The translations under genes were made by a program, and so were the position numbers. The notes under the pieces are model-generated. The model did not search any database. It saw only the letters and a list, made by a program, of their open reading frames with translations, and had not been told where the DNA came from. This document shows positions 1 through 34,642 of a DNA stretch of 34,642 nt, piece by piece (position 1 is the stretch's first letter; each line of letters starts with the position of its first letter). The stretch is from Spartobacteria bacterium. Lineage in GTDB: Bacteria > Verrucomicrobiota > Verrucomicrobiia > Chthoniobacterales > UBA10450. The DNA is taken from assembly GCA_003169975.1 (NCBI GenBank), contig PNAA01000015.1, positions 17,904-52,545 of the forward strand, read 5' to 3'.

Positions 1-22
1 CTTCGCCACCCGCCGCGATGAT

Positions 23-523
23 TCAGCCGCGGACGCTGACGACCTTCCCGCCAGCCACGGTGACCTTTTCGACCCGACCCGGCAGGAGGCGGACGCCCCA
101 CACCTGGGCGGGTAAGCCCTCGCAGACGATCGCGTTGGTGAATACGGGTTGGCCCCAGTAGTCCAGCACGAGCTCATCGGGCATTCCGACGATGACGACG
201 CCATCGTAGATACCATCGAGCCATTCATCGAGGAGAAACGGATCGTAGCCGGCGAGGAGCAACGTATCGAAGTAGGCAAACACCCTGTAGTGGCGTGGAT
301 CTTTGATCTTGAGCCAGTCAAGCCGTTGCCGAATATAATCCTTCGTCATCGTGCCGCGGGCCGGTGCGACCTGGCTCCGAGCCTCGAGTTGGGTAGTCTG
401 TTCCTGCGGCGATGCCCATTGTCCTTCGCGCCTGTCGCCCGCGCGCACCAGAGGAGTTGCGCAGAGCAAGGCCGCGAGCAGCGACATCCGCGTGATTTGA
501 TTGAGACGTCTGTTTGTTTTCAT
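23..523 (-). CDS. Small secreted protein with BamE-like C-terminus
   Basis: This 166-residue protein starts at ATG (521-523). Residues 1-28 form a signal peptide: basic start, hydrophobic core MSLLAALLCATPLV, and likely signal peptidase I cleavage after VRA. The mature part has a helical charged stretch (TMTKDYIRQRLDWLKIKD) and a C-terminal half reading GMPDELVLDYWGQPVF, then EKVTVAGGKVVSV. That pattern (GMP..E..L..WG.P, then a final V.V..GKV strand pair) resembles the SmpA/OmlA/BamE-like fold of outer-membrane assembly lipoproteins, but there is no good lipobox. Function is not established; an envelope location is inferred. It stands alone, convergent with nothing in view, and 140 bp separate it from the next gene on the same strand. 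Confidence 0.75.
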   Translation of the reverse strand: MKTNRRLNQITRMSLLAALLCATPLVRAGDRREGQWASPQEQTTQLEARSQVAPARGTMTKDYIRQRLDWLKIKDPRHYRVFAYFDTLLLAGYDPFLLDEWLDGIYDGVVIVGMPDELVLDYWGQPVFTNAIVCEGLPAQVWGVRLLPGRVEKVTVAGGKVVSVRG

Positions 524-662
524 ACAGGGAGCATCACAAGGCGCTGCGCGTGCGGTATCGGCCCTCGGTCCGAATGCAAATAGGCGCCTGGCCTACGATG
601 CTTTTCTGAGCGACCGCTCCTGTTCCTTCGGGGAAAGCGGTGCCCGCGTGCCGTCGCCTACT

Positions 663-3284
663 TCAGAGCCACGCCTTGCGGATCAACCACATCTTCACCG
701 CCTGGGTAAGGACGACATAGCAAAGCAGCGTGACCAGCAGGATCGGCCAGTAGAGCGGCGGGAGCGCGATGAACCCAAGCGCGTGCGCGACCGGCGAGTA
801 GGGCAGCCAGGCGGCGACGGCCATGATCGACACCGTCGTCAACGTTAGCTGCCAGCTCGCGCGGCCTTGGATGAAGGGAATCTTGTTCGTCCGGATGACG
901 TGGACGATCAGCGTTTGCGTGATGAGCGACTCGACGAACCAGCCGGTTTGAAAAAGCGAAGCGCGCGCGGGATCCCAGCAGCCGAAGACGTAGAGCATCA
1001 CGAAGAAAGTCGTGTAATCGAAGATCGAGCTGATGGGGCCGATGAAGAGGACGAACTTCTTGATGTCGCCGATCTGCCATGGGCGCGGCCTGGCGGTTTG
1101 CTCAGGGCCGACGGTGTCGGTGGGAATCGGCACCTGCGAGAAATCGTAGAGCAGGTTGTTCGTCAGCACCTGGATGGGAAGCATCGGCATGAAGGGCAGG
1201 AACGCGCTTGCCCCGAGCACGCTGAACATGTTGCCGAAGTTCGAGCTCGCTCCCATGCGGATGTATTTGAGGATGTTGACGAAAACCTTGCGGCCTTCGA
1301 TCACGCCGTCGTCCAGGACCATGAGATCTTTTTCGAGGAGAATGACGGCCGCGGCGGCCTTCGCGATATCGACCGCGGAATCGACCGAGATGCCGACATC
1401 CGCGACGTGCAGCGCAGGCGCGTCGTTAATGCCGTCGCCCATGAAACCGACGACGTGACCTTTGTGCTGAAGCGCGCGGATGATGCGCTGCTTATGCGCG
1501 GGCGAAAGGCGCGCGAAAATGTGCGTGCGCTCGGCCGCTTCGGCGAGTTCGTCGTCGGTCATCGTCTCGACTTTGCTGCCGAGCAGAATGTCGTCGGCAT
1601 TCAGGCCTACTTCGCGGCAGACCTTGCGCGTCACGAGGTCGTTGTCGCCGGTCAGGACTTTCACCGTGACGCCGTGCTTTTGCAGTGCGTCGATCGCGGC
1701 AGCGGCTGAGTCCTTGGGCGGATCGAGAAAGGCGACGTAACCCTTGAGGATCAGATCGCATTCGTCCTCCTTGTTAATGAGTGGATCGTCGCTCGCGAGG
1801 CGCTTGTGCGCGACTGCGAGGACGCGGAAACCATCCGCGCTGAGGGCCTCGTAGTGCTTGATCAATTCGGCGGCGCGCGTCGGCTCCAGCGGGAAAGTCT
1901 CGCCGTCCAGCTCATAGAATTTGCAGCACGGAAAGATCGCCTCGGGCGCACCCTTGGTCAGGAGTTGATGCTCCTTCTCCGGCGTTTCGACAACTACGGA
2001 CATCATGCGCCGCACGAAATCGAACGGGATCTCGTCCACCTTGCGATAGCCGATGATTTGATCTTCGTGCGTGTCGCGATGAGCGAGGACCGCGCGATCG
2101 AGCACGTTTCTCAGCCCGGTCTGAAAATACGAGATGAGATAGGCGTCGAGCAACACCTCGGCGTTCTCCTTTTGCATCACGTCGCAATGCCTTTCGAGGA
2201 TGACTTGATCCATCGTCAGCGTGCCGGTCTTGTCCGTGCAGAGCACATCCATCGCGCCGAAGTTCTGGATCGCGCTGAGCTGTTTCACGATGACCTTCTT
2301 CCGCGACATCGCGAGCGCGCCCTTCGAGAGACAGACCGAGACAATCATCGGCAACATTTCCGGCGTGAGACCGACGGCGACCGCGATGGAGAAGAAAAAC
2401 GCCTCGTGCCAATTGTGTTTGGTGAAGCCGTTAATGAGGAAAACCAGCGGCACCATCACGATCATGAAGCGGATCATCAGCCAGGTGAAACTCTGTACCC
2501 CGCGATCAAAGCTGGTCTGCACGGGCGGACCCGTCATGCTCCCCGCCATGCTGCCGAAGTAAGTCTGCGCGCCGGTCGCGAGGATGACGGCGGTGGCCGC
2601 GCCGCTTTCCACGCTCGTGCCGAGGAAGCAGACATTCGCGCACTCAAGCGGCGCTATTCCCGCGCGCGTTTCGGGCGCGTCGAGTTTCTCGACGGGTAGC
2701 GATTCTCCAGTCAGCGTGGCTTGCGTGATGAACAAGTCTTTCGACGCGACGAGCCGCACATCGGCCGGGATCATGTCTCCCGCTGCGAGCTTCACCAGAT
2801 CACCGGGCACGAGTTGCCGGAGCGGAATTTCCGCTTCCTTCCCCGCGCGGACGACGGTCGCGGTGACGCTGATCATCGCCTTCAGCTTCTCGGCCGCCGC
2901 ATCCGCTCGCGTCTCCTGCACGAAGCGCAGCAGCACGCCGAGGATCACCATCAAAGTCATCACCGTCCCGCCATTCAGATCGTTCGTCGCGAAGGAAATC
3001 GTCGCGAGCACGATGAGGAGGATGACGAGCGGATTGCGCATCGCCGTAAGCAGGCGCCACGGCCAGCCGCGATGCTTGCTCACGGCCACGACATTCGGAC
3101 CGACCTCCGCCAACCGCCTGGCCGCCTCGTCTTCGCTCAGCCCCTCCGGCGCAGACTTCATTCGGGAGAAGACCGCACTCTTCGGCAGAGGAGACGTCTC
3201 CGCGAGAATGGGCGAGAAGTGGATGGACTTGCCGACCGGCCTGGCGAGCGATGCGGGCGGGATGAGCGTTGGCAGGTGCCTCAT
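663..3284 (-). CDS. mgtA: Magnesium-importing P-type ATPase (type IIIB)
   Basis: This 873-residue inner-membrane pump couples ATP hydrolysis to Mg2+ uptake. The P-type signature motifs are all present: actuator TGES at residues 192-195, phosphorylation motif DKTGTLT at 351-357 (acceptor Asp351), and hinge GDGINDAPAL from 616. The membrane segment with GLTPEMLPMIV (305-315) is characteristic of the MgtA/MgtB subfamily rather than Ca2+ or Na+/K+ pumps. Six C-terminal helices follow (for example KKFVLFIGPISSIFDYTTFF). Length agrees with the family (about 900). The start is ATG at 3282-3284; no strong ribosome site precedes it. No MgtL or M-box-like leader was recognised in the 93 bp before the next gene, so regulation is unknown. 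Confidence 0.96.
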   Translation of the reverse strand: MRHLPTLIPPASLARPVGKSIHFSPILAETSPLPKSAVFSRMKSAPEGLSEDEAARRLAEVGPNVVAVSKHRGWPWRLLTAMRNPLVILLIVLATISFATNDLNGGTVMTLMVILGVLLRFVQETRADAAAEKLKAMISVTATVVRAGKEAEIPLRQLVPGDLVKLAAGDMIPADVRLVASKDLFITQATLTGESLPVEKLDAPETRAGIAPLECANVCFLGTSVESGAATAVILATGAQTYFGSMAGSMTGPPVQTSFDRGVQSFTWLMIRFMIVMVPLVFLINGFTKHNWHEAFFFSIAVAVGLTPEMLPMIVSVCLSKGALAMSRKKVIVKQLSAIQNFGAMDVLCTDKTGTLTMDQVILERHCDVMQKENAEVLLDAYLISYFQTGLRNVLDRAVLAHRDTHEDQIIGYRKVDEIPFDFVRRMMSVVVETPEKEHQLLTKGAPEAIFPCCKFYELDGETFPLEPTRAAELIKHYEALSADGFRVLAVAHKRLASDDPLINKEDECDLILKGYVAFLDPPKDSAAAAIDALQKHGVTVKVLTGDNDLVTRKVCREVGLNADDILLGSKVETMTDDELAEAAERTHIFARLSPAHKQRIIRALQHKGHVVGFMGDGINDAPALHVADVGISVDSAVDIAKAAAAVILLEKDLMVLDDGVIEGRKVFVNILKYIRMGASSNFGNMFSVLGASAFLPFMPMLPIQVLTNNLLYDFSQVPIPTDTVGPEQTARPRPWQIGDIKKFVLFIGPISSIFDYTTFFVMLYVFGCWDPARASLFQTGWFVESLITQTLIVHVIRTNKIPFIQGRASWQLTLTTVSIMAVAAWLPYSPVAHALGFIALPPLYWPILLVTLLCYVVLTQAVKMWLIRKAWL

Positions 3285-3377
3285 GGAATTTTACTTCATC
3301 GGTTGCTTAGCCGGCGGGAATCCGATCGGCGCGGCCGGGAGCTTGTGGCGAGCTTTCGTGGGAGCGATGACGCGCAT

Positions 3378-4796
3378 TTAGAGGAGCGAGTCCGCGAGGC
3401 GCGCGAGGTTTTGCGCGACGCGCTGGGGGAGGGGGCGCTGGCGCCAGGTTTCCAGATCCAGCGGTTCGCTCTCCGCGAGATAGCACTCCTCTACGGCGCG
3501 GAGTTGGGTGACGGTCGCCGCGTCGTAAACGATGAAGCTCACCTCGGCGTTGAGCGCGAAGGAGCGGATGTCAATGTTGGTTGATCCGAGCAGTGCGATG
3601 GAATCATCCACGCTCAGGTGCTTCGCGTGGAGAAATCGCGGCCGATAGAGATGGACGTGGACGCCAGCGGCGAGGATCTCGCCGTAATAGGAGCGCTGCG
3701 CGAGTTGCGTGAACGGCTGATTCGCGTGGAGCGAAACGATAAGGCGCACCTCCACGCCGCGCCGCGCGGCGGAGCGCAACGCGGAAAGAAAAGGTTCGTC
3801 AGGCACAAAGTAAGGCGTGGTGATGACGACGCGCTGCCGGGCCGCGTAAAGGAGCGCGATGAAAAACTCTTCGGCGTTCTCGCGCTGGTAGCCGGGGCCG
3901 CTCGGCAGCAATTGCGCGGCGGAATCGCCGCTAGCGGGCAACTCGGGGAAGAGCGGCGCGAAGTCAAAGGTGGCTCCGGTTTCGATGAAGCGATCGGCAA
4001 GCAGCACGGCCTGAATCTGCGCGACCACCGGACCAGTGACGCGCGCCACCAGTTCCTCGTTCGGATGTCCAGGCACGAACTCGGAATCGATGATGTTCTG
4101 CGAGCCCACGTAGCCGATGCGGCCGTCGATGACCGCCAGCTTGCGATGATTCCGCAGGTCGAAGCGGGCCGCGTTGTGGCGGAAAAATCCGACTTGGAGC
4201 ATCGGGATCACTTCCACTCCGGCGCGCCGTAACGGCGCGCCCCACCGGTCGAGCCCGGCGCGCGAACCGACGGCATCCGCCATCACTCTGCACTGCACGC
4301 CGCGCCGGGCCGCGCTCGACAGAGCTGCCGCGACGCGCTCCCCGGTGGAATCGGCCGCGAAGATGTAGGTGAGCAAATGGACATGGTGGGTGGCGGCATC
4401 GATGTCGGCCACGAGCCGCGCGATCGAACCCGCGTAATCCGGGATCAATTCGACCGCATTGCCCGCGAAGACGGCGAAATCCCCAAGCCGCGTGGCGAGT
4501 CCCGGGATGTGTGCGAGGTAAGAGGGAAGCTCCGGCATGCAGACGAGGTGCGCTTTTTGTTGCACCTGTGCCCGCACGATCCGCTGCGAGGCCAGCATCT
4601 GTTGCTCGATGCGTGCCCGGGGCACGCGGATGCGGCCAAAGAGCGCGTAAGCCACTAACCCCGGCCACGGCAGTAAAAAGATGAGGAGGAGCCAGGTCCG
4701 CGAAGCCGCCGCCGTGCGTTGCTGCGGCACGTAAACGAGCATGACGAAGCGGATCGCCCATTCACTCGCGAGATAGAGGGTACTCCAGTAAGGCAT
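3378..4796 (-). CDS. cls: Cardiolipin synthase (phospholipase D family)
   Basis: This 472-residue membrane enzyme is predicted to condense two phosphatidylglycerols to cardiolipin plus glycerol. It has two N-terminal hydrophobic helices (about 5-25 and 35-52, the second LLLIFLLPWPGLVAYALFG) and two HKD catalytic motifs. These are H217-x-K219-x4-D224 in NHRKLAVIDGRIGYVGSQN and H390-x-K392-x4-D397 in HAKHLSVDDSIALLGSTNID. Length and layout match bacterial ClsA. The start is ATG at 4794-4796. It lies between mgtA and a NarL-type regulator on the same strand, but the gaps (about 50-90 bp) do not prove an operon. Putative substrate use is inferred from the family. Confidence 0.93.
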   Translation of the reverse strand: MPYWSTLYLASEWAIRFVMLVYVPQQRTAAASRTWLLLIFLLPWPGLVAYALFGRIRVPRARIEQQMLASQRIVRAQVQQKAHLVCMPELPSYLAHIPGLATRLGDFAVFAGNAVELIPDYAGSIARLVADIDAATHHVHLLTYIFAADSTGERVAAALSSAARRGVQCRVMADAVGSRAGLDRWGAPLRRAGVEVIPMLQVGFFRHNAARFDLRNHRKLAVIDGRIGYVGSQNIIDSEFVPGHPNEELVARVTGPVVAQIQAVLLADRFIETGATFDFAPLFPELPASGDSAAQLLPSGPGYQRENAEEFFIALLYAARQRVVITTPYFVPDEPFLSALRSAARRGVEVRLIVSLHANQPFTQLAQRSYYGEILAAGVHVHLYRPRFLHAKHLSVDDSIALLGSTNIDIRSFALNAEVSFIVYDAATVTQLRAVEECYLAESEPLDLETWRQRPLPQRVAQNLARLADSLL

Positions 4797-4843
4797 GGCG
4801 GGTGATGATGAAAAAGGCGGTTGCTTGGGAAAAAGGTAACTCG

Positions 4844-5539
4844 TTAGGCGTCGCCGCCGAGGTCCTCGGTCTCCACGTAGCGCACCGCCTGGCGAATCAT
4901 CTCCGCGCTGGTGGCAAATTTGAGCTTCTCCTTGATATGATCGCGATGCACCGAAACGGTTTTCGGGCTGAGGTTGAGCTGGCCGGCAATTTCCTTCGCC
5001 GTCTTGCCTTCGCCGAAGAGCCGGAAGACCTCGAACTCGCGGTCGCTCAGTTTTTCCAGCGGTGAGTTGCTGCCCCGCGGACGCGCCCCGGCAAAGGCAT
5101 CAAGCACGCGACCGGCCAGTTTTTCACTCATATAAACCTGTCCGCCGAGTACCCGGCGGATGGCGGCGAGAAAGGTCGGTCCATCGGCGTCCTTCATCAC
5201 ATAGCCCTTGGCGCCGGCGCGCAGCGCGCGCTCTGCGTAGAGCGTTTCGTCGTGCATCGAGCAGACGAGAATGCGCAGCTCCGGATAGAGCGCGAGGAAA
5301 TCCTTGATCAGATCAATTCCGCCGCGCCCCGGCAAGGTGAGATCGGTAATGACGAGGTCCGGCTGTGCACGTTCCACGGAGGTGAGCGCTTCCGCAGCGC
5401 TGGCCGCCATCGCGCAGACAGCCAGGTCCGGTTCGGCATCGAGCATGAGTTGGTAACCGCGGAGGACGGAGCGGTGATCGCCCACCAGCAGAATGCGGGA
5501 CTTCGGCGGAAGCGTCGTCTTGGTTTTTGCAGCGCTCAT
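4844..5539 (-). CDS. NarL/FixJ-family response regulator
   Basis: This 231-residue DNA-binding regulator has an N-terminal receiver domain (about 15-130) with phospho-acceptor Asp66 in ITDLTLPG, the conserved Ser/Thr position in LVCSMHD, and the Lys in GYVMKD. A C-terminal LuxR-type helix-turn-helix follows: LSDREFEVFRLFGEGKTAKE, then IAGQLNLSPKTVSVHRDHIK. The acidic pair that normally precedes the pocket is GD (LLVGDH, residues 20-21) instead of DD, so one metal-coordinating acid is missing. Its start overlaps the stop of the upstream histidine kinase by 4 bp, so the two are almost certainly a cognate, translationally coupled pair. Its stop codon lies inside a GCCTAACG motif. Confidence 0.93.
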   Translation of the reverse strand: MSAAKTKTTLPPKSRILLVGDHRSVLRGYQLMLDAEPDLAVCAMAASAAEALTSVERAQPDLVITDLTLPGRGGIDLIKDFLALYPELRILVCSMHDETLYAERALRAGAKGYVMKDADGPTFLAAIRRVLGGQVYMSEKLAGRVLDAFAGARPRGSNSPLEKLSDREFEVFRLFGEGKTAKEIAGQLNLSPKTVSVHRDHIKEKLKFATSAEMIRQAVRYVETEDLGGDA

Positions 5540-6936
5540 GCGGGCAGGTTAACCCAACAGGAAATACGCGCACCGCCGGCTGGCGCCGAGCCAATTTCGA
5601 GCACGCCGTCGATCAGGCGAGCACGATAGCGCATCACGCGCAGACCGATGCCATCCGCGGAGCGCGCGGTTTCTTCAAATCCCGGTCCATCGTCCTCCAC
5701 TTCCAGATGAAGCGCGCCGACGCGGCGCTCGAGACCAATGCGAATCTCCGAGGGTGCAGCGTGCTTGAGAGCATTGTTCACCGCTTCCTGGGCAATGCGG
5801 TAAAGATGGCCGGCGACTTCCGGATCCGCCACCTGCACCGGTTTCTCGCATTCGAAAATACATCGCACCCCGCTGCCGCGGCTGGTGTTCTCGGCGAGCA
5901 GGCCGAGCGCGGTCATCAAGCCATCGGCGACGAGCGCGACCGGGGCGAGACCGTGCGAGAGCGCGCGCGTCTCCGTGATGGCATCGCGCAGTTGCCGGCC
6001 GATTTCTTCGCCTCGCTCGGCGAGCGCCGGCACATCCTTTTTCAGCGCGCCGACGAGTGCATTCGTCGCCAGCGAGGCGGCGGTGAGGCGCTGTCCGAGG
6101 CTGTCATGCACGTCGTGGCCGATGCGGCGCCGCTCACTCTCGGAGATCTCGAGAATCTCGCGTTCTAGCCGCAGCTGCTGGGTTTCGCGTTCGCGCAGAC
6201 GCGCGGCGGTGGCGGCGAATTTCTCGGAGAGCGCGGCGACTTCATCTCCGCCCGGCAGGATTTCGGGCACCCTCGTTCCTTCGCCGAACGCTTCCACGCT
6301 GCGCGCCAGGCGGGCGAGTCGCTCGGCGAACCCGAAGTGCAGCACGGCCCAGAGCACGAAGCTGAGCAGCGCCATCGCCGAAGCCATCCAGGCGAGTTGG
6401 GTGTGCGCGTCGTCCTCCGCGGCGGCAATGGCCTCGCCGCGGTCGAAAAGTAAAAGGGCCCAGCCCGTTCCGTTTTTCCCGAGTCGAAAAGGATGCGCGC
6501 TGAAGACGGCCACGCCGTTCTCGCCGTGCTGCACGGCAGGTTGCCTTGCCGGGTTGATGAGCGCCGCCGCCGGCGCGAGGAGCGTGGCGGAGGCGAGTTG
6601 TCCGCGCAAGGCGCCGGTGCTGTCCGCCACAATCCGCCCCTCTCCATCGACGACGCCGACCACTTTCTCCTCCGGCACATCGGGAATGGCTTCCACCTCC
6701 GATTGCAAGACATCGCGCGCGCCGGAAGCAAGCAACCGCTCGCTCACCGCGGCGAGGCGGAGACCGCTCGAGTCGGCGCGCTCGCGCACCTCGTTGAGAT
6801 GGCGCGCGAGATCGAGCGCGATGTTGAGCCGGAAATCAAAAAACGTGGCCAACAGTCCGAAAACCAGCGCGAGCAGCGGGGCTGTAATTCGGATGGGCGG
6901 CGGAAAACGCACTGGCGAAAGGTGGCACAATCGCAC
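5536..6936 (-). CDS. Membrane sensor histidine kinase, HisKA_3 type
   Basis: This 466-residue kinase is the partner of the NarL-type regulator that overlaps its 3' end by 4 bp. A first transmembrane helix (about 18-35) and a second (about 183-203) bracket an extracytoplasmic sensor of about 145 residues with no recognised ligand fold. A HAMP-like linker, a coiled segment (about 230-265) and the HisKA_3 dimerisation box ESERRRIGHDVHDSLGQRL follow; His277 is the predicted phosphorylation site. The HATPase domain ends the protein (AVNNALKHA N-box, EDDGPGF G1 box). The start is GTG at 6934-6936; a second GTG seven codons on is equally possible. It is transcribed divergently from the next kinase. 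Confidence 0.92.
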   Translation of the reverse strand: MRLCHLSPVRFPPPIRITAPLLALVFGLLATFFDFRLNIALDLARHLNEVRERADSSGLRLAAVSERLLASGARDVLQSEVEAIPDVPEEKVVGVVDGEGRIVADSTGALRGQLASATLLAPAAALINPARQPAVQHGENGVAVFSAHPFRLGKNGTGWALLLFDRGEAIAAAEDDAHTQLAWMASAMALLSFVLWAVLHFGFAERLARLARSVEAFGEGTRVPEILPGGDEVAALSEKFAATAARLRERETQQLRLEREILEISESERRRIGHDVHDSLGQRLTAASLATNALVGALKKDVPALAERGEEIGRQLRDAITETRALSHGLAPVALVADGLMTALGLLAENTSRGSGVRCIFECEKPVQVADPEVAGHLYRIAQEAVNNALKHAAPSEIRIGLERRVGALHLEVEDDGPGFEETARSADGIGLRVMRYRARLIDGVLEIGSAPAGGARISCWVNLPA

Positions 6937-7042
6937 CGGGAACGCGAAACGGCGGCCATGGCGGGCGACTAGGTGGAACGCCTATTTGCGATTGGCTTCA
7001 CGACCAATAGCGAGGGGTGCGAGCGACCGTAAGGTGCCGCAC

Positions 7043-8200
7043 ATGCAGATTGCCGCGAACGCGATCGACGCTCCTCTTTTCATGAAGCATCGCATAGGCC
7101 CAAAGGCGGGCGGCATCTCCCCAACCTCCTCAACCGTGGCGGCGGTGGTCCTCGTGATGGTGATCGGCTGGGCCGACTACGTCACGGGCGATTATTCGAT
7201 GACGGTGTTTTACCTGGTCCCTGTCGGGTTCGCCACTTGGTACGCAGGCCGCCTGAGCGGGTGGTTTATTGGAATCTTAAGCGCGCTGGCCTGGTTCGTG
7301 GGCGACCTCGCGCTGAGTTATCCTAACGACCATCTGTTGATGCCCGCCTGGAACGCGGCCATGCCGGCGTTGATTTACGGTATCGTGGTGGAGCTTCTGT
7401 CGTCGCTCCATCGATTTCAGCTCGAGCTGGAAAGCCGGGTGGCGCAACGAACCGCCTCGCTCCTGGAAGCTCACGCGGAATTGGAGGCAGCCCGGATGCA
7501 CTTCATCGAGGCCGACAAGCTGGAATCGATCGGCCGCCTCGCGGCCGGCGTCGCTCATGAGGTGAAGAATCCGCTCATGACCATCACCATGGTGGCTGAT
7601 TTTCTCGCGGAGGTTGTCCCGGCGAAAGAGATCGAAGGCAAAGCCATGATCGAGTCGCTGCGGGAGGCTGTCGAGCGGGCCAACCGGGTCATCTGCGAAA
7701 TGCTGGAGTTTGCCCGGCCCGGCGCGCTGACCCTCCAAGCGGACAACTTTCACCTCGCTGCCGAACGGGCGCTAGGGCTGGTGAAACACGTGATGAGCCG
7801 CAAGCGCATCAGCCTGGTGCGCGATTGCTACAAGCCCTTGCCGGACCTCTTGCTCGATCGCAACAAGATGGAGCAGGTGCTGGTCAATGTGTTCCTGAAC
7901 GCGATTCAGGCGACCCCTGAGGGCGGCACGCTCACTTTGCGCACTCGCGTGCACGCTTCCGATTTCATCGCCGAGATCGACGACACAGGCACCGGCATTT
8001 GCCCGGAGCATCAGACCAAGCTTTTCGAGCCCTTCTTTACGACCAAGCCGATCGGGCAAGGCACCGGCCTCGGCCTTTCCGTCGCCCGGCAGATCATCCA
8101 ACTCCACCGCGGCACGCTCGCCTTGGCCAACCGGCCAGAGGGCGGCGCGCGCGTCACGATTCACATTCCAATTACCAACACCAGTAAGACCATATCATGA
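7043..8200 (+). CDS. Membrane histidine kinase, NtrB/AtoS-like
   Basis: This 385-residue kinase has an N-terminal block of hydrophobic helices (about residues 30-125, including TVAAVVLVMVIGWADYV and WFIGILSALAWFVGDLAL) without a large periplasmic loop, then a coiled linker. A classical HisKA box follows (LAAGVAHEVKNPL, phospho-His in AHEVKNP), then a HATPase_c domain (N-box NVFLNAIQATPEGG, G1 DDTGTGI, G2 GTGLGLSVARQI). I chose ATG 7043 because AAGGTG lies 6 bases upstream. The reading frame stays open another 1.1 kb upstream, but that stretch is the antisense of the neighbouring kinase. Its stop overlaps the start of the next receiver gene by 4 bp (ATGA), so the two form a pair. Confidence 0.9.
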   Translation: MQIAANAIDAPLFMKHRIGPKAGGISPTSSTVAAVVLVMVIGWADYVTGDYSMTVFYLVPVGFATWYAGRLSGWFIGILSALAWFVGDLALSYPNDHLLMPAWNAAMPALIYGIVVELLSSLHRFQLELESRVAQRTASLLEAHAELEAARMHFIEADKLESIGRLAAGVAHEVKNPLMTITMVADFLAEVVPAKEIEGKAMIESLREAVERANRVICEMLEFARPGALTLQADNFHLAAERALGLVKHVMSRKRISLVRDCYKPLPDLLLDRNKMEQVLVNVFLNAIQATPEGGTLTLRTRVHASDFIAEIDDTGTGICPEHQTKLFEPFFTTKPIGQGTGLGLSVARQIIQLHRGTLALANRPEGGARVTIHIPITNTSKTIS

Positions 8201-8574
8201 AAACCAAACGCATCCTTGTGATCGATGACGAACCGAGCATCACCCGCACGATGAAGACGAATCTCGAGCGCTCCGGGGCCTACTCCGTGTGTGCGGAGAA
8301 TCACGCGACTCGCGCCCTGGAAACGGCGCGCCGTTTCCAGCCCGATCTCATCTTCCTCGACGTGATGATGCCGGAGCTCGATGGCGGCCACCTGGCCGCG
8401 CAAATCGGATCCGACCGGGACTTCAAAAATGTCCCGGTCATCTTTCTCACCGCGATCGTTTCGCCGGAGGAAGCAACCGACCATGGCAAGATGATTGCCG
8501 GGCACTTCTTCCTCGCCAAGCCAGTTAGCCTTGCTGCCCTGACGCAGTGTATCGAGGAATTCACGGCTGAATAA
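8197..8574 (+). CDS. Single-domain response regulator (CheY-like)
   Basis: This 125-residue protein is a stand-alone receiver domain with no output domain. It has the full acidic pocket: Asp10-Asp11 (ILVIDDE), phospho-acceptor Asp55 (LIFLDVMMPELDGG), Thr85 (VIFLTA) and Lys108 (FLAKPV). The ATG start overlaps the stop of the upstream kinase (ATGA), so it is the probable phosphorelay target. Without a DNA-binding domain it must act through protein contact or pass phosphate on. The NRAMP-type transporter begins 34 bp downstream on the same strand and could belong to the same transcript. Confidence 0.93.
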   Translation: MKTKRILVIDDEPSITRTMKTNLERSGAYSVCAENHATRALETARRFQPDLIFLDVMMPELDGGHLAAQIGSDRDFKNVPVIFLTAIVSPEEATDHGKMIAGHFFLAKPVSLAALTQCIEEFTAE

Positions 8575-8608
8575 GTAAGGGAGGGAGGCCCAGCGCCTCG
8601 ATCAGCTT

Positions 8609-9913
8609 GTGCAGAATACCGCAGCGCTGCCAGCGCAACGGCCGGTTGTTCGACCTCGCTCCAAGGGAGGTCGCTTTCGGCGCTTCTTCGCGATCCTTGG
8701 ACCGGGCTTGATCACCGGTGCGGCGGATGATGATCCGTCATCCGTCGGCACCTACGCGGTAGTGGGCGCGCAGCTCGGCACTTCGGTCCTGTGGACTGCG
8801 TGCGTCACCTGGCCGCTCATCGCTGCCATCCAAATGGTCTGCGCGCGCATCGGCATGGTGACAGGCCGGGGACTGGCCCGCGCCCTGGGAGAAAAGTTTC
8901 CGCGCCCCCTCGTGGCCGCGATCGCGCTCGCCTTGCTCATCGCGAACACGATCACCGTCGGCGCCGATCTCTCCGCCATGGCGGATGCGGGCGAGATGCT
9001 CACCGGCCTGAATTCGCACTATTTCGTCGTCTTCTTTGGCGTCACCATCGGGCTGGGCACCGTGGTCTTTCGCTACCGCCAGATCGCGAATCTTTTGAAA
9101 TGGTTTGCCTTCAGTTTGTTTTCCTACGGGCTGGCGGCCTTCGTCATTCATGCGGACTGGAGCACGATTTTGCGGGATACGTTTCAGCCCACATGGCCGT
9201 CGGGGCATGCCGCCTGGGCCGGTCTGGTGGCCATCCTTGGAGCCACCGTCAGCCCTTATCTGTTCTTCTGGCAGGCCTCGCTCGAGCAGGAAGAAAGGCG
9301 CGATCTCGGCCCCGCCCTGCACTCCGATGCACCCGTGGCCAAGGCGAAACGATTGAGCGACCGCCGGCTCGATGTCGCGTTCGGGACCTTCTGCTCAAAT
9401 CTCGCGATGTACTTTATTATCCTGACGACCGCGATGACGCTGCATCGTCATGGCATCACCGATATCGATACCACGCGTGATGCGGCGGCCGCTCTCGAAC
9501 CGCTCGCCGGCCCCTTGGCGATGATGTTTTTTACCATCGGAATTGTTGGTGTCGGTTTGGTGGCGATTCCGACCTTGCTCACTTCCTCCGCCTACGCGCT
9601 GGCCGAAACCTTCCGCTGGAAGGATGGGCTGCACCGGGGGTTCCACGCCGCGCGTCCCTTTTATAGCGTGATCATTTTCTCGTGCCTCGTCGGCATCGGG
9701 CTCGATTTCACCGACACCAGTCCGATGAAGGCGCTCTACTGGGCAGCCGTCATCAGCGGGCTCATCGCGCCCTTTCTCCTCCTCGGCATTCTGCTCGTCG
9801 CCTCGGATCGGAAAATCATGCGGGGAGAACCAAGCCCTCTGCTCGCGCGGGTGGTGGTAGGAGTGACCGCAGTCGTCATGTTCGGTGCCGCGATCGGCAT
9901 GTTCGTTTTTTGA
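8609..9913 (+). CDS. NRAMP-family divalent metal transporter
   Basis: This 434-residue integral membrane protein has about 11 hydrophobic helices. The first begins FAILGPGLITGAADDDPSSV, equivalent to the DPGN metal-binding helix of NRAMP proteins, but reading DPSS. Helix 6 has SPYLFFWQ where canonical Mn/Fe transporters have a Met-Pro-His motif. It therefore belongs to an NRAMP-related branch whose substrate cannot be assigned with confidence; Mn2+, Fe2+ or Mg2+ are possible. The start is GTG at 8609; a purine-rich GGGAGGGAGG lies about 20 bases upstream, rather far for a ribosome site. A remnant of a related gene (N-terminus only) lies at 26951-27106. Confidence 0.9.
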   Translation: MQNTAALPAQRPVVRPRSKGGRFRRFFAILGPGLITGAADDDPSSVGTYAVVGAQLGTSVLWTACVTWPLIAAIQMVCARIGMVTGRGLARALGEKFPRPLVAAIALALLIANTITVGADLSAMADAGEMLTGLNSHYFVVFFGVTIGLGTVVFRYRQIANLLKWFAFSLFSYGLAAFVIHADWSTILRDTFQPTWPSGHAAWAGLVAILGATVSPYLFFWQASLEQEERRDLGPALHSDAPVAKAKRLSDRRLDVAFGTFCSNLAMYFIILTTAMTLHRHGITDIDTTRDAAAALEPLAGPLAMMFFTIGIVGVGLVAIPTLLTSSAYALAETFRWKDGLHRGFHAARPFYSVIIFSCLVGIGLDFTDTSPMKALYWAAVISGLIAPFLLLGILLVASDRKIMRGEPSPLLARVVVGVTAVVMFGAAIGMFVF

Positions 9914-9926
9914 CCGCGCGCAGGTG

Positions 9927-9963
9927 ATCTTGGCCTAACGAACGCGGAGAAGCGGCGGGCGAC
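9927..9963 (+). repeat. Non-coding stretch matching the polB 5' region
   Basis: About 32 of 36 bases match polB positions 15031-15070, and the matching peptide DLGLTNAEK would be identical. It lies in the 284-bp gap (9914-10197) between the NRAMP-type gene and the dockerin protein. The match is centred on the GCCTAACG motif, extended to TTGGCCTAACGAACGC. It may be a relic of polB sequence or a long-form copy of that motif. The rest of the gap contains a second GCCTAACG (10016-10023) and an A/T-rich stretch before the next start; no clear promoter was recognised. Confidence 0.6.
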
Positions 9964-10197
9964 CCCGGGGAATTAATTCAGGTCGAGGACCAGCGTCAGT
10001 GCGGGATTTTCCGTGGCCTAACGGGGCCCGTCGCTTTGGGAGGTTAAAAAACTGCCGTCCCTATGATTCCAATTTCCAGCACGTTAAGGTTGGCGATCAA
10101 TCCAGAATCCGGCTCCGCAAAAATAAATTGAGAATAAGCGTGACAATCCTCGCGGCCAAGACAACTCTCTCGCGCCGGAAAAATTCCGCTCACATAC

Positions 10198-13100
10198 ATG
10201 AAGAAAAAAAACTCGACTCAATCCGCCTTCTTTAATCCACGCGCCCTCCTCGGGTTGGCGTTGTGCTTATTGGGCGTCGCTTTAGCGTTCTTTGCCTTTA
10301 ACGGAGCCACCAGCTCCTCGGTGCAAGCCCAGGGCATTTCGAAACCGAACACCGCCAACGCCGACCGCAACCTCTCCGCTCCGGCTCCCCACGATCTGCG
10401 GCCGGTTTCGCCGATTCGCACCCGCCCGCTACGCGAGATAACGCCGATCCGTCCGGAAATGGCGCCCGGTCATGATCACGCGGAACCGATGCAGCCCCCA
10501 CCGCCGACTCAAGGAGCCGGCCCGGATACAGCGCGGCAGACGACGTTGGGCCGTGTCAAATCGGCGCCGATCGCAACGGGCCTGAGTTTCGATGGTGTCG
10601 GGATGGGAGTTGCCGGATTCGTCCCCGCGAGCAATCCACCCGACGTGGAGGGCAAGGTAGGCGCGACCCAGTACGTGCAGTGGAACAACACCAGCTTCGC
10701 CGTCTTCGACAAGGCGTCGGGTGCGCTGCTCTATGGACCCGCTGCCGGCAATACGCTTTTCCAGTCTCTCGGAGGCGTTTGCGCCTCGCATAACGACGGC
10801 GATCCGGTGGTTTCTTATGATATTCTTTCGGGTCGCTGGATCCTCTCCCAGTTTGTCGTCAACGGCCCGGCGGGCAGCTTCTCGCATCAGTGTGTGGCTG
10901 TCTCGGTGACGGGGGACGCGACGGGCGCATACTATACCTATGACTTCCTGACCGACGCCGCGAATTTTGTCGATTATCCCCACATGGCTGTCTGGCCAGA
11001 CGGCTATTACATGTCGGGCCACGTCTTCAATTCGGCTGGCACCGCCCTCGTCGCTTCGCGCGTTTACGTCTTCGAACGGGCGGCGATGATCCTCGGTCAG
11101 TCGGCGCGCATGCAGAGCGCAAATCTCACCACCTACGGAGGCAGCTTTCAGTACGGTTTCCTGCCGGCGGATCTCGATGGCTTGACGCCGCCGCCAGTGG
11201 GCGAGGCAGAGTTCGTTCTCGGACCGCACCCCACCACCCTGTCGTTGACTGCTTCGACTCGCGTCGCGGTGATGTGGGGGGCCATCCCGTCGATCACGCT
11301 GACCGAAACGACCCTCACGAACACGACCTATTCAACCGCGTCCTGCGTAAGTAGCGGCCGCGCCTGTGTTCCGCAATCTGGCCAGGCCAATACTGCCGGC
11401 CTCGATAACATCAAGAGCCATTTCATGTATCGCCTGACTTATCGCAACAACGGCACTCAGGCTTCTCCCCAGGAATCCCTCACGGTTAGCATCCCTGTAA
11501 AAGGCTCAACCACCCACGATGCCATCCGCTGGTATGAATTCCGAAACAGCGGCAACTCGACCGCCACGCCGACGATCTTTCAGCAGTCCACCTACGATCC
11601 CGATACTGACTTCCGCTGGCTGGGCTCCACGGCTATGGACAAGGACGGGAACATTGCGCTTGGTTTCAGTAAGTCGAGTGCAACAACGTTTCCATCCATC
11701 TGGGTCACTGGCCGGTTAGCCACTGACACGATCAATACCATGGGTGCGGAAGTGCTGATGCAGGCTGGCTCTGGTTCCCAGACTGCTACTGGCGTCAACC
11801 GGTGGGGTGATTACAGCTCGATGACCCTTGATCCAGTCGACCAGTGTACTTTCTACTACACGAATGAGTATTTGCAGACGACCGGTGCTTTCAACTGGTC
11901 GGTGCGCATTGCTTCTTATCACTTCCCATCTTGTACCAGCGCTCCGGCCTGGGGAACGCTCACGGGCACGATCACCTCGGCGGCAACCGGTGCTCCGATT
12001 TCCGGCGTTGTGGTATCGCTCGATAACGGCTTTGCCGCGGCCACCAATGGCTCCGGCGTTTACTCGATCCTCGTTCCTGCCGGTGGTTACACGGCGGTGG
12101 CGGCAGATGCGACGCGCAACTGCACGGTGGCGTCGCCAGCCTCCGTCCCGGTGAGCGTCAACGTCGGCGCCAGCACGACCCAAGACTTCACGATGGCGGG
12201 CAACTCGAAGCTCGAGGCCAACGGCTTCACGGTCGACGACTCAGTCACTGGGAACGGCAACGGCATCGTCAACCTGAATGAGTGTTTCAAGGTGAACGCC
12301 AACGTGAAGAACAACGGTTGCGCCACCGAGACTGCAATTTCCGCAACTCTCACGACCTCAACCTCAGGCGTGACGGTGGTCAATGGCAGCAGCACTTATC
12401 CCGACTTGGTGATCGACGCGAGCGGCAACAATAGCACTCCGTTCCAACTCGTGACCTCGAACAGTTTTGCCTGCGGCACGCCCATTGCCCTATCGCTCAA
12501 TCTGACCTATGCGAGCGGATCGAAGACGGTCACATATACTGTGCCGACCTGCGGAGGAGGAGCCGATCAGACGATTCCTGCCAGCTCGGTCACCACCAGC
12601 GATCCGTCCCAGCCGGACCGCCTGGGACGCACCGGCATTGCGAGCACATGCGCTGGCAAGGCTTGCCCTGGCCCGATCAACACAGCCGGGAGTCGCAACT
12701 ATAAGACGTTTACCTTCACTAACGCGAGTGCTGCGCCAAGGTGCTTTACCGCTACAATCAACGCGGCCTTAGGCGGCGGGGGTGACATCATCGGCGCCGC
12801 GTATCAGACCATCTATACTCCGCCGATCGCTCAGGGCGACCCGCAGGGAAATCTGTGCCTGAATTACCTCGGCGACACTGGAATCTCCGGCTTGGGAACT
12901 ACGGTGGGCTCCGGCGCCTTCTCGTTTACCGCGGCGGCACAGTCGAACTTCGTAATTGTGGTTAGCACGGCCACTGGCTCGACTAACTCCTCAGTCTTCA
13001 CTGGCACCATCTCGGGCTTCGTCGATCAGACCCCCGGCCCGGGTCCATGTCCGGCCGCCCCGGTCGTGATGTCGGCCGTTTCTCGCCTGACCAGCCCGGC

Positions 13101-13560
13101 GGGGACATTTGATGTCAATCTCCCGCTCACCACCCCCTTGGGAGTGGAAGATCGAAACGGCGGCGGCAATTATTCCATCGTGTTTACCTTCGATAGCCCA
13201 GTCCAAAGTGGCAGTGCCAGCTTCACGGGCACCGGAGCCGCCGGGACACCGACCTTTGCCGGCAACCAAATGACTGTGCCACTGACGGGCGTAACCGATG
13301 TGCAAACTGCGACTGTGATGGTCTCAAACGTCACGGGAACTAATGGCGGAATCCTTAGCTCGGGATCGGTCAACGTCGGGTTCCTGATCGGCGACACCAC
13401 GGGCGACGGTGCGGTCAACGCCGGCGACATCGGCCAGACGAAATCCCAATCGGGCATGCCGGTTACCAATTCCAACTTCCGCGAAGACGTGACCAACGAT
13501 GGCACGATCAACGCCGGTGATATCGGGCTCGTTAAGTCAAAATCGGGGAACGGCCTGTAA
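10198..13560 (+). CDS. Large exported protein with dockerin-like C-terminus
   Basis: This 1120-residue secreted protein has a signal/anchor at about 14-45 (LLGLALCLLGVALAFFAF, then VQAQ). The N-terminal half (about 130-580) has short beta-rich motifs such as VGATQYVQWNNTSFAVFD and DPVVSYDILSGRWILSQF, suggesting a propeller-like fold; no catalytic family was recognised. Residues about 585-645 look like a carboxypeptidase-regulatory Ig-like domain (GTLTGTITSAATGAPISGVV). The far C-terminus carries two calcium-binding loops of dockerin type I: DTTGDGAVNAGDIG and DVTNDGTINAGDIG. Dockerins outside cellulosomes are common in environmental bacteria and may anchor surface proteins; that role is inferred. 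The start is ATG at 10198. A strong hairpin follows the stop by 20 bp. Confidence 0.85.
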   Translation: MKKKNSTQSAFFNPRALLGLALCLLGVALAFFAFNGATSSSVQAQGISKPNTANADRNLSAPAPHDLRPVSPIRTRPLREITPIRPEMAPGHDHAEPMQPPPPTQGAGPDTARQTTLGRVKSAPIATGLSFDGVGMGVAGFVPASNPPDVEGKVGATQYVQWNNTSFAVFDKASGALLYGPAAGNTLFQSLGGVCASHNDGDPVVSYDILSGRWILSQFVVNGPAGSFSHQCVAVSVTGDATGAYYTYDFLTDAANFVDYPHMAVWPDGYYMSGHVFNSAGTALVASRVYVFERAAMILGQSARMQSANLTTYGGSFQYGFLPADLDGLTPPPVGEAEFVLGPHPTTLSLTASTRVAVMWGAIPSITLTETTLTNTTYSTASCVSSGRACVPQSGQANTAGLDNIKSHFMYRLTYRNNGTQASPQESLTVSIPVKGSTTHDAIRWYEFRNSGNSTATPTIFQQSTYDPDTDFRWLGSTAMDKDGNIALGFSKSSATTFPSIWVTGRLATDTINTMGAEVLMQAGSGSQTATGVNRWGDYSSMTLDPVDQCTFYYTNEYLQTTGAFNWSVRIASYHFPSCTSAPAWGTLTGTITSAATGAPISGVVVSLDNGFAAATNGSGVYSILVPAGGYTAVAADATRNCTVASPASVPVSVNVGASTTQDFTMAGNSKLEANGFTVDDSVTGNGNGIVNLNECFKVNANVKNNGCATETAISATLTTSTSGVTVVNGSSTYPDLVIDASGNNSTPFQLVTSNSFACGTPIALSLNLTYASGSKTVTYTVPTCGGGADQTIPASSVTTSDPSQPDRLGRTGIASTCAGKACPGPINTAGSRNYKTFTFTNASAAPRCFTATINAALGGGGDIIGAAYQTIYTPPIAQGDPQGNLCLNYLGDTGISGLGTTVGSGAFSFTAAAQSNFVIVVSTATGSTNSSVFTGTISGFVDQTPGPGPCPAAPVVMSAVSRLTSPAGTFDVNLPLTTPLGVEDRNGGGNYSIVFTFDSPVQSGSASFTGTGAAGTPTFAGNQMTVPLTGVTDVQTATVMVSNVTGTNGGILSSGSVNVGFLIGDTTGDGAVNAGDIGQTKSQSGMPVTNSNFREDVTNDGTINAGDIGLVKSKSGNGL

Positions 13561-13579
13561 CCAGAGGCAATCTGCGCTT

Positions 13580-13630
13580 GGCCGCCGGAAGGACTTCTTG
13601 ACGCTAAGTCGAAAGTCCTCTCCGGCGGCC
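13580..13630 (+). terminator. Strong hairpin after the dockerin gene
   Basis: GGCCGCCGGAAGGACTT (13580-13596) pairs with AAGTCCTCTCCGGCGGCC (13613-13630), giving 17 pairs with one bulged base and a 16-base loop. It starts 20 bases after the stop codon, which suggests transcript termination or 3'-end protection. No T-run follows, so intrinsic termination of the classical type is not certain. Confidence 0.6.
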
Positions 13631-13728
13631 GAATGCGCGTTCCTCCGGCGCGGGAGACGCTGCTCGCCGGGCTCGGCCCGTGACGGCCGCGGCTTTGGTC
13701 ACTGGCGGGCGGCCGTTAGGCGAACGAT

Positions 13729-14133
13729 ATGTTTCGCATGAACAATCGATTTTGCCGCCACTTGAGTTGGGTTTGCTGGGTTTTCGTGAGTCTTTTCTTC
13801 GTGTTCGCCATGGCAGAAACAACGTTTGCCGACGGGAGCGGAATCGCAGGCGTTATCTCCGTCTCACCAAGTCGTCCGGGACCGCAGCGAGTAGACGCTC
13901 CCAGTAAGGCGCCCGTGGCCAAAACCGCCTTTGTTGTGATGAAAGGTGAGGAGAAGGTGGCCTCCTTTATAACTGATGCAGAGGGCCACTTTCAGGTTTC
14001 CCTGCCGCCCGGCCACTATCTTATTCGCCGGGAAGACCCGGGAGCCGCGATTGGGCACTGGCGCTTCGAAGTCGACGTCGCGGCCGGCAAAATGTCCACG
14101 GTCGATTGGACCGGCGATAGCGGCATGCGGTGA
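13729..14133 (+). CDS. Small secreted protein with beta-sandwich-like core
   Basis: This 134-residue protein has an N-terminal signal peptide (hydrophobic WVCWVFVSLFFVFAMA, cleavage probably after TFA). The mature part begins GIAGVISVSPSRPG and continues VASFITDAEGHFQVSLPPGH, YLIRREDPG. That order (G-x-I/V strand, then 'T-D-x-x-G-x-F-x-V-x-L-P-P-G-x-Y') is typical of the carboxypeptidase-regulatory/transthyretin-like fold found as add-on domains of exported proteins. No enzymatic residues are visible. The start may be ATG 13729 or ATG 13738. A CGTTAGGC motif lies just upstream (13714-13721). It is followed 9 bp later by a lipoprotein gene, so the two may be cotranscribed. Confidence 0.75.
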   Translation: MFRMNNRFCRHLSWVCWVFVSLFFVFAMAETTFADGSGIAGVISVSPSRPGPQRVDAPSKAPVAKTAFVVMKGEEKVASFITDAEGHFQVSLPPGHYLIRREDPGAAIGHWRFEVDVAAGKMSTVDWTGDSGMR

Positions 14134-14142
14134 CCAGCGGCC

Positions 14143-14748
14143 TTGCCCATAGGAGTGAGATCACACCCGGTGAGGATTCTTCGCATCACTCTTATCGCGG
14201 TCGTTGGCCTCCTTGCGGCATCTTGTTCCAAAAAATCCGCGGCCGACGCCGACCAAAAGCCGAAAAACGCGAGCGAAACACCACGGCAGAACTTGGCAGA
14301 GGGCGCCTCCGAATCAGAAAATGAGCCCAGAAAATCACCTGGCGAAGCGGAGGCTGCGCCCGACCCCGAAGAAATCGGTGAAGACTGTGTCGCTTTTCTG
14401 CGGGCGACAAAAGCGGTTCCTGCCAACCGCGAAAACACCAACTGTCCTCAATGTCCGGGGAACGATGCTTCGGTCGAGGTTCTGAAGTTCAACGATCTTA
14501 AGATCAATCGAGTCACTTTTTCGGAATCGACCTGTGAAGTAGACGTCAGCATAGACGCGCAGTTCAACCCGAGTCCGGGCGGAAACATTGTCGGAGGCCT
14601 CATCGCCTGGATCTCGCCCGAACAAAGGGAGCAGTACTCGCACGGGAAAGCGCCAACCGGCCGCCAGGTCTACAAGGTGAAAGTCATCTATAGACGCGCC
14701 GGTGGTGGCTGGCGGGCCGTTGAATTCGATCGCGCCGATCGAGATTAG
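14143..14748 (+). CDS. Probable lipoprotein with paired cysteines
   Basis: The longest frame opens with TTG at 14143 (201 residues). GTG at 14170 gives a cleaner signal peptide (VRILRITLIAVVGLLAASC) and an AGGAG sits just upstream at 14151, so the true start is uncertain. The LAASC box suggests lipid attachment at Cys28 in the longest form. A low-complexity charged linker (about 30-80) follows, then a compact domain with a CPQC pair (TNCPQCPGND), another Cys in SESTCEVDV, and a basic end (VKVIYRRAGGGWRAVEFD). The family is unrecognised. The spacing to the preceding secreted protein is 9 bp, suggesting an operon of two exported proteins. Confidence 0.7.
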   Translation: MPIGVRSHPVRILRITLIAVVGLLAASCSKKSAADADQKPKNASETPRQNLAEGASESENEPRKSPGEAEAAPDPEEIGEDCVAFLRATKAVPANRENTNCPQCPGNDASVEVLKFNDLKINRVTFSESTCEVDVSIDAQFNPSPGGNIVGGLIAWISPEQREQYSHGKAPTGRQVYKVKVIYRRAGGGWRAVEFDRADRD

Positions 14749-14764
14749 CGCGCGCGGCCACACG

Positions 14765-14808
14765 CCCGCCTTTCCTATTGCCTCGGTAGGAAGAACGAGC
14801 ACGGCGGG
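14765..14808 (+). terminator. Weak nested hairpin after lipoprotein gene
   Basis: An outer stem CCCGCC (14765-14770)/GGCGGG (14803-14808) encloses an inner stem TTCCTA (14772-14777)/TAGGAA (14787-14792). It starts 17 bases after the stop at 14748 and before polB. There is no T-tract, so a termination role is only possible. Confidence 0.35.
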
Positions 14809-14857
14809 ACAACTCGCGTGCCTTCCCATCTGCGCGATCTGTGTAAACTAAGGACGA

Positions 14858-17161
14858 ATGCGATTCGAAGACAATAGCCTGCTCTTCGGCTTCGATCCGA
14901 CACCGCGCATCGTCGCGCTCGAGCTGGGCGACACCGGCACGATGCGGGTTTATCGGCGCGAGAAGGATGGCGCGACGGTTTGTGACACCGAGGAATTTCA
15001 TCCCTTTGTCTGGGCCGATGGCGACGTGGCCGATCTTGGCCTAACGAACGCCGAGAAACTGGCGGGCGACGCGAAATACAACTGGCTGGTCACGACCGAC
15101 AGCTGGAAGGAACTGATCGCGCTCCGCAACGGGCTGAAGAATGCGGGCCGCAATTTTTTCGCGTTGAGCGATCCGATCCAGCATTATCTCACGCACACCG
15201 GGCGGACGCTCTTCAAGCAGCTGCCGTTTGAAGAACTGAAGCGGATGCAGATCGAGGTCATCTCCTCTGTCGCGGGGATCGGCGATCCCGGAAGCGCGGC
15301 CGAGGATTCAAAAGCCGGGATCATCGATCCCGGCGACAGCGATCACCTCACGAGCATCGCCGTTTGCGATAACACCGGCTGGGAGGAACTGATCGCGGTC
15401 GATCCGCGCGCGATCGAGGAGTCCGAGCACGCGGCGATCAAACGCCTAACGAGCCTGATCAAGGAGCGCGACCCCGATGTGATCGAGGGGCACAACCTTT
15501 TCAAGTTTGACCTTCCGTTTCTCGTCGCCCGCGCGCGGAAAGCGAAGACGAAACTGGACTGGGGGAGGAGCGGCGGGTTTCTTCGCTCGCGGCCATCGCG
15601 GCTGCAGATCGCGGAAAAGACGATCGATTATCCGAAATTCACGCTCGACGGCCGGCATTTCGTCGACACGTTTCTGCTCGCGCAGTTTTACGACGTCGGG
15701 ATGCGTTCGCTCTCCGGCTTCGAGCGAAGCGATGTCGCGCAGCACTTTGGCCTAACGAACGCGGCCGACATCTCGCAATTGTCGGGCAAGGAACTGCAGC
15801 GCGCCTGGCAGGATGATCCGAGACGTTATCGCGAACGCGCCCTCTGCGCGGTGCGCGAGACGCGGGCGGTCGCTGATCTGCTCAGCCCGAGTTACTTCAT
15901 CCAGGCGCAGATTTTCCCCTACAACTATCAGGACGTGATCGTGCGCGGCAACGCCACCCGAATCAACGCGCTTTTCCTCCGCGAATATTTCCGGCAACGC
16001 CACGGCATCCCCGAGATGCCGATGGTGCGCGGTTTCGAGGGCGGTTACACCGACATCTTTTTCAGCGGCGTGGCGCGCAACGTCTGGCATTGCGACGTCG
16101 CCTCGCTCTATCCGTCGATCATGCTGCAGTTCGATTGTTTTCCGGTGAACGATCAGCTCCAGATCTTTCGCCATCTGCTCACGGACCTGCGCACCTTTCG
16201 CCTCCAGGCGAAGAGCGATATGCGCGACGCGAAGGACGCGCCGCAGCGGCGTTATTTCCACGCGCTGCAAAACACCTTCAAGATTCTGATCAACAGCTTC
16301 TACGGTTACCTCGGTTTCGCGCAGGGAAACTTCGCCGACTTCGAAGCCGCCGCCCGCGTCACGCAGATCGGGCGCGATTTGCTCAAGAAAATGATCGAAT
16401 GGCTCAAAGCGCAGGGCGCGCAGGTCATCGAAGTCGACACGGATGGCATTTATTTCGTGCCTCCTGTAGCCGCGTCCCTGCGGGACGCGTCGGGCGGTGC
16501 TGCCAACACGGACGCCGCGCACAGGGCGGCGGCCACAATTGAAAATCTGCGCGCCGGTCTGGCGAAAGAATTGCCGCCCGGAATCGAGGTCGAGTTCGAC
16601 GAGCAGTTCGACGCCATGTTCAGCTACAAGGCGAAGAACTACGCGCTCCTGACCCGCAACGGCGAGGTCGTGATCAAGGGCGGCGCGCTCAAATCGCGTG
16701 GGCTGGAGAAATTCCAGCGCGTCTTCCTTGAGGAAATGATCAAACTCCTGATGGAAGGAAAAGCGGAAGGGATCGCGCCGTTGCGCGACAAGTTCGCGCA
16801 AAAGATCCGCGACCGCGAATGGCCGATCGAGATGCTGATGAAAACCGACACTCTCCAGGATTCGCTCGAGAAATACCGGCAGAAAATCGCCGGCGGCGGC
16901 CGCAACAAGGCCGCCGTCTACGAGCTCGCCCTAACGAGCGGCCGCAATTACAAACCGGGCGACCAGATCAGCTACTACGTGAAAGCCACCCCGAAAAAAG
17001 TCGCGGCCTACGAAGCGGCCAAACTGGTGACCGATTTCGATCCGCAAAACCGCGACGAGAACATCGACTACTACGTCGCCAAGCTCGATGATCTGGTGAA
17101 GAAGTTTGCGGGCGTGACCGCCGGAGCGTCATCAGCGAAACAGGGGAGTCTGGCCCTTTAG
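14858..17161 (+). CDS. Family-B DNA polymerase, exonuclease motifs degraded
   Basis: This 767-residue polymerase has all three catalytic motifs: A at Asp413 (DVASLYPSIM), B at 475-484 (KILINSFYGYLG) and C at Asp527/Asp529 (IEVDTDGIYF). The N-terminal half is the 3'-5' exonuclease fold. Exo II is intact (GHNLFKFDLPFL, N213 and D218). Exo I reads MQIEV (130-134) without the usual Asp-x-Glu, and Exo III reads ERALCAVRET without the Tyr and Asp. Polymerisation should work; proofreading is doubtful, which would suit lesion bypass or repair. About 25 residues after motif C (about 536-560) are encoded by a palindromic insert. GCCTAACG or CCCTAACG occurs four times in the gene. The stop overlaps the toxin gene on the other strand. 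Confidence 0.9.
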   Translation: MRFEDNSLLFGFDPTPRIVALELGDTGTMRVYRREKDGATVCDTEEFHPFVWADGDVADLGLTNAEKLAGDAKYNWLVTTDSWKELIALRNGLKNAGRNFFALSDPIQHYLTHTGRTLFKQLPFEELKRMQIEVISSVAGIGDPGSAAEDSKAGIIDPGDSDHLTSIAVCDNTGWEELIAVDPRAIEESEHAAIKRLTSLIKERDPDVIEGHNLFKFDLPFLVARARKAKTKLDWGRSGGFLRSRPSRLQIAEKTIDYPKFTLDGRHFVDTFLLAQFYDVGMRSLSGFERSDVAQHFGLTNAADISQLSGKELQRAWQDDPRRYRERALCAVRETRAVADLLSPSYFIQAQIFPYNYQDVIVRGNATRINALFLREYFRQRHGIPEMPMVRGFEGGYTDIFFSGVARNVWHCDVASLYPSIMLQFDCFPVNDQLQIFRHLLTDLRTFRLQAKSDMRDAKDAPQRRYFHALQNTFKILINSFYGYLGFAQGNFADFEAAARVTQIGRDLLKKMIEWLKAQGAQVIEVDTDGIYFVPPVAASLRDASGGAANTDAAHRAAATIENLRAGLAKELPPGIEVEFDEQFDAMFSYKAKNYALLTRNGEVVIKGGALKSRGLEKFQRVFLEEMIKLLMEGKAEGIAPLRDKFAQKIRDREWPIEMLMKTDTLQDSLEKYRQKIAGGGRNKAAVYELALTSGRNYKPGDQISYYVKATPKKVAAYEAAKLVTDFDPQNRDENIDYYVAKLDDLVKKFAGVTAGASSAKQGSLAL
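16465..16537 (+). repeat. Palindromic element inserted in frame in polB
   Basis: The element is bounded by TGTAG (16465) and CCACA (16533-16537). Its left half is a perfect hairpin, CGCGTCCC-TGC-GGGACGCG; the right half has a weaker one, GCCGC...GCGGC. It adds a Ser/Ala/Asp-rich loop just after polymerase motif C without breaking the frame. Its right end coincides with the start of the segment duplicated at 17769-18399. The outline resembles the compact TGTAG...CTACA element at 28996-29059. Confidence 0.6.
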
Positions 17162-17418
17162 CGGCGATAATGGTGCCGCAGCTGGGCGATCCGGATCTCA
17201 TCGCCTGAAACGCGATAAACGATCCGGTGCTCGCTCGTGATTCGACGAGACCAATAACCCTGCAAGACGTACTTCAGCGGCTCCGGTTTGCCTATGCCGC
17301 GGTAAGGATCGCGCGTGATGTCCTTGATGAGTTGGTGGATGCGCTTCAACGTCTGCGCATCCGTATCCTGCCAATAAAAATAATCCTCCCAGGCATCAGC
17401 CGAGAAGACGAGATTCAC
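17158..17418 (-). CDS. yoeB: YoeB-family ribosome-dependent mRNA interferase toxin
   Basis: This 86-residue toxin is predicted to cleave mRNA in the ribosomal A site when freed from its antitoxin. It aligns along its whole length with E. coli YoeB: the start NLVFSADAWEDYFYWQ, the GKPEPLK loop, WSRRITSEHRIVYRV and the end LRHHY. The catalytic set is conserved at the same numbers (Glu46, Arg65, His83, Tyr84). GTG is the start codon (17416-17418), overlapping the antitoxin stop by 4 bp (GTGA), the usual order of antitoxin first. Its stop overlaps the polB stop on the opposite strand. The pair lies between polB and a duplicated polB 3' end. Confidence 0.96.
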   Translation of the reverse strand: MNLVFSADAWEDYFYWQDTDAQTLKRIHQLIKDITRDPYRGIGKPEPLKYVLQGYWSRRITSEHRIVYRVSGDEIRIAQLRHHYRR

Positions 17419-17672
17419 GCGTTCAGTTTCAACTTTTTGCGAACACCTTTTCCGAGTTCGAGTGACTCGATCGAGCGCAGAAGCCGCTTCGCATTCTCCG
17501 GGGAGCGCAAAAGATGGGCTGTCTCCTCCAGCGATTCATATTCGGCCAGCGACAGCATCACGACCGCTTGATCGCGATTGCGAGTGATGACGACCGGCGC
17601 GTTATCTTCACACACCCGGTTGATCGTTGCGGCCAGACTTTCGCGGGCAGCGGTGTAAGTGATCGACTTCAT
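17415..17672 (-). CDS. yefM: YefM-family antitoxin
   Basis: This 85-residue antitoxin has the Phd/YefM fold: MKSITYTAARESLAATINRV forms the N-terminal DNA-binding part, and VVITRNRDQAVVMLSLAEYE is the typical YefM core. The C-terminal part, ending in the basic KGVRKKLKLNA, is the region expected to wrap the YoeB toxin. The start is ATG at 17670-17672. Family knowledge says the complex represses its own promoter, which would lie at about 17673-17740 in this orientation. No operator palindrome was obvious to me. Confidence 0.95.
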   Translation of the reverse strand: MKSITYTAARESLAATINRVCEDNAPVVITRNRDQAVVMLSLAEYESLEETAHLLRSPENAKRLLRSIESLELGKGVRKKLKLNA

Positions 17673-17768
17673 CTACTGGACATGATCCTGTGCAGATGCC
17701 CGCCGGTCAAGCGCCCGATTCTTGCGGCCGCGCCGTTGCCTTTTCAACGGGACGAACCGCGACTCGCC

Positions 17769-18399
17769 GCGCAGATCGAAAATCTGCGCACCGGTCTGGC
17801 GAAGGAACTTCCGCCTGGGATCGAGGTCGAGTTCGACGAGCAATTCGACGCTATGTTCAGCTACAACGCGAAGAACTATGCGCTCCTGACGAAGGACGGC
17901 GAAGTCGTGATCAAGGGCGGCGCGCTCAAATCGCGTGGGCTGGAGAAATTCCAGCGCGTTTTCCTGGAGGAGATGATCAAGCTCCTGATGGAAGGGAAAG
18001 CCGGAAGCGATCCCCGGATTGCGCGACGAGTTCGAGCGCAAAATCCGCGAGCGCGAGTGGCCAATCGAGATGTTGATGAAAACAGACACGCTCCAGGATT
18101 CGCTCGAAAAATATCGCCAGAAAATCGCTGGCGGAGGTCGCAATCGCGCCGCCGCCTAGGAGCTCGCCCTAACGAGTGGGCGCTATTACAAGCCGGGCGA
18201 CCAGATCAGCTACTACGTCAGAGCGACCCCGAAGAAAATCGCCGCCTACGAAGCCGCCAGGCTCGTGACTGATTTCGATCCCCAAAACCGCGACGAAAAC
18301 GTCGATTACTACCTCGCCAAGCTCGACGACTTGATGAAGAAGTTCAGCGGCATCACAACTGAAGCCACTTCCGCCAAGCAAGCGAGCCTGGCACTTTAA
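17769..18399 (+). pseudogene. Decayed duplicate of the polB 3' end
   Basis: This stretch aligns with polB 16535-17161 (627 bases) through to the stop codon, differing by one extra base near 18001 that shifts the frame. A nonsense TAG at 18157-18159 replaces the Tyr codon in the polB peptide AVYELALTSG. In the corrected frame most differences from polB are silent, and peptides such as KSRGLEKFQRVFLEEMIKLL and KPGDQISYYV are kept. So the segment was a functional polymerase end until recently and is not a fresh copy. Nothing upstream of 17769 resembles polB. It is separated from intact polB by the YoeB/YefM pair. Confidence 0.9.
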
Positions 18400-18407
18400 G
18401 CCGCGGG

Positions 18408-19289
18408 TTAATCGACGACCTGAAGACTTCGGAGCAATTGCGAAAGTTCTGCCTGGTCGGCGGCGTAGTACGCCTCCCACTTGCGGCGCGCTTCCGGCGT
18501 GAGCGGCTCGTATTTCTGGGCCCTGCTGTTGAGGCGGTGATAGGCGCTTTGCAACGTTTTGGCGACGACGGGTGATTTCAGGATTTTGCCGACGCCAGGG
18601 AGCGCGGAGATTCCCTCGTAGACTCGCTGAGCGCCGGATTGCAAAAGGGGAAAACGCGGAGCCCGGGCCTCGTTTTTCCCAGCGTCAAGTTGAGGCTGAA
18701 ACGCCGGGTCGACGTTGAGGAATTGGTAGACGCTTTCGCGCACGCGATCGGGAGCGCGCCGGATGGCGTCGAATTGAACGATCAGAATATTGTCGGCCGG
18801 AAAGCGGTCGAGATATGGCTTGAGATGGCGCGCGTAGCATCCGAGATCGCGCAGAAATGGATTCTCCATCATCCCCGCGAACGTTTCCGGCAAAGGCGCG
18901 ACCACGGCGTTGCGGTTGTACCAATACCAGGAGTAGATCATCTCCACCGGCGGGCGCAGGCAGAGCAGCAGTTTGATATCGGGCCGATACGACTTGATGC
19001 GATCGGCGGCTTCCTCCAGATAAAGGTAGGAAGGACAAAATTCGCCCCGACACGAAACTGCTCCCCTGGCGGCCGGAAATTGTTCGTGATACCAGACCTC
19101 GCCTCGGTCAAAGCAATGCAGCTCCTTGCCGGCGAGCCGGCGCATGATCGTGTCGGCGAAGTAGTAGACCTCCTTGTCCGGGGCGAAGCCGATTTGCGGA
19201 TGGGCTTCGAGCTGAGCGGACAGCCAGGTGGTTCCGCATTTCGGTGCGCCGATGCCGATAAAATCGATTTGGGACATTTGAGATATCAT
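18408..19289 (-). CDS. PAPS-dependent sulfotransferase
   Basis: This 293-residue enzyme is predicted to transfer sulfate from PAPS to a carbohydrate or other acceptor. The 5'-phosphosulfate loop is at the N-terminus (FIGIGAPKCGTTWLSAQLEA, about 10-29). The 3'-phosphate site lies at about 110-125 (CLRPPVEMIYSWYWYNRN, with the Arg and Ser expected). Length and layout fit the heparan-sulfate-type (Sulfotransfer_1) family. The start is ATG at 19287-19289 or the Met five codons on. It begins one base after the stop of the upstream AI-2E permease gene, so they share a transcript. The acceptor is unknown. Confidence 0.9.
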   Translation of the reverse strand: MISQMSQIDFIGIGAPKCGTTWLSAQLEAHPQIGFAPDKEVYYFADTIMRRLAGKELHCFDRGEVWYHEQFPAARGAVSCRGEFCPSYLYLEEAADRIKSYRPDIKLLLCLRPPVEMIYSWYWYNRNAVVAPLPETFAGMMENPFLRDLGCYARHLKPYLDRFPADNILIVQFDAIRRAPDRVRESVYQFLNVDPAFQPQLDAGKNEARAPRFPLLQSGAQRVYEGISALPGVGKILKSPVVAKTLQSAYHRLNSRAQKYEPLTPEARRKWEAYYAADQAELSQLLRSLQVVD

Positions 19290-19290
19290 T

Positions 19291-20448
19291 TCACCGCGTC
19301 TTGCTTTCGCTCTTTTTCCCGACCGTCAAATTGGCCTCAGGCTTTTTGGCTTGGCCGGAAACGAGGCTGCGCACGGGAGGCAGGACATCTTTGAACGTCA
19401 CGCCGTAGATATCCCAGACGGTCAGGAACAATCCGCAGACGAGCGGTCCGATGATGAACCCGAGCGGGCCGAAAAAGAAAAGCCCGCCGAGTGTGCCGAG
19501 GAGGATGAGCAGGTCCGGCATTTTCGCATCTTTTCCGACAAGCTTCGGGCGCAGCATATTATCGATCGTCCCGACGATGGCCGCGCACCAGATGAGGAGA
19601 AGGGTGGCCGCCAACGAATGGCCGATAATAAAGAGATAAATCACCGCCGGCACCCAGATGAGCGCGGCGCCGATCCCCGGCACGACCGAGAGCACCGTCA
19701 TCATCGTTCCCCAGAAGGCCGCGCCCCCGAGGCCCGCCACCCAGAAACCAATCCCGGCGAGCGTTCCCTGGAGGATGCCGATAAGAAGCGTCCCCTTGAT
19801 CGTCGCGCGCGTGACGGAGATGAGCCTTTCGACGACGCGCACTTCGTCGTCATGATTCAGGGGCGTGTAATAAAAGATCTTCTCGAGGATCTCGCGCCCG
19901 TCGCGGAGAAAATAGAACATCGCGTAAAGCATGACGAAGAGGTTGAGGAGAAAAGTGGCCGTCCCGGCGGTGAACTGAGTTGCCCCCGTCACGAGGAAGC
20001 TCCCGGCCGCTTTCGCAATGCGGGCGGCGTCGTCGGCGATTTGAGTCTGGTCGGGCACATAGTGAGCAAGCGACGGGAACCGCTGCACGAGCCAGTCATG
20101 AGTGTTGAACGCGCTCGCCGCGCCGAGGTGTTGTTGCACCCAGGGGATGGCTTCGTTGCTTACGCCGACGGCCTGTCGCACCACCACGCTGACAAAGGCG
20201 CTGAGCGGACCCACGACCAGCACAAAGAGAATAAGCAGCGTGAGCAAGGCGGCGAGAGACTTCCGGCCACCGAGCAGCTGCGCGACCCAGCGATAGAGCG
20301 GCCCGCATAAGCCGGCGAAGAGCGCTCCCAGCAGGAGCGGCATCAGGAATGGCCGGACCACAGCGAGGAACAGAGCCGACACCGTCAGCACCAGAAGGAG
20401 GACAAACGCCGTGCGGAAAGTGGCGCGGCTGATGTTGGCGGGTTCCAT
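19291..20448 (-). CDS. AI-2E/PerM-family membrane permease
   Basis: This 385-residue integral membrane protein has the hallmarks of the AI-2E transporter family (YdiK/PerM/TqsA): about eight helices, paired N-terminal helices (FVLLLVLTVSALFLAVVRPF, FLMPLLLGALFAGLCGPLYR), a long amphipathic middle and the conserved LVPGIGAALIW-type helix hairpin (here LSVVPGIGAALIWVPAVIYL). It ends in a charged tail (TVGKKSESKTR). Transport substrate is not assignable from sequence; family members include Na+/H+ antiporters and signal exporters. The start is ATG at 20446-20448. The gene couples to the sulfotransferase downstream (1 bp gap). Confidence 0.92.
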   Translation of the reverse strand: MEPANISRATFRTAFVLLLVLTVSALFLAVVRPFLMPLLLGALFAGLCGPLYRWVAQLLGGRKSLAALLTLLILFVLVVGPLSAFVSVVVRQAVGVSNEAIPWVQQHLGAASAFNTHDWLVQRFPSLAHYVPDQTQIADDAARIAKAAGSFLVTGATQFTAGTATFLLNLFVMLYAMFYFLRDGREILEKIFYYTPLNHDDEVRVVERLISVTRATIKGTLLIGILQGTLAGIGFWVAGLGGAAFWGTMMTVLSVVPGIGAALIWVPAVIYLFIIGHSLAATLLLIWCAAIVGTIDNMLRPKLVGKDAKMPDLLILLGTLGGLFFFGPLGFIIGPLVCGLFLTVWDIYGVTFKDVLPPVRSLVSGQAKKPEANLTVGKKSESKTR

Positions 20449-20500
20449 GCAGAGCAGTATGAGCCGATGGGGCGTTTAGTTCCACCCCTGACGGGCCCGA

Positions 20501-20647
20501 CTACTTCGCGAGCAAGGTCGCCGGAGCAAAAACCTCGCCCGGCCTAATCACGGTCGAGACGCGACGGGTGTTCTCAATTTTCCCGCGGTCGCGGAGTTCA
20601 TGGCGAAGCTCGCGAAAGATGCGGGGTTTCAACGATTCTTTAGGATC
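20501..20647 (-). pseudogene. Short unrecognised C-terminal-like remnant
   Basis: An open stretch of 48 codons ends in TAG (20501-20503) and contains RIFRELRHELRDRGKIENTR, then RVSTVIRPGEVFAPATLLAK. It looks like the end of a conserved protein, but no start codon or beginning is present and an in-frame stop lies immediately upstream. It overlaps the RelE-type toxin's last codons in another frame. I do not recognise the family. The rest of the gap (20449-20500) shows nothing. Confidence 0.4.
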
Positions 20648-20925
20648 TTACGAATCTCGTTGTGAGATCCCAAGTCGCTGAATGAGAGGACGCCGGGCTC
20701 GGCGTCGAAGACGAGCCGCAGCTTCAGGCCGACGCGACATTCGAACAAACTGCCGCGCAGGCGGCGGAGGCGAAGTCCTGAATGCAGGTGCGGAGTGCCG
20801 AAGCCGTCGCGGACCGCGGTGATGACTTCGCCGACTTGCTGCCGCTGCCGTTTCGGAAGGCGGCGAATTGCCGCCTTCAGTTCGGGCGCTAGCTCAACGC
20901 GCAATATCCGCCTCGATGTCGCCAC
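20629..20925 (-). CDS. RelE/ParE-superfamily toxin
   Basis: This 98-residue protein has the RelE-like pattern: an N-terminal helix pair (ELAPELKAAIRRLPKRQRQQ, then VGEVITAVRD) followed by a beta sheet (GLRLRRLRGSLFECRVG, LKLRLVFDAEPGVLSFSDLG). It ends in a short basic tail, HNEIRKILKNR. Arg/Lys residues dominate the sheet, as in mRNA interferases; I could not fix the catalytic residues. The start is GTG at 20923-20925. That start lies 32 bp inside the upstream antitoxin gene, showing translational coupling. A later TTG start is possible. Confidence 0.85.
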   Translation of the reverse strand: MATSRRILRVELAPELKAAIRRLPKRQRQQVGEVITAVRDGFGTPHLHSGLRLRRLRGSLFECRVGLKLRLVFDAEPGVLSFSDLGSHNEIRKILKNR

Positions 20926-21172
20926 TGAAGGTTGTCATCCTGCCGGCTTTGCGATGCCGCGCGAGGCGTTGCTTCGTCCGGCGAACGAAGGAATCCAGTT
21001 CCGCTTCCGTCACTCCGTATTCCTGGAGCGCGTAGTCATCCGAGTGCACAGTCACTGGGCGCAAGGCGATAACCTGATCACCGTGCAAGATGCCGATGTC
21101 TTCTCCTTTGGCGGCGCGCTTGAGCAGAGACGACAAGTTCGTGCGGGCTTGTGTCGGAGAAAGAGTCGTCAT
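20894..21172 (-). CDS. Phd/YefM-type antitoxin
   Basis: This 92-residue antitoxin begins at ATG 21170-21172; an upstream extension to 21208 would overlap the acetyltransferase and is rejected. The core TTLSPTQARTNLSSLLKRAA followed by GEDIGILHGDQVIALRPV is the Phd/YefM N-terminal DNA-binding fold. The C-terminal charged helix (TEAELDSFVRRTKQRLARHR) is the expected toxin-binding part. Its 3' end overlaps the RelE-type toxin by 32 bp, so this is an antitoxin-first module. It lies 32 bp downstream of the GNAT gene on the same strand. Confidence 0.88.
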   Translation of the reverse strand: MTTLSPTQARTNLSSLLKRAAKGEDIGILHGDQVIALRPVTVHSDDYALQEYGVTEAELDSFVRRTKQRLARHRKAGRMTTFSGDIEADIAR

Positions 21173-21204
21173 CGCGTCGATAATAAGCCGATATGGAGAG
21201 CAGA

Positions 21205-21708
21205 TCAAGTACCGCTGAAACGCATTTCGTTAGTCTGGACGAAGCCCATTTTTTCATAGAGCAGGCGGCCTTCGTCGGAGGCGTGGAGAACGAGACGGTC
21301 GAGGCGCTCGGTTCGGGACCACGCGATGATTTGCTCCAGCAAGAGTTTCGCGGCCCCGCGGCGGCGCCATTCGGGTTCGGTGAAAACGTTGATGATGATG
21401 GCGTGACGACCTTCGGCAATGCTGACCTCTCCGCCTGGTCCTTCGACTGGATGCGGCAGGACGCTCCGGAGTTGAACCCCGACGCCAGCGACGATCTGAT
21501 CGGGCGACTCGTTAGGCCAGGCAAGCCAGCCGATGTATTCGCCGGTCTCGAGCATCTCGCGGATGCGGGATTCGCACCTGGCGCGGTAGGTCTCGAAGAG
21601 CGGTTCGGGCACCAGTCCCATTTCCTGGAACATCCGGGCGCGCTGGGTTGCGATCAGCGCGGCATCGGAGACGCCGGCGAGGCGAATCTCGAAACGCGGC
21701 GGCGTCAT
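21205..21708 (-). CDS. GNAT-family N-acetyltransferase
   Basis: This 167-residue protein has the GNAT fold: strand beta4 VSIAEGRHAIIINVFTEPEW is followed by the acetyl-CoA pyrophosphate loop (RRRGAAKLLLEQIIAW, R-R-x-G-x-A type). The C-terminal element LVLHASDEGRLLYEKMGFVQ has the familiar 'A-x-x-x-A/G-x-x-L-Y-x-x-x-G-F' signature. The acceptor is unknown. The start is ATG at 21706-21708. It lies between the SGNH/MBOAT pair and the RelE-type module, all on the minus strand. A CGTTAGGC motif falls in its coding sequence (Pro-Asn codons, 21510). Confidence 0.9.
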   Translation of the reverse strand: MTPPRFEIRLAGVSDAALIATQRARMFQEMGLVPEPLFETYRARCESRIREMLETGEYIGWLAWPNESPDQIVAGVGVQLRSVLPHPVEGPGGEVSIAEGRHAIIINVFTEPEWRRRGAAKLLLEQIIAWSRTERLDRLVLHASDEGRLLYEKMGFVQTNEMRFSGT

Positions 21709-21726
21709 GCAGCAGAGCTTCTTTCG

Positions 21727-22821
21727 TTAACGAGAGGACGCAACCGACCCCGCGCCGAGCGCGGCGCGGAGGTGCGGGACGAGGCGTTTGGTGAACTCGA
21801 CCGAGTCGCCCGCGGAAAGATGCGACCACTCGGGACAGGTGAAGTCCGCCAGCTCGGGGAAATCTTCGAAGTGGATTCCGGGCGTGGCAGTTTCCTTGAG
21901 GAGACGATCCCAAGTCGTTGTCCGCGGCGTCGTCCGGTCTTCCAACGCTTTGAGATCGCCGCTCAGCGGAAAGCGGACGAAGACGATCTTGCCACCGCGC
22001 GCGCGCAGTTTATCAACGAGTGCTTTGGTATCGGCGAAGCGCGCTTCGAAAGCGTCGTGCATCATCTTCCCGAACTTCTCCGGTGGAATGAAACTCGGCG
22101 GCGGTGGCGGAGTGAAGAGCGGAATCCAGCCGTGCTTGACCCGGTCCTGTAATTTTCCCGGCTGCGCGCATTGCTCGACCATGCGGGCGCGGCGTCCGCG
22201 ATTGAGTGAGGCAAAATAAGGCGGCAGTTTCGGCGGGACATGGGCGTTAGGGCGATTCGGAATCGGCAACTGCTCGAGCAGCGCGCCAAGCGTCAGGTCG
22301 TCCTGCTTCATGCAGGCGAACCATTTTTCGAGATAAATCCCGAGATCATGACTCGCGCGTTGGGCATAGGTTTGGGTGTGGGCCCGGCGGACCGATTTCT
22401 CGGCTCGATTCATCGGCGGTGAGCCCGGTGGAGCGAAGAAGAGCCGCGGGACGACGCTGCAGAGAATGGTGCCGTGGAAGCTTTGATCATTGATCAGGTC
22501 GGCCAGGACGGGAAAAGCGGTACTGCCGGGTTGAGCGAGTTGGATGGGACGCTTGCCCAATCCTTTTTCGAGTTCGTCGAGGTCGGAGTCGAAGAGCGCG
22601 CGCGAGTCCCCCACGATGACGAGCGACTCCGGCTCGACGCGGCGGCGCACTTCGGTCCAGAGATCGCCGGTATCGTTCAACGTCGGCGCGTAACCGAGCG
22701 AGCGGCAATAAATTTCCCAGGCTGCCGTCGCAACGGCCAGCATCATCACGACGCTGACCGTGATCCCGCGCCACGGCCGCATCGGGATGACCCGCTCAAA
22801 ACTGGAAGTAGATAAATGCAT
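21727..22821 (-). CDS. SGNH-like O-acyl transfer accessory protein
   Basis: This 364-residue protein has one N-terminal membrane anchor (about 17-38, ITVSVVMMLAVATAAWEIY). Its outer domain shows SGNH/GDSL-type features: ESLVIVGDSRALFD (GDS at 71-73) and CPEWSHLSAGDS near the C-terminus, with a His in the position expected for the catalytic Asp-x-x-His pair. Such proteins accompany MBOAT acyltransferases (AlgI-AlgJ/AlgX type) and carry acetyl groups to polysaccharide. Here the gene overlaps the MBOAT gene by 26 bp, which supports that role. An AAGG lies upstream of the 22821 start; a later ATG at 22780-22782 is an alternative. Confidence 0.78.
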   Translation of the reverse strand: MHLSTSSFERVIPMRPWRGITVSVVMMLAVATAAWEIYCRSLGYAPTLNDTGDLWTEVRRRVEPESLVIVGDSRALFDSDLDELEKGLGKRPIQLAQPGSTAFPVLADLINDQSFHGTILCSVVPRLFFAPPGSPPMNRAEKSVRRAHTQTYAQRASHDLGIYLEKWFACMKQDDLTLGALLEQLPIPNRPNAHVPPKLPPYFASLNRGRRARMVEQCAQPGKLQDRVKHGWIPLFTPPPPPSFIPPEKFGKMMHDAFEARFADTKALVDKLRARGGKIVFVRFPLSGDLKALEDRTTPRTTTWDRLLKETATPGIHFEDFPELADFTCPEWSHLSAGDSVEFTKRLVPHLRAALGAGSVASSR

Positions 22822-24217
22822 TGCTGTTGCCTTGCGTGAGCAGGATGGCCGCGGCCATGAACGTCCAGAGGCCGGTCAGGACCCAGACCGGCATGCGGTT
22901 GACGGCGGCTTCGATCGTCGTGTCGCGCAGCGACCAATGGACGGCGAACATGAAAACGGTCACGATCCCGATCTGCAAAATCTCCCGCGTGCCGAGGAGC
23001 GCGTCGCCGTGCGGATGGCCGCCGAACATCCCGCTGAGCATGCGCGTCGCGACGGTGAAATCGGGCGCACGAAAGAAAACCCAGGCGACACAGACGGCAA
23101 AGTAGGTGCCCAGACCGAGGAGCAACTTGACCGGCAAGTGCTCCGTCCAAGTCGCCTCGCCGACGATCACTTTCGTTAGGTGCTCGAGCGCGAGATAGGA
23201 ACCGTGCAACAAACCCCAGACGACAAAGGTCCAGGCCGCGCCGTGCCAGAGGCCGCCGATGAACATCACGATCATGAGATTGATCATGGCGCGGGCGGCG
23301 CCGGCGCGGTTGCCGCCGATCGGGATGTAAAGGTAGTCGCGCAGGAAAGTGGAGAGCGAGATGTGCCAGCGCCGCCAGAAATCCGAGAACCCGATCGCGG
23401 CGTAGGGAAACCGGAAGTTGTTTTTCAAGTGGAACCCGAGACACAAGGCCGCGCCGATCGCGCAGATCGAGTAGCCGGCGAAATCGAAAAAGATCTGGCC
23501 CGCAAACGCCATCACGCCCGCCCACGAATCGAGCGCAACGAGCGGGCCGCCATAAGCGAAGACCGTGTCGGCCGGGCCGGCGAGGAGCGTGTCGGCGAGC
23601 ACGATTTTTTCGAAAAGCCCTAACGTCATTAAGAGCAGCCCCCAGAAGAATCGGCCCTGCTGCGGCTTGGGCGGGGCCGCGAGTTGCGGGAGAAAATCGC
23701 CCGCGCGCACGATCGGGCCGGCCACGAGCTGTGGGAAAAAGGAGACCGCGAGCACGAAATCGCGGAGCGAGCGGGTCGGTTTCAAGACCCCGCGATAAAT
23801 GTCGAGGGTGTAGGAGAGCGAGTGAAAGGTATAGAAGGAGATGCCGATCGGGAGAAAGAGATCGAGATGCGGCGGGTGGTAAGCGATCCCGCCACGCGAC
23901 AGGACCCATTGGAAATTCTCGAGGAGAAAATTCCCGTATTTGAAAAATCCGAGCATGCTGAGGTTGACCGCGACGCTGATCACCAGCCAGACTTTGCGCG
24001 CTTCCGGGCGTTCCTGTTTCCCCATGATCCGGCCGAGATAGAAATCCATCGCGGTTGTACCGAAGAGGAGCGCGGCGAAAGGCGGATTCCACGCGCCGTA
24101 GAAAATGTAGCTCGCGACCACGAGCAAATTTTTGCGCGCCGGCCAGGAGCGCATCGACCAATACGCGCTCACCACTACGATAAAAAAGACGACGAACGTC
24201 AGTGAGTTGAAGAGCAC
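22796..24217 (-). CDS. MBOAT-family O-acyltransferase (AlgI/DltB-like)
   Basis: This 473-residue membrane protein is predicted to pass acyl groups across the inner membrane for cell-surface polysaccharide acetylation. It has about ten helices and the MBOAT signatures: FWRRWHISLSTFLRDYLYIP (His285) and GGLWHGAAWTFVVWG (catalytic His325). The N-terminus SLTFVVFFIVVVSAYW and Y-G-A-W-N-P-P segment are typical of AlgI. The start is GTG at 24215-24217. The SGNH-like partner begins inside its 3' end. Polysaccharide target and donor are unknown. Two CCTAACG motifs lie in the gene. Confidence 0.93.
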   Translation of the reverse strand: MLFNSLTFVVFFIVVVSAYWSMRSWPARKNLLVVASYIFYGAWNPPFAALLFGTTAMDFYLGRIMGKQERPEARKVWLVISVAVNLSMLGFFKYGNFLLENFQWVLSRGGIAYHPPHLDLFLPIGISFYTFHSLSYTLDIYRGVLKPTRSLRDFVLAVSFFPQLVAGPIVRAGDFLPQLAAPPKPQQGRFFWGLLLMTLGLFEKIVLADTLLAGPADTVFAYGGPLVALDSWAGVMAFAGQIFFDFAGYSICAIGAALCLGFHLKNNFRFPYAAIGFSDFWRRWHISLSTFLRDYLYIPIGGNRAGAARAMINLMIVMFIGGLWHGAAWTFVVWGLLHGSYLALEHLTKVIVGEATWTEHLPVKLLLGLGTYFAVCVAWVFFRAPDFTVATRMLSGMFGGHPHGDALLGTREILQIGIVTVFMFAVHWSLRDTTIEAAVNRMPVWVLTGLWTFMAAAILLTQGNSNAFIYFQF

Positions 24218-24323
24218 GCGCCCGCTTTATAGAGGCACTGAAGAGGACGGCAAGCAGAATTCGGCGGTTTAGTTTGCCAAGAAGCGACGAATCGGAGATC
24301 AAGGCGCAGCGTTGCCGCGCCTC

Positions 24324-25350
24324 ATGTCCTTCGTCGTCGAACCGCTTTACGTTGTCGCGGTCCTTTGGCTCTGGTCGCGTTGGCGGAATGGCTCTCGCGC
24401 AAGAAGCACTTCCGTTATCTCGGCTCGGCGCTGATTGTCATTCTCGTCGCCGCGGTCCTGGCGAATGTCGGACTGCTGCCGTCGTCGCGGAATGCGCCCG
24501 CCCTTTACGACGGCGTCTTCAACTACATCGCGCCGCTCGCGATTTTCTTCCTCCTCCTCGACGTGAAATTGAAAGACCTGCGCCAGGCTGGTCTGCCGAT
24601 GCGCATGCTTTTCGCGCTCGGCGCGCTGACCACGGTGGTCGGCGTGGTCGTGAGCTATCACCTGATCGCGCCGCAGAACCACGGCGTCGGCAACGCGTTC
24701 GCCGTCGCCGGGATGTTCACTGGCACCTACATCGGCGGGAGCGTCAATCTCAACGCGGTCGCGCTGGAATTCGGCCCGTGCCGCTCGGCTCAGGCGATGA
24801 GGTGGGTGCGATTGAGCTGGAAATTCCGGAACGGACGAGTGTTTTCGATTTCTCCATCCTTCTCGTGCTCGGCATCGGCAGCCTGTTCCTGTCGCAACTC
24901 GTTAGCCGATTCTGGCCCGCGCTTCCCTATGTGCTGACGCTGACAACCGTCGCGCTCGCTTTGGCGCAACTGCCCATCGTGCAACGAGTGGGTGGCGCCA
25001 AGGTGATCGGTTATTTCACCGTGCTCATTTTTCTCGCGGTCGTCGGCGCCTACTGCGATCTCGCGGCGCTGATCGCCAACGGCGCGGTCGCGGGCACCCT
25101 GCTCGCGTGGGTGACGGCGATCGTTTTTCTGCACGCCATCCTGCTCTTCACGATCGGCGGCCTGTTCAAGCAGGACTGGGCGATCATTGCCGTGGCCTCC
25201 AACGCCGACATTGGCGGCGCGATCTCGGCCGGCGTACTGGCAACCGCGATCGGGCGCGGCGATTTGCGGTTGCCGGGCATTCTCGCTGGCTCGTTAGGCA
25301 ACGCGATCGGCACCTATGCGGGTGTGCTGGTGGCGATCTATTTGCGCTGA
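24324..25350 (+). pseudogene. Broken DUF819-family membrane protein gene
   Basis: Pieces of one DUF819 protein occur in successive frames. MSFVVEPLYVVAV (ATG 24324) is followed, after a shift near 24363, by LALVALAEWLSRKKHFRYLG through FTGTYIGGSVNLNAVALEFG. Then the central third of the protein is missing and another shift near 24780 leads to the C-terminal half (DFSILLVLGIGSLFLSQLV ... GAISAGVLATAIGRGD ... GTYAGVLVAIYLR). At least two frameshifts and one internal deletion mean it cannot make the full protein. TTG at 24365 could start a truncated product but has no obvious ribosome site. Family members are multi-pass membrane proteins of uncertain transport role. Confidence 0.88.
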
Positions 25351-25363
25351 CCGCGTGCCTAAC

Positions 25364-25435
25364 GTGGGAGGGGCCTTTGCGCCCCGATCCCCTGGGGGAG
25401 CGCGCTGCTGATCGGGGCACCAAGGCCCCTCCCAC
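25364..25435. terminator. Long palindrome between convergent genes
   Basis: A 26-base arm (25364-25389, starting GTGGGAGGGGCCTT) pairs with 25410-25435 at 24 of 26 positions; the loop is 20 bases. It sits exactly between the ends of the DUF819 remnant (+) and the PH-domain gene (-), so it could end transcription both ways. A GCCTAACG motif abuts it on the left (25357-25364). The length and near-perfect arms suggest a dispersed palindromic element rather than a simple terminator. Confidence 0.7.
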
Positions 25436-25442
25436 ATTGTTA

Positions 25443-26195
25443 TCAGCAAACCGCTTCCCGTAGCGCGGTAGCTTCCGCCGCGACCTCGCGCAAGGCGGCG
25501 AGAAGTTGCGCGGAAGGTACGCTCAACGCTGCAGGTGGCGTCGCGCGCGCCGCTTCTTCGTGGTCGCCCAGCCCGGAATCCTTTAGCTCACGCAGGCGGG
25601 CTTGGATCAACTCCCGGATGGCATTGGCGTTGTCGACCCCGCGAAAAAATGCGGTATGCAGGCTTTGCGGCATCCCTTTGCGCTCCCGCCGCGCCGGGGC
25701 CGAGCCACCCGCGGTGTCGACCCGCAAGTCGGCAATGCCAAGGAGGCGTTGGAGCGGGCCCTGCGAGATCGAGATGTTCTGGATGTTGGCGAAGGTGATC
25801 GTCATTTCGCGCACGTGCACGATGCCCTCGCGCAGGCGCAGGCTGCGATCGGTCACGAGGTACCAGCGTTTCTCGAAATCGAGCCTAACGAGCGCGAGAG
25901 AAAAGAGCCGGCCGATGAAAAAGAACAGGACGATGATTTGCGGAAGGCCGACGACGAGGGCTCCGAGCAGCTTTTGCTCGGGCGCCTTGAAGAGTTCGAC
26001 GATCGCCCCCATTTCCATCGTCACCAGGACGATGAAGACGGCCGCCGTTTTCACGGCCCAGAGTCCGAGGAGATATCTGTAGTAATTGGGCGCGGCCCGA
26101 AAGCGCTGGGTGCGCGCTTCGTCGCCGGGCGGCGGTTCCGGATCGCCCGGAATACGCAGCACCTCTTCGCACCATGCGCGGAAGGCCTTAAACAT
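25443..26195 (-). CDS. Membrane protein with bacterial PH domain (YdbS-like), second of pair
   Basis: This 250-residue protein has two transmembrane helices (about 42-65 KTAAVFIVLVTMEMGAI; 78-100 LGALVVGLPQIIVLFFFIGR). A YdbS/YdbT-type bacterial pleckstrin-homology domain follows: FEKRWYLVTDRSLRLREGIV, TITFANIQNISISQGPLQRL, LGIADLRVDTAGG. The C-terminal tail is Ala-rich. The upstream PH protein's stop overlaps this start by 8 bp. Paired YdbS/YdbT-like proteins occur together in many bacteria, with membrane-related and still unclear roles. Confidence 0.88.
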   Translation of the reverse strand: MFKAFRAWCEEVLRIPGDPEPPPGDEARTQRFRAAPNYYRYLLGLWAVKTAAVFIVLVTMEMGAIVELFKAPEQKLLGALVVGLPQIIVLFFFIGRLFSLALVRLDFEKRWYLVTDRSLRLREGIVHVREMTITFANIQNISISQGPLQRLLGIADLRVDTAGGSAPARRERKGMPQSLHTAFFRGVDNANAIRELIQARLRELKDSGLGDHEEAARATPPAALSVPSAQLLAALREVAAEATALREAVC

Positions 26196-26727
26196 GATCG
26201 GCCGGCGGCAGCTTGCCTAACGACTCCCGGGTTTGGCGCAGCTCGTCGCGGATCGTGCGCAGGAGCGAAATCATTTCCGCATTCGGATCCGCGCTCATCG
26301 CCGGCGCGGGCGCTGTTTTCACGGGCGCGTGATAGCCGCGCATCCGGGTGTAGAGAAAATCGCGGATCGCTTCGTATTCCTTGAATCCTTCGATCACGAG
26401 TTCGGCATCGGCCGAGCCGGACGCCGTCTGAATCTGAATGTCGGCGAGGCCAAGCCAGCGCTGGATCACGCCGGAGCGGAGATGAATATCCTGGATGCGC
26501 GCGTAAGTGAGATTGACCTCGCGCCGAAAAAGAATCCCGACCCGCATGTGAATGCCTTCCTCGTCGAAAGTGTAGCGCAGGGTGTGGTAACGAAAGTAAA
26601 GATAGGGCAGCAAGAAAATCAGGCCCGGCCCGGTCAGCACCGCGCGAATGACGTAAAGCGTCCAAAGCGCGGGATCCGGCGTGCTGAGCGAGAAGATGTC
26701 TTTGCCTGGGCTCGGTGCGGCGACCAT
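26188..26727 (-). CDS. Membrane protein with bacterial PH domain, first of pair
   Basis: This 179-residue protein has one or two hydrophobic helices (about 22-45, TLYVIRAVLTGPGLIFLLPY). The core is a bacterial PH domain: RYHTLRYTFDEEGIHMRVGI, LFRREVNLTYARIQDIHLRS, GVIQRWLGLADIQIQTASGS. The motif 'N-L-T-Y-A-R-I-Q-D-I' is the YdbS-like signature. The C-terminus is a charged helix (SLLRTIRDELRQTRESLGKL). It overlaps the downstream PH gene by 8 bp (ATG inside DHV-stop). The start is ATG at 26725-26727. The upstream 130 bp show no recognised promoter. Confidence 0.88.
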   Translation of the reverse strand: MVAAPSPGKDIFSLSTPDPALWTLYVIRAVLTGPGLIFLLPYLYFRYHTLRYTFDEEGIHMRVGILFRREVNLTYARIQDIHLRSGVIQRWLGLADIQIQTASGSADAELVIEGFKEYEAIRDFLYTRMRGYHAPVKTAPAPAMSADPNAEMISLLRTIRDELRQTRESLGKLPPADHV

Positions 26728-26859
26728 GCGATCAGCTCTTGATACGAAGAAGCGCGCGCGTCGTCCACTCCATCTCGCTGCGCCTCACAGCCGGAAAGTC
26801 ATCGTTTTTGCATTGCCAGCCTTGCCTCGGGACGGCATCAAAGGTGGGTGAGACCCGCC

Positions 26860-26955
26860 GCAGTCACGACGGCGGCGACAAAGAATGCTTTCGGATTCGG
26901 TCTCGGCCATGGCAGCGGAGCGCACGCCCCGGACGAATATTACGTGATCGATTCG
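26860..26955 (+). pseudogene. C-terminal remnant of an M20-type peptidase
   Basis: About 32 codons read AVTTAATKNAFGFGLGHGSG, then AHAPDEYYVIDS. This resembles the 'G-S-G-A-H-A-P-D-E-Y' ending of M20-family metallopeptidases. The frame runs on into the antisense of the neighbouring NRAMP remnant and never meets an M20 stop, and no upstream part of the gene exists here. It is therefore a fragment joined at about 26952 to unrelated DNA. The call rests on one short motif, so it is tentative. The 130 bp before it show nothing else. Confidence 0.55.
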
Positions 26956-27106
26956 TGCCTAGTTGCGCGCCCGCGATCGAGTAAGTGGCGATGCCGGAGG
27001 GATCATCGTCCGCGGCCCCGGTGATCAAATCCGGTCCGAGGACGGAGAAGAAGCGCCGGAAGCGACTTGGTTTTTCGCTAACGGGTGGCTTTGCGTTTAT
27101 GCGGCG
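26951..27106 (-). pseudogene. N-terminal remnant of an NRAMP-family transporter
   Basis: The minus strand reads RFRRFFSVLGPDLITGAADD, DPSGIATYSIAGAQLGTN, closely matching the start of the intact NRAMP-type protein at 8609 (RFRRFFAILGPGLITGAADD, DPSSVGTYAVVGAQLGT). Homology stops at about 26951, where the peptidase remnant on the other strand begins. All later transmembrane helices are missing. It differs from the intact copy enough to be a separate gene lost by deletion, not a recent duplicate. The wider 26728-27240 region holds no intact gene. Confidence 0.85.
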
Positions 27107-27240
27107 GCTTTGCGGCTGTTCCGAGAGTGACGGTCGCGGTTCGATCGCACGCGCAGGCAGTGAGGTCGATCTGTTCAGGCAACGGATCAGACCCTCACAC
27201 GCAAGGTATCGTTCGATCCTCGCGCTTGATTGAAGCGCAG

Positions 27241-27666
27241 CTACGCGAGCTTCGCGGTCAGCTTGATTTGGGTGCCGGCGAGCGCAACCGAAACGGGGCA
27301 AGTCTTTTTCGTCTTCTCGGCCTGCTCCTGGAAAGTTTTATCGTCCATTCCAGGGACGGTCGCTTCCACCTGGAGATCGATCGTGGTGATCTTCGGTCCG
27401 CCGTCCACCATTTCGAGCTTCACGTTCGCGGTCGTGCTGATGCGTTTCGCGGGATGGCCGGCCTTTTCGAGGTTGGAAGAGAGGGCCATCGAAAAGCAGC
27501 CCGCTTCCGCCGCGCCAATGAGTTCTTCGGGGTTGGTCCCGCCGGCGTTTTCGAAACGGGATTGAAAAGAGTACGGCCCCTCATAGGCGCCGCTCCCGAG
27601 TTTCATTGTTCCTTTGCCCTCTTTCAGGGTGCCTTCCCAAACTGCTGATCCGGTTCTTGCTGGCAT
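27241..27666 (-). CDS. OsmC-family peroxiredoxin
   Basis: This 141-residue protein is predicted to reduce organic hydroperoxides with a cysteine pair: Cys57 in AAEAGCFSMALSS and Cys123 in KKTCPVSVAL, the standard OsmC arrangement. The N-terminal strand motif (AVWEGTLKEGKGTMKLGSGA) and NPEELIGAAEAGC are typical. Length matches OsmC (about 140). The start is ATG at 27664-27666, preceded by AAAGGAAA at about 10 bases, a good ribosome site. A truncated ferritin-like frame lies just upstream on the same strand, so both may belong to one oxidative-stress transcript. Confidence 0.95.
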   Translation of the reverse strand: MPARTGSAVWEGTLKEGKGTMKLGSGAYEGPYSFQSRFENAGGTNPEELIGAAEAGCFSMALSSNLEKAGHPAKRISTTANVKLEMVDGGPKITTIDLQVEATVPGMDDKTFQEQAEKTKKTCPVSVALAGTQIKLTAKLA

Positions 27667-27698
27667 AATAATGTTTCCTTTGGTCGTGGGTGGAGTGG

Positions 27699-27905
27699 TT
27701 AGTGTTTGCTGCTTTTGCGCTCAAACTCGGTCAGGTAACCGACGAATGCGCGGCGGTGTTCCTGCTCGTCGCCGAGAACAGTCACACAAAGATCCTGCCT
27801 GACAAAATCGACCTGGTCGCACAAGCGAATGATCTTCTCGCATTGCGCGATCGCGCCGTCTTCCGCCTTGATCACGCCTTTGATCACCGTGACGAGGTCG
27901 TTCAT
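27699..27905 (-). CDS. Truncated ferritin-like protein
   Basis: The 68-residue frame contains KAEDGAIAQCEKIIRLCDQV, DFVRQDLCVTVLGDEQEHRR, AFVGYLTEFERK. The DEQEHRR stretch (E-x-x-H metal ligands) and the preceding Glu resemble the second half of a bacterioferritin/ferritin four-helix bundle. The first two helices expected for the family (about 150 residues) are missing, and TAG stands two codons before the ATG (27903-27905). It may therefore be a remnant, or a small two-helix protein that assembles as an oligomer. It sits 32 bp upstream of osmC on the same strand. Confidence 0.6.
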   Translation of the reverse strand: MNDLVTVIKGVIKAEDGAIAQCEKIIRLCDQVDFVRQDLCVTVLGDEQEHRRAFVGYLTEFERKSSKH

Positions 27906-27949
27906 TGTCTATAATACGCCGGAAACCGGTCGCGTGGATCCACCGGAAA

Positions 27950-28573
27950 TCACTTCTCGCTCTTGGTCGTTTTCTGATCTGGGAGAACGAGCTGCCGCGC
28001 CGATTCCGCCCGCGGGCTTTGCGGGAACCGCGCGAGGAATTCGCGCGCGACCGATGCGGCGCGCTCCTTGTCGTGCAGCACTTCGGAGAAAAGGCTTATT
28101 TGATTGAACAGGCTGTTCTCGTGCAGCGGGTTTTGCTTTTGCGCGGTCTGGTATTGTTCGAGCGCTTTCTGCCCCTGGCCGAGAAAGCGAAAGCAGTTGC
28201 CGAGATCGGTCCGCACATCGGGATTGTCGGCGCCAAGCGCGATCGCCTGCTCATAGTGCTCGATCGCATGCGTCCAGTTCTGCCGATCGTAGTTCCAGTT
28301 CGCCAGCGTGCGCGCCGCCTCGGCCGGCGCAAGCTGCGAAACGTCCGGTGGTTCTGCGCCCGCAGCGGGTGCGGGTTGAGAAACGTTAGGCGATTGCGCG
28401 CTGGACACTGCCATAAAGCTTTCGATCGCCGGTTTCTCCGGCGGAGCCGATGCTCCGCGCATCGCCAGCCACGTCGCACCTGCGCCGAGGCCAAAGGCGG
28501 CAAGAATCAGGAGCGGGATCGACAGTTGCGACCGCTGGATCGCTGCCTTCGGTTTTCTACCCCGGTTCGCCAT
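27950..28573 (-). CDS. Membrane-anchored TPR protein
   Basis: This 207-residue protein has a basic N-terminus (MANRGRKPKAAIQRSQ), one transmembrane helix (LSIPLLILAAFGLGAGATWL) and a Pro/Ala-rich linker. Two to three TPR-like units follow: RTLANWNYDRQNWTHAIEHY-EQAIAL, NPDVRTDLGNCFRFLGQGQK-ALEQYQ, and a degenerate third. I start it at ATG 28571-28573; an open extension to 28780 gives no plausible N-terminus. TPR proteins of this layout act as assembly or scaffold factors; its partner is unknown. A CGTTAGGC motif is present at 28384-28391. It is the only intact gene between the ferritin-like frame and the antiporter remnant. Confidence 0.85.
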   Translation of the reverse strand: MANRGRKPKAAIQRSQLSIPLLILAAFGLGAGATWLAMRGASAPPEKPAIESFMAVSSAQSPNVSQPAPAAGAEPPDVSQLAPAEAARTLANWNYDRQNWTHAIEHYEQAIALGADNPDVRTDLGNCFRFLGQGQKALEQYQTAQKQNPLHENSLFNQISLFSEVLHDKERAASVAREFLARFPQSPRAESARQLVLPDQKTTKSEK

Positions 28574-28818
28574 TAGAATAGATTCTTGGGCGGCATGCTC
28601 GGACAGAGTTTGCTCACGTTTTTCTCTCGATACCGCACCGGCCGCAAAAGCGAAAGGGCTTTGCGCGCAATTGCGGATCGCGCCGGTTCCCGGCGGGACG
28701 TTCCGCCTCAGGCGAATTGCGTCCGTGGTTTGACGTCGGACGGAAAATCCACGAAGCTCGCCGCAATCCGAGCCGGTCATCGCCCGTGACCCGCTGAAGA
28801 TTGGTCGGCCTAGTTTTC

Positions 28819-28982
28819 ATGAGCACGTCCGAAGTTTTCCTGATCGCGATGACAATCATCTTTACCGTGCCATACCCTTCACCGCGACGCTGCTGATGGC
28901 GCTGGCCAGCACCATGCTCGGCGTTCCGCTCGCGGGGCCGAAGCTGAACAAGCTCAAAACAATCATCGCCAAATCGTCCTGA
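28819..28982 (+). pseudogene. Remnant of a CPA2 cation:proton antiporter
   Basis: ATG 28819 opens MSTSEVFLIAMTIIFTVPY, a typical Kef-type antiporter N-terminus, but the frame breaks after 19 codons. A frame-shifted end (FTATLLMALASTMLGVPLAG, then KLNKLKTIIAKSS-stop, 28980-28982) looks like the family's last helix. About 350-400 residues are missing between, so this is an internal-deletion relic. The 245 bp before it (28574-28818) show no gene, remnant or promoter that I can recognise. Confidence 0.65.
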
Positions 28983-28995
28983 GCGAAAGCGCGAT

Positions 28996-29059
28996 TGTAG
29001 CGTCGGCTGTCTCAGCCGAAAATTGCGACGGCCCTTCCGCTGGGACAGCGGACTCTACA
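28996..29059. repeat. Compact double-hairpin element bounded by TGTAG/CTACA
   Basis: TGTAG (28996-29000) and CTACA (29055-29059) form the ends. Inside are two hairpins: TCGGCTG-TCT-CAGCCGA (29003-29019) and TCCGCTG-GGA-CAGCGGA (29036-29052). The layout resembles a REP-like mobile palindrome, and the polB insert at 16465-16537 shares the TGTAG start and a similar left hairpin. No transposase is nearby. A short frame running through it (29023-29205) is not convincing as a gene. Confidence 0.65.
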
Positions 29060-29139
29060 ACCGGCGGGTCTGGGAGCACGACCAGCCGTTCAAAAAATAC
29101 CTGACGCGGGTGCGCTGCTTCTACGCCGGAGCGCCGCGT

Positions 29140-29419
29140 GAGTTCAGGAGGACATTTTCAGAACTCGCGAAAAGATTTCGTGAATTCGGGCTGGGCCCCT
29201 CATGAATTCAAGTATGGCCGGCAGCATTTCGCGGAGCCGGTTCCAGAATTCACGAAACGACCGCCTGAACTCGGGTTGGCGTCCCTGGAACTCATTTGCA
29301 GCCACGATCAATTCGTGAGCCGCTGTCGAGAGTTCACGCCCGCGTCGCGCGAACTCCAAAAGATACGCCCCAAATTCAGGGAAACATTTCGTGATGTCGA
29401 CCGGACGCTCTTTGAACTC
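29140..29419. repeat. Fourteen 21-bp units phased on GAATTC-like hexamers
   Basis: Hexamers related to GAATTC or GAACTC start at 29140, 29161, 29182, then 29204, 29225, 29246, 29267, 29288, 29309, 29330, 29351, 29372, 29393 and 29414. Spacing is exactly 21 except one 22. The 15 bases between are highly variable, but some units share wording (ATTTCGTGA precedes the hexamers at 29182 and 29393). The hexamer is palindromic, so both strands read Glu-Phe/Leu every seven residues. One 1-bp slip between units 3 and 4 divides the array. Confidence 0.9.
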
Positions 29420-29434
29420 TTGCCCGATAGCCAA
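29144..29434 (-). CDS. Heptad-repeat protein, xxxxxE[F/L/M] units
   Basis: This 96-residue frame divides into 13 successive heptads. Eleven of the first eleven end in an acidic residue plus a hydrophobic one: GQEF, VDI, PEF, LEF, REL, HEL, NEF, PEF, REF, REM, LEF. The Glu is kept more strictly on this strand (10 Glu, 1 Asp) than on the other (which has His, Gln and Lys at three units), supporting this strand as coding. The start is TTG 29432-29434 with GGAGG seven bases upstream (GGAGGGCATAATTG). The last two heptads lose the pattern after a 1-bp slip. It is no known coiled coil, since only one hydrophobic position per heptad is fixed. The function is unknown. Confidence 0.5.
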   Translation of the reverse strand: MAIGQEFKERPVDITKCFPEFGAYLLEFARRGRELSTAAHELIVAANEFQGRQPEFRRSFREFWNRLREMLPAILEFMRGPARIHEIFSRVLKMSS

Positions 29435-29436
29435 TT

Positions 29437-29811
29437 ATGCCCTCCAGACTCATCGTTAAGCCAGCGATCAACTTCCTCTCCACCGACCCAGACGCCCATC
29501 TCCTCGTGCCGGTCGGCGGAATCATTCGTTCCCTCACCAACAACGAAAATTCCCCGGACCCGTCGCCCTCCCTCGCGGTCGTCGCGGCGGCGCGCGACGA
29601 GTTTCGGGTCGTCGCGGGCAACGCCGCTGGCGGCGGCAAACTCCTGACCTTGCTGAAAAATGCGCGGAGGGCAGAGCTGGTCGGCCTCGTTCGGCAACTG
29701 GCCAGCTACGTGGCCGGAACGTGCGCTGGAGATCTGACCAAGCTCCCTTTGCTTCTTGAGTTGACTCTCTCCCTGCCCTTCAAAGTTCTGGTTTGCAAAA
29801 AAGCGGTCTGA
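29437..29811 (+). CDS. Small protein of a repeat-associated hypothetical family
   Basis: This 124-residue protein begins MPSRLIVKPAINFLSTDPDA. The core IIRSLTNNENSPDPSPSLAV, then NARRAELVGLVRQLASYVAG, resembles a helical domain found before fibronectin type III modules in Verrucomicrobiota and Bacteroidota proteins (motif 'N-A-R-x-A-L-V-x-L-L-R-Q-L-A-S-Y-V'). That family usually continues with a short 'LLSSGF' segment and FN3 domains; here the frame instead ends in a hydrophobic tail (LLLELTLSLPFKVLVC). It is probably a 3'-truncated member. The start is ATG 29437, two bases beyond the start of the heptad frame on the other strand, so the two are divergent. There is no good ribosome site. Confidence 0.6.
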   Translation: MPSRLIVKPAINFLSTDPDAHLLVPVGGIIRSLTNNENSPDPSPSLAVVAAARDEFRVVAGNAAGGGKLLTLLKNARRAELVGLVRQLASYVAGTCAGDLTKLPLLLELTLSLPFKVLVCKKAV

Positions 29812-29828
29812 TCTATTTGCTGGCTGCA

Positions 29829-31157
29829 ATGTTGCCGAAGACAAAGTATGCGCGCAGCGGCGACGTGCGCATCGCCTATCAGATCACTGGCGATGGGCCA
29901 TTCGACGTGGTCTGGGCGCCAGGCACGATGTCGCATCTTGATCTGGATTGGGAAATCCCGCAGCGCGCTCTTTTCTTCGAGCGTTTCAGCAAGTTCTGCC
30001 GCCTCATTCGTTTCGATAAACGCGGCACCGGTCTATCCGATCGTCCGGTGCATATGGCGACCCTCGAGGAGCGCACTGACGACATTCGCGCGGTGATGGA
30101 CGACGTCGGAATCGAGAGCGCCAATATTTTCGGCGTTTCCGAAGGCGGCTCGATGGCGTGTCTCTTCGCTGCCGCTCATCCGGAGCGGGTAAAGTCGCTC
30201 CTCATCTGGGGAGCCCAGGCTCGTTGGATAGCGTGCGAGGATCATCCCTGGGCACAAACGCCGGAGGAGCACAACGAGATGCTGGCGATGGTCCAGGACG
30301 ATTGGCCTTCGATTGATTACATCGTCGGACCTGGTGCCGGCATGGGCCGGGACGCGCCACCGGCCGCGGTCGAGGCTGTCGCCCGCTACATGCGCGCGGC
30401 GGCGAGCCCGTCGGCCGTCTATGCCTATGAGGTGATGAACGGCCAGATCGATACCCGTCCCATTCTCCCTTCGATCCAGGCGCCGACGCTGGTCATGAAT
30501 CGCACCGGCGATCCATGCGCTCGCGTCAAAGCCGCACGCGACATGGCATCGCGGATTCCGGGAGCAAGATTCATCGAGTATCCCGGTAACAGTCATTCCA
30601 TCATGCTCGACGACATGGAGACCATCCTTTCCGATGTGCATGAGTTCATCACCGGCGAACGACCGATCGAAACCTTTGATCGCGTCCTCGCGACCGTGCT
30701 CTTTCTCGACATCGCTTCATCGACCGAGCGCGCGGCAGCGCTCGGCGACACCGCCTGGCGCAATATCCTTAACTCCTACTACACGGTGGTGCGCAAGGAA
30801 CTGGCGCGCTTCCGGGGCAAGGAAACCAATACGACCGGCGACGGGTTTCTCGCGACTTTCGACGGCCCCGCGCGGGCGGTCCGTTGTGCGCTCGCGATCG
30901 CGCTCGCCGTCCGGCAGCTCGGGATCGAAGTGCGCGCGGGCGTGCACACCGGCGAATGCGAACTGATGGGTGACAATATCGGCGGCATCGCGGTCCACGC
31001 CGGCGCGCGGATCATGGCGAAAGCCGAGCCGGGCGTGGTCGTCGTTTCCCGCACCGTGAAGGATCTGGTCGCTGGTTCGGGCATCGATTTTCAAGACCTC
31101 GGCCTGCACGAATTAAAAGGCGTCCCCGGGGAGTGGCAACTCTTCTCGGCCGGCTGA
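29829..31157 (+). CDS. Alpha/beta-hydrolase fused to class III nucleotidyl cyclase
   Basis: This 442-residue protein starts at ATG 29829 (MLPKTKYARSGDVRIAYQIT), the normal family start; earlier codons in frame overlap the preceding gene. Residues about 1-280 are an alpha/beta-hydrolase with nucleophile Ser104 in FGVSEGGS, Asp228 in RTGDPC and His256 in PGNSHS. Residues about 285-442 are a class III adenylate/guanylate cyclase domain with metal ligands Asp294 (VLFLDIASSTE) and Asp338 (NTTGDGFLATF). The cyclase probably makes cAMP or cGMP from the nucleotide triphosphate, gated by the hydrolase domain acting as sensor; this is inferred. It has no membrane segment. Confidence 0.92.
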   Translation: MLPKTKYARSGDVRIAYQITGDGPFDVVWAPGTMSHLDLDWEIPQRALFFERFSKFCRLIRFDKRGTGLSDRPVHMATLEERTDDIRAVMDDVGIESANIFGVSEGGSMACLFAAAHPERVKSLLIWGAQARWIACEDHPWAQTPEEHNEMLAMVQDDWPSIDYIVGPGAGMGRDAPPAAVEAVARYMRAAASPSAVYAYEVMNGQIDTRPILPSIQAPTLVMNRTGDPCARVKAARDMASRIPGARFIEYPGNSHSIMLDDMETILSDVHEFITGERPIETFDRVLATVLFLDIASSTERAAALGDTAWRNILNSYYTVVRKELARFRGKETNTTGDGFLATFDGPARAVRCALAIALAVRQLGIEVRAGVHTGECELMGDNIGGIAVHAGARIMAKAEPGVVVVSRTVKDLVAGSGIDFQDLGLHELKGVPGEWQLFSAG

Positions 31158-31377
31158 GTTTGCCAGCTTCGAAAATTGCAGGAAACCCAGGCAACACCTC
31201 AGAAAAAGCTGAAACCCTGAGATTCTGAAAAGCTGTTCCTGCATTCCCGACTTCGACTCGGTGTCTTCTTTAATTTCAGCGTTTCAGTTTTCAGCGTCTC
31301 AGCTTTTCTCTGAAGATCCCTCCAGGCCGAGCGCATCGCGAACCGCCGCAAATCATTCCGCATTCCGCAATCCGCAT
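31158..31377 (+). other. Gene-free stretch with repeated A/T-rich words
   Basis: No gene was found. The segment 31275-31311 is built from words such as TTTCAGCGTTTCAG and CAGTTTTCAGC, which recur at 32402-32421 and 32483-32506. At 31348-31378 the motif ATTCCGC recurs with slight variation. The words precede the EamA remnants at both loci, so they may be part of a duplicated block. Confidence 0.5.
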
Positions 31378-31570
31378 TTTGAACGCTTGGTCTACGCCCT
31401 GATCTTCGGGGTCACGATTTTCGGTGAACACTACACCGCGCAGACGGTCTTCGGTATTTCCCTGGTTGTCGCGGGCGTGCTGCTTAGTTTACCCGCTGCG
31501 GCGGGCGGTCCTCTACGGCAAACCAAAGCCACCGGAGGTGATGGAGGAAACGGAGACGGCCGTCGTATGA
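31378..31570 (+). pseudogene. EamA/DMT transporter 3' end, copy A
   Basis: The frame reads FERLVYALIFGVTIFGEHYT, then AQTVFGISLVVAGVLL, the last two helices of an EamA-type drug/metabolite transporter. A one-base offset after ctt (near 31487) moves into the frame VYPLRRAVLYGKPKPPEVME, ETETAVV-stop (31568-31570). Copy B has the same offset. Everything before the last two helices is missing. The DinJ/YafQ pair begins 69 bp later; copy B lies just beyond it. Confidence 0.75.
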
Positions 31571-31614
31571 CTGGACTCCGAGGCTCTGCAAGAACCAAGC
31601 CTCCTTGCATTGTA

Positions 31615-31633
31615 GCCACATTAGTGCCACATT
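31615..31633 (+). promoter_or_regulatory. Paired direct repeat before the antitoxin
   Basis: GCCACATT occurs at 31615-31622 and again at 31626-31633, an 11-bp step of about one helical turn, ending 5 bases before the DinJ-type ATG. A TTGCAT (31605-31610) could serve as a -35 box. Antitoxins of this family bind such sites to repress their own operon, so an operator is likely; there is no experimental support. Confidence 0.45.
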
Positions 31634-31638
31634 TTGCC

Positions 31639-31899
31639 ATGAGGAAAACCACCACGATCCGCGCTCGTATCGAACCGTCCCTCAAAGCGGAAGTCGAATC
31701 GATCTTATCCCACTTGGGTCTAACCGTGTCCGAAACGATTCATTTGCTCTACCGGCAGATCAAGCTGCGGCGGGGGCTTCCGTTTGCGGTCGAAATGCCC
31801 AACGAGCTGACGGCGAAAACTCTGCGTGAAAGCAAGGCCGGCAAAGGCGTGAAGCGCTTCGCGACGAAGAAGGAGCTTTACGCCGATCTCGGCTTGTGA
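31639..31899 (+). CDS. dinJ: RelB/DinJ-family antitoxin
   Basis: This 86-residue antitoxin starts at ATG 31639; the frame stays open upstream only because it runs through an EamA remnant. The N-terminus RKTTTIRARIEPSLKAEVES is a ribbon-helix-helix DNA-binding module, followed by LGLTVSETIHLLYRQIKLRR as in DinJ. The C-terminal part (TAKTLRESKAGKGVKRFATK) is the expected toxin-neutralising region. Its stop TGA overlaps the GTG start of the YafQ-type toxin (GTGA). Autoregulation through the repeats just upstream is inferred. Confidence 0.93.
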   Translation: MRKTTTIRARIEPSLKAEVESILSHLGLTVSETIHLLYRQIKLRRGLPFAVEMPNELTAKTLRESKAGKGVKRFATKKELYADLGL

Positions 31900-32165
31900 G
31901 GAGTTTCAGCCGCAGTTCGCAGTTCAAGAAGGACGTGGGGCGAATGGATCGGCGGGGAAAAGACTTACAGAGGCTGAGACGTGTTCTCGATTTGCTGATC
32001 GATGCAAAACCACTGCCCCCTGAATTGCAGGATCACCCATTGCGAGGAGAGTTCGCCGGCAGCCGGGACTGCCACCTTGAGCCCGATTGGGTCTTGATCT
32101 ATTCACTCGAAAAAGATCACGTGCGGTTTGAGCGCACCGGGACGCATAGCGATCTTTTTCAATGA
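31896..32165 (+). CDS. yafQ: YafQ-family mRNA interferase toxin
   Basis: This 89-residue toxin is predicted to cut mRNA on the ribosome when the antitoxin is lost. The conserved set is His47, His60, Asp64, His84 and Phe88 (HPLRGEFAGSRDCHLEPDWV, TGTHSDLF). All five are offset by exactly three from E. coli YafQ His50, His63, Asp67, His87 and Phe91. The start is GTG at 31896, overlapping the antitoxin stop by four bases. Together with the antitoxin it forms a complete DinJ-YafQ module placed between two copies of a transporter 3' end. Confidence 0.95.
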   Translation: MRSFSRSSQFKKDVGRMDRRGKDLQRLRRVLDLLIDAKPLPPELQDHPLRGEFAGSRDCHLEPDWVLIYSLEKDHVRFERTGTHSDLFQ

Positions 32166-32236
32166 CGCTCGACCCGAGATTATGAAGCCGACCTCTTTTC
32201 TCCCCTGCCTTTTTTCATCCTTCTTCCTTTCCAAGG

Positions 32237-32345
32237 CTGGTCATCGCGGGCGTGCTCCTCAGTTTACCCGCCGCGGCGGGCGGTCCTCTACGGCAAACCC
32301 AAATCCCCGGAAGTGATCGAGGAAACGGAGACCGCGGTAGTGTGA
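32237..32345 (+). pseudogene. EamA/DMT transporter 3' end, copy B
   Basis: This matches copy A from LVVAGVLL (here LVIAGVLL) to the final stop (32343-32345), including the same one-base offset. In the shifted frame it reads VYPPRRAVLYGKPKSPEVIE, ETETAVV-stop. Over the last 20 codons most nucleotide differences from copy A are silent, so both copies were under protein-level selection after they diverged. No upstream helices exist; unrelated sequence lies 5' of 32237. It starts 72 bp after the YafQ stop. Confidence 0.75.
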
Positions 32346-32506
32346 CCGTGCATCACGAGCTTTTCAATTTGAAAGCCCGGCCGTTGCTGCGCAGCCGTTA
32401 CGGCAGCGTTTCAGCGTTTGATTCGCTCAACCCCTCGCTCACCCTTCGGGCTCCGTCCATGTCGCAGTGCCCCCGCAGGCTCCATTCAGTTTTCAGCTTT
32501 TCTTCG

Positions 32507-32548
32507 CTGCCGCCCGAAGTCATCGAGGAGTCGGAAATGGCGGTGGTA
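32507..32548 (+). pseudogene. Third fragment of the same transporter tail
   Basis: In one frame, PPEVIEESEMAVV matches the tails of copy A (PPEVMEETETAVV) and copy B (SPEVIEETETAVV) at most positions, but Lys-Gln replaces the stop. The preceding 24 bases (32483-32506) contain the CAGTTTTCAGC and CAGCTTTTC words seen upstream of copy A. The rest of 32346-32676 contains no gene. The short length leaves room for chance. Confidence 0.5.
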
Positions 32549-32676
32549 AAACAGCGTTCTTTCTCTTGTTGACAGCTCACCAGCGAAATTCTAAAGCTGA
32601 ACCCGGAATTCCCCACCCGTTGAAGCGCGCAAAAAAATGTCTCGCACATCACCCTGTATGACCCTAAGGCGGCACG

Positions 32677-33228
32677 TTGCTCGCTCTGTCGTCAGTCGCT
32701 ATGGCCAAAGAAAAACCATCGAAACCGCTCGCGGAAAAGCCTGACAAACAGGTCACCATAGAGATTCCGCAGGGCCAGTTTCCCGTTGTTCTGTATGCCA
32801 ATGTCTTCGGGCTGGAGAGCCTCGACGGACACAAACTGGTGCATTTCGGGCTCATGATCTCACCTGCCCGCCTCCTGCTCTCAGCTTGGGCGTGCGTCTT
32901 CGAGAGAAAACTGATCGAAAATAGCAAGGAATCTTGGATGAATTATCTCGCGGAAGTTGAATTTCCGAGCCATGCTGGAGACGCCAGCTTTCGTTGCCCG
33001 CCGGAGAAACTAGCGATGGGCGTAGCATCGGCGAATCTTGCCACTCTGGCGCGCGCGGACGAGGTGGGCGAGATTCGCCTTTTTGCTTATTCCATCGCCG
33101 ATCTACTGGATCAGAGAGGTGAAGAAAAGCCCGGGAAGATCAAAGGCCAGCCCCTTGCGCTCATCCGTTTTCCGTTGGAGTTGCAGCGCCAGCTCATCGC
33201 TGCCATATACCAGGATCTGATCCCGTGA
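32677..33228 (+). CDS. Unrecognised protein, first gene of HNH cassette
   Basis: This 183-residue protein starts at TTG 32677 with AAGG seven bases before it; ATG 32701 is the alternative. Its core runs VTIEIPQGQFPVVLYANVFG, HFGLMISPARLLLSAWACVF and FPSHAGDASFRCPPEKLAMG. The short beta-rich beginning followed by 'I-S-P-A-R-L-L' is faintly like DUF3467-type proteins, but the match is too weak to name. There are no membrane helices and no catalytic motif. Its last four bases are shared with the start of the next gene (GTGA), so it is coupled to the next two genes. A cytoplasmic protein is likely. Confidence 0.75.
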   Translation: MLALSSVAMAKEKPSKPLAEKPDKQVTIEIPQGQFPVVLYANVFGLESLDGHKLVHFGLMISPARLLLSAWACVFERKLIENSKESWMNYLAEVEFPSHAGDASFRCPPEKLAMGVASANLATLARADEVGEIRLFAYSIADLLDQRGEEKPGKIKGQPLALIRFPLELQRQLIAAIYQDLIP

Positions 33229-33692
33229 AGATCAGCGTTTCCGGAACTATTCTCGCCACCTCGCTTAATCTTGGAGCCATGGTGAACGACGGCTTCCAGC
33301 AGCAAGCCGTTTCTGCAGTTCTTCCTGGAGAGGCGCAACAAACCGGCGATGTTTCCCACACTCCGAACGTAGCGTCAGTCATTCATACATCGGATGAATT
33401 CTACACTACGGTTCAGCCGGTTCCTGTCGGCATCGAATGGGACAACAGGGCAGAGAAGCGTTTTCAGGCGCTCGCTGTGAAGGAGGCGACGGAAGCATTG
33501 AGCGGCTCGGAATTTGTGGAATTGGAGCAGCTAACCAAAGTCCGCCGCAAGCACACTGCTCCGCCGGTCAGCGCGAACGAATTGCTTGAGGAGCTAAGGC
33601 AATGGCAGAGCATCAGCCGCGTCTTTGAGGCGTTGGCCCGGTATGTCGAAGAAATCGGAGTCAAGCGAGACGCCGTCACGAATCGTCCGTAG
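33225..33692 (+). CDS. Unrecognised helical protein, second gene of HNH cassette
   Basis: This 155-residue protein begins at GTG 33225, which overlaps the preceding stop. Residues 1-75 look disordered. The second half is strongly helical: EKRFQALAVKEATEALSGSE, FVELEQLTKVRRKHTAPPVS, ANELLEELRQWQSISRVFEA, LARYVEE. The motif 'R-F-x-x-L-A-x-K-x-A-x-x-x-L-S' followed by 'E-L-E-x-L-x-x-x-R-R' suggests a small adaptor or antitoxin-like module. No enzyme motif is seen. Its 3' end overlaps the HNH gene by about 50 bp. Base composition is lower in G+C than upstream genes. Confidence 0.75.
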   Translation: MKISVSGTILATSLNLGAMVNDGFQQQAVSAVLPGEAQQTGDVSHTPNVASVIHTSDEFYTTVQPVPVGIEWDNRAEKRFQALAVKEATEALSGSEFVELEQLTKVRRKHTAPPVSANELLEELRQWQSISRVFEALARYVEEIGVKRDAVTNRP

Positions 33693-34272
33693 GAACTTCC
33701 CGAAGGGAAAGCTTACGCGCTTCAATTATCGGAAGCGGGCGTTACCGTGTCTGCTTGTAGATTTTTCGAATCGATGTGCCTATTCAATGCTTCACAAGGA
33801 CATGGCGGGCGGCGAATCGGCCCTTGATGTGGATCATTTCGATCCACGACTCAAGTCCAACTATCTGCAAAGCTACTTGAATCTTTTTCCTGCCTCGCGG
33901 CACTGCAATGGCAAGAAACAGAATGCCTGGCCGACGAAAGAAATGCAGGCAGCCGGGATCCGCTTTTTGGATTGCACACGGGAGCACGATTACGACGTTC
34001 ACATTCTTGAAGACCCCAAGACTCATAGAGTTTTCGGCGTTACGCCCGCCGGACGCTACCACGTGCGTGTTCTTGACCTAAACGCTGATGTATTCATCAA
34101 GCATCGGAAAATGAGGACGAATCTCCGGATCTTCATGACTAAAACGCCCGTGATCATCAAACCAAAAGCCTTCGAACGGTTGCGTGCCGCAATCCAGTTG
34201 GCGCAGGATTTTCAAGAGCTAATGATCCCCGTCATTCGCTATGGCGTTCCCCCTTCAGTGCCGAAGGATTAG
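33643..34272 (+). CDS. HNH-family endonuclease, third gene of cassette
   Basis: This 209-residue protein (ATG 33643; a TTG at 33625 is also open) has a recognisable HNH core: CAYSMLHKDMAGGESALDVD, then HFDPRL, NLFPASRHCNGKKQNAWP. The DVDH, the later Asn and the C-N-x-K-x-x-x segment fit the beta-beta-alpha metal fold used by restriction and phage-defence nucleases (including PtuB-like). Only one Cys of the usual CxxC survives (CAYS), so the structural zinc site may be altered. The C-terminal half is mixed helix and strand. It overlaps gene 2 by 50 bp. Action on DNA is predicted from the fold. Confidence 0.85.
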   Translation: MSKKSESSETPSRIVRRNFPKGKLTRFNYRKRALPCLLVDFSNRCAYSMLHKDMAGGESALDVDHFDPRLKSNYLQSYLNLFPASRHCNGKKQNAWPTKEMQAAGIRFLDCTREHDYDVHILEDPKTHRVFGVTPAGRYHVRVLDLNADVFIKHRKMRTNLRIFMTKTPVIIKPKAFERLRAAIQLAQDFQELMIPVIRYGVPPSVPKD

Positions 34273-34359
34273 CTAGTGCGAAGGAGTTGGGTCGTGCCTA
34301 TAAAGGATCGACCCGTTGAAGCTCCCAGTTGGGTGAAATTCCGTTTGGCGTGGATGCCC

Positions 34360-34642
34360 CTACTTTCTGTGCTGGCGCGCGGCCAGCCATTTGTCGAACG
34401 ACTGGCGCTGCAGATCGAATAATACGCCGCGGAATGCGCGCCGATCGAAGAGGTAAAGCGCGTGCCGCATACGTGTGAATGGGTTGAACTTTCGGTGTAC
34501 CGATCCTTCCACATACTCAGCGAAGCGTTCAACCGTGCCTATGTGTTTGCGATGAGCAGATGCAAAGTCTTTATCAGTAACGTCGGATTTCAGTTCCACT
34601 AATTCTTTCACGAACCCGTTGTACTGCGTCAGCGTGAATGTC
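34360..34642 (-). CDS. C-terminal part of an unrecognised gene, cut by window edge
   Basis: The frame is open from the right edge to TAG at 34360-34362, giving 93 visible residues. Text such as FVKELVELKSDVTDKDFASA and KFNPFTRMRHALYLFDRRAF suggests a mainly helical, charged protein. GTG at 34609-34611 could be a start, but the frame continues beyond it to the edge, so the gene is probably longer. It is convergent with the HNH cassette, leaving an 87-bp gap that shows no clear hairpin. I do not recognise the family. Confidence 0.6.
   Translation of the reverse strand, partial: TFTLTQYNGFVKELVELKSDVTDKDFASAHRKHIGTVERFAEYVEGSVHRKFNPFTRMRHALYLFDRRAFRGVLFDLQRQSFDKWLAARQHRK

Follow-up and report, generated by a model that had tools for sequence, protein, structure and literature searches.

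An array of palindromic sites in 21-bp phase in a Spartobacteria genome: a possible non-coding platform for a dimeric DNA-binding protein

The array and its surroundings

The window, meaning the whole stretch of DNA that was analysed, comprises 34,642 nucleotides of a Spartobacteria contig (PNAA01000015.1, assembly GCA_003169975.1). It holds an array of short repeated sites whose neighbours are a TPR protein, a fragment of an fn3-like gene and an alpha/beta hydrolase-cyclase. The last of these is a single gene (29793-31157) whose product combines an alpha/beta hydrolase domain with a guanylate/adenylate cyclase domain (PF00561, PF00211). The fn3-like gene stands directly to the right of the array and has lost its C-terminal half; its first ∼97 codons are 52-54% identical to an fn3-like gene in G019, a genome of another genus in the same family, where an array also lies beside the gene (locus L026/L103). 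A ∼68-bp element at 28996-29063, with inverted ends TTGTAG...CTACAA, recurs at several places in two genomes of the same genus (G003, G004) and resembles dispersed repeats of the REP or MITE kind.

The surroundings also hold a remnant of a nucleosidase-type gene (Table 1). In G000:C43 the corresponding PNP_UDP_1-type gene is intact, and three to four GAATTC-type sites form a short array downstream of it. The first unit of the window array (29136-29166) matches G000:C43:1732-1762 in 27 of 31 bases, collinearly and in the same orientation. Going by this likeness, the window array may have descended from a segment of the G000:C43 locus that was copied, in part deleted, and later extended. Because it sits beside gene fragments and an fn3-like gene without its C-terminal half, the window copy may be a relic that is no longer in use.

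The array itself consists of 14 hexamers of the GARYTC type (29140-29419) set at 21-bp steps, with one 22-bp step from 29182 to 29204. Ten of the 14 match GARYTC perfectly; CAATTC and AAATTC carry one mismatch each, CATTTC and GATGTC two mismatches to GAATTC, and A2, T5 and C6 of the hexamer are present in all 14. A chain score that rewards GARYTC hexamers at 20-22-bp steps gives the array 64, whereas 60 resamplings of the window under a dinucleotide model average 10.1 and never exceed 13, and the second-best place in the window scores 9. Other periods from 12 to 33 yield chain scores of 7-12; the exceptions are 20 and 22, which pick up part of this array. The array is real and far beyond chance, and the original prediction of 14 GAATTC-related hexamers, spaced by 21 bp with a single one-base slip, is borne out.

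That prediction also described the 15 bases between hexamers as nearly random. This is correct for most of the spacer (mean pairwise identity 0.28 vs 0.26 expected). Two positions that the prediction left unmentioned depart from it: relative to the hexamer, -3 is C in 11 of 14 units and +3 is G in 11 of 14 (binomial P ∼2.4e-4 and ∼2.9e-4). The conserved site in the window is a 12-bp imperfect palindrome, C-NN-GARYTC-NN-G (CNNGARYTCNNG). The extra base of the 22-bp step shifts the reading frame, while helical phase is kept to within ∼34 degrees.

Table 1. Coordinates of the array, its parts and the adjoining gene remnants in the window
Feature	Position	Strand	Remark
Nucleosidase-type (PNP_UDP_1) gene fragment, 60 bp	29059..29118	+	92% identical to G000:C43:2221-2280
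Array of 14 palindromic sites, consensus C-NN-GARYTC-NN-G	29137..29434	.	21-bp phase, one 22-bp step
Hexamer starts	29140, 29161, 29182, 29204, 29225, 29246, 29267, 29288, 29309, 29330, 29351, 29372, 29393, 29414		
Three sites left of the frame break (29140, 29161, 29182)	29140..29187	.	
22-bp step	29203..29204	.	one extra base between sites 29182 and 29204
Eleven sites	29204..29419	.	perfect 21-bp register
ORF of 96 codons, TTG start	29144..29434	-	probably no gene
Truncated gene adjoining the array, possibly a pseudogene	29437..29811	+	homology to fn3-like gene

Arrays in related genomes

The array in G019 lies directly upstream of the homologue of the fn3-like gene and has 15 sites in 21-bp phase, one 22-bp step and spacers unrelated to those of the window. 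Among more distant homologues (L041-L047) the GARYTC chain score detects no array, and a scan of contigs with the flanking gene as query gave only one further locus, a distant one. Two cases, the window and L026/L103, are all that connect the gene with an array.

A five-site pattern allowing up to three mismatches finds matches in 56 of 213 genomes of the order. These were sorted into coiled-coil regions of the CheB/CheR type, 7-bp microsatellites and a remainder of dedicated arrays. All 198 matches in one genome, G049, belong to a (GAACTCC)n microsatellite and were excluded: this genome holds dozens of such heptanucleotide tracts (e.g. L076, L114-L127), many at contig ends, which imitate period-21 arrays. 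An array-like match at L009 was dropped because it is the 3' end of a minus-strand coding gene, RdgB-like by eye.

Because the search pattern for the GARYTC arrays was itself a palindromic hexamer, the sample of dedicated arrays is biased for the core but not for any extension of it. Complementarity of the flanks about the hexamer centre is significant (p <0.05) at 11 of 23 dedicated loci, a few of which are orthologous or overlapping and not all independent, and at none of 17 control coiled-coil genes of the CheB/CheR type. The 11 are the window, L103, L093, L100, L101, L092, L105, L110, L111, L095 and L096. A search with a floating centre adds palindromes in L113 (GAAGTCGCGACTTC), L112, L094, L157 and L160, with none in 14 controls. 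The period-21 arrays L104, L107, L097, L136 and L185 have no significant palindrome.

Spacing was measured in 20 arrays, all from Verrucomicrobiota, by array-specific matrices with any step of 15-27 bp allowed. The steps comprise 279 of 21 bp, 13 of 22, three of 20, three of 23, one of 24 and none of 18. A reading frame forbids one-base steps and allows three-base steps, and helical phase does the opposite; the slips thus fit helical phase and not codons. In genome G544, arrays L105, L110 and L111 repeat a 13-14-bp palindrome, RTCTGARYKCAGAY or CTCTGAGTTCAGAG, at 20, 21 or 22 bp; RTCTGARYKCAGAY is found in L105 and L111, and L105 has stops in all six frames. Coding constraint is absent from many of the related arrays.

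A motif-free scan of ∼0.4 Mb each of the window's own genome and of G557 turned up more period-21 arrays built on other motifs (L136, L157, L160). No motif is common to all arrays and each palindrome is array-specific, so that one sequence-specific protein could not bind them all. L136 (6568-6787, contig 51 of the own genome) is a second 21-bp array, unrelated in motif to that of the window, with a unit near ACCGCCCGGTCAATCGCCAGA. L160 in G557 holds two paralogous 21-bp arrays 3.4 kb apart (15552-15822 and 18932-19238), distinguished from each other by one unit and a handful of substitutions. The same genome has related composite 21/42-bp arrays at L108 (2080-2232) and L109 (1405-2214), each directly upstream of a small plus-strand membrane-protein gene, with a PGPGW domain in L108. 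L184 (G259) and L185 (G357), from two distant families of the phylum, have a common 21-bp unit, GARCTC..CACATAAGG, which may reflect convergence or transfer.

Three species of genus g19 keep an array ∼105 bp downstream of a peptidase M29 gene, in which whole units have been gained or lost and, in one species, one unit measures 20 bp. Arrays differ in their placement relative to genes (divergent, convergent or downstream), and this speaks against a simple function in promoters.

Identity between the spacers of an array ranges from 0.86 in L094 and 0.69 in L093, through 0.4-0.6 in most others, to the random level in the window (0.28) and in L103 (0.25). Core and phase are kept across this whole range. 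That spacers diverge to randomness while the core stays implies selection on core and phase. Growth and shrinkage of the arrays seem to proceed by units, with core and phase held thereafter. Literature searches, partial in their coverage, returned no description of such arrays.

Candidate explanations for the phased sites

The original prediction offered two readings, a new heptad protein encoded on the minus strand or a set of DNA sites phased at two helical turns; of the two, the second has the better support and the first is unsupported. The predicted TTG-initiated frame does exist, with GGAGG 6 nt before the TTG, a stretch that is also antisense to codons 2-3 of the plus-strand gene starting at 29437. 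Read on this strand, the hexamers encode Glu at 13 of 14 sites and Asp at one, followed by Phe, Leu, Met or Ile, with variable wobble positions, as in a short gene for a repeat protein of heptads xxxxxE[FLMI]. Trained on 194 ORFs of this genome, each 250 codons or longer, a codon model finds the frame gene-like (11.6 nats over composition), but scores the plus frame equally well at 11.3 nats, so that codon use favours neither strand. Shuffling the spacers around fixed hexamers leaves the minus frame open 6% of the time, and both strands together only 0.8% of the time; with shuffles that preserve columns, however, the shortage of stops is not significant (P 0.07). An unaligned, single-sequence AlphaFold2 model of the ORF is helical (mean pLDDT 70, pTM 0.49), an uncertain result that would be expected of any amphipathic repeat. 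Against a protein, the frame takes in only the 11 sites above the 22-bp step, the other three falling in another frame. The bases at -3 and +3 fall on codon position 1 before the Glu and codon position 3 after the Phe/Leu, where they encode chemically unrelated residues (L/R/P/N/H/V/Q at the C, M/L/W/R/Q/I/S/A/G/T/K at the G); conservation across such residues points to a constraint on DNA and not on amino acids. Pfam returns nothing above cut-off for the minus or the plus ORF, and protein searches in 58 relatives give no orthologue of the minus ORF, only weak matches that have no array. The L103 array, which lies beside the homologous gene, has stops in the Glu-Phe frame on both strands, which is the very observation that the original prediction had set in advance against a protein. 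With the frame break at 29203, these stops and the one-base slips of related arrays, the locus does not qualify as a heptad-repeat gene of the coiled-coil type, and a protein-coding origin of the pattern is improbable. As 21 is a multiple of three, arrays in two-turn phase mimic heptad-repeat genes on both strands, which is a warning for annotation.

The main rival to a binding function is a degenerate minisatellite without function, in which a palindromic 21-bp unit expanded through replication slippage and the resulting array is now decaying, the palindromes being by-products of hairpin-assisted template switching. The existence of young, near-identical arrays (L094, L107, L109, L093), the differences in unit number between species, the change of motif from array to array and the setting of the window array among gene fragments and dispersed repeats all speak for it. 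Neutral decay, however, should erase core, spacer and phase together, and the window and L103 have spacers at the random level, yet the window has three invariant hexamer positions and a single one-base slip in 13 steps; a minisatellite is on these grounds rather unlikely. Much less probable still is a function in RNA, whereby a transcript would form a row of hairpins by pairing of neighbouring palindromes and act as an attenuator, processing or stability element. Several arrays do lie just downstream of genes, and both strands of the window array fold better than shuffled sequences (z -2.7 and -3.6), but palindromic repeats fold well by construction and hairpins need no exact 21-nt phase. Paired positions do not covary, either within sites or between neighbours, and thus give no sign of a selected hairpin; Rfam finds no match in the window at gathering scores.

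The preferred explanation, marginally on the probable side, is that the array does not code for protein and that its palindromes, set in helical phase, are sites for a dimeric DNA-binding protein. One-base slips, extended palindromes and many non-coding relatives all favour phased DNA sites. Weighing against this explanation are the lack of a motif common to the arrays, the period-21 arrays in which no significant palindrome is seen and the gene fragments beside the window copy. Tandem duplication of a palindromic 21-bp unit already at the locus seems to be the origin of such arrays, after which the spacers would diverge freely while palindrome and spacing are kept. With 21 bp making two helical turns, all sites would present themselves on the same face of the DNA; each palindrome would be bound by a dimer of the putative protein, and neighbouring dimers would touch along that face. 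Contacts between dimers would explain the narrow, one-base tolerance in phase. The filament or wrapped complex formed in this way could act locally, in regulation of the flanking genes, in insulation or as an anchor for the nucleoid. Given the mixture of divergent, convergent and downstream gaps in which arrays lie, promoter control fits no better than a structural or insulating role. It is a tentative and less probable proposition that the arrays make up an undescribed class of chromosomal element in Verrucomicrobiota, in which spacing and dyad symmetry are selected and not one motif. In that case, candidate binders would include a reader of DNA shape or symmetry at two-turn intervals, such as a filament-forming or histone-like nucleoid protein, or else a family of dimeric repressors that co-evolve with their arrays.

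Resemblance to known repeat systems

The genes for CheB/CheR-PAS proteins, with their NEELQSTNEEL heptads, likewise have GARYTC-type hexamers every 21 bp. In contrast with the dedicated arrays they keep one open frame and lack the extended palindrome, and they are a confounder and no relative. REP and BIME elements (PMC3733652) share with the arrays the character of intergenic palindromic repeats, but they are palindromic elements of 20-40 bp dispersed in many copies, whereas the arrays each hold a single palindrome that recurs in strict 21-bp phase within one locus. Dispersal of the REP/BIME kind is not seen either, as ∼400 kb of the own genome contains only one short array with a related unit; the random spacers and the array-specific motif also set the array apart.

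Plasmid origins such as that of RK2 carry iterons, units of ∼17-22 bp in helix phase. The arrays described here have units of the same size class, also in helix phase. Unlike iterons, they occur many times per genome with unrelated motifs, the immediate neighbours searched in the window include no gene for a Rep initiator, and the window array, with an A+T content of ∼46%, has nothing that qualifies as an AT-rich unwinding region.

The centromere parC of ParMRC systems, for instance that of pSK41, is likewise made of short direct repeats at about two helical turns, in helix phase. ParR of pSK41 binds 20-bp repeats and seeds a solenoid of wrapped DNA (PMC9426499). The differences are that no parM (actin-like ATPase) or parR (ribbon-helix-helix) gene stands beside the window array, that the arrays here lie on contigs of chromosomal appearance, and that their sites are palindromic with an array-specific motif. 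By analogy, the layout resembles ParR-parC centromeres, and membership in that family is not claimed, its defining neighbours being absent. If the arrays are binding platforms, they would represent a chromosomal counterpart of plasmid centromere and iteron arrays in a large and little-studied phylum of soil bacteria.
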